NCBI GenBank assembly: GCA_003152315.1
Contig: PLZV01000020.1
Location: 1-34,527, forward strand
Direction of reading: 5' to 3'
Source: Verrucomicrobiota bacterium
Lineage (GTDB): Bacteria; Verrucomicrobiota; Verrucomicrobiia; Palsa-1439
Length of the DNA stretch: 34,527 nt
The position numbers and the translations under genes were made by a program. This document shows positions 1-34,527 of the stretch, piece after piece. Within the stretch, counting starts at the first letter, position 1. Every line of letters begins with the position of its first letter. The notes beneath the pieces are model-generated. The model saw nothing but the letters and a program-made list of their open reading frames with translations. It was not told where the DNA came from and ran no database searches.

Positions 1-246
1 GAAGCCACGCACGGCACCGCGCCCAAGTACGCCAACCTGGACCGGGTCAACCCCGGCTCCGTCATTCTCAGTGGCGAAATGATGCTGCGCTACGTCGGCT
101 GGATCGAAGCCGCCGACCTCATCCTCCAAGGCATGGACGGCGCCATCAACGCCAAGACCGTCACCTACGATTTCGCAAGGCAGATGGAAGGCGCGAAGGA
201 AGTGAAGTGCAGCGAGTTTGGTGATGCGGTGATTAAGAAGATGTGA
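1..246 (+). CDS. icd: Isocitrate dehydrogenase (NADP), C-terminal end, partial
   Basis: The reading frame is open from base 1 and ends with TGA at 244-246, giving the last 81 residues. It begins [11 protein letters not shown], the conserved C-terminal block of dimeric isocitrate dehydrogenases that helps form the cofactor site. It continues with [18 protein letters not shown] and [14 protein letters not shown], also typical of this end of the enzyme. The reaction is oxidative decarboxylation of isocitrate to 2-oxoglutarate in the TCA cycle. HGTAPKYA is typical of the NADP-dependent short form, but cofactor choice cannot be proven from this fragment. The 5' part lies outside the window. Other TCA genes (gltA, sucC) lie at the opposite end of the window. 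Confidence 0.9.
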
Positions 247-327
247 ACGGATTTTGATGTACCAAATCAAAACGACTCCTTCAAGCAGAAGTTCGGACGA
301 CCGGCACCAAGATAGGAGCATGGCAAT

Positions 328-1416
328 ATGGCAATAACCACAAAGAACGCATACCTGCGCCACATGGAGCAAGGGTTCACGAAGGCTCGAACGGCAATTT
401 TGGCCGGGATTCTTTCAAGCGAACCACCGAAGAAGGACGTTGATATTTCAGAGGCGTACATGCAAAGCGCGAGCTTGCTCGGCGATTACGTCACCCTCGA
501 CTGGCAACATTTCCTCGATATCAGAACCGTGCTCGGAACAATCCGTCGATATGCTGGCGATAGAACCAGGCGACGTCCGCTCAATATTATCATGCAAGCG
601 GAACCCGGTTCTGGCAAATCGCATTTTGTGAAGTGCCTTGCAAAGAAGCTCGATGTTTTTCACGCCGTCGCCGTAGACTTCAATATGGCGAGCTTGCAGA
701 ATATCGAGGATCTAATTCAACCGCTCGATGCAGCCCGCAATTTGAAGGTTGTCGACCGTCTGCCGATCTTGTTCTTGGATGAGTTTGATAGCGATAAGAA
801 GAAATATCCGCTTCTCTTACCGTTAATGTGGGATGGTGAGTTACATGTAGGACATCGAGATCTGAAGCTCGGAAAATTGGTTATAATTCTTGCGGGCAGT
901 GGACGGAACATCGCAAGGACGATGACTGCCGCGAAGGGGATGCAACCAGTCTCGGCATCTGATGATTCGAAACTTGTGGACGTCCTTTCGCGCATCAACG
1001 GTGGGGAATTAGGGATTCCGTCCCTTGATGAGGTGCAGAAGGACCGGGACAGACGCACAGACAAAGTATGCCTGACTATATCTCTTCTTCAGATGCGGTT
1101 TGGAGATCGTCTCGCGGTCGTCCCGTGGAATTTGCTTCGGTTTGTTGCGATGAGCAAGTTTAGGTACGGAGTTAGAAGTATAGCCCACCTGATTGACTTA
1201 ATACCACTACCGGAAGAGGTGTCTGACCGGTTGGGAGTGGATGATATGAGGCTTCCGCTACGTTCAGTTGAAGAACTCCGGGACAGCAGCCTCGCGTATC
1301 ACATGTTTTCGGAAGATGGAGCGGCTGCTATCGTGAACGAGTGGAAGACCAGTCTTGAGTGTGAAGCCTTAGTCCGCTTCATGCCAGAGGAGCAAGAGCA
1401 AGACGTGCCGTTTTGA
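328..1416 (+). CDS. Stand-alone AAA+ ATPase
   Basis: This 362-residue protein has a clear Walker A motif (AEPGSGKS, about residues 91-98) and a Walker B motif (ILFLDEFD, about 147-154). A sensor-1-like strand ending LAGSGRN lies near residue 190, and an LSRI segment that may carry the arginine finger follows near residue 220. The order and spacing are those of an AAA+ module. The N-terminal 80 residues and C-terminal 120 residues match nothing I recognise. The segment from the FNMASLQNIEDL strand to DEFD and the W-DGEL stretch resembles bacterial AAA ATPases that occur with sensing or effector domains, but no such domain is fused here. AGGAG at 314-318 supports this start. Base composition is visibly AT-richer than the flanking metabolic genes, which suggests acquisition. 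The substrate is unknown. Confidence 0.8.
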   Translation: MAITTKNAYLRHMEQGFTKARTAILAGILSSEPPKKDVDISEAYMQSASLLGDYVTLDWQHFLDIRTVLGTIRRYAGDRTRRRPLNIIMQAEPGSGKSHFVKCLAKKLDVFHAVAVDFNMASLQNIEDLIQPLDAARNLKVVDRLPILFLDEFDSDKKKYPLLLPLMWDGELHVGHRDLKLGKLVIILAGSGRNIARTMTAAKGMQPVSASDDSKLVDVLSRINGGELGIPSLDEVQKDRDRRTDKVCLTISLLQMRFGDRLAVVPWNLLRFVAMSKFRYGVRSIAHLIDLIPLPEEVSDRLGVDDMRLPLRSVEELRDSSLAYHMFSEDGAAAIVNEWKTSLECEALVRFMPEEQEQDVPF

Positions 1417-1504
1417 CGTAGGAACTGGTTCTAATGGATCTCGTAGAGGAAATCCGACCTTAGTGACACATTCCGTGTCTAGGGGTTGCATCCTCTCATT
1501 GCGG

Positions 1505-1807
1505 TCACCGTTTTGCGCGATATTTTGTGCGAGACTCGGCGACCTGACGGGCGGGACGACGTTTCGCTTTCACGGGTTGGCCGATCTTGTAAAGGAAGTC
1601 GGGCGACATGTCGGCCCCGTTGCTCCAGACGACAGTGTCGAGGTCGGGGTTGAGCCGGGCGGTCCGAAAGACGCGACGATCCTTCAGTGGTTCGAATACC
1701 TCGCCGTCCAACTCTCCCGCCAGGTCAACCAGCCGCACACTGCCGTCCTCAAACTCCAAGCGGAGCTTGTAACCCGACACGTATCCGACTGAGGTCACGA
1801 AATGCAT
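1505..1807 (-). CDS. DUF2442 domain protein
   Basis: This small protein of about 100 residues starts MHFVTSVGYVSG. It carries the DUF2442 pattern: a strand with KLRLEFEDGSVRLVDL, then GEVFEPLKD, then LDTVVWSNGADMSPDFLY. A basic tail of about 25 residues follows. A longer upstream-extended frame exists, but it runs through REP sequence, and the family fold begins at the chosen ATG. An AGG lies 9 bases upstream. Members of this family often sit beside DUF4160 genes and are sometimes treated as antitoxin-like or regulatory, but no partner gene is visible here. Function is unknown. Confidence 0.75.
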   Translation of the reverse strand: MHFVTSVGYVSGYKLRLEFEDGSVRLVDLAGELDGEVFEPLKDRRVFRTARLNPDLDTVVWSNGADMSPDFLYKIGQPVKAKRRPARQVAESRTKYRAKR

Positions 1808-1885
1808 CGCTGGCATCCTATTCCAAGGGGGCAATGGCTTGTCGTTGGAAAGTCCGACTATCAGTGAGATCTTTTTCCCAATCTT

Positions 1886-1910
1886 GTAGCCACGGCGCTC
1901 TGTCGCCGTG
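1886..1910 (-). repeat. REP palindrome, copy 1
   Basis: A 25-bp imperfect palindrome that on the minus strand reads CACGGCG, ACAGAG, CGCCGTG and then GCTAC. The two 7-base arms pair exactly around the ACAGAG/C centre. It belongs to the family dispersed around the RAYT gene at 2129-2599. Confidence 0.8.
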
Positions 1911-1940
1911 AGGTCGTTTCGGGTGTCATACGCGTTCTGG

Positions 1941-1965
1941 CGCGCCGACAGAGCGGCGCGGCTAC
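1941..1965 (+). repeat. REP palindrome, copy 2
   Basis: 25 bp in the arrangement CGCGCCG, ACAGAG, CGGCGCG, GCTAC. Compared with copy 1 the arms have changed at several positions, but both sides changed together and pairing is kept. It lies in the left unit of the 113-bp tandem duplication. Confidence 0.8.
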
Positions 1966-2053
1966 AGGGCGGAGTAGAGAATTGTTGAAGAAATACGGCA
2001 CGGACAGAACGAACGTTAGCGCCACTCGAGTGGTGTGATTTCTCCTTCACAGG

Positions 2054-2078
2054 CGCGCCGACAGAGCGGCGCGGCTAC
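2054..2078 (+). repeat. REP palindrome, copy 3
   Basis: Identical to copy 2 over 25 bp. It lies in the right unit of the 113-bp duplication, about 50 bases past the RAYT stop codon. Confidence 0.8.
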
Positions 2079-2128
2079 AGGACGGAGTGGAGAATTGTTG
2101 AAGAAAAACGGCACGGACAGAAGGAACG

Positions 2129-2599
2129 TTAGCGCCACTCGAGTGGCGTGATCTCTCCTTGATACGGCCAATCTTCTGGACGAGCGCACAACCCCTTGCG
2201 AACGGGATTCTGACGGACATACTCCCATTTTTGTTCGTAGCTTTCGCTCGAACGTAACAGGTGGTCGAAGAAGCCTTGCTGCCAATGTGGCTTCTGATAT
2301 CCGCTGTGTAGTAGTTCTTTACCGAGGACTGCTTTCGTGGCTTGTACCCATGTTGTCAGCTTTGCGTTGTCTGTGAGGCCGACGAATAGATGGATGTGAT
2401 CGGGCATAATAACGTAGCGTCCGACCCAGGCTCCAGAGTTTGGAGCGCGAGTTGCGAATGTGAGCCATGATTGGTGCAAGGCTTCATTAGACAGTAACGG
2501 CCGGCGTTTGTACGTATTGAACGTGACGAAATAGAGCGGGTCGGTGTTTTGAATCAGCGTGAGCAACCGGGGAGGACGGCGCGGAAAGCGGCGATTCAT
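2129..2599 (-). CDS. REP-associated tyrosine transposase (RAYT, Y1/HUH family)
   Basis: This 156-residue protein has the Y1 transposase signature MPDHIHLF, with the HUH metal-binding histidines at about residues 68 and 70. A C-terminal helix, SYEQKWEYVRQNPVRKGL, holds the candidate catalytic tyrosine (Tyr121 or Tyr128) and the conserved YxxxNPVRxGL pattern, followed by PEDWPY. Family enzymes nick and join single-stranded DNA at REP hairpins and are normally domesticated single-copy genes flanked by REPs. Here five probable REPs lie within 1 kb (1886-2710), which supports a REP-RAYT unit. The start codon at 2599 gives the usual N-terminal RLPR-like region and no better start is visible. The Shine-Dalgarno signal is weak. 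The 3' end has been copied in tandem (see 1941-2166). The frame is intact. Confidence 0.9.
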   Translation of the reverse strand: MNRRFPRRPPRLLTLIQNTDPLYFVTFNTYKRRPLLSNEALHQSWLTFATRAPNSGAWVGRYVIMPDHIHLFVGLTDNAKLTTWVQATKAVLGKELLHSGYQKPHWQQGFFDHLLRSSESYEQKWEYVRQNPVRKGLCARPEDWPYQGEITPLEWR

Positions 2600-2643
2600 G
2601 GCGCAAGTGTAGTGAGACGGAATTCGGTCGCAAGCTGAATCAT

Positions 2644-2668
2644 CACGGCGACAGAGCGCCGTGACTAC
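2644..2668 (+). repeat. REP palindrome, copy 4
   Basis: 25 bp: CACGGCG, ACAGAG, CGCCGTG, then ACTAC (one change from GCTAC). The stem variant matches copy 1. It lies just upstream of the RAYT start. Confidence 0.8.
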
Positions 2669-2685
2669 AAGTCGGGTCGGTCAGG

Positions 2686-2710
2686 CACGCCGACAGAGCG
2701 GCGTGGCTAC
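2686..2710 (+). repeat. REP palindrome, copy 5
   Basis: 25 bp: CACGCCG, ACAGAG, CGGCGTG, GCTAC. It is a third stem variant with intact pairing, 17 bases beyond copy 4 in the same orientation. Confidence 0.8.
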
Positions 2711-2793
2711 ACGGCGACTGCTGCACGCGCGGCGATAGACGGCCCCAACCGTGGTCACGCTTTCCATGTGATATCATTAACTGATATTTATTC

Positions 2794-3025
2794 TGGACTT
2801 GAGCCGGGTTTTGAGGTAGGGTTTGTGCGGTTCTTTGAAGTAGAAGTGACCTGAAGTCTGGCTAAGGGCTGACGGCGGTCGCAGACCGCCGCTACAGGAA
2901 GAAGGACCCGCAAAACATGCGTTTCTGCGAAACGAAGCCATTTGTAATGTTGACCAAACTGCATTTATGCGATTGAGAGAGAATGGGTTACAGAGATTAC
3001 AGAAAAATGACAAATGGCTTCGTTT
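2794..3025 (+). repeat. Compound promoter-hairpin repeat, copy A
   Basis: This copy has a decayed promoter-like box (TGGACT at 2794-2799, 17 bases, TAGGGT at 2817-2822). GTTCTTTGA follows 13 bases after the start of the -10, the same offset as in copy B. A purine tract (GAAGGA, about 2900-2905) precedes a 19-residue ORF at 2917-2976 beginning MRFCET. The ORF overlaps the left arm of a perfect 16-bp inverted repeat (AAACGAAGCCATTTGT at 2930-2945; partner at 3010-3025; 64-base loop). A REP-like hairpin (2874-2895) sits between GTTCTTTGA and the ORF and makes this copy longer than copy B. The rest of the 2600-3164 gap holds REP copies 4 and 5 and nothing else I can identify. Confidence 0.7.
2874..2895 (+). 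repeat. REP-like hairpin inside repeat copy A
   Basis: The arms GGCGGTC and GACCGCC pair perfectly across a 3-base loop (GCA) and are followed by GCTAC, the same 3' pentamer as the REP family. The stem differs from copies 1-6, so it may be a second REP type. It interrupts the spacing otherwise shared by compound repeat copies A and B. Confidence 0.6.
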
Positions 3026-3164
3026 TTGCTGAAATGACGGCATTGTTTTGTGTTGTCGTTGGTGTGGGCGAAGCTTCTAGCATGGCGATAGCTCCGTTTG
3101 GTGCGTGTGGATTGGCCGGCGCATGCCGATCCGTCGCGGCATTGTCTAGCGGGAGGACCGGATT

Positions 3165-4502
3165 ATGGCAAACGAGATGGCGGATTTTCTGGCTGGTTTG
3201 AGGGCGCGGTATCCCGCCGAGACCGAATTTCATCAGGCTGTGACGGAAGTGGCGAAATCCGTCTGGCCGTTTCTTGAGAAGAACCCCAAGTATCGCAAGG
3301 CGAAAATCCTGGAGCGCATCGTCGAGCCCGAACGCGTTGTCTTGTTCCGCGTCACGTGGGTGGACCGCAACGGCGAGGTGCAAATCAACCGCGGCTATCG
3401 CGTGCAGATGAACAGCGCCATCGGCCCGTACAAGGGCGGGTTGCGGTTTCATCCATCGGTCACGCTTGGCATGCTGAAGTTCCTGGCGTTCGAGCAGGTT
3501 TTCAAGAACGCGCTGACGACGTTGCCGATGGGCGGCGGCAAGGGCGGGTCGGATTTCGACCCGAAAGGCAAGACTGACGAGGAAGTGATGTGGTTCTGCC
3601 AGAATTTCATGATGGAATTGGCCCGCCACATCGGACCCGACACCGACGTGCCGGCCGGCGATATCGGGGTCGGCGGACGCGAGATCGGGTATCTGTTTGG
3701 GCAGTACAAGAAACTGCGGAACGAGTTTACCGGGGTGCTCACGGGCAAGGGCATCAACTGGAGCGGCAGCCGCATCCGCGAGGAGGCCACGGGCTACGGG
3801 CTGTTGTATTTCGTCGAGGAAATGATGCGCACGCGGGGCAACTCGATTACCGGCAAGACGGTGGTGATTTCCGGTTCGGGCAACGTGGCGCAATTCGCCG
3901 CCGAGAAAGCCATGGTCCTGGGCGCAAAGGTGGTGACGCTTTCCGATTCGGATGGGTTTGCTTATGACGTGCGCGGCCTGGACGCCGAGAAACTGGCGTT
4001 CCTGAAAGACTTGAAGAACGTCCGCCGCGGACGCATCCGGGACTTCGCCAAACATTTCCACTGGCAATACTTCGACAAGCAACGGCCGTGGGGCATGAAA
4101 TGCGACGTGGCGCTGCCGTGCGCGACCCAGAACGAGATTGGCGGGCGCGACGCCGAGAAGTTGGTGCGCAACGGTTGCATGTGCGTCGGGGAAGGCGCGA
4201 ACATGCCGAGTTCGTTGGAGGCGGTGGAGATGTTTCTCGGCCACAAGATTCTGTTCGGGCCGGCCAAAGCCGCCAACGCAGGCGGCGTCTCGGTGAGCGG
4301 CCTCGAGATGTCGCAAAACAGCCAGCGGATGCAGTGGTCAGCTGAGGAAGTGGACAAGCGTCTCCGCGACATCATGAGGGCCATCCATAACCAGTGCGTC
4401 CGCTACGGTCAGCGCGAGGGGTTCATTAACTACGTCGACGGCGCGAACATTGCCGGGTTCCGCAAAGTTGCCGAGGCCATGCTCGACCAGGGAGTTGTTT
4501 GA
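3165..4502 (+). CDS. gdhA: NADP-type glutamate dehydrogenase
   Basis: This 445-residue enzyme has the length of small hexameric glutamate dehydrogenases, which interconvert 2-oxoglutarate plus ammonia with glutamate. Visible family blocks are GYRVQMNSAIGPYKGGLRFHPSV (substrate loop, near residue 80), LTTLPMGGGKGGSDFDPKGK with the catalytic-lysine region, and VPAGDIGVGGREIGYLFGQYK. The dinucleotide fold follows with VISGSGNVAQFAAEKA, then GEGANMPSS and PAKAANAGGVSVSGLEMSQNS near the C-terminus. GGGAGG at 3151-3156, 8 bases upstream, fixes the start. The form is most like biosynthetic NADP-dependent GdhA, but cofactor preference is inferred. It stands alone, 140 bases beyond repeat copy A, and precedes the cupin gene by 61 bases. 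Confidence 0.95.
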   Translation: MANEMADFLAGLRARYPAETEFHQAVTEVAKSVWPFLEKNPKYRKAKILERIVEPERVVLFRVTWVDRNGEVQINRGYRVQMNSAIGPYKGGLRFHPSVTLGMLKFLAFEQVFKNALTTLPMGGGKGGSDFDPKGKTDEEVMWFCQNFMMELARHIGPDTDVPAGDIGVGGREIGYLFGQYKKLRNEFTGVLTGKGINWSGSRIREEATGYGLLYFVEEMMRTRGNSITGKTVVISGSGNVAQFAAEKAMVLGAKVVTLSDSDGFAYDVRGLDAEKLAFLKDLKNVRRGRIRDFAKHFHWQYFDKQRPWGMKCDVALPCATQNEIGGRDAEKLVRNGCMCVGEGANMPSSLEAVEMFLGHKILFGPAKAANAGGVSVSGLEMSQNSQRMQWSAEEVDKRLRDIMRAIHNQCVRYGQREGFINYVDGANIAGFRKVAEAMLDQGVV

Positions 4503-4563
4503 TGCAAAGCCTGACCGCCACTTTTCGCCACGAAGCGAATCACCGAACCACCACGAGGACTTG

Positions 4564-4923
4564 ATGCCAACCCACATTCCCAAACCGACTCGCATTACCG
4601 CTGCAGGCAACAAACCGAAACTCATCGATGAATTGATCGGGCGGGTGAATTCGAAGACCGATGCGATGAGCATCGCGCATATGCGGAGTCCGTCGGGTTG
4701 GGTGGAACCCGGGCAAACGCCGCAGTTCGATGAGTACACGTATGTGCTAAAGGGTGCGCTGCAGGTGAAGCACAAGGACGGCGTCATCGAGGTGCGCGCG
4801 GGCCAGGCGGTCATCACACGCAAGGGCGAGTGGGTCCAATACAGCACGCCGGGAACTGATGGCGCGGAATATATTGCGGTGTGCCTGCCGGCGTTCTCGC
4901 CGGACACGGTTCATCGCGATTGA
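4564..4923 (+). CDS. Small cupin-domain protein
   Basis: This 119-residue protein contains one cupin barrel. PGQTPQFDEYTYVLKGALQVKH corresponds to cupin motif 1, although the usual paired histidines are replaced around QFDEYTYV. VRAGQAVITRKGEWVQYSTP is the second strand region. The ATG at 4564 with GAGGA at 4555-4559 is preferred over an earlier in-frame ATG at 4450, which would overlap gdhA by about 50 bases. It may bind a small metabolite or metal, and the weak histidine content makes metal chelation uncertain. It resembles EutQ-like or generic cupin_2 proteins. It probably shares a transcript with gdhA. Confidence 0.8.
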   Translation: MPTHIPKPTRITAAGNKPKLIDELIGRVNSKTDAMSIAHMRSPSGWVEPGQTPQFDEYTYVLKGALQVKHKDGVIEVRAGQAVITRKGEWVQYSTPGTDGAEYIAVCLPAFSPDTVHRD

Positions 4924-4947
4924 TGCCGTGCGGTGGATTTCGCCCGT

Positions 4948-5177
4948 ATATCGCCACTCGATAATTTTACTGGACAAGGTGTGCTGGAATGGGTATAGTC
5001 GAGCCAGTTCTTTGACAGGTGTAGAAAGTGGGCGTTTTTGTCAGGGCAAGAAGGGACGCAAAAACATGTGTTTCTGCGAAACGAACCCGAATTATTTCAC
5101 TCGACAAACAAGGGTTAAGTCGTTGTGGCGCCAATGAATAGGGCTAGAATAATGGAATGGTGAATTCGGGTTCGTTT
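4948..5177 (+). repeat. Compound promoter-hairpin repeat, copy B
   Basis: This copy contains a sigma70-like box (TGGACA at 4971-4976, 17 bases, TATAGT at 4994-4999), GTTCTTTGA at 5007-5015 and a purine tract AAGGGA at 5052-5056. A 23-residue ORF at 5066-5137 follows, beginning MCFCETNPNYF. A perfect 15-bp inverted repeat has arms at 5079-5093 (AAACGAACCCGAATT) and 5163-5177, with a 69-base loop. The first arm overlaps codons 5-10 of the ORF. Bases 4948-5003 read on the other strand match the 104-bp repeats at 17942-18045 and 20236-20339. This accounts for nearly all of the 4924-5281 gap. Confidence 0.75.
4971..4999 (+). promoter_or_regulatory. Sigma70-like promoter in repeat copy B
   Basis: TGGACA and TATAGT are separated by exactly 17 bases. 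The same boxes and spacing occur in repeat copies C and D. Transcription would start near 5006 and run through the FCET ORF and hairpin toward the MscS gene. Confidence 0.55.
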
Positions 5178-5281
5178 GGACGCGCCGTGAGGTTGCGGTG
5201 GCATCCATTGTTGGCTGGCCCGAGTGCCTACGAAGTTAGTTGAGAATTGACAACGTGAGGCGTCTCGCGGATAAAAACGCC

Positions 5282-6097
5282 ATGGCTCCGGTAGAGCAGT
5301 GGCAAAACACGATTGTTACTTTTTTCATCACCTACGGATTTCGGGTGGTCGGCGCGCTCATCATCCTCGCCGTGGGCGCGCTCATCGCCCGCTGGCTGGG
5401 CGGTCTCACCGACAAATGGCTGAAGCAACATCTCGAACCGCCGATCCGCATCCTGATGGTACGCGTCGTGCGACTGATTGTGTTTGGCCTCGCCGTGGTG
5501 CTCGCGCTGGACAAATTCGGCGTCCAAATCGCGCCGTTGATCGCGGGTATCGGCGTGGCGGGCGTCGGCATCGGTCTGGCCGCGCAAGGTGTGCTCGGCA
5601 ATGTCATCGCGGGATTGACGATCATTTTCACCAAGCCGTTTCGCGTCGGCAAGTACATCGAAATGGTTGGCGTGAATGGCCAGGTCACCAACATCGAGCT
5701 TTTCTCCACGACGTTGCTTCATAGCGACAACTCGCGGGTCGTTATTCCCAATCGTAAAATCGTCGGCGAAATCCTCCACAACTGCGGCAACATTCGCCAA
5801 CTCAACCTCAGCGTCGGCATCGCCTACAATTCGGACGTGAAGGGCGCACTGGCCACTGTTCACGAAATCCTCAACGCCAACGCGCGGGTGCTCAAAGATC
5901 CGCAGCCCGTGGTCGGCATCGAAGCGCTCGCCGCGTCAGCGATCACGATTGGCATTCTCCCGTGGGTGGCTGTTCCGGATCACGGGCCCGCGCAATTGGA
6001 AATCTACGAGGCCATCATCAAGCAATTCCGCGCCCGCGGCATTGAGATTCCATTCCCGCAGCGCGAAGTGCGCTTGCTGCAGAAGGCCAGCGCCTAG
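5282..6097 (+). CDS. mscS: Small-conductance mechanosensitive channel, MscS type
   Basis: This 271-residue protein has the minimal MscS layout. There are three membrane segments: about residues 12-35, 60-80, and the pore helix AGIGVAGVGIGLAAQGVLGNVIAGL. The pore helix has the alternating Gly/Ala face of the family. It is followed by the beta domain (FRVGKYIEMVGVNGQVTNIELFSTTL, then NSRVVIPNRKIVGEILHN) and a mixed alpha/beta C-terminal domain. It should release solutes under hypo-osmotic shock. The start is uncertain: a TTG at 5240 would add 14 residues, and neither start has a clear Shine-Dalgarno. I prefer the ATG at 5282. Its TAG stop overlaps the TAG stop of the convergent sanA-like gene within a single CTAG. 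Confidence 0.92.
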   Translation: MAPVEQWQNTIVTFFITYGFRVVGALIILAVGALIARWLGGLTDKWLKQHLEPPIRILMVRVVRLIVFGLAVVLALDKFGVQIAPLIAGIGVAGVGIGLAAQGVLGNVIAGLTIIFTKPFRVGKYIEMVGVNGQVTNIELFSTTLLHSDNSRVVIPNRKIVGEILHNCGNIRQLNLSVGIAYNSDVKGALATVHEILNANARVLKDPQPVVGIEALAASAITIGILPWVAVPDHGPAQLEIYEAIIKQFRARGIEIPFPQREVRLLQKASA

Positions 6098-6741
6098 CTG
6101 GCGTTCACGGCGGGTTTGGTATTCAACACGTACAGATCCAGCACCGCCTTGACGCGGGCCAGATATTCCCGCGCCGTCGGGCGGACCATCCAGCGCACCG
6201 ACAAATCGTCGGGCGCGTAGGCCACCGCGTCGATCCCAAAGTAGCGGCTGAGAAATAACGCGCGAAAATCGTGGAAGCGCTCCGAGATGATCGTGAGCCT
6301 GGCGCACTTGAAGACGTCGCGCGCGCGCACCACCGAATCGAGCGTGCGCGATCCGTAGTTGTCGAGGACCAGGGCCGACTCCGGGACACCCCGCTGCAGC
6401 AACGCGCGCTTCATCTCCATCGGCTCGTCGTACCCCTTGTCGCCACTGAGGATCAGCCGCTTCACTTTGCCTCCGCGATACAGCGCCGCGGCCGCGTCGA
6501 TGCGTCGCACAAAATGCTGGTTCACCCGGCCCTTCTCGACCAGCTTCCCCGTCCCCAACACCAGCCCGTCATCGTTAAATGGGATGGAACTGACATCGTA
6601 ATACACCTGCGATCTTGTCGACGCGATGATCCAGATATTGCAGCCAAACACCACCCCCAGAAACATCATCCAGCCAATCACCAGAGAGGTGACGACGATT
6701 TTCTTGAACGGGCGGCGCCGCATTGCCACAGGTTGATTCAT
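6094..6741 (-). CDS. SanA/YdcF-like DUF218 membrane-anchored protein
   Basis: This 215-residue protein has one N-terminal membrane anchor (about residues 14-37, VVTSLVIGWMMFLGVVFGCNIWII), then a DUF218 domain. Recognisable blocks are DDGLVLGTGKLV, RIDAAAALYRGGKVKRLILSGDKG, EMKRALLQRGVPESALVLDNYGSRTLDSVVRAR and LTIISERFHDFRALFL. The single-anchor form with domain outside the membrane resembles SanA of enterobacteria, which affects envelope permeability (vancomycin resistance in E. coli). The biochemical activity of the family is unsettled. Met1 and Met7 are both possible starts and neither has a strong ribosome site. It is convergent with mscS and divergent from the slyD-like gene. Confidence 0.85.
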   Translation of the reverse strand: MNQPVAMRRRPFKKIVVTSLVIGWMMFLGVVFGCNIWIIASTRSQVYYDVSSIPFNDDGLVLGTGKLVEKGRVNQHFVRRIDAAAALYRGGKVKRLILSGDKGYDEPMEMKRALLQRGVPESALVLDNYGSRTLDSVVRARDVFKCARLTIISERFHDFRALFLSRYFGIDAVAYAPDDLSVRWMVRPTAREYLARVKAVLDLYVLNTKPAVNAS

Positions 6742-6884
6742 CGGCTTGCCATGCTACCACACCGCTCCCTCTCGACAACATCTCACACGCCAATTCCCCT
6801 GGCAGCTTTGTGCTTTCTTCTTCGACAAATCGCTCAAACCGTCGTAGTGTGCCGCCCGAACAAATTATAGAAAGGTCAACCGAC

Positions 6885-7355
6885 GTGAGCCAAAAGATCA
6901 TTTCATTCCACTACACGCTGACGGGCCCGGACGGCAAGACTCTCGACTCCTCCGCCGACGGCGAGCCGCTGACGTTTCTCGAAGGCGTCGGGCAGGTTAT
7001 TCCCGGTCTCGAAACGGAGCTGAGCGGTATGAAGGTTGGCGACAAGAAGCACATCAAAGTCAAAGCCAAGGATGCCTACGGCGAAAAACACCCAGACAAC
7101 ATAGTTGAGGTGCCGTTGTCTCAAATGCCCACCCGTGGCATCAAAGCGGGCGACCGCTTCCGTGCCGGGCAAGACTCACACTCGCCCGTGGTCACTGCGC
7201 TGAAGGTTACTGAAACCCACGTCACCCTCGACGGCAATCACCCGTTGGCCGGCATGGACCTGGCCTTTGATGTCGAGATCACGGAAGTGCGTGAGGCGAC
7301 AAAAGACGAGTTGGCCCACGGTCACGCCCACGGTCCCGGCGGGCACCACCACTAA
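6885..7355 (+). CDS. slyD: SlyD-like FKBP-type peptidyl-prolyl isomerase
   Basis: With the GTG start at 6885 (VSQKIISFHYTLTGPDG) this gives 156 residues, the expected SlyD length. AAAGG at 6872-6876 supports that start over an ATG 162 bases upstream. The FKBP domain is visible at both ends (PLTFLEGVGQVIPGLETELSGMKVGD and HPLAGMDLAFDVEITEVRE), with the insert-in-flap chaperone domain between them (about residues 70-125). The C-terminus is histidine-rich (HGHAHGPGGHHH) and probably binds Ni or other divalent metals, as in SlyD. It should act as a cytosolic folding catalyst and possibly a metal store. It stands alone. Confidence 0.92.
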   Translation: MSQKIISFHYTLTGPDGKTLDSSADGEPLTFLEGVGQVIPGLETELSGMKVGDKKHIKVKAKDAYGEKHPDNIVEVPLSQMPTRGIKAGDRFRAGQDSHSPVVTALKVTETHVTLDGNHPLAGMDLAFDVEITEVREATKDELAHGHAHGPGGHHH

Positions 7356-7440
7356 TACCAGCAACTCGCGAAGTGCGACTCGCCCACGGTTTGCCGAAAT
7401 ATCGGCCACTGACCCTTCCCATCGAATCGCAACGAAATGA

Positions 7441-7469
7441 TTGCATTATGCGCACCCTTTCGCTATATC
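7441..7469 (+). promoter_or_regulatory. Possible promoter of coiled-coil gene
   Basis: TTGCAT (7441-7446) and TATATC (7464-7469) are separated by 17 bases. The predicted transcript start falls just at the Shine-Dalgarno sequence, which would leave a leader of only about 15 bases. That makes the call weak. Confidence 0.3.
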
Positions 7470-7490
7470 CTTGTCCAAGGAGGCTTTCTG

Positions 7491-9395
7491 ATGAAGAAAC
7501 GTTTAGTAGTTCTGTTCGCGACAGCTTTGTGCCTATTGTCCGCGGTACCTGCCCGATCCACTTGGGCCGCTGACCCAGGTCCCCGCTATGCGGACGCTTT
7601 TGTTCTCATCGAACAGGGTCAGACCGCCGAGGAGAAAGCAGATCTCGCGACCGCGTACCACAAGTATCAGGCCGCACTGGACATGTTACACACCATTCGG
7701 ACCGATGCGCCCGACTGGAATGCCCAAATGGTCGAGTACCGTCTGAAGGACTGTCAATCTCGCTTCGACGCGGTCAAGACGAAATTGCCGGAACCGCCTC
7801 CCGCGCCCGCCGCAGAGGCGCCTGCCGCACCTGTGGTCACACCTGCGGTTCAAGTGCCTGCTCCACCAGAGCCCGTAGCCACGCCTCCTGCTCCGTCACC
7901 GGCTCCAGCCGTTAAGGCCGCCACGGCCGATCATTCTGCAAAGCTCAAGACACAAATTGACAAACTTGAAGCGGAGAACCACCAGCTTAAATCCGATCTA
8001 GCTGAGGCAAAGCACGCCGCCAAGTCCAGTTCCCAGCTCGATGCGGTTGCCAAGGAGAACAAGGATCTCAAAGCCCAACTCGCCGCTGCTGAGAAAAAAG
8101 CTGCGGCAGTGAAATCCAACCCTCCCACCCCGGCACCTGTGCCTGTCGATTCTGGCGAAGTGAAGAAACTTCGCACCGAACTCGCCAATGCGCACGCCGA
8201 AGTCGATCGTTTGAAAAAAACGGCGGCCACACCGGCGACAGGGTCTTCGACAATCATTGCCAGCCCACCCGTGGCTGCTCCCCCGGCTGATTCCGCAGAA
8301 ATGAAGAGGCTCCGCGCGGAATTGAACAAGACTCGCGCCGAAGCTGACGCCGCGAAGAAATCAGCTGCGCAGGTCCCTGACCTGGAGAAACAAAACAAAG
8401 ACTTGAACGCAAGGCTTGCGACCGTCGAGAAGAAGTCATCGACACCGACAGTTGACCCGGTAGAATTGAAGAGACTCCGGACTGAAGCCGACACCGCGCG
8501 TGCCGACGCGGACAAGGCCCGCAAGTCCAGTGCTGATCTGGAAAAGAAAAATGCCGATCTGGGCGGCCAACTGGCAGCCGTAAAGAAGGAAGTCGCCGCG
8601 AAACCCACCATCCCGTCGGAGTCCCCAGAGTTAAAGAAGCTTCGTGGGGACCTGGATGCGGCTCGTACCGACGCCGCGGCGCAGACGAAGAAGAATGCGG
8701 CTCAGCTATCGGATCTACAGAAACAGAACAAGGATCTCAGTGCAAAGCTCGCATTGGCTGAGAAGAAGACGAATATCGCTTCTGGAGATTCCACCGAGGT
8801 CAAGAGCCTGCACGCCGAACTCGACAAGTCACACGCTGAAGTGGCCGACCTGAAGAAGCAGGTCGCTGCAAAACCAGTGGTTGCGTCAGTGCCTGTGGCT
8901 GACAGCAGCGAAGTCAAGAGCCTGCGCAGTCAATTAGCGGACACGCACAAAGAACTCGACCAGGCGAAGAAGTCTGCCAGCCAGGTTTCTGACCTGGAGA
9001 AGCAGAACAAAGACTTGAGCGCAAAGCTTGCCGCCGCCGATAAGAAGGCAGCCACCGCTGCCGCGAAACCCGCTCCTCTCGATAACTCGGCCGAGTTGAA
9101 GAAGCTCCGCGACGAACTCGACGCCACTCGCGCTGAGGCGAACAAGGGAAAGAAAGCCAGTGCACAGGTTGCCGACCTCGAGAAGCAAAACAAGGATCTC
9201 AGCGCGAAGCTCGCCGAGGAGAGGAAGGCGGAGGCCGAAGCCCCCACAGTCGCCCCGGATGTTCGTGTCATGAAGCAATTGCGCAATGAGAACTCATATC
9301 TGCGCAACCTGCTGGATACGTATGCGGAGCAGAATTCTGAATTGAAAGGCCAGTTGCGTCGTCACGATCAGAACCAAACCAAGAGCAGCCAATAG
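7491..9395 (+). CDS. Exported coiled-coil repeat protein
   Basis: The start ATG at 7491 is preceded by a strong AAGGAGG (7477-7483). The 634-residue product begins with a signal peptide (MKKRLVVLFATALCLLSAVPARSTWAA). A short helical region follows (residues about 30-95, with a TPR-like feel around YHKYQAALDMLHTI), then a Pro/Ala-rich linker (about 100-145) and a very long Lys/Ala/Glu/Asp-rich coiled coil to the end. The coil is built from about eight degenerate units. Six full-length units run from an SxE-KxLRxEL start through DLEKQNKDLSAKLAxxEKK, and units 2 and 6 are shortened. Linkers between units are Pro/Ser/Thr-rich. I do not recognise an enzymatic domain. An envelope spacer or periplasmic scaffold is likely. 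An intrinsic terminator follows, so it is probably monocistronic. Confidence 0.85.
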   Translation: MKKRLVVLFATALCLLSAVPARSTWAADPGPRYADAFVLIEQGQTAEEKADLATAYHKYQAALDMLHTIRTDAPDWNAQMVEYRLKDCQSRFDAVKTKLPEPPPAPAAEAPAAPVVTPAVQVPAPPEPVATPPAPSPAPAVKAATADHSAKLKTQIDKLEAENHQLKSDLAEAKHAAKSSSQLDAVAKENKDLKAQLAAAEKKAAAVKSNPPTPAPVPVDSGEVKKLRTELANAHAEVDRLKKTAATPATGSSTIIASPPVAAPPADSAEMKRLRAELNKTRAEADAAKKSAAQVPDLEKQNKDLNARLATVEKKSSTPTVDPVELKRLRTEADTARADADKARKSSADLEKKNADLGGQLAAVKKEVAAKPTIPSESPELKKLRGDLDAARTDAAAQTKKNAAQLSDLQKQNKDLSAKLALAEKKTNIASGDSTEVKSLHAELDKSHAEVADLKKQVAAKPVVASVPVADSSEVKSLRSQLADTHKELDQAKKSASQVSDLEKQNKDLSAKLAAADKKAATAAAKPAPLDNSAELKKLRDELDATRAEANKGKKASAQVADLEKQNKDLSAKLAEERKAEAEAPTVAPDVRVMKQLRNENSYLRNLLDTYAEQNSELKGQLRRHDQNQTKSSQ

Positions 9396-9415
9396 TCGTT
9401 CGTTGTGCTTCGTCA

Positions 9416-9459
9416 GGGAGCCTGTCCCCGATTCGTCGGTGACAGGCTCCCTTCTTTTT
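9416..9459 (+). terminator. Rho-independent terminator after coiled-coil gene
   Basis: A perfect 11-bp stem (GGGAGCCTGTC at 9416-9426, GACAGGCTCCC at 9441-9451) with a 14-base loop is followed by TTCTTTTT. It ends the transcript of the 7491-9395 gene. Confidence 0.92.
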
Positions 9460-9578
9460 AGGACTGGCGATGGGGACGCGAATCGAAATCCCAGTCACGG
9501 CATCCTAAGCGCAGAGTTGGGTGGCGCGGGTTGCTCGTCCTGATTGTTGTGGCATGAACACACGCGGAGGAATAACAC

Positions 9579-10280
9579 ATGGCGAAGGACAGAATTGCTT
9601 TGGTAACGGGCGCAAACAAAGGTATCGGGTACGAGATCGCCCGGCAACTCGGCGAAAAGGGCTATCACGTTCTTGTCGGAGCCCGCAAAGCTGATGCCGG
9701 CAAGCAGGCAGTAGGCTCGCTCCTGGCAGGCGGGGCATCTGCCGAATTCGTCGCAATTGACGTGAGCGATCGCGCAAGCATCCAGAAGGCTGCGAAAACA
9801 GTGGCAGCAACATTCGATCACCTCGACGTGCTGGTGAACAACGCGGCCATCATGGAGGATGCGAAAAGTATCACCGAAGTGTCCGACGACACGTTTCTGT
9901 GCACGTTGACGACGAACGTCCTCGGCCCGCTGCGCGTGACGCAGGCGTTCCTGCCACTTCTCGTGAAGAGTTCGGAGGCGAGCGTCGTCAACATGTCCAG
10001 CGGCCTTGGCCAATTGAGCGATATGGGCAATACATATCCTGCCTACAGCATCTCTAAGACGGCACTTAACGCGGTCACGCGCCAGTTCGCCGCCGCATTG
10101 CGCGACAAGGGTATTTCGGTGAATTCCGTGTGCCCCGGCTGGGTCAAGACTGATATGGGCGGCGCGAATGCCCCGCGCACAGTCCAACAAGGCGCCGACA
10201 CCGTGACGTGGCTGGCCACGGAAGCGCCGCGTGATTTGACGGGCCAGTTCCTGCGGGATAGGAAAGCAATTCCGTGGTAA
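9579..10280 (+). CDS. Short-chain dehydrogenase/reductase (SDR)
   Basis: This 233-residue classical SDR has the cofactor motif TGANKGIG (about residues 10-17), the NNAA motif (about 87-90), and the active-site set S (NMSSGLG) and YSISK (about 153-157). CPGWVKTDMGG follows the core. KGIGYEIARQL with the carbonyl-reductase-like CPGWVKTDMGG resembles stress-induced SDRs related to plant and animal carbonyl reductases. The motifs favour NADP, by analogy. GGAGG at 9566-9570 fixes the start. The substrate is unknown. It lies 28 bases upstream of a second SDR and is probably co-transcribed with it. Confidence 0.88.
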   Translation: MAKDRIALVTGANKGIGYEIARQLGEKGYHVLVGARKADAGKQAVGSLLAGGASAEFVAIDVSDRASIQKAAKTVAATFDHLDVLVNNAAIMEDAKSITEVSDDTFLCTLTTNVLGPLRVTQAFLPLLVKSSEASVVNMSSGLGQLSDMGNTYPAYSISKTALNAVTRQFAAALRDKGISVNSVCPGWVKTDMGGANAPRTVQQGADTVTWLATEAPRDLTGQFLRDRKAIPW

Positions 10281-10308
10281 TCGACCAACTATCAGAAGGC
10301 AATAAACC

Positions 10309-11103
10309 ATGGATCTGAAACTCGCAGGAAAAACGGCGCTGGTGACGGGATCAACCGCCGGCATCGGTTACGCCATCGCCTTGGGGCTTGCTCGAGAAGG
10401 GGCGCGGGTGTTTGTCAACGGGCGGACTCAGGCGCGTGTCGATGCCGCGATCACAAATATCCGCAAGGAGATTCCAGACGCAACGGTCGAAGGGATTCCT
10501 GAAGACCTGGGAACAGCCGCCGGTTGCGAGCGTCTGGTAGGCCATCTGCCGTCGGTGGACATCCTCGTAAATAATCTGGGCATCTTTGAACCAAAACCGT
10601 TTGCGGAGATTCCCGACGCGGATTGGCTGCGGATGTTTGAAGTTAACGTCATGTCCGGCGTGCGCCTGAGCCGCGCGTACCTGTCCGGCATGAAACAGCG
10701 CAATTCGGGCCGCATCGTCTTCATTTCCAGCGAGAGCGCTGTCCAGATTCCCGCAGAGTTGGTTCATTACGGCATGACCAAGACAGCGCAGATCGCAGTT
10801 GCGCGCGGCATCGCGGAAGGCTGCGCAGGAACCGGGGTGACCGTGAATAGCGTGCTGGCAGGCCCGACGGCATCGGAGGGTGTAACGGCCTTCGTTGCTG
10901 AGCTGGCCAAAAAGCAACGCGTAACGCCCGCAGAGTTTGAGAAGGAGTTTTTCAAGAACGTCCGCCCGACGTCCTTGCTCAAGCGCTTCCTTGATCCCGC
11001 GGAAGTTGCCAATGTTGTCGTCTTCGTCTGTTCTCCGGAGTCCGTCGCCATTAATGGCGCAGCAGTCCGGGCCGAAGGCGGTGTCGTGAAGGCGATCGTG
11101 TAG
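10309..11103 (+). CDS. SDR oxidoreductase, FabG-like
   Basis: This 264-residue SDR has TGSTAGIG (about residues 14-21), VNNLGIF replacing NNAG, the active-site Ser in VFISSESA, and YGMTK (about 154-158). The C-terminal segment (NVRPTSLLKRFLDPAEVANVVVFVCSP) and the AAVRAEGGVV ending are typical of 3-oxoacyl reductase-like SDRs. A longer loop (EGVTAFVAELAKKQRVTPAEFEKEFF) suggests a specialised substrate, not FabG itself. AGAAGG upstream supports the ATG. Both SDRs here are distant paralogues, not a recent duplication. Confidence 0.87.
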   Translation: MDLKLAGKTALVTGSTAGIGYAIALGLAREGARVFVNGRTQARVDAAITNIRKEIPDATVEGIPEDLGTAAGCERLVGHLPSVDILVNNLGIFEPKPFAEIPDADWLRMFEVNVMSGVRLSRAYLSGMKQRNSGRIVFISSESAVQIPAELVHYGMTKTAQIAVARGIAEGCAGTGVTVNSVLAGPTASEGVTAFVAELAKKQRVTPAEFEKEFFKNVRPTSLLKRFLDPAEVANVVVFVCSPESVAINGAAVRAEGGVVKAIV

Positions 11104-11246
11104 AGTAGCATCACTGTGGACGCAACACTGGAACAGTAAGCGATTGATTTAGGATAAAAAACATGCCACGCTGCCGGTGCGTTGGGCTGTCAGGGATCGT
11201 AGCCAGCGGAATTAAAGGGAACCACAACTAAGGAGAGATCGTCGCT

Positions 11247-11852
11247 ATGAGAATTACACGCATCGTCGTCACTTGGGCCGTCAGCGCCTTGATCGCATCA
11301 ACCGCGTTGGCGTTGGACACGTACAAAATCGATCCCGCACACAGCTCTGTAAACTTTTTAGTCGACCACATGGTCGTCAACACGGTACACGGACGTTTTC
11401 GTCAGTTTGAGGGCACAATCACTGTCGATCCGGATAATGGCAACGCGCTGAAGGGAGCGAGTGGAACGATTCAGGCCAAGAGCATCAACACTGATATTGA
11501 GAAGCGTGACAATCATTTGCGCAGCCCTGATTTTTTTGACGCCGAAAAGTTCCCGACGATCACGTTCGAGGGTACGGACGTCAAGAAGGACGGCAATGGC
11601 CAGATCCTGATTGGCAAGTTCACGATGCATGGCGTGACCAAGGATGTTTCCCTCCCCTTCACTCTCAAGGGCCCGATCAAGAGCCCGATGGGCGGCACAA
11701 TTCTGGGCTTTGAAGTGAATGCCAAGATCAATCGCAAGGATTATGGCCTCACATGGAATAAGGTCATCGAAGCCGGCGGCCTCATGGTCGGCGAGGATGT
11801 CACGATCCAAATCAACACCGAGCTTGTGAAGCAGGCTGCCGAGAAGAAGTAA
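11247..11852 (+). CDS. YceI-family periplasmic lipid-binding protein
   Basis: This 201-residue protein has a signal peptide (about residues 1-22, cleavage after ALA) and the complete YceI beta-barrel. The order is DTYKIDPAHSSVNFLVDHMVVNTVHGRF, GTIQAKSINTDIEKRDNHLRSPDFFDAEKFPTITFEGT, then GKFTMHGVTKDVSLPFTL and DYGLTWNKV. The family binds polyisoprenoids or similar lipids in its barrel. AAGGAGAG at 11230-11237 precedes the ATG. It stands in its own unit, 143 bases after the second SDR. Confidence 0.93.
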   Translation: MRITRIVVTWAVSALIASTALALDTYKIDPAHSSVNFLVDHMVVNTVHGRFRQFEGTITVDPDNGNALKGASGTIQAKSINTDIEKRDNHLRSPDFFDAEKFPTITFEGTDVKKDGNGQILIGKFTMHGVTKDVSLPFTLKGPIKSPMGGTILGFEVNAKINRKDYGLTWNKVIEAGGLMVGEDVTIQINTELVKQAAEKK

Positions 11853-11927
11853 TCACGGCTGTTCGAATCGCTTCTTTTGTGGAGACACCGCCGCAGCGAA
11901 CCTGCGGCTGTGTGCTTTTGGAGAGCA

Positions 11928-12518
11928 ATGCCTGAGAAAACTGATTTCGCCGAGAGATACGCTAGCGGGAAGACCCCGTGGGATTCGGGGACGCCGAGCG
12001 AGGAATTGCTCAGGGTCCTTAAAGACGGCAAGCTGACGGGAAGTACAGCCCTGGATTTCGGTTGTGGTACGGGAACGAACGCAATCGAACTTGCGCGGCG
12101 CGGATTTCGTGTCACGGCTGTGGACATCGTCGACCAAGCCATTCAGATCGCTCGCGACAAGGCGCGGGCAGCAGCAGCGCAAGTGGATTTTCGCGTGGGC
12201 GATACCCTGCGAGACGATCCCGGTGGACCGTACGACATACTCTTCGACCGAGGTGTGTATCATTGCCTGCGGACCGAAGACCTAAAAGCCTTTCAGGAAT
12301 TTCTCAAGCGCGCAACCGGCACCGGCAGTTGGTGGTTGAGCCTGGCAGGTAATTCCAAAGAAGATACCGAACCGGGTCCGCCCGTGGTCAGCGAACAGGA
12401 AATCCGCGCTGAGCTTGGGCCGCTGTTCGACATCCTCGATTTACGCGAGTTCCGCTTCACGACCAACCAGGATGGTTTCCGCCCGCTCGGTTGGTCGATC
12501 TTGATGCGGCGGAAATAA
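11928..12518 (+). CDS. Class I SAM-dependent methyltransferase
   Basis: This 196-residue protein has SAM motif I (ALDFGCGTGTNAIELARRG, about residues 41-59), motif II acidic end (VTAVDIVDQAI), a post-II VDFRVGD strand and YDILFDRGVYHCL in the motif IV position. The N-terminal WDSGTPSEEL resembles thiopurine/halide and TehB-like methyltransferases (PWD.G.P...L). The substrate cannot be assigned. GGAG at 11920-11923 supports the ATG at 11928 over an upstream start. The stop is one base from the ATG of the glycosylase gene, so the two are coupled. Confidence 0.87.
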   Translation: MPEKTDFAERYASGKTPWDSGTPSEELLRVLKDGKLTGSTALDFGCGTGTNAIELARRGFRVTAVDIVDQAIQIARDKARAAAAQVDFRVGDTLRDDPGGPYDILFDRGVYHCLRTEDLKAFQEFLKRATGTGSWWLSLAGNSKEDTEPGPPVVSEQEIRAELGPLFDILDLREFRFTTNQDGFRPLGWSILMRRK

Positions 12519-12519
12519 G

Positions 12520-13110
12520 ATGACTACTGTCCGCTGTAGCATCGTCGACCGCGCCGTCATGCGAAAACTGCCGCGCTTCTTTTACGATCGGGAGACGATT
12601 GTGGTTGCCAGGGAATTACTTGGGAAATACCTGGTGCATGAGTCGCGGGAGGTGGAGCGCATCGGCAGGATCGTGGAAGTCGAGGCGTACTTGGGGCCGC
12701 ATGATCTGGCAGCGCATTCCGCCCGGGGGCTGACCGAACGAACCAAAGTGATGTTCGGACCGCCGGGCCACGCCTACGTTTATCTTATCTACGGGATGTA
12801 CTACTGCATGAATGTCGTGACCGAGCGCGAAGGTCACGCTTCCGCAGTGTTGCTGAGGGCGGTCGAGCCGGTGAAGAATATTGAGGGTCGAACCCAAGGC
12901 CCTGGTCTGCTTTGCAATGCACTGCGCATCGACAAGCGCCTCAACGCGCACGACTTGCTGAGCGATGATTTCTACATCGCCGCGACACCCAAGACTGATT
13001 CCTTCGCAATCGTCAAACGACCACGGGTCGGTGTCGACTACGCGGGACATTGGGCGAAGAGACACCTGCGCTTCTACATTAAAGGCAATCCGTTTGTCTC
13101 GCGGCCATAG
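12520..13110 (+). CDS. mpg: 3-methyladenine DNA glycosylase (AAG/MPG family)
   Basis: This protein of up to 196 residues matches the alkyladenine glycosylase family along its length: LPRFFYDRETIVVARELLGKYLVH, VEVEAYLGPHDLAAHSARG, HAYVYLIYGMYYCMNVV, and GPGLLCNALRI near the C-terminus. By alignment with human AAG, the catalytic Glu is residue 55, the stacking Tyr is 57 and the conserved His is 66. The enzyme excises alkylated purines in base-excision repair. An alternative ATG at 12559 would remove 13 N-terminal residues and start just before LPRFFY. The upstream ATG is kept because it abuts the methyltransferase stop. It converges with the GH31 gene, with 5 bases between the stops. Confidence 0.93.
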   Translation: MTTVRCSIVDRAVMRKLPRFFYDRETIVVARELLGKYLVHESREVERIGRIVEVEAYLGPHDLAAHSARGLTERTKVMFGPPGHAYVYLIYGMYYCMNVVTEREGHASAVLLRAVEPVKNIEGRTQGPGLLCNALRIDKRLNAHDLLSDDFYIAATPKTDSFAIVKRPRVGVDYAGHWAKRHLRFYIKGNPFVSRP

Positions 13111-13115
13111 ACGGA

Positions 13116-15344
13116 CTAGGCGCTGTTATCCCGCACCCGATACTTCTTCACGGCTGACTTGTAGCCGGTCTTCTGCTTGTCCGTCTTCAACTTGCCATTC
13201 GCCCACGCGAAATGCGTCAAGGTATACGCGCCGCGCTCGTAGTCAAAACTTTCGCCGTCATCTTCGTAGAGATAGCCGGTGGTCTTCGTGCCCGGATAAA
13301 TGTCGAGAATGATCTCACCGATCGATTTTCGCCCAATGAATTCCATCGGTTTGGTCATCGGAATAATCGAACCCGCGCGTACGAAAAGCGGCAGCGTGTC
13401 CAACGGCGCGGGCGCGGTGACGTACTGGCCGCCGGTGTGTTTCTGTTTCGTCCAGTAATCGTACCAGTCACTGGCGTCCGGCAGATAGACCGCGCGTTGC
13501 CGGGCTCCCGGTTTGAGGATCGGTGCGACGAGCAACGATGCACCGAGGAGGAACTGGTCATCCACCGCATAGCCGTGTGGATCGTTGGGAAATTCCCAGA
13601 ACAGGGGCCGCATGATCGGTGTCGCGTTGGCCGTCGCTTCGTGGAAGAGATTATAAAAATATGGCAATAGTTGGTACCGCAAACTGATGTAACGACGGCA
13701 GACGTTCTCCACTTTCCTGCCGAACGCCCACGGTTCTTGTCGTCGCGTATGCAACGCGGTGTGGTTGCGGAAAAACGGAAAGAACGCACCTGCCTGTGTC
13801 CATCGCGCGAGCAGTTCTCCCGTGCAGTTGCCGCCAAACCCGCCGACATCGGAACCGCAAAACGGGACACCGGAGAGACTGAGATTCAGGCATTCCGGAA
13901 TGCTGACGGCCAACTGCTCCCACAAACTCTGATTGTCGCCAGTCCACACCATGGAGTAACGCTGAATGCCGGCGTAAGCCGAACGGGTGATCGCAAACGG
14001 GCGCTGGTTCGGCCGTAGCGCACGCAAGCCCTCGTGGCAGGCGCGCGCCATGTTGAAACCGTACACGTTGTGGGTGCGCTCGTGTGTGGTCGGGTGGCCG
14101 TCGTAATCGTGCGGGATATCGAGCGGCATGGTGCCGCCGGGATGATTCCACACCGCCGGCTCGTTCATGTCATTCCAAATCCCTGCTACGCCGACATCCA
14201 GCAACTTCTTGTGCCACGGTCCCCACCATTCCCGCACCCGCGGATTGGTAAAATCCGGGAAAACACACTCACCAGGCCAGACGTTGCCCGTGAACCATCC
14301 GCCTTCCGGTTTTTTCAAGAACATCCCCTTCTCTCGCCCATCGCGGCACACGGCGTACTTATTGTCGTTCTTCACGCCGGGATCGATGATCGTGACGAGC
14401 TTGAAACCCATCCTGCCGAGGTCCTGGATCATCTTGCGCGGTTTGGGGAACGTCTTGGGGTTCCACGTGAAAACACGGTAGCCGTCCATGTAATCGATGT
14501 CACAGTAAATGACATCGCAGGGGATCTTGCGTTTGCGGAAATTCCTGGCAACGTCCATGATCTCCGCCGCGCTCATATAGCTCCAGCGGCATTGTTGATA
14601 ACCGAGCGCCCACTGCGGCGGCATCCACATCCGTCCCGTCAACCGGGCGTAACCACGTACCACCTCGCGCACCGAATCACCCGCGAAGAAATAGTAATCG
14701 ATCTCACCGGCATCGGATTCGAGAATGTAATGCTTCTCGTCCGCAACCTGCCCGAGGTTGAACTGCGTCCGATGCGTGTTGTCCCAGAAAATGCCGTAGT
14801 GTGCACCCGGCCGCGTGGAGATTAAAAAGGGAATCGAAACGTAAATGGCTTCAGACAAATACGTGTGATTCGGATCGTCCGTATTCCAAAATACTGTCTT
14901 CGACCCGCGTTTGTTGAACTGGCCGGTCTTCTCGCCGCAACCGAAGAACATTTCGTCCGCCACGAGCTGCCGGTAACTGCGACACTTCTTCCCCTCCCAC
15001 CCCATACCGTGCGCCCGTTCGTCGCTATTCAACACCGTGCCGTCCGCCCTGGCAAACTCGATCCGCAGCGGTGCTTTGGTGATGGTCACCAACAGCTTCT
15101 TCGTGCGAATGGTGACCACTTTGCCACTCCGAATCGCTGCCTTCACTTTCGGCCACTTTGTCTTCGCAACCGCGTACGAGAAGTCCGGACCGAAATCGCG
15201 AGCTCGTGTCGCGCGCACACGCATGATGCCGTCGCGGAGAATCGCGACGCGAACCCGTCCATGCTCACAGTCAAAGTCGAGCACATTACCGGACTTGTGC
15301 CACGTTTTGATTGCCCCAACGCTCTGAAATTGCGAACTAGCCAT
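13116..15344 (-). CDS. Glycoside hydrolase family 31 alpha-glucosidase
   Basis: This 742-residue protein lacks an obvious signal peptide and is likely cytoplasmic. Layout: an N-terminal beta-sandwich (to about residue 235), the (beta/alpha)8 barrel (about 240-600), and a C-terminal beta domain with a GYLYEDDGESFDYERG segment. The catalytic nucleophile is Asp392 in GIWNDMNEP and the acid/base is Asp470 in WTGDNQSLWEQL. YQQCRWSYMSAAEI and CDVIYCDIDYMDGYRVFTW are the usual substrate-pocket strands. It would release glucose from alpha-glucosides, although alpha-xylosidase or transferase activity cannot be excluded. It follows typA by 61 bases on the same strand. Confidence 0.94.
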   Translation of the reverse strand: MASSQFQSVGAIKTWHKSGNVLDFDCEHGRVRVAILRDGIMRVRATRARDFGPDFSYAVAKTKWPKVKAAIRSGKVVTIRTKKLLVTITKAPLRIEFARADGTVLNSDERAHGMGWEGKKCRSYRQLVADEMFFGCGEKTGQFNKRGSKTVFWNTDDPNHTYLSEAIYVSIPFLISTRPGAHYGIFWDNTHRTQFNLGQVADEKHYILESDAGEIDYYFFAGDSVREVVRGYARLTGRMWMPPQWALGYQQCRWSYMSAAEIMDVARNFRKRKIPCDVIYCDIDYMDGYRVFTWNPKTFPKPRKMIQDLGRMGFKLVTIIDPGVKNDNKYAVCRDGREKGMFLKKPEGGWFTGNVWPGECVFPDFTNPRVREWWGPWHKKLLDVGVAGIWNDMNEPAVWNHPGGTMPLDIPHDYDGHPTTHERTHNVYGFNMARACHEGLRALRPNQRPFAITRSAYAGIQRYSMVWTGDNQSLWEQLAVSIPECLNLSLSGVPFCGSDVGGFGGNCTGELLARWTQAGAFFPFFRNHTALHTRRQEPWAFGRKVENVCRRYISLRYQLLPYFYNLFHEATANATPIMRPLFWEFPNDPHGYAVDDQFLLGASLLVAPILKPGARQRAVYLPDASDWYDYWTKQKHTGGQYVTAPAPLDTLPLFVRAGSIIPMTKPMEFIGRKSIGEIILDIYPGTKTTGYLYEDDGESFDYERGAYTLTHFAWANGKLKTDKQKTGYKSAVKKYRVRDNSA

Positions 15345-15405
15345 GGTTGCGGCCTATTCTTTCCAGACGACGGAAAAAATCAAGTATTCAGAAAGCTGGT
15401 TTGCC

Positions 15406-17241
15406 TTAAACAACTACTTCAGCGGATTGTTGGGACTGCGCGGCGCGCTTGCGCTGCGTGGCGTTCAGGATTCTCTTGCGGAGGCGGAGATTCTTCGGCG
15501 TGGCTTCGACGTATTCGTCGGTGGCGATATATTCCAAAGCGCGTTCGAGGCTCATCTTCAGCGCGGGTTCCAATTGGATACCTTTGCCGTCGCCCTGACT
15601 GCGCATGTTGGTGAGGTGCTTGGTCTTGGTCGGGTTGACGGGCATATCCTCAGCACGTGGATTCTCGCCGACGATCATGCCGGCATAAACCTCTTCCTGC
15701 GGTCCGACGAAGAGACGACCACGCTCCTGGATATTGTTGAGCGCCCAAGCCGTGGCGATACCAGTTTCCATCGAAACCAACGTGCCGGTAAGGCGCGTCG
15801 TGATCTCGCCGCTGAAGGATTCGTAACTCTTGAACATATGGCTGATCACGCCGCGGCCATTGGTAAGATTGACCAGGTCCGTCTCCAAGCCGATGAGACC
15901 ACGCGTCGGGATCGTGCATTCGAGACTGACGCCATGCGCATGGTGTTGCATGTTGGTGATCTGCGCCTTGCGGCCGGCCAGGTTTTGCATCACGTCGCCG
16001 AGACATTCGTTGGGCACCTCCGCCCACAACGTCTCGAATGGTTCCAGCGTGCGGCCCGAGGGATCCTTCTTCAGGATCACTTCGGGGCGCGAGACGAGGA
16101 CTTCGTAGCCTTCGCGACGCATTTGCTCGACGAGCACCGCGATCTGCATTTCGCCGCGGGCGCTGACGAGGAAAATGTAGGCCGCCTCGGTGTCCTGGAC
16201 GATCAATGAAATGTTCGTGCGAACCTCTTTGTAGAGACGCTCGCGAATGTGACGGGCGGTGACGAATTTGCCATCCTTGCCCGCCAGCGGACCGTCGTTG
16301 ACGGCAAATTGCATCTGGATCGTGGGCGGATCGAGTTCGGTCCACGGCACGGGCTCGCGCTCTTCGCTGTCGCACAGCGTTTCGCCGATGGCGAGTTCCT
16401 CGAAGCCCGAGATACCGACGATATTGCCCGCCTCCCCGTTGACGATTTCGCCGGACTTGAGGCCGCTAAATTCCCAGACCTTCGTCACGGCGGCGCGTTC
16501 GCGCTTGCCGTCCTTGTGAATGCACACGATCGAGTCGCCGATCTTGACCGTACCGCCGGTGATCTTGCCGATGGCAATACGGCCCACGTAATCACTCCAG
16601 TCGAGATTACTAATGAGCATTTGGAATGGCGCCTTGATGTCGGCCGTCGGCGCGGGGATGTGCTTCAAAATGGTTTCAAACAACGGTGTCATGCCGTTGG
16701 TAATTGGGTCGCCGATCTTCAGCACGGCATAACCATTACGCGCGCTGGCGTAAATGAACGGAGCGTTGAACTGCTCTTCGGTGGCGTTCAATTCCAGCAA
16801 AAGCTCCAGCACCTTGTCGTGCATCTTGTGCGGGTCGGCGTGTTCGCGGTCGATCTTATTGATGACCACGATGACCTTCAGGCCGTGGCTCAGCGCCTTC
16901 TTCAACACGAAACGCGTCTGCGCCTGCGGACCGTCGAACGCGTCCACCAGCAGCAACACGCCGTCCACCATGCCGAGGATGCGTTCCACTTCCCCGCCGA
17001 AATCCGCGTGGCCGGGCGTGTCCACGATATTGATGGTGTGGCCGCCCCAATGAACCGAAGCATTCTTGGCCTTGATGGTGATGCCCTTCTCCTTCTCGAG
17101 GTCCATCGAATCCATCGCGCGCTCTTCCATCGCCTGGTTGGCGCGATACACCCCACCCTCGCGCAACAGCTTGTCCACCAGCGTCGTCTTGCCGTGGTCA
17201 ACGTGCGCAATAATACCAATATTCCGAATGTTGCTGTTCAT
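15406..17241 (-). CDS. typA: Ribosome-associated GTPase TypA/BipA
   Basis: This 611-residue protein has the translational GTPase motifs G1 AHVDHGKTT (about residues 12-20), G2-G3 (GITIKAKNASV, DTPGHADFGGEVER) and G4 NKIDREHAD. The family-specific C-terminal half (RGLIGLETDLVNLTNGRGVISHMF and NMRSQGDGKGIQLEPALKMSLERALEYI) separates it from EF-G and LepA. BipA binds 70S ribosomes and assists large-subunit assembly, mostly at low temperature and stress. The length is normal. The gene lies 114 bases downstream of tRNA-Ala. Confidence 0.97.
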   Translation of the reverse strand: MNSNIRNIGIIAHVDHGKTTLVDKLLREGGVYRANQAMEERAMDSMDLEKEKGITIKAKNASVHWGGHTINIVDTPGHADFGGEVERILGMVDGVLLLVDAFDGPQAQTRFVLKKALSHGLKVIVVINKIDREHADPHKMHDKVLELLLELNATEEQFNAPFIYASARNGYAVLKIGDPITNGMTPLFETILKHIPAPTADIKAPFQMLISNLDWSDYVGRIAIGKITGGTVKIGDSIVCIHKDGKRERAAVTKVWEFSGLKSGEIVNGEAGNIVGISGFEELAIGETLCDSEEREPVPWTELDPPTIQMQFAVNDGPLAGKDGKFVTARHIRERLYKEVRTNISLIVQDTEAAYIFLVSARGEMQIAVLVEQMRREGYEVLVSRPEVILKKDPSGRTLEPFETLWAEVPNECLGDVMQNLAGRKAQITNMQHHAHGVSLECTIPTRGLIGLETDLVNLTNGRGVISHMFKSYESFSGEITTRLTGTLVSMETGIATAWALNNIQERGRLFVGPQEEVYAGMIVGENPRAEDMPVNPTKTKHLTNMRSQGDGKGIQLEPALKMSLERALEYIATDEYVEATPKNLRLRKRILNATQRKRAAQSQQSAEVVV

Positions 17242-17352
17242 GTCTTTTCTGTCCGAGGAGAGCGGTACGTCTCCGAAGGTGCGTCAATGTAGTGGAAATG
17301 GGAAAAAATGCAAGGCATTTGCAGAACTGCCCGCAAGCACCAAAAAGTGGGT

Positions 17353-17428
17353 TGGTGGAGACGACGGGAGTTGAACCCGTGGCCTCCGCAATGCCATTGC
17401 GGCGCTCTACCAACTGAGCTACGTCCCC
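17353..17428 (-). tRNA. tRNA-Ala (anticodon GGC)
   Basis: The minus strand folds into a full cloverleaf. The acceptor stem is GGGGACG with CGTCTCC and includes the G3:U70 wobble that identifies alanine tRNAs. The D arm contains AGCTCAGTTGGTAGAGC. The anticodon stem CCGCA/TGCGG encloses ATGGCAT, so the anticodon is GGC. The T arm is GGGTTCAACTCCC-like, discriminator A is at 17356 and CCA is encoded at 17355-17353. It reads Ala GCC codons. It could share a transcript with typA. Confidence 0.96.
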
Positions 17429-17530
17429 AACCCGTTCCTGACAGCTTAGCGTGTGGATGCTAACGCCCGCATCCGCGATTGTCAAATGAACCGTGTGCAT
17501 GCAACCACCCCTCTCGTCCGCCGTCGTTCT

Positions 17531-17555
17531 GTAGCCACGCCGCTCTGTCGGCGTG
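17531..17555 (-). repeat. REP palindrome, copy 6 (distant)
   Basis: 25 bp with the same stem variant as copy 5 (CACGCCG, ACAGAG, CGGCGTG, GCTAC on the minus strand). It lies about 15 kb from the RAYT gene, showing that the family is dispersed along this chromosome. Confidence 0.8.
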
Positions 17556-17658
17556 CTCCTGTTATGCTCCGGTCCATCAAAGTGTCCAATTTGTTCCTGT
17601 CGTCCACGTTTCCGTCACGTAGCCCCACACAACCCCTCGAAATGGATTCGGCTTTCCC

Positions 17659-18045
17659 AAACGAACCCGATTCAGATTCTCGCGCCCATTTACGCAACGA
17701 TTTGCCTGCAAACACGTTACCAGCCTATTTGCCAACATTACAATCGGGTTCGTTTCGCAGAAACGCATGTTTTCACGCTCCCCCGAGCTGCGCACAGCAG
17801 CGAGTCGCTCCGTAGCCTTGGCGAAGGCGGATGCCTTGACCCCAACCCCCAATCCAAAGCGGAGCGCAGCATTGGCTGCGCGAGACGCCGCGATGCAGTT
17901 TTCGCGGCAATCGCCAATCCAAAATATTCTCCCATTCATTTCCCCGACTATACCCATTCCCCAACACGCTGTCCAGCAAATTTATTGAATAACGATATCC
18001 CGTCGATTGTCGCATCTGGTTGTGTAGATACCCCGCTTGCTGTTG
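17659..18045 (-). repeat. Compound promoter-hairpin repeat, copy C
   Basis: Read on the minus strand, this copy has a promoter box (TGGACA at 17975-17970, 17 bases, TATAGT at 17952-17947). About 180 bases later a purine tract (GGGGGAG) precedes an ORF starting at 17768 with MRFCETNPIVMLANR. A perfect 14-bp inverted repeat has arms at 17742-17755 and 17659-17672 with a 69-base loop. The 104-bp segment 17942-18045 is repeated at 20236-20339 with about 13 differences. The longer minus-strand ORF through the loop is not convincing as a gene beyond the repeated start. The remainder of 17429-18136 shows only REP copy 6. Confidence 0.72.
17947..17975 (-). promoter_or_regulatory. Sigma70-like promoter in repeat copy C
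   Basis: TGGACA, a 17-base spacer and TATAGT on the minus strand, matching copies B and D in boxes and spacing. Transcription would run away from the glycosyltransferase gene and through the FCET ORF and hairpin toward the tRNA. Confidence 0.5.
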
Positions 18046-18136
18046 TCCCCGCGGGCGCTGACCGCGGTCCCCCGTCAGCCGCCTCGCGGACCAATTCGGT
18101 TTGCCAACGCGCCCCGGCATGAGTCATGGGCTCTAA

Positions 18137-20140
18137 CTATTCTTGTGAAGAACGCGCCGACGATGAGACAGGGCGCGGGTGCTTTTCATCGAATCTTCGC
18201 AGCAATTCCAGGGTGACGGTGTTGCGCGGATCCTGCTTGAGAGACGATAGGTAGGCATCGCGGGCTGCCATAATATCTCCACTTTGTTCCAACGTCTGCG
18301 CCAGGATCCCATAGCTGATGGCGGGTCTAATGCCAAGCTGGATGTTGTGCCGACATTGGGTTTGGGTTTCCTGGGTCATCCCCAATTCATGATAAAGAAT
18401 CGCGAGGTTCACGTTACTCTCCGGATCATGGGGGTCGGCCTGGGATATCTCGCGACAGAGACGGAGGGCTTCGGTTTTCTGGCCGATGTTGAGATAACAG
18501 GTCATGAGCAGTTTCTTTACGTCCAGTAGCTCCGGCTCTTGTTGGAGAGCGCTCCGAAGACAGGTGATCGCGGCTTGATAGTCGCCCTGTCGGGCAAGGC
18601 CGGCTCCTTGGTTGGCATAGGTTTTTGCGCTGTTCAAAGCGTCTGGATAGGCGACGAATTGACCGTTCTTGCGGCAATCGAAAACCATATAGCCGGGGAA
18701 CGCTGCTTCACGAACCGGGGAAAAGTGGGTGCAGGCATACCGGTAAAGCACAGCGGCGTACACGGTGGGATCATCCAAAAACACCAGATACTTGATCTTG
18801 GTGGCGGGGTCACGGAGAAGTTCAAAGGCGGAGGTGGCACTGTGGTAGCGAATCCCCATCTGTTTCAGTGAAATCACCAATGGGTCCGTGTAGCTCAGAC
18901 CCGTCACGAGCAGTCCCTCGTCGGCAGCCAGGTGGTTCGCGACCCAGATTGGAATGGCTCGGGAGGGCCACCCGGGGGGACGATCAAGAACAGCGCTGGT
19001 ACGGCCGGCCCACGAAGAGCCGTTGTAGTATGGCTGAGGTACTCCAAACAGCGTTAAGACAATGTTGATGGCAAGCACGACCACAAGAATCAGCGTTCGC
19101 AGAAAGGAACCGGTGAAGAAAGCGATCGATAATCCAAGGAACGGCCACAGAGTGGGGATGAGGAATGTCAGCTCACGGACGTTGTTTCGAAAGTATGGCG
19201 CCAGAAACACCAACCACAAACTCGCCAGGCACAACGGAAGCAATAAGGGGGGCAATTCACGACGTCTTCTTACCGCGATCCAGATACCCACTCCCACCAA
19301 AAGCGCCACACCGGCATAATAGCGCCAAATTAAAACGATTTGAAACAAGCTCCGGTGCAGATTGAACCCGAATCCCGCCCGTATTTTCTCTTCCTGGAAA
19401 AAATTGAGAGTACTACTGTTCCACTTGGCGGCGATGATCATGGCGGTGACGGGTAAGAGCGCCAGAAACAGCGAGAGATACCCCCACCGGCGATTTCGTT
19501 TGTCAGCGATGACAAACGGGATCGCGAGCAAGATGAAAAACCACAGGCAGAGTGCCGTCAGTTTGGTCAAAACGGCCAAGGCCATCGTGACACCAAGAAG
19601 GATGAAATTTGACGCTCGCGCCCCGGGTCTTGAGAGATGAATCAGTTGTATGAGCGCACAGATGAGAAAGAAAACCGCAATAACGTCCGGCATGGCCTTC
19701 GTACTGAGGTAGACATGGAGCGGAAACACGGCCAGCAACCCGGCGGCCCAGAGGGCGCTGCGGTGACAATGAGTATACTGTCGCACCAACACCGCCATCG
19801 CTACAATCGAGAGCGCGCCGAACAGCACCGGCCAGATTTTCATCCCCAGTTCATTCATCCCCAGGAGATGGATGGAGGGAATGCAGAGCAACGCATAGAA
19901 GCAGTCGGGTCGCGCATGCGTCAGGGAGTCGGTAACGACCAAGGAACTTGGGTGATACGCGTAGATCAGAAAGTGACTTTCGTCGTTGTCCATGATCCAT
20001 CCCGTGATCCGGTAGCCACGTAGCGCCAAACCCAGAAGGACAATCGCCATCAGCGACCAGAAATACCATGCCGGGGCTCGTTTCTTTTCGGCAACAATGT
20101 CTGTCATGCCGGTCGAGGTTTTAGGCAGCGAGGGAGTCAT
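18137..20140 (-). CDS. GT39/ArnT-type membrane glycosyltransferase with C-terminal TPR repeats
   Basis: This 667-residue protein has about 11-12 hydrophobic membrane segments (residues about 20-400) and a first outer loop carrying the acidic motif MDNDESHFLI. The Asp-Glu pair is the hallmark of polyprenyl-phosphate-sugar dependent GT-C enzymes (PMT/ArnT). A soluble domain follows (about 400-500), and the last 160 residues form TPR-like helical pairs (ANQGAGLARQGDYQAAITCLRSAL; VNLAILYHELGMTQET; YGILAQTLEQSGDIMAARDAY). The acceptor may be lipid, protein or glycan. The gene lies between two direct 104-bp repeats, and the upstream one supplies a good promoter with a leader of about 95 bases. A second ATG (residue 12) is a possible start. 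Confidence 0.85.
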   Translation of the reverse strand: MTPSLPKTSTGMTDIVAEKKRAPAWYFWSLMAIVLLGLALRGYRITGWIMDNDESHFLIYAYHPSSLVVTDSLTHARPDCFYALLCIPSIHLLGMNELGMKIWPVLFGALSIVAMAVLVRQYTHCHRSALWAAGLLAVFPLHVYLSTKAMPDVIAVFFLICALIQLIHLSRPGARASNFILLGVTMALAVLTKLTALCLWFFILLAIPFVIADKRNRRWGYLSLFLALLPVTAMIIAAKWNSSTLNFFQEEKIRAGFGFNLHRSLFQIVLIWRYYAGVALLVGVGIWIAVRRRRELPPLLLPLCLASLWLVFLAPYFRNNVRELTFLIPTLWPFLGLSIAFFTGSFLRTLILVVVLAINIVLTLFGVPQPYYNGSSWAGRTSAVLDRPPGWPSRAIPIWVANHLAADEGLLVTGLSYTDPLVISLKQMGIRYHSATSAFELLRDPATKIKYLVFLDDPTVYAAVLYRYACTHFSPVREAAFPGYMVFDCRKNGQFVAYPDALNSAKTYANQGAGLARQGDYQAAITCLRSALQQEPELLDVKKLLMTCYLNIGQKTEALRLCREISQADPHDPESNVNLAILYHELGMTQETQTQCRHNIQLGIRPAISYGILAQTLEQSGDIMAARDAYLSSLKQDPRNTVTLELLRRFDEKHPRPVSSSARSSQE

Positions 20141-20235
20141 GGGTCAGTTTGAATATAACGGATCGTTTCAGTGATGGGAATTCTGTTGTATTCTCAAATG
20201 AAGCGTCCGCAAGCGACCGCCCCCTCTCCCTACTG

Positions 20236-20339
20236 CCCCGACTATACCCATCCCCCAACACGCTGTCCAGTAAATTTATCGAGCACCGATAGCCAGTCGA
20301 TTGTCGCATCTGGTTGTGCAGACACCCCGTTTGCCGCTG
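20236..20339 (-). repeat. Promoter-bearing repeat, copy D
   Basis: A 104-bp segment that matches 17942-18045 with about 13 substitutions and no gaps in the promoter core. A shorter match lies at 4948-5003 on the opposite strand. Unlike copies A-C, no FCET ORF or inverted repeat follows. Instead, the coding sequence at 20140 begins about 95 bases downstream. Confidence 0.8.
20241..20269 (-). promoter_or_regulatory. Promoter of the GT39-TPR gene
   Basis: TGGACA (20269-20264), 17 bases, TATAGT (20246-20241) on the minus strand. The predicted start is near 20234, giving an untranslated leader of about 94 bases before the ATG at 20140. The box lies inside repeat copy D. Confidence 0.6.
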
Positions 20340-20476
20340 CAGCTGTGCATTTACCGGTACCCGCCTTGTCCGCCGTAGCGGCCTCGCGTAGGAGGAAAGC
20401 AGGTTCCTTTTCAGAATCGTGTTTCCGCGATTCACGCCTTGCCCTCCGATCGTAGGGCGCAATGCCTGTCGTGTAG

Positions 20477-20525
20477 GTATCCCGCCGTTTCTTTGCGTCA
20501 TATGCCGTGCCGCGCGGCGGGATAC
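20477..20525. repeat. Stem-loop in the 20340-20649 gap
   Basis: A perfect 11-bp inverted repeat (GTATCCCGCCG at 20477-20487, CGGCGGGATAC at 20515-20525) with a 27-base loop. No T-run follows on either strand, so it is not a standard terminator. I see no gene in 20340-20649. Confidence 0.6.
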
Positions 20526-20649
20526 ACGCGGCGGACGGGGCCCCGCCCCACAATCCGGAGGAGAGTAGTAGTATCAAGATGCACCCTTCCAACCCGGTCC
20601 CGTTACTTCCCGCTTTCATTTCGTTTCGGTTGTGCTAGCCTTTCGGATC

Positions 20650-21537
20650 ATGAATTCAAAAGCACGCTACGCTTCTCTGTTGTTTGTTTTCGGGTGGGTT
20701 TCCGCGACCGGGCTCTTTGCCCAGGCACCCAAAGTCGATTTTCCCGCGGCCAGCCCCACTGCTACCCTTAAACAACACATCGGTCTCACCGACATCGAGA
20801 TCACCTATTCCCGACCCAGCGTCAAGGGACGCGTGATCTACGGCGGCATCGTCCCTTACGGCGAGGTGTGGCGCACCGGCGCAAACGCCTCCACGAAAAT
20901 CTCCTTTTCAACCCCCGTGAAGCTCAATGGCAACGCAATTCCCGCAGGCAAGTACGCCCTCTTCACCATCCCGGGCGAGGCGGAATGGACCATCATCATC
21001 TCGAAGAACACAAACGGTTTCGGTGCCTTCGGCTACAAACCAGACGAGGATCTGGTGCGCTTCAAAGTCACTCCCGTGACCCTTGCGGATACCAGCGTCG
21101 AGACGTTCGCCATCGAGTTCAATCACATCCGCGACGAGACCGCCCTTCTCGAACTGGTTTGGGAGAAGACCGTCGTCCCCATCAAGCTGGAGGTCGACGT
21201 GGTCAGTAAGGTCGTCCCGCAAATCGACGCCGCCATGGCCTCGAAGGACAAGCAACAGCCGCAATTCTATTTCCAGGCCGCGACGTTCTACTTCAATCAC
21301 GATCTGGACCTGAAGAAGGCACTCGCCTGGCTGGATACCGGCCTCGCCGACAAGCCCCGGATCGCTTACGAACTGCTCAATCTAAAGGCCAAGATTCTCG
21401 CCAAACAAGGTGACAAAGATGGCGCAATTGCCGCCGCCAAGGAGTCCAGCGAGTTGGCGATCAAAGCCGAAGGTCCTTCCAGTTCGTTCGTGAGAATGAA
21501 TCAGGATCTGATCTCCAGCCTCCAAACAAAACCATAA
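20650..21537 (+). CDS. DUF2911 protein with C-terminal helical repeat region, exported
   Basis: This 295-residue protein begins with a signal peptide (about residues 1-25, ending GLFAQ). The DUF2911 domain spans about residues 35-185: IEITYSRPSVKGRVIYGGIVPYGEVWRTGANASTKISFS, IPAGKYALFTIPGEAEWTIIISKN. A TPR-like helical extension follows (about 195-290; FYFQAATFYFNHDLDLKKALAWLDTGLA). The family is common in Bacteroidetes and PVC bacteria and has no established biochemical role. The ATG at 20650 is preferred over a GTG 18 bases earlier because the signal peptide begins there. Confidence 0.85.
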   Translation: MNSKARYASLLFVFGWVSATGLFAQAPKVDFPAASPTATLKQHIGLTDIEITYSRPSVKGRVIYGGIVPYGEVWRTGANASTKISFSTPVKLNGNAIPAGKYALFTIPGEAEWTIIISKNTNGFGAFGYKPDEDLVRFKVTPVTLADTSVETFAIEFNHIRDETALLELVWEKTVVPIKLEVDVVSKVVPQIDAAMASKDKQQPQFYFQAATFYFNHDLDLKKALAWLDTGLADKPRIAYELLNLKAKILAKQGDKDGAIAAAKESSELAIKAEGPSSSFVRMNQDLISSLQTKP

Positions 21538-21567
21538 TCCAAGTCCACCCAACCCATGGGAGACCGC

Positions 21568-22137
21568 ATGAACCAATTCAAGTCCGCGCTCGTTATCGCC
21601 GCAGTTATCCTCAGCGCCTCGCCGCTCATGGCCCAACAAAAACGCGTCAGTCCCCATGAGACAATCAGCACGGTCATCGATGGCAATCGGGTCACAATTG
21701 TCTATGGGCGTCCTTACACCAAGGATCCCAAGACAGGCGAAAACCGCAAAATCTGGGGCGGACTGGTGCCTTACGGCAAGATCTGGCGCACCGGGTCTGA
21801 CGAAGCCACGCTCCTCATCACCCAAAAGCCAATCGCCTTCGGCGCGACGACCATCCCAGCGGGCGCGTTCACCCTCTGGACTCTCCCGAATGAAGACGGC
21901 ACGGCCAAACTGGCCATCAACAAACAGACCGGCCAATGGGGCGCCAGCCGCGGTGATCTGAAAGAGATATATGATGAGTCCCTGGATGTGGCGCGCATCG
22001 ACCTGAAAAAGGACGCCCTCGACAAGCCAGCCGATCAATTCACGATGGCGATTGAGAAGAATCCGTCCGGCGGGGGTCTACTAAAGTTGATGTGGGAAAG
22101 CACGCAGTTCTCGGTGCCGTTCACGGTCAAGAAATAG
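21568..22137 (+). CDS. DUF2911 protein, second paralogue, exported
   Basis: This 189-residue protein has a signal peptide (ending PLMAQ) and the same domain core as its neighbour: TIVYGRPYTKDPKTGENRKIWGGLVPYGKIWRTGSDEATLLIT, IPAGAFTLWTLPNEDG, and a final LMWESTQFSVPF strand. It lacks the TPR-like extension. GGGAG at 21558-21562 selects the ATG at 21568 over one at 21556. It lies 30 bases downstream of the first paralogue, presumably on one transcript. The pair is a diverged tandem duplication. Confidence 0.85.
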   Translation: MNQFKSALVIAAVILSASPLMAQQKRVSPHETISTVIDGNRVTIVYGRPYTKDPKTGENRKIWGGLVPYGKIWRTGSDEATLLITQKPIAFGATTIPAGAFTLWTLPNEDGTAKLAINKQTGQWGASRGDLKEIYDESLDVARIDLKKDALDKPADQFTMAIEKNPSGGGLLKLMWESTQFSVPFTVKK

Positions 22138-22194
22138 CCGGTGGATTGTTTCCTGGGCCGGCATTGGGGATTTTTCGGACGACCAGTATCGCGC

Positions 22195-24687
22195 ATGAAT
22201 CTAAGAATTCGATTCCTCGCCGTCGCTGCGTGCGCGCTAATCAGTCTCCCCGCCGCAACCCGCGCCGCTGATCCTCAATCTACGTCAGCGATTTTGCAGG
22301 AACTCCGCAGTTTTCGCGAAATGGGCAGCGTGCTTTACATCGCCGCTCATCCCGACGATGAAAACACCCGTCTCATCGCCTACCTCTCGCGCGGTCAGGG
22401 CTACCGCACGGGATATCTTTCCCTGACTCGCGGCGATGGTGGCCAAAACTTGATCGGTCCCGAGCTTGGCGAAGAACTGGGCGTCGTCCGCACCCAGGAG
22501 TTGCTCGCCGCCCGGCGGATCGACGGTGGTCAGCAGTTTTTCACGCGCGCCCTCGACTTCGGGTTTTCCAAGGATTACCGCGAAACGTTCCGCATCTGGG
22601 ACCGTCAACAAGTGCTCGCGGACGTCGTGCGGGTCATCCGTGAGTTCCGTCCCGACGTCCTCATTACGCGCTTTTCCACCGAACCCGGCAACACTCACGG
22701 CCATCATACTGCCTCCGCAATCCTCGCGCTCGAAGCCTTCAAGCTCGCCGGGGATACGAATGCCTTTCCCGAACAGCTTCACGAGGTGCAGCCCTGGCAG
22801 CCGAAACGCATTCTCTGGAATGGCTTCCCCAGGGGATTCGGAGGACGCGGCGCAGACAGCGGAACCAACACGCCTCCTGGCCTGCAACTCGACATCGGCG
22901 GTTATAATCCCCTCCTCGGGGAATCCTACGGCGAGATCGCCGCGCGCAGCCGTTCCATGCACAAGAGCCAGGGCTTCGGCAGCGTCGGCACCCGCGGAAA
23001 CGCCAATGAGTCCTTCCAACTCCTCGGTGGCGAACCCGCAACCGAAGACATTCTCGATGGCGTCGATACGACCTGGAACCGTATCCCCAATGGCGCGGAG
23101 ATCGGAACATCAGCCGATGATGTCATTGCGCACTTCAACCCGCAAAATCCCGCCGCCAGCGTGCCGGCCTTGCTGACATTGCGAAAGCGCCTCGCCGCCC
23201 TGCCCACGGACAGCCTAATCGCGTACAAACGCCGACAACTCGACCACATCTTGCAAGGCTGCCTCGGGCTGTATGTCGAAACAACGATTCCGGTGGCTGA
23301 AGCCGTGCCGGGGGAAACACTGAAGATGCGCCATAGCGCAATCGTGCGGACTGATTTCCCCATTCGCTGGACTGCCGTGCGTTACCCGGCCGGTGGAGAC
23401 GAGCTTGAGACCAGCACCGATCTGAAGCTCAACCAGGCCGTAAACCGCGAATCATCTCGGACGCTGCCAGCCAGCACCCCGTTAAGCCAGCCCTATTGGT
23501 TGCGGGAGGAGGGCACTATCGGAATGTTCCGGGTGGACGATCCCTCGCTTATTGGACGTCCCGAAAATCCGCCGTCGTTTCCGGTGGAGTATGTCTTCGA
23601 AATCGGCGGCCAAACGTTGGTCATCCCGGACGAACCCGTACAAGTAATCGGCGACCGGGTGAAAGGCGAGATTCGTCAGCGTCTGGAAGTGATCCCGCCA
23701 GTTTCCCTCAACTTTCCCGAAGACCTGGCCTTGTTCGCTCCAGGTTCCACCAAGCCTGTAGTAGTAGAAATCATCACGGCTCGCGCCGGCGCAACCGGCA
23801 CCCTCCATCTGGAAACGCCCGCCGACTGGAAAGTAGCGCCCGCGACATATTCTTTCTCGCTAACCAACTACAATGAGCTGGCGCGCTTCACCTTCACCAT
23901 CACCGCCCCGACGAACTCCACGACCGCAAAAATCCTCGCGACAGCCGACATCGACGGAAAGACCTACCACAATCGACACGTCGAGATTCACCACGATCAT
24001 ATCCCGGCGCTCCTGCTGCAGCCACCCGCGCAATTCAAGGCGCTGAGTATTGACTTGGCAACTCGCGGCCACCAGATCGGCTACCTCCCGGGCGCCGGCG
24101 ATTCTGTCGCCGAGTGCATCCAGCGAATGGGCTATGCAGTCACGCTTCTGACCGGTGCCGATCTGACCGCGGACCACCTGCGCGGCTTTGACGCGGTGGT
24201 GATCGGCATTCGGGCGTTCAACACGCGCACCGATCTGACTCCAAATCTCCCCGGCCTCTTCGCGTACGTCGAAGCTGGCGGCAACGTGATCGTCCAATAC
24301 AATACATCCGATGGTTTGCAGGGCACGCGTCTGGCGCCTTACAATTTGAAACTCACGCACGACCGCGTCACGGACGAAAACGCGCCGATGACGCTGCTCG
24401 TGCCCAACCATCCGGCCTTCACAACTCCCAACCGCATCATCCCCTCTGATTTCGATGGTTGGGTGCAGGAACGCGGACTGTATTTCCCCGGTGAATGGGA
24501 CGACCACTTCACTCCCCTCCTCGCCTGCAACGACCCCGGCGAGTCGCCCAAGAACGGGAGCCTGCTCGTGGCGCATTACGGTAAGGGCTATTTCGTTTAC
24601 ACGGGCCTGGCCTTTTTCCGGCAATTGCCCGAGGGTGTGCCCGGTGCCTACCGGCTCTTCGCCAACCTGATCTCGCTCGGAAAATGA
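22195..24687 (+). CDS. Secreted LmbE/PIG-L family deacetylase with C-terminal domains
   Basis: This 830-residue protein has a signal peptide (about residues 1-24) and an N-terminal PIG-L/LmbE domain. The metal-binding motif is AHPDDE (51-56), with HGHH at 168-171. Family members remove N-acetyl groups from GlcNAc-type sugars (GlcNAc-PI, GlcNAc-inositol, GlcNAc-malate). A long central beta-rich region follows (about 390-600). The last 200 residues form an alpha/beta domain (FDAVVIGIRAFNT, AYVEAGGNVIVQYNT, KGYFVYTGLAFFRQLP) resembling ThuA/GATase-like folds. The export signal argues against it being the cytoplasmic BshB1. The stop overlaps the ATG of a 43-residue gene (ATGA). An alternative GTG start at 22141 would hide the signal peptide. 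Confidence 0.88.
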   Translation: MNLRIRFLAVAACALISLPAATRAADPQSTSAILQELRSFREMGSVLYIAAHPDDENTRLIAYLSRGQGYRTGYLSLTRGDGGQNLIGPELGEELGVVRTQELLAARRIDGGQQFFTRALDFGFSKDYRETFRIWDRQQVLADVVRVIREFRPDVLITRFSTEPGNTHGHHTASAILALEAFKLAGDTNAFPEQLHEVQPWQPKRILWNGFPRGFGGRGADSGTNTPPGLQLDIGGYNPLLGESYGEIAARSRSMHKSQGFGSVGTRGNANESFQLLGGEPATEDILDGVDTTWNRIPNGAEIGTSADDVIAHFNPQNPAASVPALLTLRKRLAALPTDSLIAYKRRQLDHILQGCLGLYVETTIPVAEAVPGETLKMRHSAIVRTDFPIRWTAVRYPAGGDELETSTDLKLNQAVNRESSRTLPASTPLSQPYWLREEGTIGMFRVDDPSLIGRPENPPSFPVEYVFEIGGQTLVIPDEPVQVIGDRVKGEIRQRLEVIPPVSLNFPEDLALFAPGSTKPVVVEIITARAGATGTLHLETPADWKVAPATYSFSLTNYNELARFTFTITAPTNSTTAKILATADIDGKTYHNRHVEIHHDHIPALLLQPPAQFKALSIDLATRGHQIGYLPGAGDSVAECIQRMGYAVTLLTGADLTADHLRGFDAVVIGIRAFNTRTDLTPNLPGLFAYVEAGGNVIVQYNTSDGLQGTRLAPYNLKLTHDRVTDENAPMTLLVPNHPAFTTPNRIIPSDFDGWVQERGLYFPGEWDDHFTPLLACNDPGESPKNGSLLVAHYGKGYFVYTGLAFFRQLPEGVPGAYRLFANLISLGK

Positions 24688-24815
24688 CGCCGCTGGACGA
24701 CAAAGCGACCGGCTTGCCGTGGTTCAAGACCTGGCGCGACGTTTACATTTTCGTTTTCGTCTCCTTTGCCATTTGGGTAGGGCTCCTCGTCGCGTTGACG
24801 GTCACTTTTTCATGA
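24684..24815 (+). CDS. 43-residue single-TM protein coupled to the symporter
   Basis: The ATG overlaps the deacetylase TGA, and its own TGA overlaps the symporter ATG. It is thus linked by 4-base ATGA overlaps on both sides. The product begins MTPLDDKATGLPWFKTWR and continues with one hydrophobic helix (about residues 20-42, rich in V/F/L/W), with a positive N-terminal flank (K, R) that suggests an N-in orientation. The exact double overlap leaves little doubt that it is translated. Small single-helix partners are known for several SSS-type symporters, so an accessory subunit of the next gene is a fair inference. No family is recognised. Confidence 0.8.
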   Translation: MTPLDDKATGLPWFKTWRDVYIFVFVSFAIWVGLLVALTVTFS

Positions 24816-26527
24816 GCCCGCTCGATTTCCTGGTCCTGATCGGCAGCATGGTTGGAATTGCCGTCTATGGCATGTGGCGCACGCGCGGCCGCCAGAACCT
24901 CACTGCCTACCTGAAGGGCGACCCGAACGTTGGCTGGGCCGCCATCGGCATTTCGGTCATGGCCACCCAGGCCAGCGCCATCACCTTCATCTCCACTCCC
25001 GGTCAGGGCTATCAGGACGGGCTTGGCTTCGTGCAGAACTATTTCGGGATGCCGCTGGCCCTCATCATCATCGCGGCGGTATTCCTGCCGATGTACCGGC
25101 GTTCGAACGTCTACACCGCCTACGAGTTTCTGGGCCACCGGTTTGACACCAAGACCCGTCTGCTGGGTGCAGCGCTCTTCCTCCTGCAACGCGGGCTCGC
25201 CGCGGGGATTACCATCTACGCGCCCGCCATCATCCTCTCCACCGTGTTTGGCTGGCGTCTCGACCTCACCATCATCCTCAGCGGGCTACTGGTTATTATT
25301 TACACCGTGAGCGGCGGCAGCGAAGCGGTCACCCTCACCCAAAAATACCAGTTGGCGGTGATCTTTGGCGGAATGGTGACCGCCTTCGTCGTCTTGCTCG
25401 CAAGGTTGCCGTCGAACCTCTCGCTGACCGACGCCCTCACCGTGGCCGGCGGCTTCAACAAACTCCACGCGGTGGATTTCTCGCTCAATGTCAAGCAACG
25501 CTACACGTTCTGGTCCGGCTTGCTCGGCGGTCTCTTTCTGTCCCTGTCGTACTTCGGCACCGACCAATCCCAGGTGCAGCGCTACATTTCCGGCGCGTCG
25601 TTGCGCGAGAGCCGGCTCGGCCTGATGTTCAATGCCGTCTTCAAAATTCCCATGCAGTTCTTCATCCTGCTGCTGGGCGTTCTGGTCTTTGTTTTTTACC
25701 AGTTCGAACGACCACCGGTATTCTTCAACGAGACTGCCTGGAACCTTCAGGCCAAACACGATCCGGGCGAACGGCTGCGTTCCCTCAAGCAGGAATTCGC
25801 CGCGATCCACGCCGAGAAGGAGCAACTGATTCACAACTGGCTCGACGCCAGACATGCTGGCGACCGCAAAGCAGAGGCGGAAGCGCATGCGCAGGCACAG
25901 GCTGCCCTCGACCGCAGCGAGGCCGTGCGCGCCGACGTTAAAACGGCATTGCTGGCGGCGGATCCGCACGCGAAAACCAATGACTCCGACTACGTGTTCA
26001 TCACCTTCATACTGGATCACCTGCCACACGGGGTAATCGGCCTGCTCGTCGCGGCTTTCTTCGCCGCCGCGCTGTCGTCGAAAGCTGCCGAACTCAACGC
26101 GCTCGGTTCAACGACCACGATCGATTTCTATCGGCACATCATCAAGCGCGACGCGAGCGACGCGCACTATGTGACCGCCTCAAAATGGTTCACACTCCTC
26201 TGGGGTCTGGTTGCGCTCGCCTTCGCTCTTTTCGCAAACCTCGTGGAGAACCTCATCCAGGCCGTAAATATCATCGGGTCGGTTTTCTATGGCGTAGTCC
26301 TCGCGCTGTTCCTCGTGGCGTTCTTTCTGCGATGGGTCGGTGGTACCGCGATCTTCTGGGCGGCGTTGGCGGCCCAGACCCTCGTCTTCGTCCTCTATTT
26401 TTCACTCAGCATCAGCTATCTCTGGTACAACTTTATTGGGTGCGCGGCCTGTGTGCTTTTCAGTGTGCTCATCCAGACTGCACTCGGTCCCACAAACCCG
26501 CCAGCGAAGGCGTTGGCTATATCATGA
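24812..26527 (+). CDS. Sodium:solute symporter (SSS family)
   Basis: This 571-residue protein has about 13 hydrophobic segments and SSS-family features: the N-terminal ENLTAYLKGDPNVGW-like segment (RQNLTAYLKGDPNVGWAAIGISVMA), GYQDGLGFVQNYFGMPLA, TVSGGSEAVTLTQKYQ and SYFGTDQSQVQRYISG. A large hydrophilic Lys/Glu/Ala-rich loop (about residues 305-400) between helices is predicted to be helical and coiled-coil-like. The ATG at 24812 overlaps the preceding stop, and an upstream in-frame start is rejected for lack of family sequence. The substrate is unknown. The position next to an amino-sugar deacetylase and bacillithiol genes suggests a sugar or thiol-conjugate. The next gene starts in its stop codon. 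Confidence 0.92.
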   Translation: MSPLDFLVLIGSMVGIAVYGMWRTRGRQNLTAYLKGDPNVGWAAIGISVMATQASAITFISTPGQGYQDGLGFVQNYFGMPLALIIIAAVFLPMYRRSNVYTAYEFLGHRFDTKTRLLGAALFLLQRGLAAGITIYAPAIILSTVFGWRLDLTIILSGLLVIIYTVSGGSEAVTLTQKYQLAVIFGGMVTAFVVLLARLPSNLSLTDALTVAGGFNKLHAVDFSLNVKQRYTFWSGLLGGLFLSLSYFGTDQSQVQRYISGASLRESRLGLMFNAVFKIPMQFFILLLGVLVFVFYQFERPPVFFNETAWNLQAKHDPGERLRSLKQEFAAIHAEKEQLIHNWLDARHAGDRKAEAEAHAQAQAALDRSEAVRADVKTALLAADPHAKTNDSDYVFITFILDHLPHGVIGLLVAAFFAAALSSKAAELNALGSTTTIDFYRHIIKRDASDAHYVTASKWFTLLWGLVALAFALFANLVENLIQAVNIIGSVFYGVVLALFLVAFFLRWVGGTAIFWAALAAQTLVFVLYFSLSISYLWYNFIGCAACVLFSVLIQTALGPTNPPAKALAIS

Positions 26528-27300
26528 GCACACCGCCCGTCATTTGCTTCGGCCAGCAGCCGTGCGGGTTTTTTCCAAAGCGGTTCCTGGTAGCAAAAAT
26601 CCGGACAGCCCGGCGGCTGCAAGCCAAACTCGGCGGCGAGATTGTGTTCTTCTACCACGACAGCGACCACGATCCCCGCGAGACGAAGACTCTTTTGCGT
26701 CATCGCAAGACCGGCAAGCTAGCGCAACTCAACTTCACCTTCGAGAACAGGCTGCAACGCAAATTCTCCCCGCTCTACCTCAAACGCATTCCCGCCGACT
26801 GGCAGGCCCGCACCGCGCTCCAATTGCCCAATTACGTCGAACGCCGCCACATCGATATCTTCCAGGAAACTTCCGCCAGCAATGCGGCTGACTTTTGTCT
26901 GGAGATGTATCGCCATTTAAAGCTGCTCGACGGCCTCCGCGTGGTGCGCTCCAGCGACCCGTCATTCCGGCGCGCGGCGTGTGACATCGAGGAGTTCTTC
27001 GTCGATGTGCCGTACGAGGGCGAAATCGTGCGCGCCCGCTACTCCGACAACGCCTTCCAGCTTCACGAGGGCGGAGATCGTTTCGTGACTCTGCCGATTT
27101 CACCTTTCACTAAGGAGCAAGTCAGCCCGGCGCGCGACACCCGGCTCCGTTGGATGCAATCCGTCGTGCATTGCACCCACTATGTCTCCGGTGCCAGCGA
27201 ACAGGACTATCTGCATACGCAGGAAACACCCGAGATTACCTTCGTAAAACGTGATATAATCGACCGTTCCGATGAAGCCTATACCGAAATCCCGTCGTAA
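26524..27300 (+). CDS. Compact BshC-like protein (putative bacillithiol cysteine-adding enzyme)
   Basis: The 258-residue product starts at an ATG overlapping the symporter TGA. I see a sparse but ordered set of BshC-like blocks: GQQP (10-13) with FFPKRFLVAKIRTARRL, a Rossmann strand ending in the DSDHD motif (46-50, cf. S/DEDHDF in BshC), SSDPSFRR (143-150), and SPARDTRLRWMQ...YVSGASEQDYL (201-230), matching the SPN-LRP-Q...Y-GGPGE-Y region. Canonical BshC is about 540 residues with a coiled-coil C-terminal domain, which is absent here. In BshC this enzyme joins cysteine to GlcN-malate. The homology is inferred by eye, but bshA immediately downstream supports it. An in-frame start at 26185 is rejected because it lies inside the symporter gene. 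Confidence 0.6.
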   Translation: MSTPPVICFGQQPCGFFPKRFLVAKIRTARRLQAKLGGEIVFFYHDSDHDPRETKTLLRHRKTGKLAQLNFTFENRLQRKFSPLYLKRIPADWQARTALQLPNYVERRHIDIFQETSASNAADFCLEMYRHLKLLDGLRVVRSSDPSFRRAACDIEEFFVDVPYEGEIVRARYSDNAFQLHEGGDRFVTLPISPFTKEQVSPARDTRLRWMQSVVHCTHYVSGASEQDYLHTQETPEITFVKRDIIDRSDEAYTEIPS

Positions 27301-27323
27301 ACCCGCGCCGCTTTTGATTTCTC

Positions 27324-28475
27324 ATGACGACTGGACGCCCACTTAGAATCGGCATCACCTGTTACCCATCGGTGGGCGGAAGCGGCATCCTCGCCACCGC
27401 CCTGGGCGAGGAACTGGCGCAGCGCGGCCACGAGGTGCATTTCATTAGCTACGAACGTCCGTTCCGTTTGGCGACGAACGTACCCCGCCTGCATTTCCAC
27501 CCGGTCATCATCAACGACTACGATCTGTTCAAGTACCCCGATTACACGCTGCCGCTCTCCGTCAAGATGGCGGAAGTCAGCCGCGACCATCAGTTGGACA
27601 TTCTGCATGTTCACTACGCCGTGCCCCACGCGACCGCAGCCATTCTCGCGCGATCGATGCTACCTCCGGAGCAACAGCCGCGCGTGGTCACCACGCTGCA
27701 CGGCACAGACACCACGTTGCTGGGCCGCGATCCGGGTTACGGACCGGCGATCCGCCACGCCCTCGCCTGCTCGGATGCCATAACGACGGTGTCTGTCTTC
27801 CTGCAACGGGAGACCCAGCGGTTGCTCGCGGTGGATACGCCAATCGACGTAATCCACAATTTCTTCGCGCCCCGCCCACCCCGTCGCTCACGAGCAGAGG
27901 TGCGGCGCGACCTCGGCTTGCAGGACGAGGTGCTCATCCTGCATTCCTCCAATCTTCGTCCCTTGAAACGCATCGATTTGTTGCTCGAAACCGTCGCACG
28001 CATTCATCCGCAAGAATCGTTCAAACTCGTCATCCTCGCCGGCGGGGATTTCACGCCATTTGTTGACATCGTCCGACGGCTCGGCCTTGAAAGCCGGGTC
28101 GTCGTACGTAAAAACGTTAGCGACATCGAAGTCTACCTGCAGGCCGCTGACCTTGGGTTGATCACGTCCGAATCGGAGAGCTTTTGCCTGAGCATTCTGG
28201 AGGCGATGTGCTTTGCCTGTCCCAGCGTCGCCCGACGCGCGGGCGGAGTTCCGGAAGTGGTCGAAGATGGCGTTTCGGGACTGTTGGTGCCTTCACTGGA
28301 CGCCGACGCCTTCGCCCGCGCTGTCGAGAGTTTGATCAAAGACCCAATCCGCCGAGCCGCGCTCGGCCGCGCGGCGCAAGATCGCGCCCGCGAAAAGTTT
28401 TCCGCGGAGATCATCGTGCCCCGCTACGAAGCGCTCTATCGCCGTGTCTGCGCGGCTGATGGCAAAGCGAATTGA
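27324..28475 (+). CDS. bshA: N-acetyl-alpha-D-glucosaminyl L-malate synthase BshA
   Basis: This 383-residue GT4 glycosyltransferase transfers GlcNAc from UDP-GlcNAc to L-malate, the first step of bacillithiol synthesis. BshA-specific signatures are CYPSVGGSGILATALG (about 13-28), KYPDYTLPLSVKMAEV (about 70-85), LDILHVHYAVPHATAA, TTLHGTDTTLLGRDPGY and HSSNLRPLKR. The nucleotide-binding C-lobe carries SESESFCLSILEAM, with Cys where Gly is usual (ESFGLS). It follows the BshC-like gene by 23 bases without overlap, and no good Shine-Dalgarno is visible. No cytoplasmic bshB is present in the window. Confidence 0.93.
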   Translation: MTTGRPLRIGITCYPSVGGSGILATALGEELAQRGHEVHFISYERPFRLATNVPRLHFHPVIINDYDLFKYPDYTLPLSVKMAEVSRDHQLDILHVHYAVPHATAAILARSMLPPEQQPRVVTTLHGTDTTLLGRDPGYGPAIRHALACSDAITTVSVFLQRETQRLLAVDTPIDVIHNFFAPRPPRRSRAEVRRDLGLQDEVLILHSSNLRPLKRIDLLLETVARIHPQESFKLVILAGGDFTPFVDIVRRLGLESRVVVRKNVSDIEVYLQAADLGLITSESESFCLSILEAMCFACPSVARRAGGVPEVVEDGVSGLLVPSLDADAFARAVESLIKDPIRRAALGRAAQDRAREKFSAEIIVPRYEALYRRVCAADGKAN

Positions 28476-28496
28476 TTTTTATGCAAGTGTGATAGA

Positions 28497-30401
28497 ATGT
28501 TGCCCAGGTTCCAGCAGGTGCGTCATACCGCAAAGCTTCGATCTCTCATTCTCCTGACTGGTTTTGCCATTCGCGCTGCGGCCCAGACCAATGATCTGTC
28601 CGGGCAGACAGATGCTTCGATGCGCACCGTCATCTCGCTCGTGGCCAGCAATCAACTCAAAACGCTGGCGGACGGAAATTACGCGACGGCCAAAACGCTC
28701 TCAGCAGCGCAATCGGCAACAAAACCGACCGGCATTACCTGGACCTACCAGTGGGGTGTCTCGCTATATGGAATGCTCCACATCAAGGACGCAACCGGCA
28801 ATACGAATTTTGAAACTTTCGTCCTCAACCACAATTTAATCTGCGCGCGGTATTATTCGTGGCTGAACAGCCTGAAGAGCACGGTCACCAATGCGACCTC
28901 TGCTCAACTGGCATCCTTCTACGCCGGCACTGCCTTGAGCGAGTTCATGGCCATCGACCGCCTGGATTATTGCGGCGCGATGACGGCGCAATTACTGGAG
29001 GGCGCGCAACATCACACGGGAACGATGACCAATCTGCAGGCCTTTGTCGCGCAGACGACCGCCAATTGGGTTAGCACCGGTCAGTCGCGCCTGCCCGACA
29101 GTACGCTCTGGCGACCGACGAGTTCCGACACGATTTGGGCGGACGATCTGTACATGAGCTGTCCGTTTCTCGTCCGCTGGTATGAGTACACCGGCAATTC
29201 CAATTACTTGAATGACGCGGCCACACAGGTCATGAACATGGCCGGTTATCTGCAGGACACGAACGGCATTTGGTTTCACGGTTACTATCACGACAGCCAT
29301 TCTGTCAACGGCATCAAGTGGTGCCGGGCCAACGGGTGGGCCATGGTGACGACGGTGGAAGTGCTTTCCGTGATGCCAACCAATCATCCGGCGCGCCCCA
29401 TGTTGCTGAATATCCTCAGCCGCCACATCGCCGGCATCGAATCCGTGCAAGACACGGACGGTATGTGGCATCAGGTGCTCGATCACCCGGAGGTCTGGAA
29501 GGAAACCTCCTCCACCGCCATGTTCGCCTACAGCATTGCCCGCGCGGTCAATCGCGGCTGGATCGATCCCGCCAACATGGCCGTGGCCCGCAAGGCCTTC
29601 GCGGGCCTCTGTCATTACATCACGACCAATGGCGTCGTCAATCAGGTCTGCCCGGGCACGAGTCTCACCAATAGCTTCACCTACTACACCGTCACGCAAC
29701 AACCCGCCAGCAACGATCCCCACGGACCCGGCGCGGTGATGCTCGCCGGCGCGGAGATTCTGCTGAATCCACAATTGGGAATTTCCGCAACCAATAATCA
29801 GGCGGTTGTTTCCTGGAACGCCGGCATTACCAATTTTATTTTTGAAACGTCAACCAACATGGCTGACTGGACCGCTTCCAATGTCACATTTGCCGCGAAT
29901 TCAAACTGGCAAAACGTCGCGACCGAGCCCCTTGCCGACAAGAAATTCTACCGTCTCCATTTCCCACCTCCCAGCGCGCCAGCGCCACTGAATTTTGAAG
30001 CCGAATCTCTTTCTTATGTCACCAACGGCGCGACCGCCTCGTCGTCCACCGACACCAACGCCAGTGGTAATTCATTGGTAACGCTCAATGGAACGGGCGC
30101 GGGCAATTACATCGAATTCACGGTTCCCAGTGTTCCGGCGGGTGCGTATCGCCTCCTGCTCGCGTTCAAAGCCGCCAACAACCGCGCCCAGATGAATCTC
30201 ACTTGGGATGGCAATGCGCTCGGCGCCACGCTCGATCAATACTGGCCGACCAATCTTTATCCGCTCGTGGACTTCGGCGTGACCAACCTTCCGACCGCGG
30301 GAAATCACGCCATCCGCCTGACGGTGACCGGAAAAGGAAGTCCTTCGACCAATTACACACTAACCGCCGACAGATTCATTCTCTTGCCGCAATTACCGTG
30401 A
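28497..30401 (+). CDS. Secreted GH105/GH88-type unsaturated glycuronyl hydrolase with CBM
   Basis: This 634-residue protein has a signal peptide (about 1-31). An alpha/alpha-barrel catalytic domain (to about residue 420) shows GH105/GH88 patterns: TYQWGVSLYGML, SDTIWADDLYMSCPFLVRWYEYTG, WFHGYYHDSHS, KWCRANGWAMVTTVEVL, DTDGMWHQVLDHPEVWKETSSTAMFAYSIARAV and YYTVTQQPASNDPHGPGAVMLAGAE. These enzymes remove unsaturated uronic sugars left by polysaccharide lyases. A FETSTNMADW...FYRL module (about 430-490) and a CBM6/35-like beta domain (about 500-630) follow. It starts 21 bases after bshA. It converges with the YjbQ gene with 7 bases between stops. Confidence 0.85.
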   Translation: MLPRFQQVRHTAKLRSLILLTGFAIRAAAQTNDLSGQTDASMRTVISLVASNQLKTLADGNYATAKTLSAAQSATKPTGITWTYQWGVSLYGMLHIKDATGNTNFETFVLNHNLICARYYSWLNSLKSTVTNATSAQLASFYAGTALSEFMAIDRLDYCGAMTAQLLEGAQHHTGTMTNLQAFVAQTTANWVSTGQSRLPDSTLWRPTSSDTIWADDLYMSCPFLVRWYEYTGNSNYLNDAATQVMNMAGYLQDTNGIWFHGYYHDSHSVNGIKWCRANGWAMVTTVEVLSVMPTNHPARPMLLNILSRHIAGIESVQDTDGMWHQVLDHPEVWKETSSTAMFAYSIARAVNRGWIDPANMAVARKAFAGLCHYITTNGVVNQVCPGTSLTNSFTYYTVTQQPASNDPHGPGAVMLAGAEILLNPQLGISATNNQAVVSWNAGITNFIFETSTNMADWTASNVTFAANSNWQNVATEPLADKKFYRLHFPPPSAPAPLNFEAESLSYVTNGATASSSTDTNASGNSLVTLNGTGAGNYIEFTVPSVPAGAYRLLLAFKAANNRAQMNLTWDGNALGATLDQYWPTNLYPLVDFGVTNLPTAGNHAIRLTVTGKGSPSTNYTLTADRFILLPQLP

Positions 30402-30408
30402 CTTTCCG

Positions 30409-30804
30409 TTATTGGAAAATCGACACCCAGACCTTCCGTGAACGCGGGCCGTCGAATTCACACAGGTAAATCCCCTGCCACGTGCCGAATTGCAGTTTGC
30501 CGCCACGTACGAACACGTGCACGCTGTGCCCCATCATGCTCGCCTTCACGTGCGCCGCCGTGTTGCCCTCGCCGTGACGGTAATGCGGATCCTTCCACGG
30601 CACTGCCTTGTCCAGCGCGTAGATCATATCCGTCACAACATCCGGATCGGCATTCTCGTTGATCGTAATCCCCGCCGTCGTATGCGGCACGAAACACACG
30701 CAGGTGCCCTCTTTCATGCCAGCACCGTCAACGATGAGTTGCACCTGTTCCGTGATTTCCACGAATTCAGTGTGCTGGCTGGTCTTAACTACCAGGTCTT
30801 TCAT
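30409..30804 (-). CDS. YjbQ-family (UPF0047) protein
   Basis: This 131-residue protein covers the entire YjbQ fold: EITEQVQLIVDGAGMKEGTCVCFVPHTTAGITINENADPDVVTDM, YRHGEGNTAAHVKASMMGHSVHVFVRGGKLQFGTWQGIYLCEFDGPRSRKV. The conserved His of HTTAGI, the DP, and HGEGN-AH-K form the family active-site pocket. Members have been reported to show thiamine-phosphate synthase side activity, but physiological function is unsettled. Its ATG overlaps the lipoprotein TGA (TCAT on the plus strand), so it is the last gene of a three-gene operon with the amidase. Confidence 0.93.
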   Translation of the reverse strand: MKDLVVKTSQHTEFVEITEQVQLIVDGAGMKEGTCVCFVPHTTAGITINENADPDVVTDMIYALDKAVPWKDPHYRHGEGNTAAHVKASMMGHSVHVFVRGGKLQFGTWQGIYLCEFDGPRSRKVWVSIFQ

Positions 30805-31289
30805 GGCGCATCTTTATCAGGGGCTCGGTAGACAAAACTGTAATTGCCGTGGAATTTGGCGGTTTGGGTGTAGGACCCGGAAGCGTTACGGGCCGTGACG
30901 TCCAACTGGAGAGACGCGTCCACTTTATCCGGGGTGACCTTCCTCACAATGAGGTAGCCCACGAAGCTATCACCCCGCGAACCTGGCTCAAAGCGGGTTA
31001 CTGTAAATTCGGGCGTCACGCTTTCCGAAGGAATTTTGAGCTTCTGGCCCGGTCGAAAGTTGCGGACCGTAAGTACCAGAAGCTGGTCTTCTTCGGGGTC
31101 TGGCCCGCGAACAACTGTATCGAGGTGCCGGCTGATCTTCAAAACGAGCGGGCCACTTTGCGCTTCAATCGCGGCATCGCCCACGGGCGGCGTCCCCCGG
31201 TTGAACGTCGTGATCGAGGGTCCAATGTGGCTGTAATTGCACGCGGAAGCGAAGGTTGCCAGACAGACAGCTAGTGTGATCGTTCTCAT
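30801..31289 (-). CDS. Predicted lipoprotein
   Basis: This 162-residue protein has an N-terminal signal (MRTITLAVCLATFASAC) with a lipobox-like ASAC and lipid-anchored Cys at about 17. The mature part is a single beta-rich domain with LVLKISRHLDTVVRGPDPEEDQLLVLTVRNFRPGQKLKIP and a final TAKFHGNYSFVYR strand. I recognise no family. The ATG overlaps the amidase stop codon, and its own stop overlaps the YjbQ start, which puts it in the middle of a coupled operon and suggests an envelope role. A longer upstream start reading through the amidase gene is rejected. Confidence 0.8.
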   Translation of the reverse strand: MRTITLAVCLATFASACNYSHIGPSITTFNRGTPPVGDAAIEAQSGPLVLKISRHLDTVVRGPDPEEDQLLVLTVRNFRPGQKLKIPSESVTPEFTVTRFEPGSRGDSFVGYLIVRKVTPDKVDASLQLDVTARNASGSYTQTAKFHGNYSFVYRAPDKDAP

Positions 31290-32332
31290 TTGATTCGGTC
31301 CGATGTTCCGACAAGCCCTTGGGGCGTGTCCAGTGTCTTCTTGTACGTCACGATCCCGCCCGCAATCGCCTTCGCCAGGGTCTCGCGGTAATCGGCCCGC
31401 AGGATGCGCTGTTCTTCCGACAAACTCGTCAGAAAACCGCACTCGGTCAGGATCGCCGGACAGTTGGCGTAGCGCAACACGTAGAAGCGCGAGCGCCGCA
31501 CCCCCCGGTCCAGCGCCCGCGTGGACTGCAATAATGATTTCTGCACGCAATGCGCCAGCCAGACATTGGGGGCATCATGGCGATTATTCGTCACCGCATC
31601 GCGATCACCGCCCGCGTCGCGGTCGCTGCCGTTTCCGGAAAAGTTCGCCGTGGAACTCGCGCCCGCGGGTGCCGTGCAATAGGTCTCAATGCCCTCGGCT
31701 GAGCCGCCGCCCGAATTGAAATGGATGCTAACATACAAGTCGGCCCCCTTCACCCGCGCGAACTCTACGCGGTCCTCCAGGGCGACCGTCGTGTCCGCTG
31801 TCCGCGTCAAGAACACTCGCAAGCCGCTGCCGGCAAGATCCCGCTCCACACGCTTCGCCACATCCAACGTCATGATTTTCTCGAAGCTCGACCTCCCGCG
31901 TGTGCCACGGTCACTCCCGCCGTGGCCGGGATCGATGACGATCGTCCGAACAACGGCTCCTGGTTTTCGCAACCGTCCCGGCTGCAGCACCGGGTCCAGA
32001 ACCTTCAACACGTCGATTTCGGCAATCCATAACTTGCCGCGCATCGCCAGAATCGGCGTGGAGAGCCAGTGATTCACGCCATTGAGCAGGATATCGCGGC
32101 GGTCGGCCTCCATCTCCAACTGCGCGAAACCCGTCTTGTATTCGGCGCGATTAACCACACCCCGCGCGTCAGCCCCGAGTCCGTAGTAATTCGCGACATC
32201 GCTCACGGCGACGTAGTAGGTATTCCCATACCGATAGGCCTTCAGCGTCGTCGGCTGGGCGAACGTAGTGCCCGCGAAGACCAACCCGAGAACCGGAACG
32301 ATCCATGAAAGTGATCGGCTTGCCAAACGCAA
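31286..32332 (-). CDS. N-acetylmuramoyl-L-alanine amidase (Amidase_3), exported
   Basis: The Zn-dependent Amidase_3 domain (about residues 125-330) has VIDPGHGGSDRG (first Zn His), EKIMTLDVAKRVERDL (Glu ligand), LTRTADTTVALEDRVEFA and DLYVSIHFNSGG (second His), with a PAILTECGFLTS Glu block near the end. It cleaves the amide between MurNAc and L-Ala in peptidoglycan, in the periplasm. I chose a TTG start at 32332, preceded 7 bases upstream by a perfect AGGAGG (32345-32340). It gives a clean signal peptide (MRLASRSLSWIVPVLGLVFAGTTFAQ) and 348 residues. A TTG at 32356 would add 8 residues. It is first in the operon and divergent from gltA. Confidence 0.93.
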   Translation of the reverse strand: MRLASRSLSWIVPVLGLVFAGTTFAQPTTLKAYRYGNTYYVAVSDVANYYGLGADARGVVNRAEYKTGFAQLEMEADRRDILLNGVNHWLSTPILAMRGKLWIAEIDVLKVLDPVLQPGRLRKPGAVVRTIVIDPGHGGSDRGTRGRSSFEKIMTLDVAKRVERDLAGSGLRVFLTRTADTTVALEDRVEFARVKGADLYVSIHFNSGGGSAEGIETYCTAPAGASSTANFSGNGSDRDAGGDRDAVTNNRHDAPNVWLAHCVQKSLLQSTRALDRGVRRSRFYVLRYANCPAILTECGFLTSLSEEQRILRADYRETLAKAIAGGIVTYKKTLDTPQGLVGTSDRIK

Positions 32333-32441
32333 AAGGGACCCTCCTTGTCCGCGCAAAGTCGCACGAAACGTCGTACAGTTTCAAGATAAATGGACACACC
32401 GCGCGCGGCGTACACGTTGGCGCAATGAATTCGGCTTTTCC

Positions 32442-32470
32442 TTGACGCTGCGGGCCCGCATCCATAGATT
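32442..32470 (+). promoter_or_regulatory. Sigma70-like promoter of gltA-sucC
   Basis: TTGACG (32442-32447), 17 bases, TAGATT (32465-32470). The predicted start is near 32477, with a leader of about 77 bases before the gltA ATG. It lies in the gap between the divergent amidase and gltA genes. Confidence 0.6.
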
Positions 32471-32553
32471 AACTGTGCGGCGTGAGAAGTGTGGCTGTCA
32501 ATCCGTGACGCCCTCCGTGAGTTGGTTCAATCGCACTTGGCGAGGAAAAAAAC

Positions 32554-33675
32554 ATGCCCATTGTCACAAAAGGTCTCGAAGGAATTGCGGTGGCCCAAAC
32601 CCGCATCGGTGACGTGCGCGGGGACATCGGCCAGCTCATTTACTACGGTTACGATATCAACGAGTTGGCGGGCAACGTTTGTTTCGAGGAAGTCATCCAT
32701 CTGCTCTGGGACGGCCGACTGCCCAATCGCAAGGAACTGGAGCAACTGGAAAGCGAACTGATCGCCGCCCGGCCTCTGCCCAAGGCGGTCGTCGACCTGC
32801 TGCACCTGATTCCCAGAAACGCGCCGCCCATGCACGTCTTGCGCACCGCCGTCTCCATGCTCGGCACCCTCGATCCCGATGCCGACCTCAACACGCCACA
32901 GGCCAACCGCCGCAAGGCCGTGAAGTTGGTAGCGCAGTTGCCGGTCATCACGGCCTATTTCCATCGTATTCGTACGAACAAACCACCTGTCGCGCCATCG
33001 CCGAAACTGAATTCTGCGGCCAATTTTCTCTACATGCTCAACGGCGAGCCGCCAAGTGGCGAAGCCGCCGCGACGATGGACATGGCCTTTGTGCTGCACG
33101 CCGAGCACGCCTTCAACGCCTCGACGTTTTCCGCGCGCGTGACCATCGCCACCCTTTCGGACATGTATTCCGCGATCACGAGCGCTATCGGCACGCTGAA
33201 AGGTCCGTTGCATGGTGGCGCCAACGAGGGCGTCATTCAGATGCTCCTGGAGATCGGCGATGAGAGCCGCGTCGACGATTATGTCCGCAGTGCGCTCTCC
33301 AACAAGAAGCGCATCATGGGCATCGGGCATCGCGTCTACAAGACGCTCGACCCGCGCGCGCCGCACTTGAAGCGCCTGGCGGAGAAGCTTTCCGCGAAAG
33401 TTGGCGAGCCGAAATGGCTGCGCATGAGCGAGCGCATCGCCTCGATTATGAAGCAGGAAAAGAACCTCAATGCCAATGTCGATTTCTACTCCGCCACGGT
33501 CTACTACAGTCTCGGCATCCCGACCGACCTGTTCACGCCGATCTTCGCCATTGCGCGCATGGCGGGCTGGACGGCGCATGTACTTGAGCAACTCGCCGAC
33601 AATCGCCTCATCCGCCCGCTCAGCGAATACACGGGCCCGGAAGGGCTCAAGGTCATACCTATCGACCAGCGCTGA
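32554..33675 (+). CDS. gltA: Citrate synthase
   Basis: This 373-residue protein has the length of short (CitZ/CitA-like) citrate synthases. Active-site segments are GPLHGGANEGVIQML with the catalytic His, GIGHRVYKTLDPRAPHLK, and VDFYSATVYYSLGIP with the catalytic Asp. The N-terminal QLIYYGYDINELA and HVLRTAVSMLG are also typical. It makes citrate from oxaloacetate and acetyl-CoA. Short forms can overlap in specificity with 2-methylcitrate synthase, but the location just upstream of sucC favours the TCA cycle. A purine-rich GCGAGGAAAAAAAC precedes the ATG. Confidence 0.95.
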   Translation: MPIVTKGLEGIAVAQTRIGDVRGDIGQLIYYGYDINELAGNVCFEEVIHLLWDGRLPNRKELEQLESELIAARPLPKAVVDLLHLIPRNAPPMHVLRTAVSMLGTLDPDADLNTPQANRRKAVKLVAQLPVITAYFHRIRTNKPPVAPSPKLNSAANFLYMLNGEPPSGEAAATMDMAFVLHAEHAFNASTFSARVTIATLSDMYSAITSAIGTLKGPLHGGANEGVIQMLLEIGDESRVDDYVRSALSNKKRIMGIGHRVYKTLDPRAPHLKRLAEKLSAKVGEPKWLRMSERIASIMKQEKNLNANVDFYSATVYYSLGIPTDLFTPIFAIARMAGWTAHVLEQLADNRLIRPLSEYTGPEGLKVIPIDQR

Positions 33676-33693
33676 GACGGAGCCGACAACTTC

Positions 33694-34527
33694 ATGAATA
33701 TCCACGAATACCAGGCCAAGGAAATCCTCCGTCGTTTCGGCGTACCCGTGCCCGAAGGCGCCGTGGCCTTCACGCGGGAAGAGGCGGAGAAGATCGCGGG
33801 GTCATTGAAGGCAGACGTTTTTGCCGTCAAATCGCAAATCCACGCCGGCGGACGCGGCAAGGCAGGCGGCATCAAGATCGTCAAAACACCGGAAGAAGTG
33901 CTGAAGGCCACGCGCGAACTCATCGGCAAGGTTCTCGTCACGCATCAAACGGGTCCGCGGGGCAAGGAAGTGCGCAAAGTGCTCGTGGAAGCGGGTAGCA
34001 TGCCGAAGCGCGAACTGTACCTGAGCATTTTGATCGACCGCACGATCGCGCGCCCTTCTTTCCTCGCCAGCACGGAAGGCGGCATGGACATCGAGGCTGT
34101 CGCCGCTAAGACGCCGGAAAAGATTCTCAAGGAGCCTGTCGATCCCGCGATCGGGATGCAGCCCTATCAGGCGCGCAAGATCGCCTATGCGCTCGGTCTT
34201 GGTGGCAATCATTTGCAGCCCACCGTGAATCTCATCCTGGGCGTCTACCGCGCATTCATGGAAACCGATGCCTCGCTCATTGAGATCAATCCGCTGATCA
34301 TCGACCAGCACGACCGGGTGATGGCCCTCGATGCGAAGATGAACTTTGACGACAACGCCCTCTTCCGCCACAAGGACATTCTCGCCATGCGCGACATCCA
34401 TGAGGAAGACGCGCGCGAAGTCGAGGCCAGCAAGTTCGGCCTCAATTACATCGGCCTCGACGGCAACATCGCCTGTATGGTCAACGGCGCGGGCCTCGCG
34501 ATGGCCACGATGGACATCATCAAGTAC
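33694..34527 (+). CDS. sucC: Succinyl-CoA synthetase beta subunit, partial 3' end missing
   Basis: The first 278 residues are present and the gene runs off the window. It shows [22 protein letters not shown], the ATP-grasp strand [44 protein letters not shown] and [35 protein letters not shown], all standard for SucC (ADP- or GDP-forming). It is 18 bases after gltA with GGAG at 33679-33682. sucD is expected just outside the window. Confidence 0.96.

Follow-up and report, generated by a model that had tools for sequence, protein, structure and literature searches.

A glycosyltransferase gene between two promoter-bearing repeats

Within a 34,527-nt stretch of DNA from a Verrucomicrobiota bacterium (the window), a GT39-like glycosyltransferase gene lies between two direct repeats, raising the question of whether it is a movable cassette, as an initial annotation had proposed, or whether the repeats belong to something else. 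That annotation had described two 104-nt copies, at 17942-18045 and 20236-20339, and these we recover to the nucleotide, both on the minus strand: they agree at 91 of 104 positions (88%), their longest exact run is 23 nt, they are spaced 2294 bp apart, and identity falls to 8/30 and 7/30 just outside them. Because the second copy is found with a whole-genome E value of 3.7e-31, the pair is not a chance resemblance. It encloses, as claimed, a single gene, the ORF at 18137-20140 (minus strand). The features of the locus are as follows.

17353-17428, minus strand: tRNA-Ala (GGC), with a promoter-like TTGACA-17-TAGCAT of its own at 17485-17457
17655-17768, minus strand: inverted-repeat module behind W1, with arms AAACGAACCCGATT and AATCGGGTTCGTTT (81.4 bits)
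17942-18045, minus strand: left repeat, W1, comprising a promoter core (17941-17998; 61.7 bits) and 46 bp upstream that are common to W2 only
17947-17975, minus strand: W1 promoter TGGACA-17-TATAGT, reading towards the module, tRNA-Ala and bipA
17983-17997, minus strand: W1 operator-like palindrome TATCG-N5-CAATA, in the class-a position upstream of the -35
18137-20140, minus strand: GT39-like glycosyltransferase with C-terminal TPRs (PMT_2, PF13231, 1.5e-11, plus TPR family matches)
20236-20339, minus strand: right repeat, W2, with promoter core 20235-20292 and no module; the GT39 start lies 95 nt downstream
20241-20269, minus strand: W2 promoter TGGACA-17-TATAGT, reading towards the GT39 gene

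Both repeats do bear a promoter: each holds TGGACA-N17-TATAGT, which is conserved across the family described below, matches the sigma-70-type consensus at 10 of 12 hexamer positions and has a spacing within the 16-18 nt of that type. The further proposal that the upstream copy drives the GT39 gene is plausible for W2, whose core lies 95 nt from the ATG with no TTG-type promoter between, although a weaker match (9/12) is present at 20180-20152 (minus strand).

A promoter family across the genome shares the repeat core

When one repeat copy was used as a query against the whole assembly (4.89 Mb, 62 contigs), it returned 31 matches, none of which, the pair apart, extends past position 72 of the 104. 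These 31 copies align to a core of about 58 bp that reads, on the gene-directed strand, TATCG-N5-CGATA, an AT-rich tract, CTGGACA, 17 nt and GGTATAGTCGG; CTGGAC is invariant in all 31 aligned copies, TATAGT is present in 26, and the consensus spacing is 17. A sequence model derived from these copies (R1; threshold E <= 1e-3) was searched against 39 genomes and detected 90 copies here, 48 in congener G002 and 2 in congener G001, with no match in the 36 further relatives. By a simple gene caller, 89 of the 90 copies (class a) lie between genes. A boxA-like word, TTCTTTGA, occurs no more than 40 nt from the core in 36 of the 90, with a chance expectation of about 0.05, and the other 54 are without one. 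Exact matches to the core pattern were sought in GTDB genomes and IMG/VR and none was found, and a 16S match for a comparison with the rRNA promoter is absent from this assembly.

The remaining 46 of the 104 bp, outside the 58-bp core, are confined to the pair (40/46 identical), and since only these are private to it, the pair indicates a local duplication of a promoter together with its upstream DNA. On the simplest account, W2 arose by duplication as a promoter head lacking a module and now serves the GT39 gene; because it was duplicated with 46 bp of upstream DNA and no module, the gene has most likely borrowed its promoter.

Promoters are followed by inverted-repeat modules

Behind the class-a promoters lies a second piece, which we term the module: 84 of the 90 copies are followed by a 5' arm resembling GTTTCTGCGAAACGAA, and 82 by both arms of an inverted repeat, at a distance from the promoter that varies from 63 to several hundred nt. 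Module length is 105-108 nt in 81 of the 82, and 66 nt in the remaining one. The arms include a constant AAACGAA / TTCGTT part and covary, with two-sided changes in 6 of the 13 stem pairs, some of them divided into near-equal classes (e.g., A-U 43 / G-C 36). The interior is C-poor (15%), its identity among paralogues is 0.59 versus 0.56 for shuffled sequences, it folds no better than its shuffles (mean z -0.16), and a mutual-information analysis ranked arm pairs among the top while yielding no convincing interior helix. As interiors fold no better than shuffles, and orthologous ones are hardly more alike than paralogous ones (see below), they seem to hold no conserved payload. Many copies have an ATG preceded by a purine-rich stretch, but a reading of the module as coding sequence was rejected by eye: the length varies from 105 to 108 nt and the ATG is often missing.

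A second copy of the arm, A2, lies behind 36 of the 37 CCCA-type modules in this genome and behind none of the 41 of the CCGG, CCCGA and GCCA types, so that arm class and A2 go together; three modules of other arm types comprise two with A2 and one without. The genome holds at least 138 distinct modules, a count that combines 113 of its own matches listed with those from fetched loci. Matches to the module model number at least 150 here, 107 in G002 and 73 in G001, totals whose matches beyond those listed may be, in part, echoes of the palindromic arms on the reverse strand.

The window itself contains three such promoter-module units, two with an intact promoter and one with a degenerate promoter, in addition to the module-less W2; the module model gives six matches for the three modules, owing to reverse-strand echoes. 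Besides the unit of W1, these are:

~2771-2825, plus strand: degenerate promoter copy (partial match, E 0.117), with the palindrome and TGGACT kept and a -10 of TAGGGT by eye
2830-2839, plus strand: boxA-like word behind the degenerate promoter
2917-3029, plus strand: module of this unit (78.5 bits), preceding a Glu/Leu/Phe/Val dehydrogenase gene at 3165-4502
4948-5003, plus strand: third promoter copy, W3, intact (60.8 bits)
5006-5017, plus strand: boxA-like AGTTCTTTGACA behind W3, read by eye
5066-5181, plus strand: inverted-repeat module behind W3 (77.4 bits)

Among 4227 Rfam covariance models, only tRNA matched the window at gathering scores, and none matched six unit loci at E <= 1. The arm pattern was found elsewhere in 15 stretches of genomes and one of viral contigs, about the estimated chance level; of these 16 loci, MAG contig L146 matches the module model strongly (85.6 bits) and the others reach at most 33 bits. 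By eye, a resemblance is seen in three contigs from a single Zixiibacteriota MAG (23-28 bits), and a genome-wide search of that MAG gave no match at E <= 1e-3. In a sample of the phylum, the only carrier among 337 genomes is the present one, under strict filters and with 11 candidates scored per genome, by which weak relatives could be missed. An IS1595 transposase, a candidate for the mover, is present in four of the fetched loci.

A second promoter class shares the palindrome

We fetched 20 modules that lack an R1 promoter, and all 20 have a site resembling CTGGACATCGTATTCCGATAGTGGTATAGT within 600 nt upstream. In these class-b promoters the palindrome ATCG-N5-CGAT sits inside the -35/-10 spacer, as opposed to just upstream of the -35 in class a, and the half-sites and their N5 spacing are identical in both positions. 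The pattern CTGGACATCGTATTCCGATA, with up to three mismatches, occurs 49 times here, 30 times in G002 and once in G001, compared with 1, 0 and 0 occurrences of reversed-pattern controls. A module accompanies 46 of the 49 sites in this genome (chance about 1% per site): 43 lie within 800 nt (35 among the matches listed, 7 from fetched loci and the module behind C48:67762) and three behind a gene for the STGP protein described below. The three exceptions are a site at a contig end, one with a 5' arm only and one with neither arm.

By sequence, a unit thus consists of a sigma-70-type promoter with a palindrome, sometimes a boxA-like word, a variable spacer, and a module with covarying arms of 13-15 bp. 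Identical half-site spacing at both positions of the palindrome is the trace expected of a shared regulator, and we infer that a single putative DNA-binding protein may control all units through ATCG-N5-CGAT.

Some units carry a protein gene

The six genes encountered for an uncharacterised protein, STGP, each stand directly before a module (6/6); four come from loci fetched as class-b sites and two from G001 loci fetched for their module match. At L235, L239 and L241 in this genome and L247 in G002, the frame lies behind a class-b promoter and encodes the motif ANRRNAxKSTGPRTxxGKAxSRMNAVKHG in a protein of 322-337 aa (with chosen starts), and the module begins 15-123 nt past the stop. In the G001 loci, L152 and L161, this gene (301-305 aa) immediately precedes the module.

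Three of the six proteins, compared with four libraries, matched no credible family and no Y1 transposase family: the best matches were Pfam DUF6277 (E 0.021) and a PADLOC Cas1 profile (E 0.015), both below cut-off or chance-like, followed by NCBIfam and PHROGs matches at 0.086 and 0.13. A profile of all six found no solved relative in the PDB (best 0.71), and searches of viral contigs and phages found no relative either. Among plasmids a single match turned up, to a gene of Planctomyces (E 9e-5, covering a third of the query); that gene in turn matches one gene from Paludisphaera and one from Marivivens. Both planctomycete frames cross CCGAACGAAGCCAA, similar to one arm class, and a 3' arm was not found there; we note this as a lead only.

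Modules differ behind shared promoter sites in a congener

Of the 48 promoter matches in G002, 32 were fetched for orthology: seven are without a matching locus, and 25 (one of them, L201, ambiguous on a long window) adjoin genes that also neighbour a unit here. These positions bear on the cassette proposal, by which the repeats would serve as movable promoter and recombination site at once and the GT39 gene would be deleted or duplicated between them. What speaks for it is the arrangement itself, two direct copies at 88% identity and 2294 bp apart with exactly one gene enclosed, together with the duplication of 46 bp past the promoter core and the lack of a GT39 gene at the bipA locus of both G002 and G001. 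However, the core belongs to a promoter family found throughout the genome, whose units largely keep their neighbours in G002, and the longest exact run within the pair is 23 nt. At the G002 locus the order of module, tRNA-Ala(GGC), bipA and GH31 is as here, and upstream stands a response-regulator-like gene, with neither GT39 nor DUF2911 nor any R1 match at E <= 1; across the fetched stretch all synteny upstream is lost together with the gene, which does not amount to a clean one-repeat allele. In G001, too, a module precedes tRNA-Ala, and bipA is found at a distance of about 7 kb. Homologues of the GT39-TPR gene do occur in G002 (33%) and, as two pieces of 37 and 43%, in G005, with no match to the models R1 or R2 in the surrounding 10.7-12 kb. 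With no GT39 gene at the G002 locus and homologues that lack repeats, the repeat-gene-repeat order is so far found only in this genome, and comparison of gene presence at this locus or of this gene across three relatives disclosed no one-repeat allele. A deletion arising through recombination between repeats of 104 bp and 88% identity is conceivable, though these comparisons give no sign of one, and we regard the cassette as very improbable.

The orthologous loci also show which parts of a unit persist. Flanks and spacers have an identity of about 0.57, near the shuffled baseline of 0.56 (taken from interiors); promoters reach 0.74 (n=28), little above the 0.70 between paralogues, and interiors 0.61 (n=21) versus 0.59 between paralogues and 0.56 when shuffled, all G002 means still including the L201 rows and the second element of one locus. 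Arm class differs in 17 of 18 orthologous module pairs, the 18 being the 25 loci minus L201 and six without a strict module in one or both species, with the second element of one locus also excluded. Despite these changes, the arms of a unit pair at 13.6 of 15 positions, versus 11.4 when arms are swapped between species. At one orthologous locus (L115/L028) the arm and A2 changed together, and at another (L117/L010) A2 remained as it was although both arms had changed. From these comparisons we infer a frequent replacement of modules, each as a piece, at promoter sites that remain in place, with pairing and length being kept rather than sequence; the piece exchanged between loci would be the module with its near flanks.

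An alternative is that the units are inert remains of a miniature mobile element, their conservation being a by-product of gene conversion among copies. The dispersal of many copies, a copy number that differs between congeners, the switching of arm classes at orthologous sites and the existence of a longer version with a gene would all fit such remains, but promoter, arm pairing and module length persist where flanks and spacers have diverged almost to the shuffled level (0.57 versus 0.56), and an arm pairs better with its partner at the same locus than with the arms of the orthologue. We therefore consider inert remains unlikely, and retain replacement of modules behind kept promoters as the preferred reading.

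Many units appear independent of the genes that follow

Distances and orientations of the next genes are approximate, as starts come from the simple caller, and three of the 90 class-a copies have no downstream gene in the stretch examined. Among the other 87, the next gene is co-directional in 63 (p = 3.5e-5) and convergent in 24. Co-directional genes begin at least 150 nt from the core (median 536 nt, n=63), the GT39 gene with its 95 nt being the exception. A TTG-type promoter of their own (score >= 7) precedes 21 of the 63 genes behind units versus 40 of 172 controls (shuffles, 7/63 and 10/172). Because such promoters are as frequent as in controls, and 24 of the 87 next genes are convergent, many units look independent; because co-direction is favoured, a leader role is possible for a part of them.

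Were the units 5' leaders in general, each would comprise a promoter and a cis-acting hairpin switch, in which the A/A' stem and an A'/A2 hairpin exclude each other, controlling the next gene. The excess of co-directional genes fits leaders better than free RNA genes, the A2 copy behind 36 of the 37 CCCA-type modules would permit mutually exclusive hairpins, and arm and A2 did change jointly at L115/L028. Yet at L117/L010 A2 stayed while both arms changed, the median of 536 nt from core to start codon and the 24 convergent cases sit poorly with a leader, the downstream genes keep their own promoters, and terminator-like sites at positions 17300-20700 of the window show no excess over shuffles. 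A general leader function is doubtful in our view. Many units would instead be independent RNA genes whose arms are predicted to pair into a stem, a reading that builds on the promoter, the boxA-like word and the covarying stem.

Discussion

The gene and the two repeats around it point to a multi-copy genetic element that has so far gone unrecognised. Judging from sequence comparison, the repeats are probably the promoter heads of operator-controlled hairpin transcription units, which would have originated as a promoter-protein-hairpin element and whose modules would be swapped behind promoters that are kept. The family may thus descend from an element comprising a promoter, an STGP gene and a module, with the gene-less copies now in the majority. 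It is conceivable, though we offer this only tentatively, that STGP and the module together make up an undescribed element of protein and RNA, or of protein and hairpin DNA. STGP would recognise the stem and copy or swap modules into place behind operator-controlled promoters that persist, and each genome would thereby gain a regulon of more than 100 hairpin RNAs in which sequences are replaced but the stems remain paired.

Several known systems resemble these units in part. MITEs and SINE-like bacterial repeats (ERIC, RUP, Correia) are multi-copy, intergenic inverted-repeat elements; the units, likewise multi-copy and intergenic, share terminal inverted repeats (13 stem pairs) but differ in being coupled to a promoter that lies a variable distance upstream, in compensatory arm changes and in a variable interior of near-fixed length. 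Cuckoo RNAs form a multi-copy sRNA regulon of paralogous small RNA genes under shared control; the present family has far more copies, an interior that is not conserved, and protein-coding relatives of the unit. Leaders of the rRNA type combine a promoter, boxA and a long-range processing stem around the RNA. To the extent that the part of the source consulted describes them (PMC4807359), the units resemble such leaders in the order of promoter, boxA-like word and predicted long-range stem, but no rRNA lies inside them, and just 36 of the 90 class-a copies have the boxA-like word.

REP/REPIN-RAYT systems, as portrayed in the portions consulted of PMC8049555, PMC3733652, PMC8266576 and PMC3116915, consist of many short intergenic palindromic units that are long kept and linked to an adjacent protein gene. 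Going by the same portions, the likeness lies in a protein gene beside the repeat (all six STGP genes) while most of the at least 138 modules have no gene. Unlike REPINs, the units have their own promoter and operator-like palindrome and enclose a loop of some 70 nt between arms of covarying classes; and whereas a REP is a palindrome of 20-40 bp with a GTAG tag at one end, the modules measure 105-108 nt and have AAACGAA / TTCGTT arms. The link to STGP suggests a relation of the REPIN-RAYT kind, although the three of six proteins scanned match no Pfam family, including that of the IS200/IS605-like tyrosine (Y1) transposases that define RAYTs. In the literature, as far as titles and the beginnings of abstracts reveal, the promoter-module family is not named.

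The reading proposed here explains promoter-bearing repeats that would otherwise be mistaken for recombination cassettes. If it is correct, these bacteria would harbor another long-kept repeat population with its own protein partner, beside REPIN-RAYT, and one whose own regulated promoter and covarying stem would allow it to be tested in two capacities, as RNA regulon and as repeat-copying system.

Module variants and genes next to units

Besides the ordinary module, the inverted-repeat part of a unit, there is a subtype with arms CGAATCCCCCA or CGAACTCCCC and a different 3' arm (loci L070, L086, L120, L225 and L226), at times placed in tandem ahead of an ordinary module. One promoter is followed by two tandem modules at L211 and L213, and such single-promoter pairs also occur at C1:26194/26588 and C48:122273/122622 (contig:position). 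Genes for IS1595-type transposases lie close to units at four loci, assigned by Pfam match at L105 and L236 and by peptide motif only at L068 and L151; at L105 and L236, a shortened or half module is followed by a DUF3800 gene.

Module matches and look-alikes in other MAGs

A contig classed as Hyphomicrobiales (L146, PMAF01000280.1) holds a strong match to the module model (85.6 bits), the sole such place within its MAG, and is probably misbinned. Look-alike inverted repeats of 106-107 nt occur on three contigs of one Zixiibacteriota MAG (L136, L140 and L145), each preceded by GGGGCCCC..TGTTTTT-like DNA (3/3).

Other repeats in the window

One gene in the window contains internal repeats, which by eye encode a coiled-coil-like EKQNKDL pattern:

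7491-9395, gene with five internal repeats of ~53 nt each

The stretches 1933-2716 and 17520-17556 hold short palindromic sequences that follow the pattern GCCGACAGAGCGGC..GGCTAC; the window has seven of them when up to two changes are allowed, and similar small palindromes fill the promoter-to-module spacers. These palindromes resemble GTAG-tagged REPs that have been reported from PVC bacteria (PMC3733652).
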